Positions 1 through 38,761 of a DNA stretch of 38,761 nt are shown here, in pieces. How positions within the stretch are numbered: the first letter of the stretch is position 1; every line of letters begins with the position of its first letter. The position numbers were made by a program, and so were the translations under genes. The DNA is from Parcubacteria group bacterium (GTDB lineage: Bacteria > Patescibacteriota > Minisyncoccia > Phycocordibacterales > Phycocordibacteraceae), in assembly GCA_028286545.1 (NCBI GenBank), contig JAQBRJ010000015.1, positions 1 through 38,761 of the forward strand, written 5' to 3'. The notes under the pieces were generated by a model. It did not search any database, had not been told where the DNA came from, and saw nothing but the letters and a program-made list of their open reading frames with translations.

Positions 1-2
1 CT

Positions 3-30
3 TTGACAGGGAATATAGCTGTAGTATCAT
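3..30 (+). promoter_or_regulatory. Sigma70-like promoter upstream of secE
   Basis: TTGACA (3-8), 16-nt spacer, TATCAT (25-30). Confidence 0.55.
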
Positions 31-39
31 ACAAATACC

Positions 40-60
40 AAGACCCCGCAGGGGTTTTTT
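40..60 (+). terminator. Intrinsic terminator-like hairpin before secE
   Basis: CCCC-GCA-GGGG with flanking A/T pairs, then a T run (aagaccccgcaggggtttttt). Confidence 0.6.
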
Positions 61-86
61 AATTGGAAGACCGCTAATACCAAGCC

Positions 87-272
87 ATGAACTCATTCTT
101 CACCTACCTCCGGAACGTTCGCGCAGAGCTCGACCACGTCGTATGGCCAAAGCCGCAGCAGGCGATGACTCACGTTGCTCTCATCGTGCTCATTTCCATC
201 TTCACCGCACTTCTCGTGACGGGTTTGGATTATGTCTTCACTCACGCAGTCGGATATCTTATCAATCGTTAA
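87..272 (+). CDS. secE: Preprotein translocase subunit SecE
   Basis: 61 aa, single TM, 'VRAELDHVVWPKPQQ' motif; directly upstream of nusG. Confidence 0.9.
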   Translation: MNSFFTYLRNVRAELDHVVWPKPQQAMTHVALIVLISIFTALLVTGLDYVFTHAVGYLINR

Positions 273-297
273 TCGTTCGCTGTAACTTTTGCTCATT

Positions 298-867
298 ATG
301 GAACTACGCACCACACCAGATTTCGCAGAGAACCCAGAAAACAGCGAGCCTCGCTGGTACACCATCCACACCTACGCAGGATACGAGAACGCTGTTGAAC
401 GTAACCTCAAGCAGCGCATCGAAAGTCTCGGCATGGAGAACAAGATCTTCGAAGTCGTTGTGCCAACGGAAAAGAAGATTCGCGTAAAGGGTGGCAAGCG
501 CATTACCGAAGAAGAGAAAATTTATCCAGGCTACATTCTCGTGCGCATGATCGTCGACGAAGACTCATGGTTCGTCGTGCGCAACACACCTCGTGTAACA
601 GGTTTCGTTGGTGCAGGAGTTACTCCTGTTCCTATGGATGAACACGAAGTTGCAACACTCATGAAGCGCATGGACGCAGACGCTCCGAAGCATCGCATCG
701 ACCTCATGAAGGACGATCCAATCGTCATCATGGATGGTCCATTTAAGGACCTAGAAGGGAAGATCGGTGAGATCGATGAGGAGCGTGGCAAGGTCAAAGT
801 CATGGTTGCGATGTTCGGTCGCGAAACACCGGTCGAGCTCGATTTTTTGCAAATCCGCAAGCTCTAA
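298..867 (+). CDS. nusG: Transcription termination/antitermination protein NusG
   Basis: 'RWYTIHTYAGYENAVERNLKQRI', 'KIYPGYILVRM', C-terminal KOW-like 'DGPFKDLEGKIGEIDEERGKVKVMVAMFGRETPVELDF'. Start taken at the second ATG of the ORF. Confidence 0.95.
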   Translation: MELRTTPDFAENPENSEPRWYTIHTYAGYENAVERNLKQRIESLGMENKIFEVVVPTEKKIRVKGGKRITEEEKIYPGYILVRMIVDEDSWFVVRNTPRVTGFVGAGVTPVPMDEHEVATLMKRMDADAPKHRIDLMKDDPIVIMDGPFKDLEGKIGEIDEERGKVKVMVAMFGRETPVELDFLQIRKL

Positions 868-891
868 GGTACAGTCAGCTAACACATATAT

Positions 892-1311
892 ATGGCAAAA
901 GTAGTAAAAAAGATTAAGCTCCAGATTCCAGGCGGAAAGGCGACCCCTGCGCCTCCTGTTGGTACCGTTCTCGGTCCAGCCGGCGTAAACATTGGCGACT
1001 TCGTTAACAAGTTCAACGAACAGACCAAGGACAAGCCAGGCGTTATTATCCCGGTTGAAATGACCGTGTATGACGACCGCACGTTCACCTTTATCCTTAA
1101 GGTGTCTCCAATGCCTCGTCTCATCCTCAAGGCTCTCGGCGTTGATAAGGGATCAGGCAAGGCTCCTTCAAAGAAGGTGGGCACGCTTACCCGCGCACAG
1201 GTCCGCGAAATCGCTGAGACCAAGATGCCCGACCTTACGGCAGGCTCAATCGAAGCAGCAGAGCGCATGGTAGAAGGTACTGCACGTTCGATGGGTGTTG
1301 AGGTTAAGTAA
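892..1311 (+). CDS. rplK: 50S ribosomal protein L11 (uL11)
   Basis: '[41 protein letters not shown]'. Confidence 0.97.
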
Positions 1312-1322
1312 AGATACGTCCT

Positions 1323-1365
1323 AAAACGACAAAGCGGACTCCTAGGAGTCCGCTTTGTCGTTTTT
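1323..1365. terminator. Bidirectional intrinsic terminator
   Basis: Perfect 21-bp palindrome aaaacgacaaagcggactcct|aggagtccgctttgtcgtttt, T-rich on both strands, between convergent genes. Confidence 0.9.
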
Positions 1366-2070
1366 GTCTTTAAAAAGAGGATAGAACACGTCGTCTTCGG
1401 GACGAATGCGAAGTGTGTCCGAACGGTCCTCGTCCGTGAATTCTACGAAGGGTGCGCTGCGGATGATGCATAGAGGCGTAGATTCGTCCGTCTCGCCCAT
1501 GACAAATCCGGCAGAAATGGCGAGGGCATCGACGACGTTTATATACGTGTACTTAAAGGCTCTCCCAAAGAGATCAGAGATTCCCGTGCGATCATTCACC
1601 GGTGCAAAGCCCGCATGCCCGATAGAAAGCGCAATGACACCTTGCCTGAACGGGAGCGCGCTGGAATCCGTTATAACGATACCAAGACGTTTTATGTGAT
1701 GTTTCGTGCGAAGATAATCTCGGATACGTGCAGCTGATTCTTGTGGATGTTCCGGTAGGAGCACAATAAAGCCTCCCGCATTACTTTCGTCGATCCCACC
1801 CGCAAAGGCGACCATGTCGTTCTTTATGGTGAGATCCCAAGCTCCTGGCGTCGAGGTGGGGATAATGGAGTCGCTCTCTTCTTTTATGAGTCGCTGTCGC
1901 CCTTCCTCGTCCGTGACCTGAACGCAGCGACCTTCGTGGATGGCCACTACTTTTGATGCGATTGCGACAATGTCTTCTTCCTGGAGCGCAGGTAGAGTAG
2001 TGTCGAGAACCTCGAAGAGATCATCTTTGGGTGGCTCGAACCTTCTTGTTTTGATAGGGATGAATTCCAT
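1342..2070 (-). CDS. F420-0:gamma-glutamyl ligase (CofE)-like protein
   Basis: 'PPKDDLFEVLDTTLPALQEEDIVAIASKVVAIHEGRCV' and 'IVITDSSALPFRQGVIALSIGHAGFAP' resemble the CofE family; paralogous to the next gene. Confidence 0.7.
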   Translation of the reverse strand: MEFIPIKTRRFEPPKDDLFEVLDTTLPALQEEDIVAIASKVVAIHEGRCVQVTDEEGRQRLIKEESDSIIPTSTPGAWDLTIKNDMVAFAGGIDESNAGGFIVLLPEHPQESAARIRDYLRTKHHIKRLGIVITDSSALPFRQGVIALSIGHAGFAPVNDRTGISDLFGRAFKYTYINVVDALAISAGFVMGETDESTPLCIIRSAPFVEFTDEDRSDTLRIRPEDDVFYPLFKDKNDKADS

Positions 2071-2149
2071 TGAGGGGGTACGGTACTAGCATACCTTGTG
2101 TGAGAGGCTTCCGGAATGCACTTTTCTAGAAGTCGCGTAGAATCACCGG

Positions 2150-2884
2150 ATGGAAATAACTCCGTTCCACATCGATACGCTGGTCCCACCCAAGGACGAT
2201 CTGCTTTCAAAGATACGCGCTTCCGAACTTACACTCGAAGAGCATGACGTCATTGCACTCTCGACAAAGGTGGTGAGTATCGGTCAGGGTCGGTGCGTTC
2301 CTCGAGAGGGAACTGATCGTGATGCGTTGATTGCCAGCGAAGCCGACCAATACCTCGAACGAGACCAGACTCCTGGAGGATTCGTGATGCACACGATAAC
2401 GAACGGCATGCTCATGGTGAATGCAGGCATTGATCCGTTCGCAGGATATTACGTGCTCTGGCCAGAGCATCCGAAGAAAACGGCAGAAGATCTCCTCGCT
2501 TGGTTCAAGAAGGAATATAAGAAAGAACATCTCTATCTCGTTCTCACAGATTCAAGGAGCGTCTTCCTGCGTCGCGGCGTCATCGGTATGGCCGTCGCAT
2601 GGGCTGGATTCGAGCCGATCTATGATAACCGAGCCCAGAACGACCTACTGGGCTTCCCGGGAGGCGGCAGCCAGACGAACGTACCTGATTCACTTGCAGC
2701 GAGTGCCGTGTTTTGTATGGGTGAGGCGAACGAAGGTACTCCACTCGTACGCATGCGAAACGTTCCCTATGTACGAGAGTCGCAAACGGGACGGAAGAAG
2801 AAATTTAATACGTTCGAGTTCGGCATAGAAGAAGACATCTTTGCTCCGTTCCTGAAAAATCTGCCTTGGAAGAAGAGAGGGTAG
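2150..2884 (+). CDS. F420-0:gamma-glutamyl ligase (CofE)-like protein, divergent paralog
   Basis: 'VPPKDDLLSKIRASELTLEEHDVIALSTKVVSIGQGRCV', 'LVLTDSRSVFLRRGVIGMAVAWAGFEP'. Confidence 0.7.
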   Translation: MEITPFHIDTLVPPKDDLLSKIRASELTLEEHDVIALSTKVVSIGQGRCVPREGTDRDALIASEADQYLERDQTPGGFVMHTITNGMLMVNAGIDPFAGYYVLWPEHPKKTAEDLLAWFKKEYKKEHLYLVLTDSRSVFLRRGVIGMAVAWAGFEPIYDNRAQNDLLGFPGGGSQTNVPDSLAASAVFCMGEANEGTPLVRMRNVPYVRESQTGRKKKFNTFEFGIEEDIFAPFLKNLPWKKRG

Positions 2885-2919
2885 AATCTAATTTCCTTCA
2901 GGAGCGAATGCGACATTCA

Positions 2920-3435
2920 TTATGATTCTCGTTCAAGTGTTACGAATGAGTATAAGAGACCGTCGTGATCGTGCGCTTCGTCTAGAAGTATGTTTGTAAA
3001 TTCATCTGCGTATTCTGGGAAGTATGCGTCGCCATCTTCGTTGCTGTCGACGATAGTGAGGTAGAGACGGTTGGTTAGAGGAAGTGCTTCTTTATATAAT
3101 TCGCCACCACCAATTATAAAAATCTCATCTGCGCCTGACGCATTTTTTGCTGCAACAAGTGCATCGGTAAGTGAATGGACGACAACGCCGCCTTCGGCGG
3201 CGTACGTTTCATCACGCGTCACAACAACATTTGCACGTCCTGGAAGTGGTCGGAACTTCGCTGGTATCGATTCCCACGTCTTGCGCCCCATGATCACAGG
3301 ATGCCCGCTCGTGAGTGATGTAAATCGAGCCATGTCTTCCGGCAATCGCCACAGAAGCTTATTGTCTCTGCCAATGGCTCGCGTCTCGCGGCTCAGTGCT
3401 GCAATCATCGATATACGCGTTCCTTCTGTCGTCAT
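2920..3435 (-). CDS. folA: Dihydrofolate reductase
   Basis: 'ISMIAALSRETRAIGRDNKLLWRLPEDMARFTSLTSGHPVIMGRKTWESIP', 'IFIIGGGELYKEALP'. Start set at MTTEG. Confidence 0.93.
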   Translation of the reverse strand: MTTEGTRISMIAALSRETRAIGRDNKLLWRLPEDMARFTSLTSGHPVIMGRKTWESIPAKFRPLPGRANVVVTRDETYAAEGGVVVHSLTDALVAAKNASGADEIFIIGGGELYKEALPLTNRLYLTIVDSNEDGDAYFPEYADEFTNILLDEAHDHDGLLYSFVTLERES

Positions 3436-3517
3436 ACACCGACTATAGCACCCCACACATACGGCAACTTGTCCGGCATATTGATGTGCGTCGTGAGTAG
3501 TATAGACTTAGGCAATC

Positions 3518-4186
3518 ATGGCCATAAACGCAGGCATATTTGGAGACGGAACAAACCTCGATGATCGCTTCATTACCGATCACAAGAAGCTCGGAAATCT
3601 CGTGAAGCACTGGAAGGAGCTAGGGTTGAAAGTAGTGCTTACGTCCGGCACCTACGACCTTTTTCACGTTGGCCACGCAGAATATATTGAGCAAGCAAAA
3701 AAACAGGGAGACTTACTAATTGTTGGGGTTGATAGCGATGCAAAAGTCCGCGACCGCAAAGGACCGCATCGTCCGGTTGTGCCAGAGTTCGAGCGCATAC
3801 AAATTCTTTCGCACCTTCGTCACGTTGATGCTATTACGCTGAAGCCTGCAAAGGAAAAACCAAACGCACTCATTAAACTCATTCGTCCTGATGTCCTCGT
3901 ACTGTCTAAGAGCACGAAGCACAGGAAAGAAGACATCGAAGAAAAGAAGAAATACTGTGGTCGTATCGTCATGCTCCCTCCGCAAGCTGAAACATCAACA
4001 AGTGCAAAGGTTCGCCTACTTCACGTGAGCGGGGCAGGGAGGTTTGCTGAAGAACTTACCCCAAAGCTCTCAGCGATGATCGAAAGCAGGCTCCAAGAAA
4101 GTTCTCGTGAACTCGCACAAGCAATTGCTGCAGACATTCCAAAGCTCATTGAAGACACGCTCCGAAGTTTGGATGGAGGGAAATAG
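3518..4186 (+). CDS. Cytidylyltransferase-like (RfaE2/TagD-type) nucleotidyltransferase
   Basis: 'VVLTSGTYDLFHVGHAEYIEQAKKQGDLLIVGVDSDAKVRDRKGPHRPV' contains the HxGH motif. Confidence 0.8.
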   Translation: MAINAGIFGDGTNLDDRFITDHKKLGNLVKHWKELGLKVVLTSGTYDLFHVGHAEYIEQAKKQGDLLIVGVDSDAKVRDRKGPHRPVVPEFERIQILSHLRHVDAITLKPAKEKPNALIKLIRPDVLVLSKSTKHRKEDIEEKKKYCGRIVMLPPQAETSTSAKVRLLHVSGAGRFAEELTPKLSAMIESRLQESSRELAQAIAADIPKLIEDTLRSLDGGK

Positions 4187-4189
4187 CGT

Positions 4190-5020
4190 ATGAAGACGAT
4201 TGTTGCGTACGTACCGGTATTGCACGAAGGGTATCGGCGTTTCTTTGAGACTCATAAGGATGCAGATAAGGTTTTCATATTTGGCTCAGAAATTACTGGA
4301 AAGTTTCCGCAACTCACAAAGGAGATACGCGAGCTCAATCCGGAATTAATGAAAGGAGCAATCGAGTCACTCGGTATATTTGAAAATGTAATGGTGCTCG
4401 ATGAAAACACACTGGATGAATTGAATGATTCTACACACGAAATCTCACTTCCCGATGAAGACGTGTCACGGGAACTTGCAAAGGAATTCCTCCCTAACGC
4501 CAAGATTAGTTTCGACCCAATCTTTCTACGATGGGACAAGCACAATGCGTTGAAAGAAAAGCCTGTTGTTCCCAATGAGCAGATAACCACTGACGAACTC
4601 CATCGTCGCTTTATGGCCCTCGCAGAAAAAGACTCAGAAAAGAGCTCAGATATTTGGCGTCACGTAGGAGCTGCGATTGCGAAGGACGGGGAACTGATTT
4701 CCGTTACCCATAACACACACGTGCCGAGCGAGCATATGCCGTACGTGAATGGCGACCCTCGCAGTAATTTTCATAAAGGTGAATACCTGGAGCTCTCAAC
4801 AGCAATCCATGCTGAAGCCGCACTCATTGCTGAAGCAGCACGGAAGGGAATCTCGCTCGAAGGTACCGACATGTACGTTACGGTTTTTCCATGCCCACCA
4901 TGCGCGAAACTTATTGCATACGCAGGTATTAAAAATCTGTATTGCGGAGGAGGGTACGGTGTACTCGACGGCGAAGATATCTTGAAGAGTAGGGGAGTGA
5001 AGATACTGTTTGTGGAATAA
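4190..5020 (+). CDS. Two-domain protein: N-terminal uncharacterised/nucleotidyltransferase-like region plus C-terminal dCMP/cytidine deaminase domain
   Basis: Zinc deaminase motif 'HAEAALIAEAARKG' with 'PCPPCAKLIAYAGIKNLY'. Confidence 0.8.
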   Translation: MKTIVAYVPVLHEGYRRFFETHKDADKVFIFGSEITGKFPQLTKEIRELNPELMKGAIESLGIFENVMVLDENTLDELNDSTHEISLPDEDVSRELAKEFLPNAKISFDPIFLRWDKHNALKEKPVVPNEQITTDELHRRFMALAEKDSEKSSDIWRHVGAAIAKDGELISVTHNTHVPSEHMPYVNGDPRSNFHKGEYLELSTAIHAEAALIAEAARKGISLEGTDMYVTVFPCPPCAKLIAYAGIKNLYCGGGYGVLDGEDILKSRGVKILFVE

Positions 5021-5030
5021 ATAAAGAAAT

Positions 5031-5052
5031 GACCGACGCTTTCGCATCGGCC
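5031..5052 (-). terminator. Imperfect terminator hairpin at the end of the minus-strand thyA/HIT group
   Basis: gaccgacgc-tttc-gcatcggcc (7 of 9 pairs); on the minus strand it is followed by ATTTCTTTATTT. Confidence 0.4.
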
Positions 5053-5077
5053 ACGTAACAGAACGAAAGATCAGGGA

Positions 5078-5665
5078 TCAGGCCAAGGCGACGCTCTCAC
5101 CGCCCTGGTCATTGAACCGCACGCGAAAGCCGAGAAGCCGGCGATAGTTTTCCTCGCGAGCATCATCGTCCTTGGCGAGCGCAACGCGATACTCGACGTT
5201 GCCGGCCGGCCAGATAATGTTCCAGTGCAGATGTGGCACGGTGCCCGAATGGAATTGCGGATCACCGAACCGCATGACGAGCGCACCGCCGGCGATCTTG
5301 AAGTGATTGATTGCGTGCCGGAAGAGCGTCATGATTTCTTGCCCATCATAGGTGGTGAACTCCAACGGATCCGTAATGTGCTTCTTCGGCACGATGAGCA
5401 GCATGAGCTTGGTGCCCTTGGCCGGGAACTCATTGTGCCGTAGCACCCAGTGCATCGTGTCCATGATGTAGGTCTCTTCCTTCTCCTGCCCATCACAGAA
5501 CGGGCAATAGGCGAAGGGCTTTGCGAGAGCCTGGTAGGTCGCGAGGAACTGTTCGAAGTTCCCACAACCCATCAAATACCGGATCTCTCTCGGCAAGGCC
5601 GAGAAGCCCGGGAATTCATCGGGAAGTGCTGCAAGCATCTTCCCCAGGTCTACAGTATCGATCAA
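5078..5665 (-). CDS. HIT-like domain protein
   Basis: 'YCPFCDGQ...', 'KLMLLIVPKKHITDP', 'GTVPHLHWNIIWP'. Likely TTG start behind strong SD GAGGAGGT. Confidence 0.7.
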   Translation of the reverse strand: MIDTVDLGKMLAALPDEFPGFSALPREIRYLMGCGNFEQFLATYQALAKPFAYCPFCDGQEKEETYIMDTMHWVLRHNEFPAKGTKLMLLIVPKKHITDPLEFTTYDGQEIMTLFRHAINHFKIAGGALVMRFGDPQFHSGTVPHLHWNIIWPAGNVEYRVALAKDDDAREENYRRLLGFRVRFNDQGGESVALA

Positions 5666-5729
5666 CTCTACCTCCTCTTTTTAAAACTTACGCACGGACT
5701 CACTCTACCTATATTTTATACAAAGTCAA

Positions 5730-6176
5730 TTATCCTAACTTCACACGTACTGGCTGGTGACCTGGTGCGTCGACGTCGCCCATGATGAGTTGTCCGTGCA
5801 AGTGTTGAACACTGCTGCCGTTGTAGCGCGTCTCTCCGAAGCGCATAAAGAATGAGCCTCCAGGAATTTTATATTCAGCGATGGCCCAATCGAGCAGAGC
5901 AAATAAATCTGCAGCACCCTCAGGTACAATTTCAGAAGGTGTTCGAATATGGGCTGGTTTATACACCAGTATGAAATGGTACTTCGTCCCCGGATACGGA
6001 CTCATGTTCTCCGTGAGGAACCAATAGTCTGTTTCCTTAATAATGGGCTTCGGATGATACTTCTTAAAATGCTCTGCACAGAACGGACACACTCCATCAG
6101 CGATTATCTGCTCCATGAGCGCCTTTTGTTCAGGCTCGCGTGCGTGGTTCAAATTTAATAAGTCACCATCACTCAT
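5730..6176 (-). CDS. HIT-like domain protein
   Basis: 'VCPFCAEHF', 'KYHFILVYKPAHIRTP', 'SSVQHLHGQLIMG'. Confidence 0.8.
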   Translation of the reverse strand: MSDGDLLNLNHAREPEQKALMEQIIADGVCPFCAEHFKKYHPKPIIKETDYWFLTENMSPYPGTKYHFILVYKPAHIRTPSEIVPEGAADLFALLDWAIAEYKIPGGSFFMRFGETRYNGSSVQHLHGQLIMGDVDAPGHQPVRVKLG

Positions 6177-6181
6177 ACGTT

Positions 6182-7066
6182 CTAGATTGCGACAGGAATA
6201 TCACGCATGCCTGGGTGTGGCTCGTAATCAGAAAGTTCGAAGTCGTCCGAACGATACGCAAAGATATCGTCTTTCTTATTGATCATCGTAACGGTCGGGA
6301 GCGCTTTCGGTTCGCGGGCAATCAATTCTTCGACCATAGGGATCTGGTCTACATATATATGAGCATCAGAGAAGCTGTGTACGAATTCATATGGCTCGGT
6401 ACCCGTTGCATGCGCAATCATCATAAGAAGCGCCGTGTACTGAATCATGTTCGAAGGCACGCCCACCGGGAAGTCAGCAGAGCGCTGGAACATATGGAGC
6501 GTGAGCTTGTTGTCGATGATGCGTAGGTGAATCCATCCGTGGCAGGGTACTACTACAACTTTCTGTTGCTTACCGGTGCCGCGAATAATGTACTGCGGAA
6601 TCCACGGAGAGATAAAGTGCGTGCGCAGATGCGGGAACTCAATCATCTGCTCAATAATATTTTTCACTTGGTTGTAGTTTCCACCTTCTGCAGTAGGGAA
6701 GTCATGAAAGGCCGCGCCGTAAGAACCAGGACCAAGGTCGCCTACAGCGAGGCCGCGCTTCGCAGCTTTCTCGGGCGTGCCCCACGGTGTCCAAAACTTG
6801 CAGCCGAATGACTCGAGTTCTTCGAGGGTGCGTGCACCATTTATAAATGCGCAGATTTCACCGATCGATCCTTTCCAAAATCCTTTCACGCTCCGCTCGG
6901 TAATCATCGGGAATCCGTTCTCGATCTTAAAGTGCATCGATGGGGGTGCAATGACTGTAAGTGCATCGACCCCCTGCTGACTTTTCACGCGAACACCGTT
7001 ATCAAGAATGTATTTCAAATTGTCACGATATTGGGTGTCGGGGGTGCGTTCGGCGAAAGGTTTCAT
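6182..7066 (-). CDS. thyA: Thymidylate synthase
   Basis: 'VVVVPCHGWIHLRIIDNKLTLHMFQRSADFPVGVPSNMIQYTALLMMIAHATGTEPYEFVHSFSDAHIYVDQ'. Start set at MKPFAERT. Confidence 0.95.
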   Translation of the reverse strand: MKPFAERTPDTQYRDNLKYILDNGVRVKSQQGVDALTVIAPPSMHFKIENGFPMITERSVKGFWKGSIGEICAFINGARTLEELESFGCKFWTPWGTPEKAAKRGLAVGDLGPGSYGAAFHDFPTAEGGNYNQVKNIIEQMIEFPHLRTHFISPWIPQYIIRGTGKQQKVVVVPCHGWIHLRIIDNKLTLHMFQRSADFPVGVPSNMIQYTALLMMIAHATGTEPYEFVHSFSDAHIYVDQIPMVEELIAREPKALPTVTMINKKDDIFAYRSDDFELSDYEPHPGMRDIPVAI

Positions 7067-7118
7067 ACGGCAATAGTAGCATCCGTACCCCACTAGGCGA
7101 GAGTGCTAGAATACGGCC

Positions 7119-7547
7119 ATGGATATAGAAATCAGACGGTTCGATAAAGACCTCCCACTCCCTGAATATAAGACGGCAGGAGCTGCCGCTATGGATTTAT
7201 GCGTCCGCGAAGACGGTGTTGTGCCCCCACACGGCATTACCGTATTTCCCTTGAATATAGCCATTAAGCCACCAGTAGGACACTTTGCGCTTATGGCCGC
7301 TCGCAGCTCACTTCGCAAACGCGGACTCATGCTCGCAAATGGTATTGGTGTGCTCGACGAAGACTACGCCGGCGATGAAGATGAATACCAAGCGGCTTTG
7401 TACAATTTCACCGATGAACCGGTAGAAATTAAAAGGGGAGAGCGCGTGGTGCAAATCATTCTCTTGCCATTCGATAGAGTGAATTGGAAAGAAGTCGACA
7501 CACTCGGCACGCCGAGTCGCGGTGCGTTCGGAACGACCGGTCTGTAA
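7119..7547 (+). CDS. dut: dUTP diphosphatase
   Basis: 'AGAAAMDLCV', 'AARSSLRKRGLMLANGIGVLDEDYAGDEDEYQAALYN', 'RGERVVQIILLP', 'RGAFGTTGL'. Confidence 0.92.
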   Translation: MDIEIRRFDKDLPLPEYKTAGAAAMDLCVREDGVVPPHGITVFPLNIAIKPPVGHFALMAARSSLRKRGLMLANGIGVLDEDYAGDEDEYQAALYNFTDEPVEIKRGERVVQIILLPFDRVNWKEVDTLGTPSRGAFGTTGL

Positions 7548-7553
7548 AACGAT

Positions 7554-8240
7554 ATGGCTTTCATCGCGATAGAAGGGATAGATGGTGTCGGGAAAGCAAC
7601 ACAGACCAAGCTGCTTGCTGAGGCGCTACGTCGCGATGGCAAGGTATGTCATACGTATGACTTTCCTGACTACACTAACAATACCTACGGCAAACTGATC
7701 GGCGAATGTTTAGCAGGGAAGCGCGGAGATTTTGTACACATGGACCCGCGTGTCGCCGCAACGCTCTATATGGTCGATCGCTTTGAATCTTCTCCCCGTA
7801 TTCGCGAAGCGCTTGCACGTAGTGAGGTAGTTATTAGCGATCGATATTCTGCATCCAATAAGATTCACCAAGGAGGAAAGATTAAGGATGAGGATGAGCG
7901 AGTTGAACTGGTGGAGTGGTTTGATCACGCTGAGCACGAAATTCTCGGAAACCCACGACCTGACCTGATCATTTATCTAGATGCGCCAGTGAGCGTGAGT
8001 CTTGGTCTTCTCGCCCAGAAGCGCGCAGCGAAGAATGGAAACGTCATCGACGGAGAATCAGATCAAGTTGAGAAAGACCGTGAATATCTCGATAATAGTC
8101 ACGAAATGGCGACATGGTTGGCGGCACGCAATTCCCACTGGCATGGTATTGATTGCATCGACGGAGCAGGGAATATGCGTTCTCGCGAGGATATCCACGC
8201 TGATGTTATGCAGGTCGTGTTAAGCCTCCTTTTGATATAG
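7554..8240 (+). CDS. tmk: Thymidylate kinase
   Basis: P-loop 'FIAIEGIDGVGKATQTKLL', 'VVISDRYSASNKIHQGGKI', 'PDLIIYLDAPVSVSL'. Confidence 0.93.
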   Translation: MAFIAIEGIDGVGKATQTKLLAEALRRDGKVCHTYDFPDYTNNTYGKLIGECLAGKRGDFVHMDPRVAATLYMVDRFESSPRIREALARSEVVISDRYSASNKIHQGGKIKDEDERVELVEWFDHAEHEILGNPRPDLIIYLDAPVSVSLGLLAQKRAAKNGNVIDGESDQVEKDREYLDNSHEMATWLAARNSHWHGIDCIDGAGNMRSREDIHADVMQVVLSLLLI

Positions 8241-8249
8241 GATTAGGGT

Positions 8250-9533
8250 ATGGAGAAGTACGCACACATTGAAAAAGAAGACCCAGAAGTATTTGGCGCA
8301 ATCGTCGGCGAAGAGAAGCGACAGGCCGAAGGGCTGGAACTTATTCCTTCGGAGAACTACGTTTCGAGTGCGGTGCGCGAAGCAATGGCCAGCGGACTCA
8401 CGAATAAATATTCGGAAGGCTATCCAGGCAAACGTTACTATGGCGGACAGGAGTTTACAGACTCAGTAGAAAACATTGCTCGTGATCGTGCCAAAGAGCT
8501 TTTTCATGCGTATGCCGCAAACGTACAGCCACTCGGTGGCGCGAATGCAAACATAGCAGCCTACATGGCACTCTGCGCTCCGGGTGACACCATCCTTGGT
8601 ATGGATCTGTCGCACGGCGGTCACCTCACGCACGGTCACCCGGTAACCTACATTTCAAAAGTATTTAACTTTGTGCGTTACTCAATGAAAGATGTAGAGA
8701 CCGGCGAAATTGACTACGACGCACTCCTGGAAACAGCAAAGAAGGAACGGCCGAAGATTATCCTCGCTGGTTTCTCCGCGTATCCACGAACACTCGACTG
8801 GAAGCGTCTCTCAGATATTGCACGCGAAGTCGACGCATACTCCGTGGCAGACGTTGCGCACATCGCAGGACTCATTGCTGGAGGTGCAGCAACAAGCCCC
8901 TTTGATTACGGCTTCGACGTCATGACAACCACGACCCACAAAACTCTTCGTGGCCCACGTGGCGGCATGATCCTAACCAATGGTGGGGGAGACGCCGAAC
9001 GCGCAGCAGATATCGCAAAGAAGGTGGACAAGGCAGTGTTCCCCGGGCTCCAGGGTGGCCCACACATGCACCAGATTGCCGCAAAGGCCATTTCCTTCAA
9101 GGAGGCACTTCAGCCATCGTTCAAGACGTACGCAAAGAACATTGTTGAAAACGCTGCGGCAATGGCAGAGGTGTTTAAGGCGAGCGGAGCTCGCCTCCTT
9201 ACCGGTGGCACCGACAACCACCTCATCCTCGCAGATGTATGGTCGTCATTCGGTATCTCTGGCGCTGAAGCAGAAACCCTTCTCGACAACGCGGGCATGA
9301 CGCTCAATAAGAACAGCATCGCAAATGATACACGCGGCCCGATGGATCCATCAGGTATTCGTTTTGGTACTCCTGCAATGACGACTCGCGGCTTTGGTAC
9401 GGAAGCAAGCAAAGAAGTCGCCAGTCTTATGTTGAATGTTTTGAAGAATCGCGACGAGGCAAGTGTTGCCGCTGCTCGCGCACGTGTGCACGAACTCGCT
9501 GCTGCGCATCCAATCCCTGAATCGTTCGTTTAA
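8250..9533 (+). CDS. glyA: Serine hydroxymethyltransferase
   Basis: 'LELIPSENYVSSAVREAMASGLTNKYSEGYPGKRYYGGQE', 'TTTTHKTLRGPRGGMIL'. Confidence 0.97.
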   Translation: MEKYAHIEKEDPEVFGAIVGEEKRQAEGLELIPSENYVSSAVREAMASGLTNKYSEGYPGKRYYGGQEFTDSVENIARDRAKELFHAYAANVQPLGGANANIAAYMALCAPGDTILGMDLSHGGHLTHGHPVTYISKVFNFVRYSMKDVETGEIDYDALLETAKKERPKIILAGFSAYPRTLDWKRLSDIAREVDAYSVADVAHIAGLIAGGAATSPFDYGFDVMTTTTHKTLRGPRGGMILTNGGGDAERAADIAKKVDKAVFPGLQGGPHMHQIAAKAISFKEALQPSFKTYAKNIVENAAAMAEVFKASGARLLTGGTDNHLILADVWSSFGISGAEAETLLDNAGMTLNKNSIANDTRGPMDPSGIRFGTPAMTTRGFGTEASKEVASLMLNVLKNRDEASVAAARARVHELAAAHPIPESFV

Positions 9534-9543
9534 TCTCTTCGTT

Positions 9544-9831
9544 GTGCCAAGACCTCACGACGACGCCATAGAACAGATGCAAGAACGCATCACCAATGTA
9601 CTCGTTGTACTGAACAAATATCGTGCGCAGAATTTAGAAGATGCGCGTATTGAATCGATCATGACGCAGCTCGAACGCGTGCAGGAAAAGATGGAAGAGA
9701 AAGAGCACTTCACCCATCGCGAAATTCAAGACCTTGATTTCTCACTTACGGAAGGTAGCCCAATCGAGAGCAATGAAAGCCTCGGCCGCGAACTCTACAG
9801 CATTCGCAATTTCATAGATAACTTGCCGTGA
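9544..9831 (+). CDS. Small hypothetical protein
   Basis: ORF continues past the glyA stop; likely GTG start (VPRPHDDAIEQMQERITNVLVVLNKY); helical and charged. Confidence 0.5.
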   Translation: MPRPHDDAIEQMQERITNVLVVLNKYRAQNLEDARIESIMTQLERVQEKMEEKEHFTHREIQDLDFSLTEGSPIESNESLGRELYSIRNFIDNLP

Positions 9832-9870
9832 CGGCGATAAGAAGTCGGATTGGCATCTTTGATAGAAAAT

Positions 9871-9897
9871 AACCCCAATATCTAGGACATTGGGGTT
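9871..9897. terminator. Intrinsic terminator, probably bidirectional
   Basis: AACCCCAAT...ATTGGGGTT followed by TTTC. Confidence 0.75.
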
Positions 9898-9899
9898 TT

Positions 9900-10046
9900 C
9901 TAAGACTTCGCCGAGCGAGTAAGGTTCAGGCGGGCTATCACTGGCCTGCGGAGCGGGCTGACGCCGAACTTCTCCTTGAAATAGGCAAGTGTGTCGCGAG
10001 CTTGTTGTTCGCGTCGGGCGGCGTATTCGGGCGTCATCATCAGCAC
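9900..10046 (-). CDS. 48-aa orphan small protein
   Basis: GTG start behind GAAAGGAG SD; (V/M)LMMTPEYAARREQQARDTLAYFKEKFGVSPLRRPVIARLNLTRSAKS; stop adjoins the terminator. Confidence 0.5.
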   Translation of the reverse strand: MLMMTPEYAARREQQARDTLAYFKEKFGVSPLRRPVIARLNLTRSAKS

Positions 10047-10151
10047 GATGATTCTCCTTTCAGAGTCACGGTAGCATATATCTGCATAATGCATAGTTCT
10101 GAGAATAAATATGGAAATGAACAGAGCTCGCGAATCTGGTATAGTCGCCGT

Positions 10152-11846
10152 ATGGAAGACCGGATTAAGGAAATAGTCCAAAAGGAACTTACGAAGCTCG
10201 GTGCAGGCGACGTGAGCTTTGCTGTTGAATGGCCTGCCGATCTGGCACACGGCGATTACGCCGTGAATGCTGCGATGGCGGCGAGCAAGGTGTTGGGGAA
10301 GAGCCCCCGCGATATCGCTGAAGCACTCGTGCCTGCCCTCGTGGAGGGTCTGGGCGAGGACGCTGCGAGCGTTCTGATTGCAGGGCCTGGGTTTATAAAC
10401 ATCACGCTCTCGGAGCGCGCCGTTTCGGCGCGCCTCGCCGAAGCAGGCGAAGAATCGTGGGGTCGCAACGAGGACGAAAACGGTACTCGAATAATGGTTG
10501 AGTACGGCAACCCAAATCCGTTTAAAGAAATGCACATAGGGCACGCAACCGGTGCCGTGATTGGAGAGGCATCCGCGCGCCTCATTGAATACTCTGGAGC
10601 GACGGTATTGCGTGATACGTTTGGTGGCGACGTTGGCCCACAAGTTGCAAAAGCATTGTGGGTCTTTCAGAAAGACGGAGTAACAGACATTGCCTCTGCA
10701 CAGGAGATAGGGAAGGCATACACGCAAGGTGCTACCGCATACGAAGAAAGCGAAGAAGCAAAAGCTGAAATCGATGCTTTGAACACGCGCATATACGATA
10801 TCGTTGGGCGACAAGAAGACCAGGAAGGATTTTCTGAAGAAGACCGTGCGCTTCTCCGCCTTTGGCAGAAAGGTCGCGAAGTTTCGATGGAAGAATTTAA
10901 TCAGTTGTTCGAATTGCTCGGTACGAAATACGACTACACATTTTTTGATAGCGACACGACGAAGCCCGGAATGGACGCAGTGCTAGACGCGGTGGCAAAG
11001 GGAGTACTCGAAGAAAGTGAAGGAGCGATAATCTATCGTGGTGAAAAGAAAGGTCTCCACACTCTCGTCTTCGTCACGAGTCGTGGCACACCAACATACG
11101 AGACTAAGGACATCGGACTCGCATTCCTTAAGGAAATGCGCGCTGCAACTGATCGTGTCCTTATTCTTACCGCAGTAGAGCAGGTAGGACACTTTAAAGT
11201 ATTTCTTGCAGCGCTCGAAGATATCGCGCCGATGCTCGCAAAGAAAACAGAGCACGCAGCTCATGGGCTCCTCCAGCTTACGACGGGCAAGATGTCGTCG
11301 CGTAAAGGAAACGTCATTACTGCGCGCGAACTCATTACCGAGCTTGTGACAGCTGCGACCGAACGTAACTCCGATCCAGTCGTTGCACTCCAAGTCGCCA
11401 TCGGAGCACTCAAGTACATGATTCTACGTAGCGCACCCGGCTCTAATATTATTTTTGATCCAGAAAAGTCACTCTCACTCGATGGTGATTCAGGACCGTA
11501 CCTGCAGTACGCACTCGTGCGCGCACGTTCGATTGTCGAAAAGGCAGGAAAGGGAAGTGCTGCAAAGAATGACACAAGCAGTGAGCGACCAGAAACACCC
11601 TATGTATTGTCGCGCCTCATCACCCGTTTTCCAGAAATCATTCGTAAAGCACAAACGCTTCGCGCTCCACACGTCGTTGCGCAGTACCTTACACAGCTCG
11701 CAAGCGAGTGGAACTCTTTTTATGCAAACGAACGCATCATTGGTGAAGCCGACGAAGCGTACAAACTCGGCATCGCGAACGCTTTTATAAAAACAATGGA
11801 GAACGGTCTCTGGGTGCTTGGTATTCCTGCGCCAGAGAAGATGTAG
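10152..11846 (+). CDS. argS: Arginyl-tRNA synthetase
   Basis: HIGH-type 'EYGNPNPFKEMHIGHATGAVIGEASARLIEYSG', KMSK-like 'TGKMSSRKGNVITA'. Start set at MEDRIKEI. Confidence 0.95.
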   Translation: MEDRIKEIVQKELTKLGAGDVSFAVEWPADLAHGDYAVNAAMAASKVLGKSPRDIAEALVPALVEGLGEDAASVLIAGPGFINITLSERAVSARLAEAGEESWGRNEDENGTRIMVEYGNPNPFKEMHIGHATGAVIGEASARLIEYSGATVLRDTFGGDVGPQVAKALWVFQKDGVTDIASAQEIGKAYTQGATAYEESEEAKAEIDALNTRIYDIVGRQEDQEGFSEEDRALLRLWQKGREVSMEEFNQLFELLGTKYDYTFFDSDTTKPGMDAVLDAVAKGVLEESEGAIIYRGEKKGLHTLVFVTSRGTPTYETKDIGLAFLKEMRAATDRVLILTAVEQVGHFKVFLAALEDIAPMLAKKTEHAAHGLLQLTTGKMSSRKGNVITARELITELVTAATERNSDPVVALQVAIGALKYMILRSAPGSNIIFDPEKSLSLDGDSGPYLQYALVRARSIVEKAGKGSAAKNDTSSERPETPYVLSRLITRFPEIIRKAQTLRAPHVVAQYLTQLASEWNSFYANERIIGEADEAYKLGIANAFIKTMENGLWVLGIPAPEKM

Positions 11847-11939
11847 ATAACTCGCTTGCGCACGCACGCATGGCGCGGTATGGTGGCTCTCTGGCTGTCT
11901 ATGGGGGACAGTTAGGATTACGTTCAGGAGAGAAAGAAG

Positions 11940-12248
11940 ATGCAAGCATCGGTTTCTGAAGATTCCGCAGATGGTCAACGTCAGCGGTTGGCTCTGGCTC
12001 TGAGCAGGTTCAACCTGCAACAGGACAACCCGAAACACGTGCAGACGTTTTTCAGCGCCTGCGGGGTCATAGCCCAGCGCCATGGCCACCCTGTCCCGCC
12101 TGCGGACTTTTACTATTCTCACGAATATTTCAGTTCTTCTCCCGAACAGCCCATCGAATTTCCGCCGCACATTCAGGCAGGGATCGCTGAAGCGATTGCG
12201 CAGCCTGCCTGCACCCATTACCGTCCATACGGATTGCGTGCCGCCTAA
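11940..12248 (+). CDS. Orphan hypothetical protein (102 aa)
   Basis: SD CAGGAGAG upstream, followed by its own terminator; no family recognised. Confidence 0.55.
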   Translation: MQASVSEDSADGQRQRLALALSRFNLQQDNPKHVQTFFSACGVIAQRHGHPVPPADFYYSHEYFSSSPEQPIEFPPHIQAGIAEAIAQPACTHYRPYGLRAA

Positions 12249-12257
12249 GGCATGCCC

Positions 12258-12289
12258 ACAACCGAACGCCCAGTGCGTCCGGTTGTTTT
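12258..12289 (+). terminator. Intrinsic terminator
   Basis: ACAACCG-a-ACGC ccagt GCGT-c-CGGTTGT then TTTTC. Confidence 0.75.
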
Positions 12290-12324
12290 CCTTTTATGCC
12301 CAGAAACGCTAGGATGTATATATT

Positions 12325-15300
12325 ATGAGCGAAAAGGACAAGACTCCGCAGGTGCTAAAGAAATCCGACGCCTCGGCGCGTGAGGAGGTCATACTCGAGT
12401 TTTGGAAGGAGCACGATATCTTCCAAAAGAGCCTTCAAAAGGAAGCGCCCAACGGCGAGTTTGTCTTTTATGATGGTCCGCCATTTGCGACAGGTCTTCC
12501 GCACTCTGGCTCTCTCCTTTCCTCAGTTTCTAAAGATGTATTTCCGCGCTACAAGACAATGCGTGGCTTTAACGTGCGTCGTCGTTGGGGATGGGACACC
12601 CACGGGCTTCCTATTGAATCGCTCGTTGAGAAAAAACTTGGTCTCAAGAATAAGAAAGAGATACTCGAAGTTGGTATTGAAACATTTAATGAAACGGCAC
12701 GCTCAATGGTGCTTGAATATGTAAATGACTGGAAGAAGTACGTCGAACGCGTCGGTCGCTTTGTCGATTTTGATAATTCATACAAGACGCTCGACCCATC
12801 GTTTATGGAATCGGTATGGTGGGCACTCGCCGAGATAAACAAGAAGGGGAACTTGTACGAAGGTCGCAAAGTGCTCATGTATTGTCCGCACTGTGAGACT
12901 CCGCTCGCAAAGGCCGAGATCGCGATGGATAACACCTATAAAGATGTTACCGACGAAACCGCGACTGTTAAATTTAAACTTGTAGACCCAACAAAGTATG
13001 GATTGCCTGAGAATACCTACCTTCTCGCATGGACGACGACACCGTGGACGCTTCCCGGGAACGTCGCACTCGCCGTAGGGAAGGAGATTGCATATGGTCT
13101 GTACGAAAAAGATGGACAGAATGTAGTTGTTGCAAAAGATCTTGCTGAGAAAAATGGTCTCACTGATTTGAAACAAGAACTTTCTGGCGCTGACTTACTC
13201 GAAGCGCAATACGAACCTCTCTACGAACTCCCGAGAGTCGCAGCGCACACCGGCAAGAAGTGGCTCGTGCTACCTGCTGATTTCGTAAACACCGAAGACG
13301 GTACGGGTATCGTACACACCGCTGTCATTTATGGTGAAGATGACTATCAACTTGGTCTTGCGGAAGGGTTGCCAATGGTGCCGATCCTAAATCCAAATGC
13401 GACGTACAACAACGATGCACCAGAGTTTATTCGCGGTCAGTATATTCGCAAAGCGGAGGCGCTCATAAAGAACGATCTCGAAGAACGCGGACTTCTTTTT
13501 GCAAAAGCACCCTATACCCACTCGTACCCGCATTGTTATCGTTGTGGCACAGCACTTATCTTCAACGCGGTCTCGTCGTGGTTCATCAACATTCAGGCAA
13601 TCAAGGAACGCATGCTCGAAGAGAATCAAAAGATCACCTGGACTCCTGAGTACCTCAAAGAGGGAAGGTTCCGTCACAATCTTGAGACAGCACCAGATTG
13701 GACTATTTCTCGTAATCGCTTCTGGGCGACGCCCCTTCCTATTTGGAAAGATGCTCTCGGAAACGTAACCGTTATCGGTTCTATAGAAGAGCTCAAAGCT
13801 CATACAAAAACCAATGGCAATACGTATTATGTGATGCGTCATGGTCAGGCACACTCAAACGTTGAAGAACGTGGAAACTCCGATCCAAAGAAGGAGAATC
13901 CTCTTACAGACCTTGGTCGCAGCCAGGTGAACGAGACGGCAGAGGGTCTTAAGACTGCAGGTATCGAATATATCTATGTATCGCCCATGCCTCGTGCACA
14001 AGAAACGGCACATATTGTCGCGAAGACTCTCGGACTCTCTGAAGATCGCATCGTCACTGAGCCGCGGTTGATCGAAAATGATTTTGGTCAGATGGATGGA
14101 ATACTCATTAGTGAGTATGAGACGCGCTACGCACGACGTGCAGACAAAATGACGCAGTCGCCTGAAGGCGCCGAAGCGTGGCATGACATAAAGACTCGCA
14201 TGGCAGACGCTCTCTACGACATCGAGAGCAAGCACACTGCGAATACTATTCTTATCGTTTCTCACGAAGGACCAATTCAAATGCTCGAAGCAGGAGCTCG
14301 TGGATACGATGATAAGACTTCTGGCGAAGCGATTGAAGATTGGCGTTTCTGTCTCGAAACGGGACATGCGCGAAAGCTTGAGTTCGTGCCGCTTCCGCAC
14401 AATAAGCACTTTGAACTCGATCTGCACTTGCCATATATCGATCGCGTACAGCTTCAGAATGAGAAGGACGAACCGCTCACGCGTATTCCTGAAGTCGTCG
14501 ACTGCTGGGTCGAGTCTGGCTCAATGCCCTTTGCGGAATACCACTACCCGATGGAAGGTCGTGAAGAATTCGAAAAGCGTTCCCATGCAGATTTCATCTC
14601 AGAATATATCGGCCAGACACGCGCCTGGTTCTACTACCTGCACGCGATAAGTTTGTCATTGTTTGATACTGCAGCGTTTAAGAATGTCGTAACGACGGGA
14701 ACGGTGCTTGCTGGTGATGGTGCAAAGCTCTCGAAGAGCAAGATGAACTATACCGATCCGTATCATCTCTTTGATAACTATGGTGCCGATGCCTTCCGTT
14801 ACTACCTGATGTCGTCAGTGGTGATGCAGGCCGAAGACCTTACGTTCCGCGATGATGATGTAAAGGAATCGCACAATCGTGTGGTCGCGATGCTTCGCAA
14901 CGTGATGAGTTTCTATGATATGTATGCGGGTGAGGTGACAGAAAGCACTTCAACAACTGAGCACGTACTTGATCGTTGGATACGGGTTCGTCTTGCCGAC
15001 TTGATACGAAATGCGACAGAGTCGCTTGAGCGCTATGACGTCATCCGTGCAACACGCCCACTCCGTGATTTTATTGACGACCTTTCAACGTGGTATCTTC
15101 GTCGTTCACGCGAACGCATGAAGGGTGAGGATACGGCAGACAAGGCTGCTGCTCTCCAGACCCTCAGCTTCGTGCTTAAGGAACTTTCTCTTGTAATAGC
15201 GCCTGTCATGCCATTTATCGCCGAAGAGATATATCAGAAGCTCCGTACTGAATCTGATCCTGAGTCAGTACACTTGGCTTCGTGGCCAGAAGCAATGGAT

Positions 15301-15705
15301 GCAGCCGACGCAGAGCTTCTTGAGAATATGGCACGCGTTCGCGCGCTGGCATCTGAAGCGCTCATGCTTCGTCAGAAGGCAGACATGAAAGTTCGACAAC
15401 CTCTCGCGAGTCTTTCTATTCCTGAAGCATTGCCTGCAGATCTTTCGAATATTCTTGCCGAAGAAGTGAATGTGAAAAAAATAATCCCTGGTTCTGCAGA
15501 GCTTGTGCTCGATACGGTACTTACGCCTGAGCTAATCGCTGAGGGGGATGAGCGTACGTTTGCACGTGCCGTGGCCGAAGCGCGCAAGACCGAAGGTCTT
15601 GCGCCTCAGGATAAAGTTGAAGCGAAGCGAAGCGATGACGGTATCTACACCGCTGAACTCTCAACGGGCTCGGTGAAATTCTCACTCGTACGCAATGCGA
15701 CATAA
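12325..15705 (+). CDS. ileS: Isoleucyl-tRNA synthetase with inserted histidine phosphatase-like domain
   Basis: 'YDGPPFATGLPHSGSLLSSVSKDVFPRYKTMRGFNVRRRWGWDTHGLP', 'WTTTPWTLPGN', 'GDGAKLSKSKMNYTDP'. In-frame insert with 'YYVMRHGQAHSN' and 'LIVSHEGPIQML'. Confidence 0.95.
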   Translation: MSEKDKTPQVLKKSDASAREEVILEFWKEHDIFQKSLQKEAPNGEFVFYDGPPFATGLPHSGSLLSSVSKDVFPRYKTMRGFNVRRRWGWDTHGLPIESLVEKKLGLKNKKEILEVGIETFNETARSMVLEYVNDWKKYVERVGRFVDFDNSYKTLDPSFMESVWWALAEINKKGNLYEGRKVLMYCPHCETPLAKAEIAMDNTYKDVTDETATVKFKLVDPTKYGLPENTYLLAWTTTPWTLPGNVALAVGKEIAYGLYEKDGQNVVVAKDLAEKNGLTDLKQELSGADLLEAQYEPLYELPRVAAHTGKKWLVLPADFVNTEDGTGIVHTAVIYGEDDYQLGLAEGLPMVPILNPNATYNNDAPEFIRGQYIRKAEALIKNDLEERGLLFAKAPYTHSYPHCYRCGTALIFNAVSSWFINIQAIKERMLEENQKITWTPEYLKEGRFRHNLETAPDWTISRNRFWATPLPIWKDALGNVTVIGSIEELKAHTKTNGNTYYVMRHGQAHSNVEERGNSDPKKENPLTDLGRSQVNETAEGLKTAGIEYIYVSPMPRAQETAHIVAKTLGLSEDRIVTEPRLIENDFGQMDGILISEYETRYARRADKMTQSPEGAEAWHDIKTRMADALYDIESKHTANTILIVSHEGPIQMLEAGARGYDDKTSGEAIEDWRFCLETGHARKLEFVPLPHNKHFELDLHLPYIDRVQLQNEKDEPLTRIPEVVDCWVESGSMPFAEYHYPMEGREEFEKRSHADFISEYIGQTRAWFYYLHAISLSLFDTAAFKNVVTTGTVLAGDGAKLSKSKMNYTDPYHLFDNYGADAFRYYLMSSVVMQAEDLTFRDDDVKESHNRVVAMLRNVMSFYDMYAGEVTESTSTTEHVLDRWIRVRLADLIRNATESLERYDVIRATRPLRDFIDDLSTWYLRRSRERMKGEDTADKAAALQTLSFVLKELSLVIAPVMPFIAEEIYQKLRTESDPESVHLASWPEAMDAADAELLENMARVRALASEALMLRQKADMKVRQPLASLSIPEALPADLSNILAEEVNVKKIIPGSAELVLDTVLTPELIAEGDERTFARAVAEARKTEGLAPQDKVEAKRSDDGIYTAELSTGSVKFSLVRNAT

Positions 15706-16264
15706 ATACTCAGCGCGTGCGCTCGTGCTTAGCCGCACGTTGATAGGGGAGGCGAGTGTGTCGGTGTCGATGCTCACGGAAGACTTCGGCATCATACGGG
15801 CGCGCTCCCAAGGAGCGCGCAAGCCGGGCGCCAAAATGGCGCCCGCACTTCAAACTCTCTCGCTCGCCGACGTCACGCTCATCCGCGGCAAAGACGGCTG
15901 GCGTACCGCCGGTGCAATCCTCGAAGAGAACTGGGCGCGACAACTCCCGCCAAAGGCACGCGCACGTGCCGTGCGCGTGACAGAACTTGCCCAACGCCTC
16001 GTTCAAGGAGAGCGCGCAGACCCTGAACTCTTTTCTATACTCTTAGCCTTCGTTCGTGTACTCGGCACGCTCGAAGAACCCGAACAAGAAGCCGCAGAAA
16101 TGATCGCCGCAGTACGCGTTCTTCACGTACTTGGTCTCGATGCGGGCGATACCTTTGGTGCGTCTGACGAATACGCCCGAGAACAACTCGCCGCAGCTAC
16201 CGAAGGCAAGACCGCGCTCATCACCCGTATCAACCACGGCATCGCGAGTTCGGGTCTCTATTAA
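15695..16264 (+). CDS. recO: DNA repair protein RecO
   Basis: 'YSARALVLSRTLIGEASVSVSMLTEDFGIIRARSQGARKPGAKMAPALQTLSLADVTLIRGKDGWR'; overlaps the ileS end by 11 nt. Confidence 0.8.
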   Translation: MRHKYSARALVLSRTLIGEASVSVSMLTEDFGIIRARSQGARKPGAKMAPALQTLSLADVTLIRGKDGWRTAGAILEENWARQLPPKARARAVRVTELAQRLVQGERADPELFSILLAFVRVLGTLEEPEQEAAEMIAAVRVLHVLGLDAGDTFGASDEYAREQLAAATEGKTALITRINHGIASSGLY

Positions 16265-16294
16265 AGAAATTGGTTCCGTAACATCTAGTAACCG

Positions 16295-16352
16295 AACCAC
16301 TACCTTAGTGGTTATAGTCCGTGGAACAAAGCTCTTTTCTAAGATAAGAGCT
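16295..16352 (+). promoter_or_regulatory. Tandem stem-loops in glmM leader
   Basis: AACCACTA-cct-TAGTGGTT (16295-16313) and AGCTCTT...AAGAGCT (16330-16352), then SD GAGGAG before ATG. Confidence 0.45.
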
Positions 16353-16377
16353 ACGCAGATTCCTTGAGGAGATAGTT

Positions 16378-17709
16378 ATGACCATAGACCGCACACGTAA
16401 GCTTTTTGGCACTGACGGCATGAGAGGAAAGGCAAACGTTGTACTTACTCCCGATATCGCACTACGTCTTGGCCAAGTCGCTGGTGCAAAATTCAAGACA
16501 AATAAAGAACGTCATACAGTTTTGATCGGAAAGGATACTCGTCGATCAAGCTATATGATCGAAAGCGCTCTTGTTGCTGGATTCACTTCAGCAGGCATGG
16601 ATGTCGAATTGACCGGACCTATTCCAACTCCGGCAGTTGCAATGCTTACCTCAAGCATGCGTGCTGATCTCGGAGTCATGATCTCTGCGTCGCATAATCC
16701 ATTCGAGGATAACGGCATTAAGCTGTTTAATGCGCTTGGCAATAAACTCACTGACCAAGAAGAAATCGAGATTGAGTCTTTGATGGGAATGAAAATAGCC
16801 AATCTCCCAACTGGCGCTGGTCTGGGTAAAGTGAAACGTATTGAGGGAAGTCAGGAGCGATATGTCGAACTAGTCAAACAAACATTTCCAAAAGGATATT
16901 CACTCGACGGACTGCGTATTGTAGTGGATTGCGCACATGGCGCCGCCTACGAAGTTGCACCGAAAGTCCTTAGTGAGCTCGGTGCTGAAGTCATCGCAAT
17001 CGGTGTAAGTCCTAATGGATTGAATATCAATGATAAATGCGGCTCTACTGAACCTGCATCAATTATCCAAAAGGTAAGGGAAGTTCGAGCTGATATTGGT
17101 ATTGCTCTCGATGGAGATGCCGATCGAGTGCTTATCGTTGATGAGACAGGAACGATGATAGATGGAGATCATCTCCTTGCTGCAATCGCGACCTCATGGG
17201 GCAAGGAACGTCTTGGCGGGTCAAAACTGGTAGGTACAGTGCTGTCGAATCTTGCCTTTGAACAGTACCTTGCGCGAATCGGTATAGAACTTATTCGTGC
17301 AAAAGTAGGCGATCGATATGTGCTCGAAGAAATGCGTACAGCGAGTTGCAAGCTTGGTGGAGAGGAGTCTGGTCACATCATACTGTCTGATTACGTAACC
17401 ACGGGTGATGGACTCATCGCGGCCCTTCAACTGCTTGCGATTGCTAGGGAAAGAAAAGAAACCATTTCGCGAGTTACACATCTCTATGAATCCTTTCCTC
17501 AAGCAAAACGCAATATCGTTGCTGATCGTTCACGACTGACTGAAGTGAAAATAATAGAAGCTATTTCAGAAGCTGAAAAGCATCTCGGAACTGACGGCAG
17601 GTTGGTAGTACGTCCTTCTGGCACAGAGTCGGTCATACGTCTTATGGCTGAAGGGAGGGATAGACTTCAAATTGATCAAGTTATAGAAAAACTCGTTCAA
17701 GCATTCTAA
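16378..17709 (+). CDS. glmM: Phosphoglucosamine mutase
   Basis: 'KLFGTDGMRGKANVVLTPDIALRLGQ', 'VMISASHNPFEDNGIKLFN', 'IALDGDADRVLIVDE', 'LVVRPSGTESVIRLMAEG'. Confidence 0.95.
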   Translation: MTIDRTRKLFGTDGMRGKANVVLTPDIALRLGQVAGAKFKTNKERHTVLIGKDTRRSSYMIESALVAGFTSAGMDVELTGPIPTPAVAMLTSSMRADLGVMISASHNPFEDNGIKLFNALGNKLTDQEEIEIESLMGMKIANLPTGAGLGKVKRIEGSQERYVELVKQTFPKGYSLDGLRIVVDCAHGAAYEVAPKVLSELGAEVIAIGVSPNGLNINDKCGSTEPASIIQKVREVRADIGIALDGDADRVLIVDETGTMIDGDHLLAAIATSWGKERLGGSKLVGTVLSNLAFEQYLARIGIELIRAKVGDRYVLEEMRTASCKLGGEESGHIILSDYVTTGDGLIAALQLLAIARERKETISRVTHLYESFPQAKRNIVADRSRLTEVKIIEAISEAEKHLGTDGRLVVRPSGTESVIRLMAEGRDRLQIDQVIEKLVQAF

Positions 17710-17713
17710 TACG

Positions 17714-17745
17714 CTGGTCACTTCCTATGGGGTGACCAGTTTTTC
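17714..17745 (+). terminator. Intrinsic terminator of glmM
   Basis: CTGGTCAC...GTGACCAG then TTTTTC. Confidence 0.85.
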
Positions 17746-17747
17746 TT

Positions 17748-17775
17748 TATTGCAGTTCCAATAGCGTGCATGAGT
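17748..17775 (+). repeat. 28-nt imperfect direct repeat, left copy
   Basis: TATTGCAGTTCCAATAGCGTGCATGAGT; 25 of 28 identical to 19565-19592. Confidence 0.75.
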
Positions 17776-17796
17776 GCGCGCCAACGTTAGAAACAA

Positions 17797-17826
17797 AGAA
17801 AGACCGTCCGAAAGGGCGGTCTTTCT
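17797..17826. terminator. Strong hairpin with GAAA loop, terminator-like
   Basis: AGAAAGACCGTCC-GAAA-GGGCGGTCTTTCT, 13 bp with one G.T wobble. Confidence 0.6.
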
Positions 17827-17842
17827 GGTTCAAACGGATGAG

Positions 17843-17871
17843 TTGACTATATCTACTTTGTATGGTATTTA
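17843..17871 (+). promoter_or_regulatory. Sigma70-like promoter for the 18051 gene
   Basis: TTGACT, 17-nt spacer, TATTTA. Confidence 0.55.
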
Positions 17872-17961
17872 TATATTTGGCCATTTGGTCCTTAACAATG
17901 GAGGTTAGCATGCGACGAATATGTTAGGGCTGTAGCCCCATAACGCACCAGAAGAGATTTG

Positions 17962-18046
17962 ATTCTCCTCAATAATTGGTGCGTCAGCGCACCAATTATT
18001 CCCAATCGGAGCGACCGGTCTTTCGAAGGCCGCCGCGGAGGAGAAT
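17962..18046 (+). promoter_or_regulatory. Structured 5' leader with anti-SD/SD helix enclosing two hairpins
   Basis: ATTCTCCTC (17962-17970) is the exact reverse complement of GAGGAGAAT (18038-18046); between them a perfect 13-bp hairpin (17971-18000) and CGGTCTT-tcg-AAGGCCG. Confidence 0.55.
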
Positions 18047-18050
18047 TGCT

Positions 18051-19463
18051 ATGAACACGAATCGCAAGAACGAATCGCCTGTTGGTCTGCCTCGGGAAAT
18101 TGAGGTCACGATTCAACAGGGCAGGCACCCGAAGACGGGTCTGTCGCAGTGGACGGGAAGCTATCAGCTGGAAGCGCCTTACAGCGCCGACAGCGTCAAA
18201 ACTTCCAATCCCTTTGCCGCAGCACTGGGTCACCTTATCGATCCGGAACCGATCACCGTCAAGGTGGTCGTCAACGAGAAAGAGTGGAGTGGCCCGCTTG
18301 CAGAAGGCGAGATCTGGATGGTTCAGCCGAACAATTACCTGCCGGATTCCAAGATCATGTTCGCTGACGCGCTCTATCGGGCAAAAAACTCGCCCGTTGT
18401 GCGCGACTCATCGTGGATGCATCCCATGGTACTCGACATGTTCGAGCGCATGGCATGGGATATCCGCAGCGTCAGCTGTGGAGGACTGATCAAACTCGGC
18501 GCCTGGCGCTGGGAAGATCGGCACGTGTTCGAGAGCGGGCGATCGGTAAAGCCGCATCGTTCATTCAAAGAAACGCGTGAGGGTGGTCTTAAGGCTATTC
18601 GTTCCGAAGCCGGCTGGCTCCATCTCACGATCGAGTTCGGCAAAGAAGCGCCGACCGAAGAAGATTACTACCATTACGAGTATTGGACGGAAGAGTTCGT
18701 TATTCCGCTTCATGAGTGTAAGCCCAACTGGACCTACCTGCATGATTTCTCGGGTCCTTACGAGGTCGGTCATACCATCTACGTCGACAGTGGGGAAGCC
18801 TTCAGCCTCCCGCTCCTTCTCAAGGGAACGGACCGAGGGCTGGCGGGGCCATTCGATCAGAGTATGATCGGACGGCAGTTGGCCCGCGTACCTGGGTCTA
18901 TCGACTATGACGCGCTCATTACGCGCGTTCTTCCCGGATGCATCTTGAAGCTCTCCGACCGTGGAGTTGCCGAACAGGTGCGAGCGTCGAGGTGGGACTT
19001 TATTGGCGTTGTGTCCTCGGTTGCGCGCCGTGCAAACGGCGCGTGGGAAGTGATGTTCGAACAGAACACACTATGGTTCAAGTCCGGGCATGCCTGGCGT
19101 AAGCTTGGCATGCCGCATCAGAAGCGGTCATACCGAGGGGACGCGTGGACTCTGCCGAAAGAGCAGGTGCCATTCCTCGGATTTCGCTCGCTCTTGTTTC
19201 AGTCCCTTGAGTTGCCCGAGCAAACAGGCTTGGTTCCTCAGTATCAGCTCGTCCGAGACTCCGACGGCGACATCGTTGGGTTTGAGGGTGAGATGGAGCT
19301 GCGGGGTCGTCTGTGCAGCGAGCATCTACTTTCTGACGGAACCCATCCGTCCAGGAAGCGGGCTGGATCGACCTACTGCTACATCTACGATCCGTCGTCT
19401 TATGATTTCTATCCGAGCCAGTTTGATTTGCCGGAAGAACTCTGGAGGCGATTTGGACTATGA
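18051..19463 (+). CDS. Large orphan hypothetical protein (470 aa)
   Basis: SD GGAGGAG 5-10 nt before ATG (MNTNRKNESPVGLPREIEVT...), own promoter and terminator; no family recognised. Confidence 0.75.
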   Translation: MNTNRKNESPVGLPREIEVTIQQGRHPKTGLSQWTGSYQLEAPYSADSVKTSNPFAAALGHLIDPEPITVKVVVNEKEWSGPLAEGEIWMVQPNNYLPDSKIMFADALYRAKNSPVVRDSSWMHPMVLDMFERMAWDIRSVSCGGLIKLGAWRWEDRHVFESGRSVKPHRSFKETREGGLKAIRSEAGWLHLTIEFGKEAPTEEDYYHYEYWTEEFVIPLHECKPNWTYLHDFSGPYEVGHTIYVDSGEAFSLPLLLKGTDRGLAGPFDQSMIGRQLARVPGSIDYDALITRVLPGCILKLSDRGVAEQVRASRWDFIGVVSSVARRANGAWEVMFEQNTLWFKSGHAWRKLGMPHQKRSYRGDAWTLPKEQVPFLGFRSLLFQSLELPEQTGLVPQYQLVRDSDGDIVGFEGEMELRGRLCSEHLLSDGTHPSRKRAGSTYCYIYDPSSYDFYPSQFDLPEELWRRFGL

Positions 19464-19473
19464 CTAACCTTCT

Positions 19474-19530
19474 GGGGTGCCTTTCGGCACCCCACCCCTG
19501 CTCCGTGGCGAAATCCACGGAGCATTTTTG
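19474..19530 (+). terminator. Tandem hairpin terminator
   Basis: GGGGTGCC-tttc-GGCACCCC, then TGCTCCGTGG...CCACGGAGCA-TTTTTG. Confidence 0.85.
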
Positions 19531-19564
19531 TATTTGGAATAAAGATCGAGTCTCTTTCTTTCTG

Positions 19565-19592
19565 TATTGCAGTTCCAACAGCGTCCACGAGT
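19565..19592 (+). repeat. 28-nt imperfect direct repeat, right copy
   Basis: TATTGCAGTTCCAACAGCGTCCACGAGT; see 17748-17775. Confidence 0.75.
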
Positions 19593-19652
19593 TCGTGGAA
19601 CCGCAGTAGAACCTGGTCCGTATAGCACGTAAGCACGTTATACTAGTCGCAT

Positions 19653-21530
19653 ATGCCTCCTGAAGCTGAGAAATCCGCCCTCGACTCCCTTAACGAGCGA
19701 CTATACCGCCCAACCCCGACTGCTGCAGCCGGCGTGCCTGAATATTCTAATCAAGCACAAACCGAACAATACGGTTGGACGCCCCCACCCCCACCCCCTC
19801 CGCCAAAGCCGCATATGTCGTGGACGCTGCGTTTCCTCATTGGTACTGGCATATTTTTCGTACTCGCCGGAGCTGTTGCAGCTGCGCTCGTTATCTATGG
19901 TGGCCGTTCTATTTCAAGTGATCACGTTGTCATAACCATCACGACGCCGTCACCAACGATTGCGAGTGGAGATACGGTACCTATTGTCATCACCGTACAC
20001 AATGGAAACCCAACGGCGATGAACGACGCAAATCTCTATGTAACACTCCCGCCAGGCACGCGCGATGGTACCGATGCGAATACCGCACTTCCTCAATATG
20101 CCGATACCCTTGGCACCGTGGACGCAGGAGGGGATTCAACGAGAACCGTACAAGCGAAACTCTTTGGTACCGAGCACCAGGTGTTACAAATTCCTGTGCG
20201 CGTTGAGTACCATGTGACTGGCTCGAGTGCGTTGTATGTCGCAAACAAACAATACGAAGTGACTGTCTCTACGTCACCGATTAGCGTACAAGTGCAAACA
20301 CTTTCTGAAAGTGCATCGGGTCAGCCACTAACGCTTTCGGTAATCGTGCGCTCGAATGCCACAACACCACTCAATGATCTTTCCGTTGTTGCAGAGTTTC
20401 CGTTTGGATTTTCGCTTACGTCTGCAACACCAAAGCCAGCGCAAGGTTCCTACTTTGTCCTAGGTGCACTTGCTCCTGGCGAAGAGAAGGTCATAAAGAT
20501 AACAGGTGTGCTTACCGGCGAGAGTGCCGACCAGCGTGTTTTCCGCTTTACAGCCGGAAGTGCAAATCCTGACGGCACCAGCACGCTCGGCGTCACGTAT
20601 TCAAATGGCAGCGCTACAGTGTCGCTGACAAAACCATTCCTCGCCACGTCGCTCTCACTTAATGGTCAGGCTGCAGACGCCGCTACCGCAATTCCTGGCG
20701 CCACGTTCTCAGCACTTCTTTCGTGGCAGAACAGTCTCACGGTGCCTCTTACTGACGCAAACATTCAAGTCGCGCTTTCCGGAAATGCACTCGATACGTC
20801 AGCCATTAAAGGTGGTACGGGTTTCTATCGCTCAAGCGACAAGACGGTAATCTTTTCGAAAGATACGAATGGTTCGCTTGCTACGCTACAGGCAGGGGAT
20901 AGCGGTGTCGGGTCGTTCTCATTTGCGGTGAAATCAGAGTCGCAACTCGCTGGTGTTACAAACCCTTCGGTCACTCTCACGGTCTCTGCGACAGGAAAAT
21001 ATTCCCAACAAGGTAATGCTCCTCAGTCATTGACCTCGACACTTACGCGCACGATAAAAATAAATACGAACGTCGCTCTTACGTCTACGCTCTCTCGTAC
21101 GGGCGGAAGCGTTGCAAATACAGGCCCCGTTCCACCAAAGGCAGGCACTGAAACTACATACACGGTTCAGCTGTCGGCACGCAATTCACTTAATTCCGTG
21201 GGTGGTGCGAAAATGACCGCCGTACTGCCGGCGTATGTACGTTTCGTTGCTCCGCAGCTGGCAGCTGGCGCCTCCAACCCTATAACGTATGATGATTCGA
21301 GCCGAACCGTTACCTGGAACGTCGGCGACGTGAACCCAAAGGCCACCGCAACGGCAAGCTTCCAGATCGCATTCTTGCCAAGCACGTCCCAAAACGGTAC
21401 AAGTCCTATAGTGCTTGGAACGCAGACTTTTACCGGAATCGACCGCTTTACGCAGTCGCAGGTAACGTCGACTGCGCCCGCGCTCACGTCTGAGCTTCCA
21501 AACAACGCATCATCTGGCATCGTTCACTAA
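19653..21530 (+). CDS. Membrane-anchored, proline-rich surface protein with DUF11/Ig-like repeat character
   Basis: N-terminal P8 tract, single TM 'FLIGTGIFFVLAGAVAAALVIYGG', Ser/Thr-rich beta-type extracellular region. Confidence 0.75.
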   Translation: MPPEAEKSALDSLNERLYRPTPTAAAGVPEYSNQAQTEQYGWTPPPPPPPPKPHMSWTLRFLIGTGIFFVLAGAVAAALVIYGGRSISSDHVVITITTPSPTIASGDTVPIVITVHNGNPTAMNDANLYVTLPPGTRDGTDANTALPQYADTLGTVDAGGDSTRTVQAKLFGTEHQVLQIPVRVEYHVTGSSALYVANKQYEVTVSTSPISVQVQTLSESASGQPLTLSVIVRSNATTPLNDLSVVAEFPFGFSLTSATPKPAQGSYFVLGALAPGEEKVIKITGVLTGESADQRVFRFTAGSANPDGTSTLGVTYSNGSATVSLTKPFLATSLSLNGQAADAATAIPGATFSALLSWQNSLTVPLTDANIQVALSGNALDTSAIKGGTGFYRSSDKTVIFSKDTNGSLATLQAGDSGVGSFSFAVKSESQLAGVTNPSVTLTVSATGKYSQQGNAPQSLTSTLTRTIKINTNVALTSTLSRTGGSVANTGPVPPKAGTETTYTVQLSARNSLNSVGGAKMTAVLPAYVRFVAPQLAAGASNPITYDDSSRTVTWNVGDVNPKATATASFQIAFLPSTSQNGTSPIVLGTQTFTGIDRFTQSQVTSTAPALTSELPNNASSGIVH

Positions 21531-21539
21531 TTATTTTTT

Positions 21540-22943
21540 ATGGAGAAAAATCCCGTCACCCTTGAAGCTATCGTCTCGCTCTGTAAGCGTCGCGGTTTTG
21601 TCTTTCCTGGCTCTGAGATTTATGGCGGGCTTGCGGGTATCTATGACTTCGGGCCACGAGGAGTCGAGCTTTTAAATAATCTTAAGCGTGAGTGGTGGAA
21701 AGCAAACGTATACGACAACGAAAACTATTTCGGTCTTGACTCTGGTATGTTTAAAAACCCAAAGGTATGGGAAGCTTCGGGCCACACCTCTGGTTTCTCT
21801 GACCCGCTTGCAGAGTGCCGTAACTGCCACGCACGAATTCGTGTTGATAAGGAACTAGGAAAGCTAGGCGTCATTGCCGATGAGAAGATGAGCGAGCAGG
21901 AAATCAATGCGCTCTTCGATGCACATCGCGACGAGATTAAATGTCCTGAATGCGGAAAGAAAGATTTCACTAAGGCGCGCGCGTTCAATCTTCTCGTGCA
22001 GTCTAATCTCGGTGATTTCACGTCCGAAGGTGCTGAGCCTGTGTATCTTCCTGGTGAAGCGTGCCAAGGAATTTATCTTGATTACAAAAACATTGTCGAT
22101 ACGATGCAGCCGAAAGTTCCATTCGGTGTGGCTCAAATAGGGAAGGCCTTTCGTAACGAGATCTCACCGCGTAACTTCCTATTCCGTACGCGCGAACTCG
22201 AACAGGCCGACACGCAGTATTTCGTAAAGCCGAATGAGAATAAAGAGGCGTTTGAGCAGATAAAACAGAATCGTTGGAACTGGTACCTTTCTATGGGAGT
22301 TCGTGAAGAAAATCTCCGTTGGCATCAGCACGAGAACCTCGTCTTCTATGCTTCTGACGCATGGGACATCGAATACAATTTCCCATCGCTTGGATTCGAC
22401 GAGCTCGAAGGTGTTCACGATCGCACCGACTACGATCTTACTCAGCACATGAAATTCTCTGGTGTTGATCTTCGCTACAACGATCCTGAAACGAACGAGA
22501 AATATATTCCATGGATTCTCGAAACATCAGTCGGTATGGGGCGCATGTTCCTTGCCGTGCTTGCCGATGCCTATCGTGAAGATGAATTGGGAGGAGAAAC
22601 ACGTGTGTACCTGGCGCTTCATCCGAAGCTCGCGCCGGTGAAGGTGATGGTCTCGCCGCTCCTCAAGAACAAGCCTGAGCTCGTGGAGAAAGCCCGCGAA
22701 GTCTATACGTCGCTTAAGAAAGTGATCCCGCAGATCGCATGGGACGACAACGGTAACATCGGTAAACGCTATCGCCGCCAAGACGAAATCGGTACACCGT
22801 TCTGCATCACCATCGACTTCGATACCCTCGGTGAGAACCCAGACCTCCTCGACACCGTCACTCTCCGTCACCGTGATACCGGCGAGCAGGAACGTCTTTC
22901 AATTGCAGAGGCTACGGAGCGCATTCGCTCGGCTATCGCTTAG
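21540..22943 (+). CDS. glyS: Glycyl-tRNA synthetase (single-chain class II)
   Basis: 'SLCKRRGFVFPGSEIYGGLAGIYDFGPRGVELLNNLKREWW', 'FGVAQIGKAFRNEISPRNFLFRTRELEQ'. Confidence 0.95.
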   Translation: MEKNPVTLEAIVSLCKRRGFVFPGSEIYGGLAGIYDFGPRGVELLNNLKREWWKANVYDNENYFGLDSGMFKNPKVWEASGHTSGFSDPLAECRNCHARIRVDKELGKLGVIADEKMSEQEINALFDAHRDEIKCPECGKKDFTKARAFNLLVQSNLGDFTSEGAEPVYLPGEACQGIYLDYKNIVDTMQPKVPFGVAQIGKAFRNEISPRNFLFRTRELEQADTQYFVKPNENKEAFEQIKQNRWNWYLSMGVREENLRWHQHENLVFYASDAWDIEYNFPSLGFDELEGVHDRTDYDLTQHMKFSGVDLRYNDPETNEKYIPWILETSVGMGRMFLAVLADAYREDELGGETRVYLALHPKLAPVKVMVSPLLKNKPELVEKAREVYTSLKKVIPQIAWDDNGNIGKRYRRQDEIGTPFCITIDFDTLGENPDLLDTVTLRHRDTGEQERLSIAEATERIRSAIA

Positions 22944-22945
22944 AT

Positions 22946-23692
22946 ATGGCAGATACTCTCCCAAAGAATACGTTCTTTGATATAAACAAACTTCCACCAG
23001 AGAAAGGCTTGCTTTTGTTCGGTCTTTCAATGAACAAACTTTTTCTTCGACAGAGTCCTGAACACTGCGTAGAGGATATCCGTCACTTTCATACTGCTAA
23101 AGTCTCCAAGCCACTTGTTGGCCTCAACTTTATTTACAGCGACTTTCTATACCTTTACAGCGATAAGCCGGCACCCGAGTTGAAAGACTCTTTCATGAAT
23201 CAGATCATCAGTCATAAAAATGGTGTTCAGAATATTCTGGAGAAGAATAATTTGGATTTCCAAATCCAACATGCTTTTAACTACATGGCGTGGGCGCAGC
23301 TGTATGTTGGTACTAAGAATTTCAACGAATTATTCAATTCTTTGAAAAAGATATATGCGGAAGACGAGCTATTTCAGAAATATATTCAAGAGGACTGCGA
23401 CACGTACGGTAGAGAAATGGGAGACAACCAGGTCAACTTCTTCTTGGAGGAAATTCTCATGTTCTATCTCCTCACGAAGAACGAGGTGAAACTACCAAAT
23501 GACTATATTGAAGGACAACAAAAATGGATTCTCTTTTGTTATCCTGGCCGACCACTGAAAAGTACAGTCTATATGTATCAACTCAATCCTTTCAAACTAG
23601 ACTGGAAGGACAACCCGTATCAAAACGCCCATTTTGATCTAGAAGCAAAGCAACTCATTGATTTCAGCAGGGTAGATTTAGAAACGTATTAA
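22946..23692 (+). CDS. Putative tRNA-dependent cyclodipeptide synthase (AlbC-like)
   Basis: 'LLLFGLSMNKLF' resembles the CDPS GxS motif; 'NFFLEEILMF' resembles AlbC 'NYVLAEAPLF'; 'LFCYPGRPL' resembles AlbC 'LCYHIDTPI'. 2-nt gap after glyS. Confidence 0.55.
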   Translation: MADTLPKNTFFDINKLPPEKGLLLFGLSMNKLFLRQSPEHCVEDIRHFHTAKVSKPLVGLNFIYSDFLYLYSDKPAPELKDSFMNQIISHKNGVQNILEKNNLDFQIQHAFNYMAWAQLYVGTKNFNELFNSLKKIYAEDELFQKYIQEDCDTYGREMGDNQVNFFLEEILMFYLLTKNEVKLPNDYIEGQQKWILFCYPGRPLKSTVYMYQLNPFKLDWKDNPYQNAHFDLEAKQLIDFSRVDLETY

Positions 23693-23700
23693 AATTAAAC

Positions 23701-23997
23701 ATGAAAGCAACCTGGAACAACAAAGTCATTGCAGAAAGTGACGAGACAATTGAGATTGAAGGCAATCAGTATTTCCCACCTGCATCAGTGAATAGAGAAT
23801 ACCTCGAGGAGAGTGCGACCACGAGCGTGTGTCTATGGAAGGGTCTCGCACATTACTACACCATCGTCGTCGACGGAGAGCGAAACGAAGATGCCGCCTG
23901 GTACTACCCAGAACCCAAAGATGGTTCTGTTGAGAAAGTAGGGAAGAATTTCACGAGTTACGTGGCGTTTTGGAAGGGTGTTCAGATATCATCCTAG
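23701..23997 (+). CDS. DUF427-like protein
   Basis: 'CLWKGLAHYYTIVVDGERNEDAAWYYPEPKDG...YVAFWKGV' matches the DUF427 pattern (WKG...Y...AAW.YPEP...YVAF). Confidence 0.75.
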   Translation: MKATWNNKVIAESDETIEIEGNQYFPPASVNREYLEESATTSVCLWKGLAHYYTIVVDGERNEDAAWYYPEPKDGSVEKVGKNFTSYVAFWKGVQISS

Positions 23998-24036
23998 TGC
24001 ACGGAAGACAGCGCGATTTGTGCTAAAATCGCCTAT

Positions 24037-25092
24037 ATGAAGCCAGACTCTTCCATCTCCATCACTTCGGGCACCTTTATACGAGCTATTATTGTTGGCG
24101 CTGTCGCATACGCGCTTTGGACGCTTCGCGGTCTCGTACTCCTTGTACTCACTGCCATTGTGATCGCGTCGGCCATTGAGCCGGGCGTTGCATTCTTGGT
24201 CCGCAATCGCATTCCACGCGTGTTGTCCGTGCTCCTCATGTATCTGACCGTCTTTGGTGCGTTCTTCGGCATCGTATATTTCTTCCTTCCACCAATCCTC
24301 GCTGATGCGCAGGGAATACTCTCAGTCATTCCTCAATATCTTGATTCTCTAAAGTTTCCGCTTAGCAGCATTCCTAATATCGATTCAGGTTCAGCAATTG
24401 CGAACGAAGCACAGTCGGCATTCCATACAGTCCTTGAGTTCCGTGGTGTATTTACGGGAACGTCAGAGAACGTCTTCAATCTCGTCGCGACCGTCTTCGG
24501 CGGAATCTTTGCCTTCGGTCTTGTTATTGTTCTTTCGTTCTACTTTGCCATGCAAGAAACAGGCATTGATGATTTTCTTCGCGTGATTACCCCCGCAGCA
24601 CAGGAAGAATATGTTGTGGGATTGTGGCTTCGTGCGAAAAAGAAGATCGGCCTTTGGATGCAGGGACAAATTCTTTCGTCACTTATTGGCGGAGTGCTTT
24701 CATATCTTGGCCTACTCATCCTCGGCGTACCGTATGCATTCTTGCTTGCGATTTTGACGGCAGCTATGATGCTCATTCCTGTCTTTGGTTCAGTTATTTC
24801 TGCACTCCCGCCTATCATCTTCGCGTATTCAACGGGCGGACTCCCGCTCGCGCTCATCGTTGCTGGCCTCTACGTGATCATTAACCAATTTGAATCGCAT
24901 ATTGTGCACCCGCTTGTGGTGAACAAGGTCGTTGGCATCCCACCGCTACTCGTTATCATCGCGCTCATTGTGGGCGGCGAACTCGCAGGGTTCCTTGGCG
25001 TACTTCTCGCTATCCCGGTCGCGGCTGCACTCCGTGAGTTCTTGAATGACTTTGATAAAGGGAAGCGGGCTGCGACGCAGATAGTTTCGTAA
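24037..25092 (+). CDS. AI-2E family transporter-like permease
   Basis: Multi-TM; 'LGVPYAFLLAILTAAMMLIPVFGSVISALPPII', 'NQFESHIVHPLVVNKVVGIPPLLVIIALIVGGELAGFLGVLLAIPVAA'. Confidence 0.88.
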   Translation: MKPDSSISITSGTFIRAIIVGAVAYALWTLRGLVLLVLTAIVIASAIEPGVAFLVRNRIPRVLSVLLMYLTVFGAFFGIVYFFLPPILADAQGILSVIPQYLDSLKFPLSSIPNIDSGSAIANEAQSAFHTVLEFRGVFTGTSENVFNLVATVFGGIFAFGLVIVLSFYFAMQETGIDDFLRVITPAAQEEYVVGLWLRAKKKIGLWMQGQILSSLIGGVLSYLGLLILGVPYAFLLAILTAAMMLIPVFGSVISALPPIIFAYSTGGLPLALIVAGLYVIINQFESHIVHPLVVNKVVGIPPLLVIIALIVGGELAGFLGVLLAIPVAAALREFLNDFDKGKRAATQIVS

Positions 25093-25103
25093 TTACTGTT
25101 GTT

Positions 25104-26540
25104 ATGGCACGATATCTCACCACCACACTGCCATACGTGAATGCCGATCCGCACATCGGTAATGCGCTTGAATTTGTTCAAGCAGATATGCTCGCACGTA
25201 CATGGAGGCTTGCTGGCGAAGATGTATTCTTTTCAAGCGGTACTGATGAGCACGGCCAGAAAATACTCCAGGCTGCAGAGAAGGCAGGGAAAGATGTGCA
25301 TGATTATGTGGATCATTACTCAAATGAGTTTAAGAAACTTGGCGAATCTTTGAATCTTTCATACGACGCCTTCATTCGCACTACTAATCCCGAGCATTAT
25401 GCAGCTGCCCAGGAAATGTGGAGGCGCTGCGACGCCAAAGGAGATATATACAAAAAGACGTATTCAGGTTTGTACTGCGTTGGCTGCGAAGCATACAAGA
25501 CGGAGAAAGAATTAACGGAAGACGGAAAGTGCGTGTTGCACCCGTCGCTTACTCCTGAAGTTATCTCAGAAGAGAATTACTTTTTCCGTTTATCGAAATA
25601 CCAGGATGCGTTGCTTGAGTATCTTTCTCGCGATGGGGTGATAGTGCCTGAGTGGCGTCGCGAAGAGGCAATCAATTTCGTAAAGGGAGGACTGGAAGAC
25701 TTTAGTATTTCACGTGAGAAGATACGACTTTCGTGGGGAGTACCGGTGCCGGGCGATGATACACAAGTTATGTACGTATGGTTCGATGCGCTCACAAACT
25801 ATATCTCTACCCTTGGCTGGCCGGGAGATGCCGACGGCTTATTTAAAAAGTTCTGGGAAGAAGGAACGACGGTGCAGGTGGCAGGAAAGGACCAGGTGCG
25901 TTTCCAGTCACTCATGTGGCAGGCGATGCTTATGTCGGCAGATATCAAGAACACCGATCAAGTTTTCTATCACGGCTTCATAAACTCTGGTGGACAGCGC
26001 ATGAGCAAATCATTGGGGAATGTTATTAGCCCATATGATCTCACTGATAAATACGGCACCGATGCTACGCGCTACCTACTTCTTCGGCATGTACATCCTG
26101 TCGAAGACTCCGACATTACCTGGGAACGCCTCGACGAGTGGTATCTCGCGAACCTTGTGAATGGTTTGGGAAACTTGGTGGCGCGCGTTATGAAACTTGC
26201 AGAGACTCATTTGGAAGAGCCCGTTGCGCGCCCCGAAGCAAGTCCGTTTACCGACGAATACTGGGCTGCTATCAATGCGTTCAATTTCCACCAAGCACTT
26301 GATTTGGTGTGGGCTCGTAATCAAGCGCTCGATGAACGCATTACCCGCGAAGAACCATTCAAATTGGTAAAGATAGACGTAGAGGCGGGGAAGTCACTCA
26401 TTGCTGAACTTGCGGTGGAGCTGTATCAAATCGGACGCCTCCTTAACCCCATCATGCCTGCAACGAATGAATTGATTAAAGCAGCTGTGCTCGCAAACAA
26501 AAAGCCAGAGAATCTATTCCCGCGAATTGAGACTGCGTAG
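25104..26540 (+). CDS. metG: Methionyl-tRNA synthetase
   Basis: 'TTLPYVNADPHIGNALEFVQADMLARTWRLAG', 'GQRMSKSLGNVISPYDL'. Confidence 0.96.
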   Translation: MARYLTTTLPYVNADPHIGNALEFVQADMLARTWRLAGEDVFFSSGTDEHGQKILQAAEKAGKDVHDYVDHYSNEFKKLGESLNLSYDAFIRTTNPEHYAAAQEMWRRCDAKGDIYKKTYSGLYCVGCEAYKTEKELTEDGKCVLHPSLTPEVISEENYFFRLSKYQDALLEYLSRDGVIVPEWRREEAINFVKGGLEDFSISREKIRLSWGVPVPGDDTQVMYVWFDALTNYISTLGWPGDADGLFKKFWEEGTTVQVAGKDQVRFQSLMWQAMLMSADIKNTDQVFYHGFINSGGQRMSKSLGNVISPYDLTDKYGTDATRYLLLRHVHPVEDSDITWERLDEWYLANLVNGLGNLVARVMKLAETHLEEPVARPEASPFTDEYWAAINAFNFHQALDLVWARNQALDERITREEPFKLVKIDVEAGKSLIAELAVELYQIGRLLNPIMPATNELIKAAVLANKKPENLFPRIETA

Positions 26541-26576
26541 CTTTCTTGCGGTGCGCTTTCATGACATAGTATTTGA

Positions 26577-27518
26577 GTGAATATCGAACGCATATTTCTC
26601 CCCACCAGGCCGCAGCCTGACACCATCGTTGCAATCTTTCTCTTGCGCGAATATGGTACCGAACGGTTTCCGGGCGTTGATACTGCGCATATAGAAATAA
26701 AGCATTCCCTTAACGAGGGCGATACGTTTGATTCGTTACTCGAGAAAGGCACCCTCGCGCTTGATGTGGGCGGCGGCTTGTTTGATCATCATGGCAAGAA
26801 TAAGACGGCAACAGAATTAGTTGCTGATGCACTCGGCATTCGTAAGAACCCAGAACTTACGCAACTCATTGGATATGCCGTACGCGATGATACACAAGGG
26901 AAAGGAACCATTTCAAAAGATCCACTTGACCGTGCCTTTGGTCTCTCTGGTATCATCGCTTCGCTTAATAAAATGTACACGGACGATCCACACGCGATCG
27001 TATCTTTTATACTTCCGTTACTTAAGGCGCATCACTTTGTAGCGTGTGAACATACGGTGGGGCTTCCTAACGATATTGAACGCAAAGAGAAGGAGGGAAA
27101 ATATACTGAGTCAGTGGTGAAGCAGGCAGGGAAGGATATAAAGATTAGTTTTGTGATGAGTGATAAGCCATCGATGCCGGGATATTTGCGCTCGCAGGCA
27201 GGACGATTGGCTGACGTGGTGGTGCAACGTTCCGAAGATACTAATCACTATGCGATTCTCACGAAGCAGCATAAGAACGTAAATCTTTCGAAAGCTATGG
27301 CTCTCATACGTTTGCGCGAAGCAGAACTCAAAGGTATTGAACTCGACTACGGACAGATTGAAGCTGTTCGCAGCTTAGAGCAAATACCGTATTGGTACTA
27401 TGATCCAGCGACTAACTCGCTCTTGAATGGTGGTCCGCACAACCGTACCGTTGAGGAATCGCATATTCCGTGGGAAGAGCTACAGAAGATTGTGATTGCG
27501 GGAATTAAACTCGGATAG
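26577..27518 (+). CDS. MYG1/DHH-like phosphoesterase family protein
   Basis: 'PDTIVAIFLLREYG', 'LALDVGGGLFDHHGK'; GTG start. Confidence 0.5.
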   Translation: MNIERIFLPTRPQPDTIVAIFLLREYGTERFPGVDTAHIEIKHSLNEGDTFDSLLEKGTLALDVGGGLFDHHGKNKTATELVADALGIRKNPELTQLIGYAVRDDTQGKGTISKDPLDRAFGLSGIIASLNKMYTDDPHAIVSFILPLLKAHHFVACEHTVGLPNDIERKEKEGKYTESVVKQAGKDIKISFVMSDKPSMPGYLRSQAGRLADVVVQRSEDTNHYAILTKQHKNVNLSKAMALIRLREAELKGIELDYGQIEAVRSLEQIPYWYYDPATNSLLNGGPHNRTVEESHIPWEELQKIVIAGIKLG

Positions 27519-27521
27519 CCT

Positions 27522-28046
27522 ATGGAGAAACCAAATTATATTTGTGGAGGCATCACGCATGCGTACGGCCAAGGATACCTAGCACTTCCGATATCTCTCG
27601 AAGGATTGCCCCCACGGCTTCAGGCAGGGAATCTTGATTTGCATGCAAAGGCGACATTTCACGTGAGTTTGATGTGCGTAAAGAATTTGATACGGAAGCA
27701 CGGGAATAATATTGAGGATGAGATTCTGGGACTGTTTTGTTCGTATACGAAAGAGCATGAAGTGAATTTTGTGAAATACACAGGTGAATTTAGATTTGCA
27801 GAAACGATGGAGCGGAAGACCATCATCGCGCTCTGTGAGATATCGAATCTGGATAACTTTTTTAGGTTCGCTGAGCAGCAGCTAAACATTTCGATACCGC
27901 TTCAGCCAACGCACGTCACGCTTTATACGCTCCAGCCTGAAATGGGCATTGGTTTGAATAGCGCGGATGAAATGCAGCAGAAAACGCAGCCTATTGAGGT
28001 GCCGAGGGAGGTGGAGCAGGTGCTAGAAAAGTACAATAGGGAATAA
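27522..28046 (+). CDS. Hypothetical protein
   Basis: 174-aa ORF, 3 nt after the preceding gene. Confidence 0.65.
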   Translation: MEKPNYICGGITHAYGQGYLALPISLEGLPPRLQAGNLDLHAKATFHVSLMCVKNLIRKHGNNIEDEILGLFCSYTKEHEVNFVKYTGEFRFAETMERKTIIALCEISNLDNFFRFAEQQLNISIPLQPTHVTLYTLQPEMGIGLNSADEMQQKTQPIEVPREVEQVLEKYNRE

Positions 28047-28118
28047 GTGCTATATCGCGCCAAAATAGCTAGCAAATAGGCCACTATTGCACGCCTAGGG
28101 GCCAGGTTTTAGCAGGAC

Positions 28119-28147
28119 TTGACAAATATACAATATGGGCTCATAAT
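28119..28147 (+). promoter_or_regulatory. Sigma70-like promoter for the 28230 gene
   Basis: TTGACA, 17-nt spacer, CATAAT. Confidence 0.65.
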
Positions 28148-28229
28148 GTCCTTAGCAGTGCGAAGATCTTACCGCTGCGAAGAACAACCGTTACCACCTC
28201 ATCAACCACTGTCTTGAAGGAGACACTCG

Positions 28230-28760
28230 ATGACTACCCAGACCCCCGCCAAGCGCGCCATTCGTCGTGATCGCGGTGCCGCTGCCAATTCGGCACCGGT
28301 AACCACCACGGACGAAGCGCCGAAGCGGATCCCATCGCTGCGCGAGCCGCTCATCACCTATGAGCAAGGTTTCGTCGCTGCGCTGCCGGTGACCGGCAGG
28401 AAGATCTACAACGCCAAACCGTACCAGGAAGAGGGTGGCGAGCCCAATCCGCCGTATCACCAGTTCTCTCCGGGTATGCCGGGATATCTGGTCCGCGTGC
28501 GCGACGTGCCGGAAGACTTCCCGTTTCCGGCCAATGGTGGGCTCGTCTGCACCTTCAAGGTCATGCGCGTCACGGACTTCAATCCGGACGGGTCGGTCAA
28601 GCGGGTCACGATCGCCGTGACCGGCATGCCGACGGACGCACAGCCCACTCATCGTCTCAAAGCGACGGGCAATGCCTCGGGTGTCGTGCTCGGCGACGGT
28701 GTTCAGCTGTGTCCCATCGACGACAACTCGGCTGTCCTGGTCACCCAGATCACGCAGTAA
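28230..28760 (+). CDS. Orphan hypothetical protein (176 aa)
   Basis: SD AAGGAG before ATG; visibly GC-richer than neighbours; own promoter and terminator. Confidence 0.7.
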   Translation: MTTQTPAKRAIRRDRGAAANSAPVTTTDEAPKRIPSLREPLITYEQGFVAALPVTGRKIYNAKPYQEEGGEPNPPYHQFSPGMPGYLVRVRDVPEDFPFPANGGLVCTFKVMRVTDFNPDGSVKRVTIAVTGMPTDAQPTHRLKATGNASGVVLGDGVQLCPIDDNSAVLVTQITQ

Positions 28761-28794
28761 GTCGACGCGGCATAGACCGCGCGACAACAAACTC

Positions 28795-28834
28795 GGACCA
28801 CTTTCTTGTCTAACAAGGAGGTGGTTCATTTTTT
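28795..28834 (+). terminator. Intrinsic terminator
   Basis: GGACCACTTTCTTGT-cta-ACAAGGAGGTGGTTC (15 bp including wobbles), then ATTTTTTA. Confidence 0.85.
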
Positions 28835-28899
28835 ATATAACAGGCAGTCATACTGCTGAATTACGCTCTAGTGCTCGTCGTGCTAACCTTTCAATACCT

Positions 28900-29706
28900 A
28901 TGAAGTATTTTGATGCGCACTGCCATGTGCAGTTCCCAGAATTTGAAGAAGATCGTGTCGCGCTTCTATCGTCGATGGAAGAGGCTGAGGTAGGGGGAAT
29001 TGTTGTGGGCGTTGATCATGACTCGTCGCAGCGCGCTCTCGATTTGGTAAAAGATTCATCGACGCTTTTTGCTGCCGCTGGTCTCCACCCAAATTACACG
29101 CAGACAAAGGAATTTGAGGTCGATGCATTTCGCGAACTCTTGAAAGATCCGAAGATGGTTGCAGTAGGGGAGTGCGGTCTCGATTACTTCCGGCCTGAAG
29201 ATGTCGCGGGTGCAGTTGGTCTTCAGAGGGAAGTATTTCTAAAGCATATTGAACTGGCTACAGAATTCCAGAAACCGCTCATGATTCACTCGCGCCCAAG
29301 CAAAGGAACGCAGGACGCATATCGCGACCTTATCGACATGCTTAAAAGTGCAAAGCAGGAATATGGTGATGCACTCAGCGGCAACGTTCATTTCTTTGTG
29401 GGCGGGATAGACGAAGCTCGCGCGCTCTTGGAACTCGATTTCACACTGTCATACACGGCTGTGCTTACATTTACTCATGACTATGACGAGGTCGTGCAGT
29501 TTGCGCCCCTCTCGCACCTCATAACCGAGACTGATTCACCGTATGCGGCTCCGGCTCCGAACAGGGGAAAGAGGAACGATCCGCGAGCGGTAGCGAGCGT
29601 GGTTGAGGCCATTGCCCGTCTAAAAAGCGAGGATTTGGAAAAGGTGCGTGTGGATATCCTCCAGAATGTTCACCGGGTTTTTAAGATTCCTTCAGTTTCT
29701 CTTTAA
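28900..29706 (+). CDS. tatD: TatD family DNase
   Basis: 'YFDAHCHVQF', 'AAGLHPNYTQ', 'AVGECGLDYFRPE', 'PLMIHSRPS', 'LITETDSPYAAP'. Confidence 0.85.
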   Translation: MKYFDAHCHVQFPEFEEDRVALLSSMEEAEVGGIVVGVDHDSSQRALDLVKDSSTLFAAAGLHPNYTQTKEFEVDAFRELLKDPKMVAVGECGLDYFRPEDVAGAVGLQREVFLKHIELATEFQKPLMIHSRPSKGTQDAYRDLIDMLKSAKQEYGDALSGNVHFFVGGIDEARALLELDFTLSYTAVLTFTHDYDEVVQFAPLSHLITETDSPYAAPAPNRGKRNDPRAVASVVEAIARLKSEDLEKVRVDILQNVHRVFKIPSVSL

Positions 29707-29786
29707 TTTGCAAACACCTTCATTTCGGGGCATACTGCTTCCATTATCAGCCGGGACACTCTGTCCCTACTAATTACTTAGTACCC

Positions 29787-30284
29787 ATGGCAAAAAAAGA
29801 AGTTATTGAAATAGAAGGTCTTGAAGGTGGAGACGCTGAGACTCGTGTATACGAGCTTGGCTTTCACCTTGATCCTGAGCTTCCTCAGGAAGAGGTAAAG
29901 AAGACGTATCAGGCTATCCACGACGCGATTTCGGGTTCAGGCACCGTAATTGCTGAAGGTGAGCCTACGAAGATTCCGCTCGCGTACACCATGTACCGTT
30001 CAGATACGAAGGGCCGTCGTGACTACGACAGTGCGTATTTCTGCTGGATTGCATACGAGGCTGATGGCGCTGCACACGATAAGATCGTTGCAATGGCAGG
30101 CAGCGAGGTCCGCGTAATCCGCTTTATCGATCTTCGCACTACGGTTGAAGGCGCAAAGCACTCTGCAGAGATGCATGAACTCTTCGCGAAGGCAGCGCTC
30201 GAGGACCCATTCCAGGAGGAAATCGCTGAGACCGAGCTCGAAGCAGCTCCTGTACGTGAGGAGGCAAAGGAGGAAGCAGCGTAA
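29787..30284 (+). CDS. rpsF: 30S ribosomal protein S6 (bS6)
   Basis: 'YELGFHLDPELPQEEVKKTYQAIHDAI...'; upstream of ssb and rpsR in the classic order. Confidence 0.85.
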   Translation: MAKKEVIEIEGLEGGDAETRVYELGFHLDPELPQEEVKKTYQAIHDAISGSGTVIAEGEPTKIPLAYTMYRSDTKGRRDYDSAYFCWIAYEADGAAHDKIVAMAGSEVRVIRFIDLRTTVEGAKHSAEMHELFAKAALEDPFQEEIAETELEAAPVREEAKEEAA

Positions 30285-30355
30285 TCCAGTTTTTCGAGTG
30301 ATACACTTAATCCTATAAGTGCACCAAAACTTTACGAGCACTAACTTCAAACTTC

Positions 30356-30865
30356 ATGTACCTCAACAAAGCACTCCTTTACGGAAACCTTACTCGCGAC
30401 CCTGAACTGCGCGCATTGCCGTCAGGCCAGCAGGTCGCTAGCTTCTCTATTGCTACAAATCGTACCTTCAAGAATAAGGAAGGACAGACGCAGGACCAGA
30501 CTGAATACCACAACGTGGTTGCATTTGGTCGTCAGGCAGAAGTCATCGGCCAGTACATGAAGAAGGGTCGTCCTATCTTCGTCGAAGGACGCATTCAGAC
30601 TCGTTCATGGGAAGCAGATGGCAAGAAGAACTATCGTACGGAAATCGTTATTGATAGCTTCCAGTTCGGACCACAGGCAGCAGGTGCCGCAGGTATGGGA
30701 GGAGGAGCGCCATCAGGTGCAAGCCGCCCGTCTAATACCAACTCAGCGGAATCTAGTAGCGCACCAGCCGGACCTGATCAGGCAGATGACTTCGGTGGAC
30801 AGGGAGGAGGCGAAGGAATCCAGTACCCAGACGATGAGATCAATCCTGAGGACATTCCATTCTAG
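30356..30865 (+). CDS. ssb: Single-stranded DNA-binding protein
   Basis: 'MYLNKALLYGNLTRDPELRALPSGQQVASFSIATNR', acidic tail 'DDEINPEDIPF'. Confidence 0.96.
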   Translation: MYLNKALLYGNLTRDPELRALPSGQQVASFSIATNRTFKNKEGQTQDQTEYHNVVAFGRQAEVIGQYMKKGRPIFVEGRIQTRSWEADGKKNYRTEIVIDSFQFGPQAAGAAGMGGGAPSGASRPSNTNSAESSSAPAGPDQADDFGGQGGGEGIQYPDDEINPEDIPF

Positions 30866-30911
30866 TTTCGTTTTTGACCGATTATATTAACTATAGTAAT
30901 TTACTTTCATC

Positions 30912-31118
30912 ATGGCACATCAATCAGAACGCGAGGAACTCGAGCACAAGAAATTCGTCGACTACAAAGACGTACCATACTTGCGCCAGTTCTTGAATCC
31001 GCACGCAAAGATCATGGCTAAGAAGCGCACCGGCATGAGCGCAGGCGCTCAGCGCGAGATCGCTCTTGCTGTGAAGCGCGCCCGCTTCATGGGACTTCTC
31101 CCATATCTAGCTGCGTAA
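30912..31118 (+). CDS. rpsR: 30S ribosomal protein S18 (bS18)
   Basis: 'VDYKDVPYLRQFLNPHAKIMAKKRTGMSAGAQREIALAVKRARFMGLLPY'. Confidence 0.95.
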   Translation: MAHQSEREELEHKKFVDYKDVPYLRQFLNPHAKIMAKKRTGMSAGAQREIALAVKRARFMGLLPYLAA

Positions 31119-31140
31119 TCAGACTCACGCATACGTAGAG

Positions 31141-31176
31141 AAAAGGCAGTTCCTCACGGAACTGCCTTTTCTATTT
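31141..31176 (+). terminator. Intrinsic terminator of rpsF-ssb-rpsR
   Basis: AAAAGGCAGTTCC-tcac-GGAACTGCCTTTT. Confidence 0.9.
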
Positions 31177-31227
31177 GGCTCGTTAAAATAGTATAGATAA
31201 CCACCAAGGCCTTGATACAATATTTAT

Positions 31228-31830
31228 ATGAAAAGGATCCTACTCATAGTTGTGCTTATAGTGATCGTAATCGTCGGAGGAATATATTATTTCACCAGCA
31301 AGCCAGGTGCTGAATCCGTATCTCAGACTAAGCAAAATGCGCAAACCCAAGAAACTACCACGACTTTCAAGACGTATACCGATCAAGAGACTGGGTTCAC
31401 GTTTACCTACCCCTCTCAATACGGTGTAAAGGCGCAATCTGCCCCGACCAGTGAATGGGGGTCAAGACTACTTCTTACACTGGATGATAAGCCAAACATA
31501 GAACCAACCTCACATCCTCGCGGTGTTCCAATGACTGTAGGACTCCAAAAGCAGCCGGTCACAGCAAACGGAAAAATCTACCACACTATCGCCGAATACC
31601 AGCAAAGTGGCATTGCTGCTCAGATGGTTCAAGGCGCAAGCACCCCGAATGGAGAATTAGTTACCATTAACGGAACTCAAGCACTCCTGTATCATTTTCC
31701 ACCATCAGATATGACTGGGATCGCAGCTGATGATTATTTCTTCATCAATAATGATCTCATCTACGAAGTAGGGATAAATCCAAAGGATCCGTACGCAGAC
31801 AAAATTATAAAGAGCGTTAGCTGGAAGTAG
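31228..31830 (+). CDS. Membrane-anchored hypothetical protein (PsbP-like/sortilin-like fold possible)
   Basis: N-terminal TM 'RILLIVVLIVIVIVGGIYYF', then 'YTDQETGFTFTYPSQYGV'. Confidence 0.7.
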   Translation: MKRILLIVVLIVIVIVGGIYYFTSKPGAESVSQTKQNAQTQETTTTFKTYTDQETGFTFTYPSQYGVKAQSAPTSEWGSRLLLTLDDKPNIEPTSHPRGVPMTVGLQKQPVTANGKIYHTIAEYQQSGIAAQMVQGASTPNGELVTINGTQALLYHFPPSDMTGIAADDYFFINNDLIYEVGINPKDPYADKIIKSVSWK

Positions 31831-31854
31831 CAAAGAAATCTAACAAAGCAGTCT

Positions 31855-32430
31855 TTACGACTTCGTAACGCGCTCAACGTATTCGCCGGTATCAGTATTG
31901 ATACGAACAATATCGCCAACGTTGATGAAGAGTGGGGTATTGGTCGTTGCGCCTGATTCGAGCACAACAACTTTATTGCCACCAGTTGCGGTGTCACCCT
32001 TTATTGCAGGCGGTGCTTCGGTAACGGCGAGGTCCATTTTGATTGGGATAGATACGGTGGCGGGAGTGTCCTTGTAGAGCATGATCGACACAGGAGAGTT
32101 TGCTTTTAGCCACTGCACCTTGTCGTGCACGATGTTTTCTGGGAACGAGAAACGATTCTTTGGATTACCTTCTTCGGTAAACCACGATTCACCACGATTA
32201 GTATAGAGGTATACAGCCTGCATATTAGAAATGTCTGCCTCAGGCACGGTCTCGCTTTGGTGGAAAGAAATTTCAGTTACCTTGCCGCTCACAAGGTGGC
32301 GAAGTTTTGTTTGGTTCACTGGCTTGCGCTGCTGCATGCGGAAGACGTGCGAAGAAAGGACTTCGTACGGCTCGCCGTTGTATTCGATTACCTTTTTCTG
32401 GGTAATTTCGTTATAGGAAAGTATTGCCAT
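31855..32430 (-). CDS. efp: Translation elongation factor P
   Basis: 'GEPYEVLSSHVFRMQQRKPVNQTKLRHLVSGKVTEISF', C-terminal 'TNTPLFINVGDIVRINTDTGEYVERV'. Confidence 0.92.
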   Translation of the reverse strand: MAILSYNEITQKKVIEYNGEPYEVLSSHVFRMQQRKPVNQTKLRHLVSGKVTEISFHQSETVPEADISNMQAVYLYTNRGESWFTEEGNPKNRFSFPENIVHDKVQWLKANSPVSIMLYKDTPATVSIPIKMDLAVTEAPPAIKGDTATGGNKVVVLESGATTNTPLFINVGDIVRINTDTGEYVERVTKS

Positions 32431-32530
32431 GCCTTAAATCAGATTATACGTACGGTTAGAAACTACTGCGAGGTAGTGGTGGTTATAAGAAGTGAGTCCC
32501 GTAAAAGGGCTCAAACGCCCTGGTAGGGGT

Positions 32531-33139
32531 ATGATACAGGATATGATGCTCGACTCAAAGGACGAGGTCCCGCAGGAGCCGGCGGGGTCCGAAATCTACT
32601 CTGATGAGGATATTTTGCGTGCCTCCCATGACCAGCCTGAACTTTTCGGTATTCTGGTAGACCGGTATGAGGCAGCCTTCCTGCGGAAGGCCCAAGGAAT
32701 CCTCTACAGCAAAGAAGACGCAGAGGAAGTCGTGCAGGATACCTTCACTCGTATATATGTCTATGCGAATCGGTATAACCCTCAGGAAGGCGCTCAGTTC
32801 TCATCATGGGCATATTCGATCCTCACACGACTCTGCTTCACGCGGTACTCAAAGCTAAAGAAGGGAAGGGAGCGAAACCTGCAACTCGATCCGGAAACCT
32901 TCGAAAGACTGCCCGATTCTGAAGTTTTCCTGGAGGAATTAACAAGTCGGGATGAAGTTTTGGTAGCGCTATCCACACTGCCAGAATCGTTCTCGAGGGT
33001 TTTGAAGCTCCAATTCCTCGAAGGAAAGTCTCAAGAAGAGATTGCGGCGAGTGAAGGAAGTTCGGTCTCGGCAGTCAAAACGCGCGTGCACCGGGCCAAG
33101 AAATTATTTAAAAAATCATTTACGTATGGAAAAAACTAA
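32531..33139 (+). CDS. ECF-like RNA polymerase sigma factor
   Basis: 'SKEDAEEVVQDTFTRIYVYANRYNPQEGAQFSSWAYSILTRLCFTRYSK' and region-4 HTH 'LPESFSRVLKLQFLEGKSQEEIAASEGSSVSAVKTRVHRAKKLFKK'. Exact start uncertain. Confidence 0.9.
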   Translation: MIQDMMLDSKDEVPQEPAGSEIYSDEDILRASHDQPELFGILVDRYEAAFLRKAQGILYSKEDAEEVVQDTFTRIYVYANRYNPQEGAQFSSWAYSILTRLCFTRYSKLKKGRERNLQLDPETFERLPDSEVFLEELTSRDEVLVALSTLPESFSRVLKLQFLEGKSQEEIAASEGSSVSAVKTRVHRAKKLFKKSFTYGKN

Positions 33140-33458
33140 CTCAACGATAAAAGAGAATGTGATGCGCAGAGTGCACGCTGTGCATACGATGCGGCTCATC
33201 GCACGCATGGGACTTTCTCTCGTCGTCTTTGCAGGCTCGCTGTACGCTCTTGGTAGGGAAGTATGGGTTGCACGTATATTTCAAAACATGCCGTCGCTTG
33301 CTGACGCCCCGGCAGCATTCTCATTCTTTCTCTCAGCATTTAGAGAAACGCACGTACTCGTTCAGATAACGATCCTGCTATCTATTGCAGCGATGTTCTG
33401 GCTTGCAAAGGAGGTCTTTGGCGCACTGCGCATTGACACTCCTCGTTTGGCATACTAA
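33126..33458 (+). CDS. Small two-TM membrane protein, possible anti-sigma partner
   Basis: MEKTNSTIKENVMRRVHAV... with two hydrophobic segments; start overlaps the sigma gene end by 14 nt. Confidence 0.65.
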   Translation: MEKTNSTIKENVMRRVHAVHTMRLIARMGLSLVVFAGSLYALGREVWVARIFQNMPSLADAPAAFSFFLSAFRETHVLVQITILLSIAAMFWLAKEVFGALRIDTPRLAY

Positions 33459-33494
33459 ACATACAGGGTGCGATCAGGAAGAGGGAGAATACAC

Positions 33495-33674
33495 ATGACC
33501 ATCGGCAGGATCAATGGTGAGACCGAACACTGCGGTCACTGCGGGCGCGACGTCAAACTCGGCGTAGCCTGCGATGAAGTCGGCGCTACCGACTGCGTAA
33601 ACAATCAGGGCGGCGAATCGCATCGCCACGGCGATCGTATCGACGTCGCCTATGACGAGGAGCGCGGAAGCTAG
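33495..33674 (+). CDS. Orphan small Cys/His-containing protein (59 aa)
   Basis: SD AGGGAG before ATG; MTIGRINGETEHCGHCGRDVKLGVACDEVGATDCV...; terminator follows. Confidence 0.5.
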   Translation: MTIGRINGETEHCGHCGRDVKLGVACDEVGATDCVNNQGGESHRHGDRIDVAYDEERGS

Positions 33675-33694
33675 TTCGTCACTCACCACAACGC

Positions 33695-33726
33695 AAAAGG
33701 CGCCCTCATGGGACGCCTTTTTATTT
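33695..33726 (+). terminator. Intrinsic terminator
   Basis: AAAAGGCG-CCC-tcat-GGG-a-CGCCTTTT then TATTT. Confidence 0.8.
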
Positions 33727-33742
33727 GCCTATGTATTTCTGA

Positions 33743-34846
33743 TTATGTCTTCGCTAGTTCCACGCGAATCTTCTTCAAGATTTCGTTTGCAAGTGTTTTG
33801 TTTTCGCGGAGGAAGGTACGTGTTGCATCGTATCCACGGCCGAGCTTCACAACCTCTGAACCTTCGCCTGGAGTATAGCTGTAGCTTGAACCAGACTTTG
33901 CAATAATGTCGTACTTCTCGCCAAGCGCGATGATTTCACCTTCACGGCTAATACCTTCGTTATACATGAGATCGAATTCCGTTGTTTTAAAAGGCGCTGC
34001 GACCTTATTCTTTACAACCTTCACGCGTACACGACCACCCACAACCTCTTCACCCTTCTTAATCTGCGCGATGCGACGGATATCAAGACGAACTGAAGTA
34101 TAGAACTTAAGTGCCTTACCGCCTGGGGTAGTCTCCGGGTTACCGAACATCACACCAATCTGCATGCGAATCTGATTGATGAAGATAACGGTGGTCTTCG
34201 ACTTCGCGGTGATTGCCGTGAGTTTGCGAAGCGCTTGCGACATAAGTCGTGCCTGCTTACCCACGTGGTGCGCACCCATGTCTCCTTCGATCTCATCCTT
34301 TGGAGTGAGAGCCGCAACAGAGTCGATAACAACGATGTCGACAGAGTTTGCACGCACAAGTGACTCAACAATTTCAAGCGCTTGTTCACCCGTATCTGGC
34401 TGAGAGATAAGAAGCTCAGAGAGCTTCACGCCGATCTTGCGAGCGTACTCAGGATCGAGTGCGTGTTCAGCGTCAACGAATGCACACACACCGCCTTTCT
34501 TCTGCGCTTCTGCAATTGAGTGCAGTGCGAGCGTTGTCTTACCTGAAGACTCCGGACCAAATATCTCGATGATACGTCCGCGGGGAAGTCCGCCGATGCC
34601 AAGTGCAGCGTCGAGGCCAATGGAGCCGGTAGGAATAAAGTCGATTGCCGACGGCTTCGTGCTGCCGTACGTCATGATGGCTTCGTCACCGAACCTCGTC
34701 TTGATCTCCTTGATAGCGAGTTCAATAGACTTACGCTTCGCTTCGGAGTCACTCAGTTTCTCTCCGGTATCTGCGAGATCGATGTCATCTTCCTCGTCAT
34801 CATTTTTCTTTACCGGTGTTTTCTTCAAAGATTTCTTTACAGCCAT
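33743..34846 (-). CDS. recA: Recombinase RecA
   Basis: '[51 protein letters not shown]', '[30 protein letters not shown]'. Confidence 0.98.
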
Positions 34847-34857
34847 ATGAATTAAAA

Positions 34858-35187
34858 TTAAGGAATTATCACGTCGCGCCGAGTAGTCTGTTCGCGTCCA
34901 AACCTATCGGTGGCGGTTAATGACAGTATAACGTCTCCGCGGGGCAGGGTGAGGGATTTGGAGAAGGCGTCATTTTCGTCAATAAGTAAAGTCCCGCCGT
35001 TTAAGGTCAGAGTTTTAGTATGAATGGCCGTTCCTGAAAGTATGGTTAAGCCGGTATCAGCGGTCGTGATGGAGTCTATGCGGATAACCGGGCCCCTAAG
35101 AAGGGGCCCGGCCTTCACAAGGCCATATCCGATGATAAGAGCGAGAAGAATGCCTCCGATGATGCTGCCTTGGCGCATATGCTGCAT
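34858..35187 (-). CDS. Small membrane-anchored hypothetical protein
   Basis: N-terminal TM '[21 protein letters not shown]', then a beta-rich region; between recA and ftsK. Confidence 0.6.
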
Positions 35188-35190
35188 ACC

Positions 35191-37401
35191 CTAGTCTTCA
35201 GAGTCGAGATCGTCTGCGTCTGCGCCAGCAGATGGTACTGCGCCGCTAAGGATTTCGCGTGGGCGAGAACCGTCTGCCGGACCGATAACCCCTTTCTCCT
35301 CGAGGATGTCCATAAGGCGAGCGGCACGAGAGTAGCCAATCCGGAGCTTTCGCTGGAGGTATGAGGTAGAAGCTCGACCTGCTTCCTCAACGGCTGCTTT
35401 AGCGTCCATATAAAGATCATCGTCGCTATCGTCATCCATATCGTTTGCGAGCATCATGGTCTCGTTGTTTTCCTGAAGCGAGACGCCCGTGCCGGTAAGG
35501 TCGACCGAAGAGAGGTTGCCAGCATTGTTCTTCTTGATATATTCAGCAACTTTCTTCACTTCTTGCTCTGAGATGTACGCCGTTTGTATACGTACAGGCT
35601 TCTGCATATCTGCACTCATGTAGAGCATGTCTCCGGCACCAAGAAGGGACTCAGCGCCACCTTGGTCAAGAATGGTGCGTGAATCGATCTGAGACGCCAC
35701 CTGGAGCGCCATACGGGTAGGGACGTTGGCCTTGATGAGACCGGTGATGACATTCACGGAAGGGCGCTGAGTAGAGAGGATGAGATGGATACCCACAGCA
35801 CGAGACATTTGAGCGAGACGTACGATTGCAGCCTCGAGTTCGCGAGGGTAGGTCTGCATGATGTCAGCGAGCTCATCGATAACAATAACGATGTATGGCA
35901 TTGCTTCGGGCATTTCTGCAGCGTTCTTCTTGCGCGCTGGTTCGAGAACTGTTTTATGGTACGAGTCGATATCACGAACTTGTTCACCTTCAAGGATGTT
36001 ATAGCGGCGATCCATTTCCTTTGCCGCCCACTTAAGCGCCATGATGCACTTCTTCGGGTCAGTGATGACCGGCGTGAGCAGGTGGGGGATACCGTTATAC
36101 AGCGTGAGCTCAACGCGCTTAGGATCAACCATGATGAAGCGAAGCGCGTTCGGACTATTGCGATACAGAAGGGAGGTGATGACGGCGTGGATAGCCACCG
36201 ATTTTCCAGAGCCCGTAGCACCGGCAATGAGTCCGTGAGGCATCTTCGCGACGTTTACATAGTGCGGCGTGCCGGCGATGTCGCGGCCGATAGCGGCAAG
36301 GATAGGCTTTGTGCTCGTATTCCACTCAGGGGCTGAGAGCACGCCGCCAAGACCAACCATAGCCTTCGATGCATTTGGTACTTCGATACCTACGAGCGAC
36401 TTGCCTGGGATAGGAGCTTCAATGCGAACGGGGTGTGCAGCGAGAGCCAGCTCAAGGTTGGTAACGAGCGATACGATCTTGTTAAGGCGCACACCTTCTG
36501 CTGGTTTGATGGCATAGCGGGTGACGGTAGGACCGACTGAGACTTCATCCATCTCAACGGAAATGCCGAAGTTAATAAAGGTGCGCTTAATGATATTTGC
36601 ATTTGCCTTGATGTCGCCGACACCTGGCTTGCCCTTATCAAGACTTAGGAGCGAAAGGGGAGGGGCATTGTACTCAGCATCGAAGTTCGGGATTGGAGCG
36701 GAACTTGTCTTTGTATTGTCATTGAAAAGAGTGACTGTAGGTTCTCGGTCCGGGTTGTGCGACGTATCTGTAGCCTCCTCTTCGGGGACTTCCTCTTCTT
36801 CTGAATCATCATCTCCCTCTGCGTCCTCAGCCATTTCTTTTGGCGTTCGAGAAGGAAGTTTAATAGAACCAAGCGCATCGGTGGCCCGACCTCCAACGGC
36901 AGTCATGCGCGCGAAAAGTTCCTTGATGTCCGTAACGATGCCTACGCCTACCAATATAAGTGCGCTAAGGAGTACGACTGCTCCAGCGTACCCGAAGCCT
37001 TGGACAGCCTTCATTCCTATAAGTGTGCCAAGCATGCCGCCCGGTCCGAGAGCACCATCTCTGTTTGGGTCGATTGCCCCCAGGAAGGTAAGTGAGGAAA
37101 GAATGATGAGTGCGACACCGAAGCTCGTGAGCGTCGGCATAAAGCTGCTTTCAAGAGCCACGGCGACACCGAGCATAATTATGCCGATAGGAAGAAGGAA
37201 GGCACCGGTACCTATGCCGACGTATGCGGAATGGAAAATAAGTGTGCCAAGGTCACCAGCAAAATTACTATCAAAAAGGTACCCGACGGCGCCGAGTGCA
37301 AGGATGAGTCCGAGGGCAATGCATACGACCGAGGCGGCCCATTTGGTGACCGCCCGGTAATTATCCGCGTCGCGCTTTCTCCTCGATTTTTTCTTAGCCA
37401 T
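35191..37401 (-). CDS. ftsK: DNA translocase FtsK
   Basis: Four N-terminal TM segments, Walker A 'PHGLIAGATGSGKSVAIH', 'IVIDELADIMQ', C-terminal gamma-like winged helix 'STSYLQRKLRIGYSRAARLMDILEEKGVIGPADGS'. Confidence 0.96.
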   Translation of the reverse strand: MAKKKSRRKRDADNYRAVTKWAASVVCIALGLILALGAVGYLFDSNFAGDLGTLIFHSAYVGIGTGAFLLPIGIIMLGVAVALESSFMPTLTSFGVALIILSSLTFLGAIDPNRDGALGPGGMLGTLIGMKAVQGFGYAGAVVLLSALILVGVGIVTDIKELFARMTAVGGRATDALGSIKLPSRTPKEMAEDAEGDDDSEEEEVPEEEATDTSHNPDREPTVTLFNDNTKTSSAPIPNFDAEYNAPPLSLLSLDKGKPGVGDIKANANIIKRTFINFGISVEMDEVSVGPTVTRYAIKPAEGVRLNKIVSLVTNLELALAAHPVRIEAPIPGKSLVGIEVPNASKAMVGLGGVLSAPEWNTSTKPILAAIGRDIAGTPHYVNVAKMPHGLIAGATGSGKSVAIHAVITSLLYRNSPNALRFIMVDPKRVELTLYNGIPHLLTPVITDPKKCIMALKWAAKEMDRRYNILEGEQVRDIDSYHKTVLEPARKKNAAEMPEAMPYIVIVIDELADIMQTYPRELEAAIVRLAQMSRAVGIHLILSTQRPSVNVITGLIKANVPTRMALQVASQIDSRTILDQGGAESLLGAGDMLYMSADMQKPVRIQTAYISEQEVKKVAEYIKKNNAGNLSSVDLTGTGVSLQENNETMMLANDMDDDSDDDLYMDAKAAVEEAGRASTSYLQRKLRIGYSRAARLMDILEEKGVIGPADGSRPREILSGAVPSAGADADDLDSED

Positions 37402-37500
37402 TCCTTATATTTTAGCACTCCAGCACTTCGCTGCACGGGTACTGGAGAGGGGAGTACTGCACTGCGAAAAGGCATCCAGAAAAGCTGTTCACTCTGGTCT

Positions 37501-37528
37501 TTTACAAAAAGGACTGGGTGGGTATACT
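37501..37528 (+). promoter_or_regulatory. Promoter for the 37563 gene
   Basis: TTTACA, 16-nt spacer, TATACT. Confidence 0.5.
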
Positions 37529-37562
37529 GTCCGTAATAGCTTTATGTCTTATACCTCGCGCC

Positions 37563-38366
37563 ATGGATAGTAAGGGACACCAAAAGGACAGTGGTGTACA
37601 AAAGACTCAGGATACCCGAGCGCAATTTGATGATTTTGTTCTAGAAAAAGGTATATTCTCTAACATATTTGAAAAGGACATACGTCGTGTCTATATCTAT
37701 AAAAAAGCTGAACGTCTCGCAAAAGCGATCCATTTGGTTGCTCCGGCTTTCCGGAATTCGCTCGCCCTTCGGGATCGAATGGACAAAGTTGCGGTTGGTT
37801 TAGTCGACGCGGCCATCCTTCCTCCCGCTGGTGCTCGTGACGCAATGAGCCGGGAACTTCTCGCGCTTTCGAGCGTCCTTTCTATCGCTCGCACGGGTGG
37901 TCTTTTGTCACCCATGAACGCTGACCTCATTGCGCGGGAAGCTCATCAGTTGTTGCAAGAGATAGCTACGTATGAAGAACCGCGACTCTTCCTCGAAGAT
38001 GCTCCTTCGCTTGCAGAACTCGCTCGGGATCTTGGGACTGAACGCAATCAATCAGCGCAGCTTTCTCGAACGCTCTCACTCTCTTCGACACCGTCTCCCA
38101 AGACCCCTCGCTCAACTCTGGCTGCACCCCGCGCGATTAATCCTAAAGGACAATCTATAGGACAAATAAAGGACAAGAACTCTGATCGTCGCGAAGCTAT
38201 TCGCTCAATACTTTCCTCAAAGGGCGCTTCCTATATAAAGGATATTTCTACACTCATTCGCGATGTAAGCGAAAAGACCATTCAGCGCGAACTTCAAGCA
38301 ATGGTTGAAAGTGGGGAACTCACCAAATCCGGTGAACGCCGATGGACCACCTACACGCTCGCGTAG
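37563..38366 (+). CDS. Hypothetical protein with possible C-terminal winged helix
   Basis: Start MDSKGHQKDSG; C-terminal 'RREAIRSILSSKGASYIKDISTLIRDVSEKTIQRELQAMVESGELTKSGERRWTTYTL' reads as a DeoR-like HTH. Confidence 0.7.
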   Translation: MDSKGHQKDSGVQKTQDTRAQFDDFVLEKGIFSNIFEKDIRRVYIYKKAERLAKAIHLVAPAFRNSLALRDRMDKVAVGLVDAAILPPAGARDAMSRELLALSSVLSIARTGGLLSPMNADLIAREAHQLLQEIATYEEPRLFLEDAPSLAELARDLGTERNQSAQLSRTLSLSSTPSPKTPRSTLAAPRAINPKGQSIGQIKDKNSDRREAIRSILSSKGASYIKDISTLIRDVSEKTIQRELQAMVESGELTKSGERRWTTYTLA

Positions 38367-38391
38367 TGCTTGTATTTCAACAAGTGTTCAA

Positions 38392-38420
38392 TTGACTTTT
38401 TGGCCTAAACAGGCTATCTT
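38392..38420 (+). promoter_or_regulatory. Sigma70-like promoter at the right edge
   Basis: TTGACT, 17-nt spacer, TATCTT. Confidence 0.6.
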
Positions 38421-38426
38421 CATAGT

Positions 38427-38761
38427 GTGGGTAACAGGCTCGTTTGTACCCCGAGAGCGAGGTGTGAATGAATTCGTTACATCTCCCTCGGGCGAAAACC
38501 TGAATGTTATCCACATTCGCTATACCAGCAATACGCAATCCTGCCCGCTATACTACGTAAGTATTCCGAAACGCAGGGGGCGCATGCTGACACGATAGAG
38601 AGAACATTGACATTCATCCGGGCTTCACGATGCGCATAGCATAGTGACTCGGACCCATAGTGCGCCTAAGAAACGCATGAGAATGTTAGGTCGGAAAGGT
38701 GTAAGCCTTAGCCGGCCAGCCCGTCTTTAGAGTAAGGCGGGCATCAGTACAGAAGCACAGG
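38427..38761 (+). ncRNA. Candidate structured non-coding RNA, truncated by the window edge; possibly derived RNase P RNA
   Basis: No credible ORF starts after the promoter; hairpins CCCGAG...CTCGGG, GGTCGG-AAGG...CCTT-CCGGCC, CCCGTC...GGCGGG; 'TCCGGGCTTCAC' with distal GAAGC complement. Confidence 0.4.

Follow-up and report, generated by a model that had tools for sequence, protein, structure and literature searches.

Why should an essential translation enzyme carry a phosphatase within its catalytic region, is that phosphatase likely to work, and what might it do there? These questions are raised by the ileS gene of a Parcubacteria group bacterium [GCA_028286545.1], which lies in a 38,761-nucleotide stretch of DNA (contig JAQBRJ010000015.1; hereafter the window). 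An earlier note, made from the sequence alone, had proposed that the gene specifies an isoleucyl-tRNA synthetase (IleRS) with a histidine phosphatase (HP) domain inserted in frame.

The ileS gene and its insert

The reading frame is unbroken, as the earlier note had stated: a single stop-free frame of 1126 residues runs from 12325 to 15705 on the forward strand. Its product is a type-2 IleRS, scoring 786 bits with TIGR00392 (cut-off 621.4) notwithstanding the insert, and its top PDB match is the Priestia IleRS2 [1.1e-82, 8c8v]. The catalytic, editing and anticodon parts are common to the window protein and the type-2 enzymes of Priestia megaterium [8c8v] and Thermus [1ile]. None of the top PDB IleRS2 matches, however, is described with a phosphatase, whereas in the window protein about 200 residues break up the catalytic half. 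The editing-site motifs TTTPWTLPG and GTGIVHTAVIYGEDDY are present, as is the KMSKS loop in the form KLSKS. Unlike the IleRS2 comparison proteins, the window protein has HSGS at the HIGH position (about residues 60–63), and HYGS, HYGT and HHGT are also seen there among relatives. The swapped form GxHH occupies this position in about 48 of 204 IleRS frames from loci which overlap (L135, L136, L139 and L040–L042, for example), and some other frames have AxHH in place of HIGH. In IleRS2 the GxHH form has been tied to mupirocin hyper-resistance, in a paper from whose main text the Patescibacteria are absent [PMC10485003].

Only one IleRS, the insert-bearing one, was found in the source genome (0.67 Mb, 84% complete). 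The gene order in the window is argS, ileS with its HP, recO. The argS gene (10098–11846, forward strand) was recognized by the Pfam families Arg_tRNA_synt_N, tRNA-synt_1d and DALR_1, and the recO-like gene, which belongs to the shared neighbourhood (15695–16264, forward strand), by RecO_N [2.4e-11, PF11967]. Also downstream of ileS is a 495-residue frame (17976–19463) which has no Pfam match and may be a gene.

The insert occupies a loop in the second part of the catalytic region, with GSIEELKAHT and DLHLPYID on either side. These flanks had been described as near-adjacent in ordinary IleRS, and so they are: at the same loop of HP-less relatives, GS-x-EEL is followed by 0–16 extra residues and then by DLHRPYID. 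Insertion mapping over the locus set placed 180 insertions at this site. From the mapping and the empty-site alignment to HP-less IleRS, the whole insert covers about residues 495–696 (13807–14412, forward strand); the insert proposed earlier is thus present, though its bounds of 13818–14400 were slightly too small.

Residues 502–662 (13828–14310, forward strand) make up a branch-1 HP domain, recognized by PF00300 [2.7e-33; 115.7 bits against a gathering cut-off of 21.7], by its AlphaFold2 model and by its PDB neighbours 4pz9, 1h2e and 4ij6. AlphaFold2 folds both enzymes of the full-length IleRS with confidence (pLDDT 91.2, pTM 0.86), and does so for the insert with short flanks (pLDDT 93.0, pTM 0.89). 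The insert model has the alpha/beta phosphoglycerate-mutase-like fold, its Foldseek neighbours being PhoE, GpgP and phosphoserine phosphatase (E about 1e-12). With the branch-1 enzymes PhoE [1h2e], GpgP [Rv2419c, 4pz9], PSP [4ij5] and CobC it shares the fold and the full R, H, R, E, H set, but its identity to the best PDB neighbours is about 18–26% and it sits inside another enzyme. None of the NCBIfam equivalog cut-offs for dPGM, CobC, PspA, SixA or RNase H/acid phosphatase was reached by the insert, the scores being 94.9 bits against 326 for RNase H/acid phosphatase, 89.5 against 225 for dPGM_arch, 67.2 against 162.9 for CobC and 41.7 against 74.5 for SixA. Since every named subfamily cut-off failed, the substrate is not readable from sequence.

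The catalytic set was read from an alignment (A1) as R505, H506, R557, E584 and H647. R505 and the nucleophile H506 belong to the RHG motif at 13837–13845, and the second catalytic histidine, H647 (IVSHEGP), is encoded at 14263–14265; both lie where the earlier note had placed them. The second catalytic arginine, R557 (SPMPRAQET), is at 13993–13995 and the general acid, E584 (RLIENDFG), at 14074–14076, all on the forward strand. Both arginines and both histidines are invariant in the 144 distinct IleRS inserts compared, while the acid is E in 140 of the 144 and D in two. This set is kept although the aligned inserts are 30–55% identical to that of the window. The dN/dS ratio of the HP insert (0.04–0.18; 18 close pairs with defined dS) is similar to that of the adjoining IleRS core. 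Low dN/dS and retained residues together indicate purifying selection on the HP, and on its catalytic residues in particular. Altered acid or second-histidine positions do occur in a few HP copies outside the class, for example in L066, L069, L131 and L082.

Judged by its sequence, the window gene specifies a type-2 IleRS and a complete branch-1 HP joined in a single polypeptide. That the synthetase carries a probably active phosphatase, as had been proposed, is supported by the PF00300 match, the predicted fold and the invariant residues.

Spread, loss and repeated change

A survey of IleRS proteins for the same insertion, which the earlier note had suggested, found it in 108 of the 118 genomes of the window's order. 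Since the fusion is shared so widely and occurs in two complete chromosomes [CP011209.1, CP011215.1], it is no assembly chimera; with the PF00300 match, the predicted fold and the retained catalytic residues, the proposal has withstood the refutations named for it in the earlier note. Among the matches listed for a class sample of 286 genomes, nearly all were in frames of more than 1000 residues. A scan of GTDB r220 genomes (alignment A2) gave 383 stretches which encode relatives. Among the best 80 of these 383 are the two complete chromosomes and members of the Wolfe-, Niyogi-, Campbell-, Nomura-, Yonath-, Lloyd-, Vogel-, Kaiser-, Taga-, Portnoy- and Zambryskibacteria and other Parcubacteria; a lone "Spirochaetia" match in the scan probably stems from a mis-binned contig. 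Across 59 genomes sampled without bias, IleRS and ValRS accounted for all the HPs in frames of more than 900 residues, and in some genomes (G731 and G232) no HP other than the insert was found.

One genus offers a natural deletion. The IleRS of G731 carries the HP, which accounts for every PF00300 match in that genome, while G660 has a normal IleRS of 973 residues without it. The G660 protein retains a scar, SLPQNENGEPDLHKP, which matches the C-terminal end of the G731 insert, FPHNENYELDLHRP; the insert was therefore lost in G660 by deletion. PF00300 has no match anywhere in the G660 genome (99% complete). It follows from this normal, insert-free IleRS that aminoacylation does not need the HP, and from the loss with no HP left behind that the function of the HP is useful over long times yet dispensable.

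The phosphatase is found as a free gene too. Immediately upstream of an insert-free ileS, eight loci have a gene for an HP of 184–213 residues, so placed that the order is argS-HP-ileS; the family identities were confirmed for L138. Three loci of this kind (L076–L078) had the look of an IleRS split around an HP gene, which was discarded: the upstream frame is argS [TIGR00456 in L138] and the downstream one a whole IleRS. Six of the free HP genes group with IleRS inserts on the HP tree (SH-aLRT 89), and a single origin of six neighbour HP genes was not rejected by that tree taken alone (p 0.19). By contrast, the HP tree did reject a single clade of all IleRS inserts (AU p 0.0004), and the IleRS tree, built from the IleRS core with the inserts left out, a single clade of insert carriers (AU p 5e-6). 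Counting well-supported branches of this core tree, the inserted state changed at least eight times, by gain or loss, and the neighbour state at least six times.

Other inserted and fused enzymes

HP domains are not confined to IleRS. In ValRS they occupy the loop equivalent to the IleRS site (L064–L069, L148, L149, L160 and L114, the last with a tandem pair), five HP-bearing proteins being confirmed as ValRS above the cut-off. The ValRS domains are scattered over several places of the HP tree, so that repeated insertion is likely. Outside the class there are IleRS with a tandem pair of HPs, or with as many as three, at three sites (L070:676-5382, 1569 residues); proteins of 1440–1570 residues with two or three HPs at up to three sites are found in L070, L074, L075, L081, L083 and L122.

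Insertion mapping showed that other enzyme domains enter IleRS at loops other than the HP site; the patescibacterial IleRS which bear them are rare. Together with an HP, one IleRS (L082) has a serine hydrolase and a NUDIX domain, the extra domains lying at residues 259–393 and 462–589, another (L115) a GNAT domain (residues 641–739) and a third (L198) an HD domain (residues 1165–1359). In L158 a NUDIX domain (residues 232–405) stands alone. No NUDIX domain was found in IleRS across a sample of 192 genomes, and random insertion of common small domains was rejected on this empty search. The IleRS of L172 and L131 have inserts of about 180 residues in another loop of the editing domain, neither of which is named by Pfam. 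By eye, that of L172 looks like the L082 serine hydrolase. For the L131 insert, which had a CYTH-like look, Pfam gave no match and we claim no identity. Fusions of HP to proteins other than synthetases were also seen: in L117 and L118 the partner is a 2-hydroxyacid dehydrogenase (Pfam match in L117), in L119 and L120 a VTT/DedA-type membrane protein (Pfam match in L119), and each fusion adjoins a putative enolase gene.

Synthetases bearing additional enzyme domains have been seen before. Nor is a second enzyme in an IleRS new in kind, since NCBI has a model for an IleRS with GNAT [NF040702, ileS_w_GNAT]; the window protein differs in its domain, scoring 302 bits against a cut-off of 1999 and having no GNAT Pfam match. 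Mycobacterial MutT1 resembles the window IleRS in joining an HP to another enzyme domain, but its HP is C-terminal rather than inserted, no synthetase is involved, and the reported activities are those of the NUDIX half or of the whole protein [PMC11784022]. No publication describing an HP inside an IleRS was found in a search which took in a minority of subscription journals and preprints, and the architecture may be listed automatically in domain databases. The phosphatase variant of IleRS, its spread and its recurrence appear to be undescribed.

Possible roles of the phosphatase

With moderate confidence we favour an active HP module which rides in cis on IleRS, is under selection for the chemistry that it performs and acts on a small phosphorylated substrate of its own, independently of aminoacylation and editing. 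Both enzymes are predicted to fold normally, and the HP, placed in a loop of the synthetase catalytic region, would be catalytically competent. The two-step phosphohistidine mechanism is standard for the HP family. By analogy with that family, H506 would accept the phosphate from a phosphomonoester, E584 would give a proton to the leaving group, and water would then free the phosphate from the phosphohistidine. The HP reaction would be no part of aminoacylation or editing, and the benefit to the HP may lie in being made in cis with, and in amounts equal to, an essential translation enzyme. Its activity, its chemistry and its independence from aminoacylation are what we infer. The roles in editing, in the control of (p)ppGpp/AMP-type nucleotides and in tRNA or adenylate processing, which the earlier note had offered as speculation, are speculative still. 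Bearing on function are the class-wide spread of the fusion, its recurrence, the presence of HPs in ValRS and the loss in some species, none of which was visible from the window alone. An independent module is favoured because IleRS works without it, because a free HP gene exists and because unrelated enzymes ride on other IleRS. Against it stand the preference of the HP for IleRS and ValRS, the eight or more changes of state and the empty NUDIX search, all of which favour a link; such a preference is unexpected for neutral cargo and so points to the work of IleRS and ValRS.

The main rival is therefore functional coupling, which we regard as possible though rather doubtful. The HP substrate would be a product or ligand of IleRS and ValRS, or a signal controlling them; candidates are AMP, pyrophosphate, Ap4A-type dinucleotides, a phosphorylated amino-acid mimic or inhibitor, or a tRNA end. 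Coupling would suit an HP which enters IleRS and its nearest relative, ValRS, recurrently, and which in some HP-less lineages is encoded just upstream of ileS. NUDIX and HD, which are also found in IleRS, are folds that include dinucleotide-cleaving members, although GNAT and the serine hydrolase fall outside any common nucleotide theme. MutT1, with its NUDIX and HP domains, is reported to be active on diadenosine polyphosphates, but its phosphatase activity tested on NDK belongs to the NUDIX half and not to the HP half [PMC11784022]. The clean loss in G660, where no other HP is present, also argues against coupling. Nor does the HP appear to be a stand-in inorganic pyrophosphatase, a variant to which a phylogenetic profile gave no support: PF00719 occurs in 20 of 41 genomes irrespective of the insert, and is absent in the insert-free G660.

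A broader form of the idea, put forward more tentatively still, is that the IleRS and ValRS of Patescibacteria are recurrent phosphatase platforms, whose reaction might be coupled to branched-chain aminoacylation by clearing a phosphorylated by-product, an inhibitor or a signal, for instance. We know of no description of a cis-acting accessory activity of this kind in any synthetase.

It is improbable that the domain is a pseudo-phosphatase, a structural or binding module which stabilises IleRS or holds a ligand and whose catalysis is dispensable. The domain is compact and confidently predicted, and the altered acid or second-histidine positions outside the class would fit such a role, but four invariant catalytic residues in every IleRS insert compared are not expected of a mere scaffold, and IleRS relatives manage without an HP. 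Slighter still is the likelihood of an opportunistic passenger, settled in an insertion-tolerant loop and spread by homologous recombination between ileS alleles with the keeping of a phosphatase gene as its only benefit in cis, for although repeated gain or loss, other enzymes at other IleRS loops and the deletion in G660 would agree with it, the HP is kept across nearly all of the order and is strongly preferred to NUDIX, common as that domain is in these genomes.

What is unusual is that an intact phosphatase lodged in an essential synthetase, within its catalytic half, is kept across most of an order and has been repeatedly gained or lost in IleRS. Annotation as "isoleucine--tRNA ligase" alone masks the HP, which in the genomes of some species is the sole member of its family found. 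Inserted, in an adjacent gene, deleted or multiplied, the HP provides a natural series bearing on why enzymes fuse. Patescibacteria are ultrasmall bacteria with small genomes and many unexplained gaps, and the fusion of HP to IleRS is a testable lead into their unexplained biochemistry.

Follow-up and report, generated by a model that had tools for sequence, protein, structure and literature searches.

The Shine–Dalgarno (SD) sequence of an orphan gene in this Parcubacteria contig is hidden by an RNA fold, and this hiding is real and non-random. We tentatively read the leader that forms the fold (about 17878-18050) as a default-off, strand-exchange translational attenuator on a horizontally acquired single-gene unit, with a ribosome on a short leader ORF as its likeliest trigger; we hold this reading at somewhat less than even confidence. 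The orphan gene would probably stay off in the absence of an activating signal. The window, 38,761 nt in length, is a single contig from a genome of 0.67 Mb, 84% complete, and all readings of regulation given here are predictions from one sequence.

Genomic setting of the orphan gene

The glycyl-tRNA synthetase of the genome places it in Patescibacteria, near Candidatus Kaiserbacteria and Adlerbacteria. In relatives from these two groups, the gene order is IleRS-RecO-DUF11-GlyRS, and neither glmM nor a relative of the orphan gene was found in their RecO-DUF11 interval. Here, the leader and the orphan gene sit between glmM and a DUF11 protein gene, and, compared with nearby genomes, glmM and the orphan gene form an insertion between recO and the DUF11 gene (16265-19652). 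Counting the present genome, glmM was found in only 8 of the 92 genomes of the genus. The features of this region are the following:

16378-17709, glmM (TIGR01455)
17742..17778, plus strand, imperfect 37-bp direct repeat, upstream copy
17843..17871, plus strand, probable promoter (TTGACT-17-TATTTA, with TGG just 5' of the -10)
18051..19463, plus strand, orphan ORF of 470 aa without a recognisable family
19499..19530, plus strand, intrinsic terminator of the orphan unit
19559..19595, plus strand, direct repeat, downstream copy, 86% identical to the upstream copy
19653-21530, DUF11 protein gene

The orphan unit thus consists of a promoter, a leader, an ORF and a terminator, bracketed by the 37-bp direct repeats, and terminators are present on both sides of it. 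The G+C content of the ORF (56.5%) lies at the 99th percentile among genes of the genome longer than 300 codons. Judging from these sequence features, the gene is best read as a recently inserted, horizontally acquired mobile single-gene unit. No further copies of the 37-bp repeat were found elsewhere in the genome sequence (84% complete), and the pair is a possible integration site of some type. A comparison by eye recognised no attC consensus in the repeats, and the one tyrosine recombinase found in the 84%-complete genome is on another contig and was not typed as IntI.

The promoter had been described as good. It has a TTGACT hexamer, a 17-nt spacing, a TG one base upstream of the -10 and a -10 (TATTTA) that matches the consensus at only three of six positions, and we rate it as fair; it was not among the reports of a consensus promoter scan. 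Transcription of the unit is expected to start near 17878. An alternative start of the orphan ORF at TTG 17976 was rejected, as it lies inside a hairpin and lacks an SD.

Several other observations concern the surroundings. Each copy of the 37-bp repeat adjoins a local hairpin. A second strong hairpin, AGAAAGACCGTCC/GGGCGGTCTTTCT (17797-17826), lies between the glmM terminator and the orphan promoter and looks like an extra terminator or insulator. The isoleucyl-tRNA synthetase (12325-15705) contains, inserted into its catalytic region, a domain of the histidine-phosphatase family (PF00300, E 2.7e-33, residues 502-662), a fusion that deserves comparison across Kaiserbacteria and Adlerbacteria.

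Homologues of the orphan protein were not detected in 106 genomes of the family, 297 of the order and 384 of the phylum. The weak matches that we inspected were spurious, one of them sitting in an adenosine-deaminase-like ORF. Searches of GTDB contigs, IMG/VR, phages and plasmids gave no match either, nor did Pfam, NCBIfam, PHROGs, PADLOC or PDB, and an AlphaFold2 prediction without an alignment (pLDDT 33) was useless.

A composite fold hides the Shine–Dalgarno sequence

In the fold that hides the ribosome-binding site (OFF), the following elements are involved:

17962..17970, plus strand, anti-SD strand ATTCTCCTC
17971..18000, plus strand, perfect 13-bp hairpin with a TCAG loop, abutting the anti-SD:SD helix
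18011..18036, plus strand, third hairpin (18016-18022/18026-18032 plus 18011-18013/18034-18036)
18038..18046, plus strand, SD strand GAGGAGAAT, partner of 17962-17970

The preliminary description had proposed that these elements conceal the SD of the 18051 ORF, and its pairings hold. The anti-SD is complementary to the SD strand at 9 of 9 positions, the arms of the 13-bp hairpin (17971-17983 and 17988-18000) match at 13 of 13 with the loop TCAG, and the 7-bp hairpin is found at 18016-18022/18026-18032, where extension makes it 3 bp longer. On its 5' side, the 9-bp anti-SD:SD helix runs without a gap into the 13-bp hairpin, which is separated from the SD by the third hairpin. The model gives the anti-SD:SD pairing a probability of 0.97 at 37 °C.

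The pairings and their non-randomness were computed, and the predicted fold is highly non-random. The 85-nt core has a minimum free energy of -41.7 kcal/mol, against -22.3 ± 3.2 in dinucleotide shuffles (z -6.1), none of which, out of 3000, reached as low a value; it also falls in the lowest 0.13% of 14,842 equal-length windows covering about two thirds of the genome. A perfect complement of at least 9 bases to the last 20 nt before the start was found at 5 of 404 gene starts, among which only the orphan gene has a recognised SD of at least 4 bases inside the complement. Deep burial of the SD alone is common in this genome, with an unpaired probability below 2% in 14 of 180 SD-bearing genes. 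What stands out is how long and how perfect the composite fold is.

A competing hairpin and the order of folding

A second pairing, absent from the preliminary description, uses the same strands:

17943..17984, plus strand, competing (ON) hairpin (17943-17950/17977-17984, 17951-17952/17969-17970, 17954-17957/17964-17967)

Here ACGCACCA (17943-17950) is exactly complementary, over 8 bp, to TGGTGCGT (17977-17984), which belongs to the 5' arm of the 13-bp hairpin, and 17951-17957 pairs with the anti-SD, so that the ON hairpin captures both. Its upstream strand mimics the two partners used in the OFF fold, nested in the right order: CGCACCA resembles the 3' arm and AGAG the SD. Apart from a 6-nt loop and a single internal loop of 6 nt, the hairpin consists mostly of plain helix. 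When the upstream part was shuffled while the anti-SD and the arm were kept fixed, a prefix fold as stable arose in 15 of 5000 shuffles (p about 0.003); the shuffle p values, including that for the leader ORF below, should be discounted, as the features were chosen after inspection.

Folding order and energies were likewise computed. In growing transcripts, the predicted probability of the ON helix is 0.99 at 17982 and 0.98 at 17988; the helix is contested when the transcript ends at 17994 and has given way by 18000, and the SD is predicted to be clamped after 18048 is transcribed. On the full-length leader, OFF is favoured over ON by a predicted 8.6-11 kcal/mol. Refolding from ON to OFF has a predicted barrier of about 10.4 kcal/mol and may be slower than transcription of the last 46 nt, a comparison that depends on an inferred conversion of the barrier into seconds with a large uncertainty. 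Transcription attenuation was rejected, as no U-run follows the 13-bp hairpin on its 3' side.

These predictions suggest the following mechanism. In the nascent leader, the strand 17943-17957 would first take the arm 17977-17984 and the anti-SD 17964-17970, giving the ON fold. With the appearance of 17988-18000, and next of the SD, the arm would move to its place in the 13-bp hairpin and the SD would be clamped by the anti-SD, giving the OFF fold. Any factor that keeps the ON hairpin in place during this last step would leave the SD free and the gene on, and the likeliest such event would be a ribosome on a five-codon ORF, MRRIC; the stop codon of this ORF falls within strand 1 of the upstream hairpin. 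It is the exchange in the cell that we infer here, and we consider a regulated ON/OFF exchange to be more probable than not.

A putative leader ORF as a candidate trigger

The upstream part of the leader holds two further features:

17900..17927, plus strand, leader ORF MRRIC* (SD GGAGG 17900-17904; ATG CGA CGA ATA TGT TAG 17910-17927)
17923..17944, plus strand, strand-1:strand-2 hairpin GTTAGGGC/GCCCcaTAAC, overlapping the leader stop codon and weak in the ensemble

The putative five-codon ORF had been overlooked in the preliminary description. Its SD lies 5 nt before the ATG (GGAGG-TTAGC-ATG), an ideal spacing, and shuffling the leader produced an SD-led short ORF in 68 of 5000 cases (p about 0.014). 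The upstream hairpin, which had been described correctly, pairs GTTAGGGC (17923-17930) with GCCCcaTAAC (17935-17944). Considering the geometry, a ribosome at the MRRIC stop codon would end a few bases short of the ON helix. Masking 17890-17941, as a mimic of the leader ribosome, left the predicted ON/OFF balance unchanged, because the strand-1:strand-2 hairpin and the ON helix share only 2 bases. MRRIC was matched to no known arrest motif; this, the unchanged balance, the small overlap and the predicted preference for OFF at full length count against the attenuator reading. The leader ORF is the best single candidate for the trigger.

Comparison with known systems

The leader combines three attenuator traits: a predicted SD-led leader ORF, an SD-sequestering hairpin and an alternative hairpin with one strand in common. 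In anatomy, it appears to be near attenuators of the erm, cat and cmlA type, a likeness that does not amount to a claim of membership. The cmlA cassette has its own promoter, a strong leader SD, a leader peptide of 9 aa and alternative stem-loops in which the SD is hidden (PMC8876359). The orphan unit resembles it in being mobile and confined to a single gene, and in having its own promoter, an SD-led short leader ORF, alternative stem-loops and default SD sequestration. It differs in that its leader peptide has 5 codons and is unrelated, its gene is not among the recognised resistance genes, attC is not recognised and folding does not predict ribosome dependence.

As in ermB and ermC, two mutually exclusive hairpins have one common strand (PMC11264731, PMC8876359). 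Folding of the full-length ermB leader with RNAfold gives the OFF hairpin only, and a truncated RNA is needed for the ON hairpin (PMC11264731); the orphan leader likewise gives OFF alone at full length and ON when truncated. However, hairpin 1:2 blocks 2:3 in the erm leaders, whereas here the two overlap by 2 nt only, and no macrolide-arrest peptide was identified in the orphan leader. Translational ON riboswitches that work by strand exchange (PMC10907184) also have a switching strand common to an upstream fold and an SD-sequestering platform, but the leader described here has no recognised aptamer or Rfam family.

The order of folding has a further likeness. In hok-type RNAs, a metastable nascent hairpin delays the inhibitory fold, as the early hairpin may do in the orphan leader. 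The hok gene, however, encodes a small toxin and is accompanied by an antisense RNA, while the orphan protein has 470 aa.

Alternative explanations

The preliminary description had left open a riboswitch, a thermometer or the target of a trans-acting factor, and it had not considered a leader-peptide attenuator, which suits the list of parts better. A static insulator, meaning a strong hairpin that simply holds down translation of the foreign gene and has no second, regulated state, is a possibility to be taken seriously, although we consider it unlikely. The OFF fold is very stable, with the SD unpaired at a predicted 0.017 at 37 °C, and the deep SD burial found in other genes of the genome also fits, but the competing fold (15/5000) and the SD-led leader ORF (68/5000) would then be unexplained coincidences. 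Another explanation keeps the same two-state leader, but a small molecule, a protein or a trans-acting RNA would hold the ON hairpin (17943-17984), and the leader ORF would be incidental. The layout would fit the general riboswitch scheme (PMC10907184), and the ON fold is predicted to form without a ribosome. On the other hand, the leader matches no Rfam family at the gathering threshold, and relaxing the threshold gave only chance-level matches (E 1.1-2.2), so that a known riboswitch class is not supported. The ON hairpin also appears to lack an aptamer-typical junction or pseudoknot, and no conservation marks a binding site: neither blastn, nor a pattern search, nor a single-sequence covariance model found homologous leaders in the genomes searched, and aptamer conservation is not visible for this reason. 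We regard such a ligand-held or protein-held switch as unlikely.

Given the perfect 13-bp inverted repeat inside a repeat-flanked insertion, the 30-nt palindrome might instead work as DNA, for example as an operator or recombination site of the inserted unit, with the RNA fold a by-product. Yet it is located some 90 nt past the expected start, the anti-SD:SD helix prolongs its arm exactly, it differs from the flanking repeat, and the lack of an attC consensus by eye and the position of the sole tyrosine recombinase found also speak against this role, which is very improbable. Burial of the SD in a hairpin is what a thermometer would have, but the helices here are long and perfect and in part rich in G+C, and the weak pairs that typify thermometers are absent from them. 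In the model, the SD is unpaired at 0.4% at 15 °C, 1.7% at 37 °C and 7.8% at 60 °C, remaining more than 90% paired up to that point, and at 0.15 (about 85% paired) at 70 °C. Thermometer function is disfavoured by these predictions, to the point of being extremely improbable. A more novel version would be a co-transcriptionally timed translational switch, lineage-specific within Patescibacteria, in which a nascent hairpin that mimics both partners of the OFF fold leaves the newly acquired orphan gene translatable only on fresh transcripts or only with a ribosome on the leader ORF; we consider this version quite improbable, although, if true, it would represent a new attenuator class on a repeat-flanked mobile unit.

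Significance for Patescibacteria

The one paper found that links Patescibacteria with riboswitches discusses the latter as candidate tools for expression control; it describes the control of differentiation in these cells as unknown and regulation of translation as likely to be key (PMC11665869). A compact translational switch from Patescibacteria would be both a lead on such control and a part for expression tools. If the leader travels with its gene, it would also illustrate how a foreign orphan gene can arrive pre-silenced.
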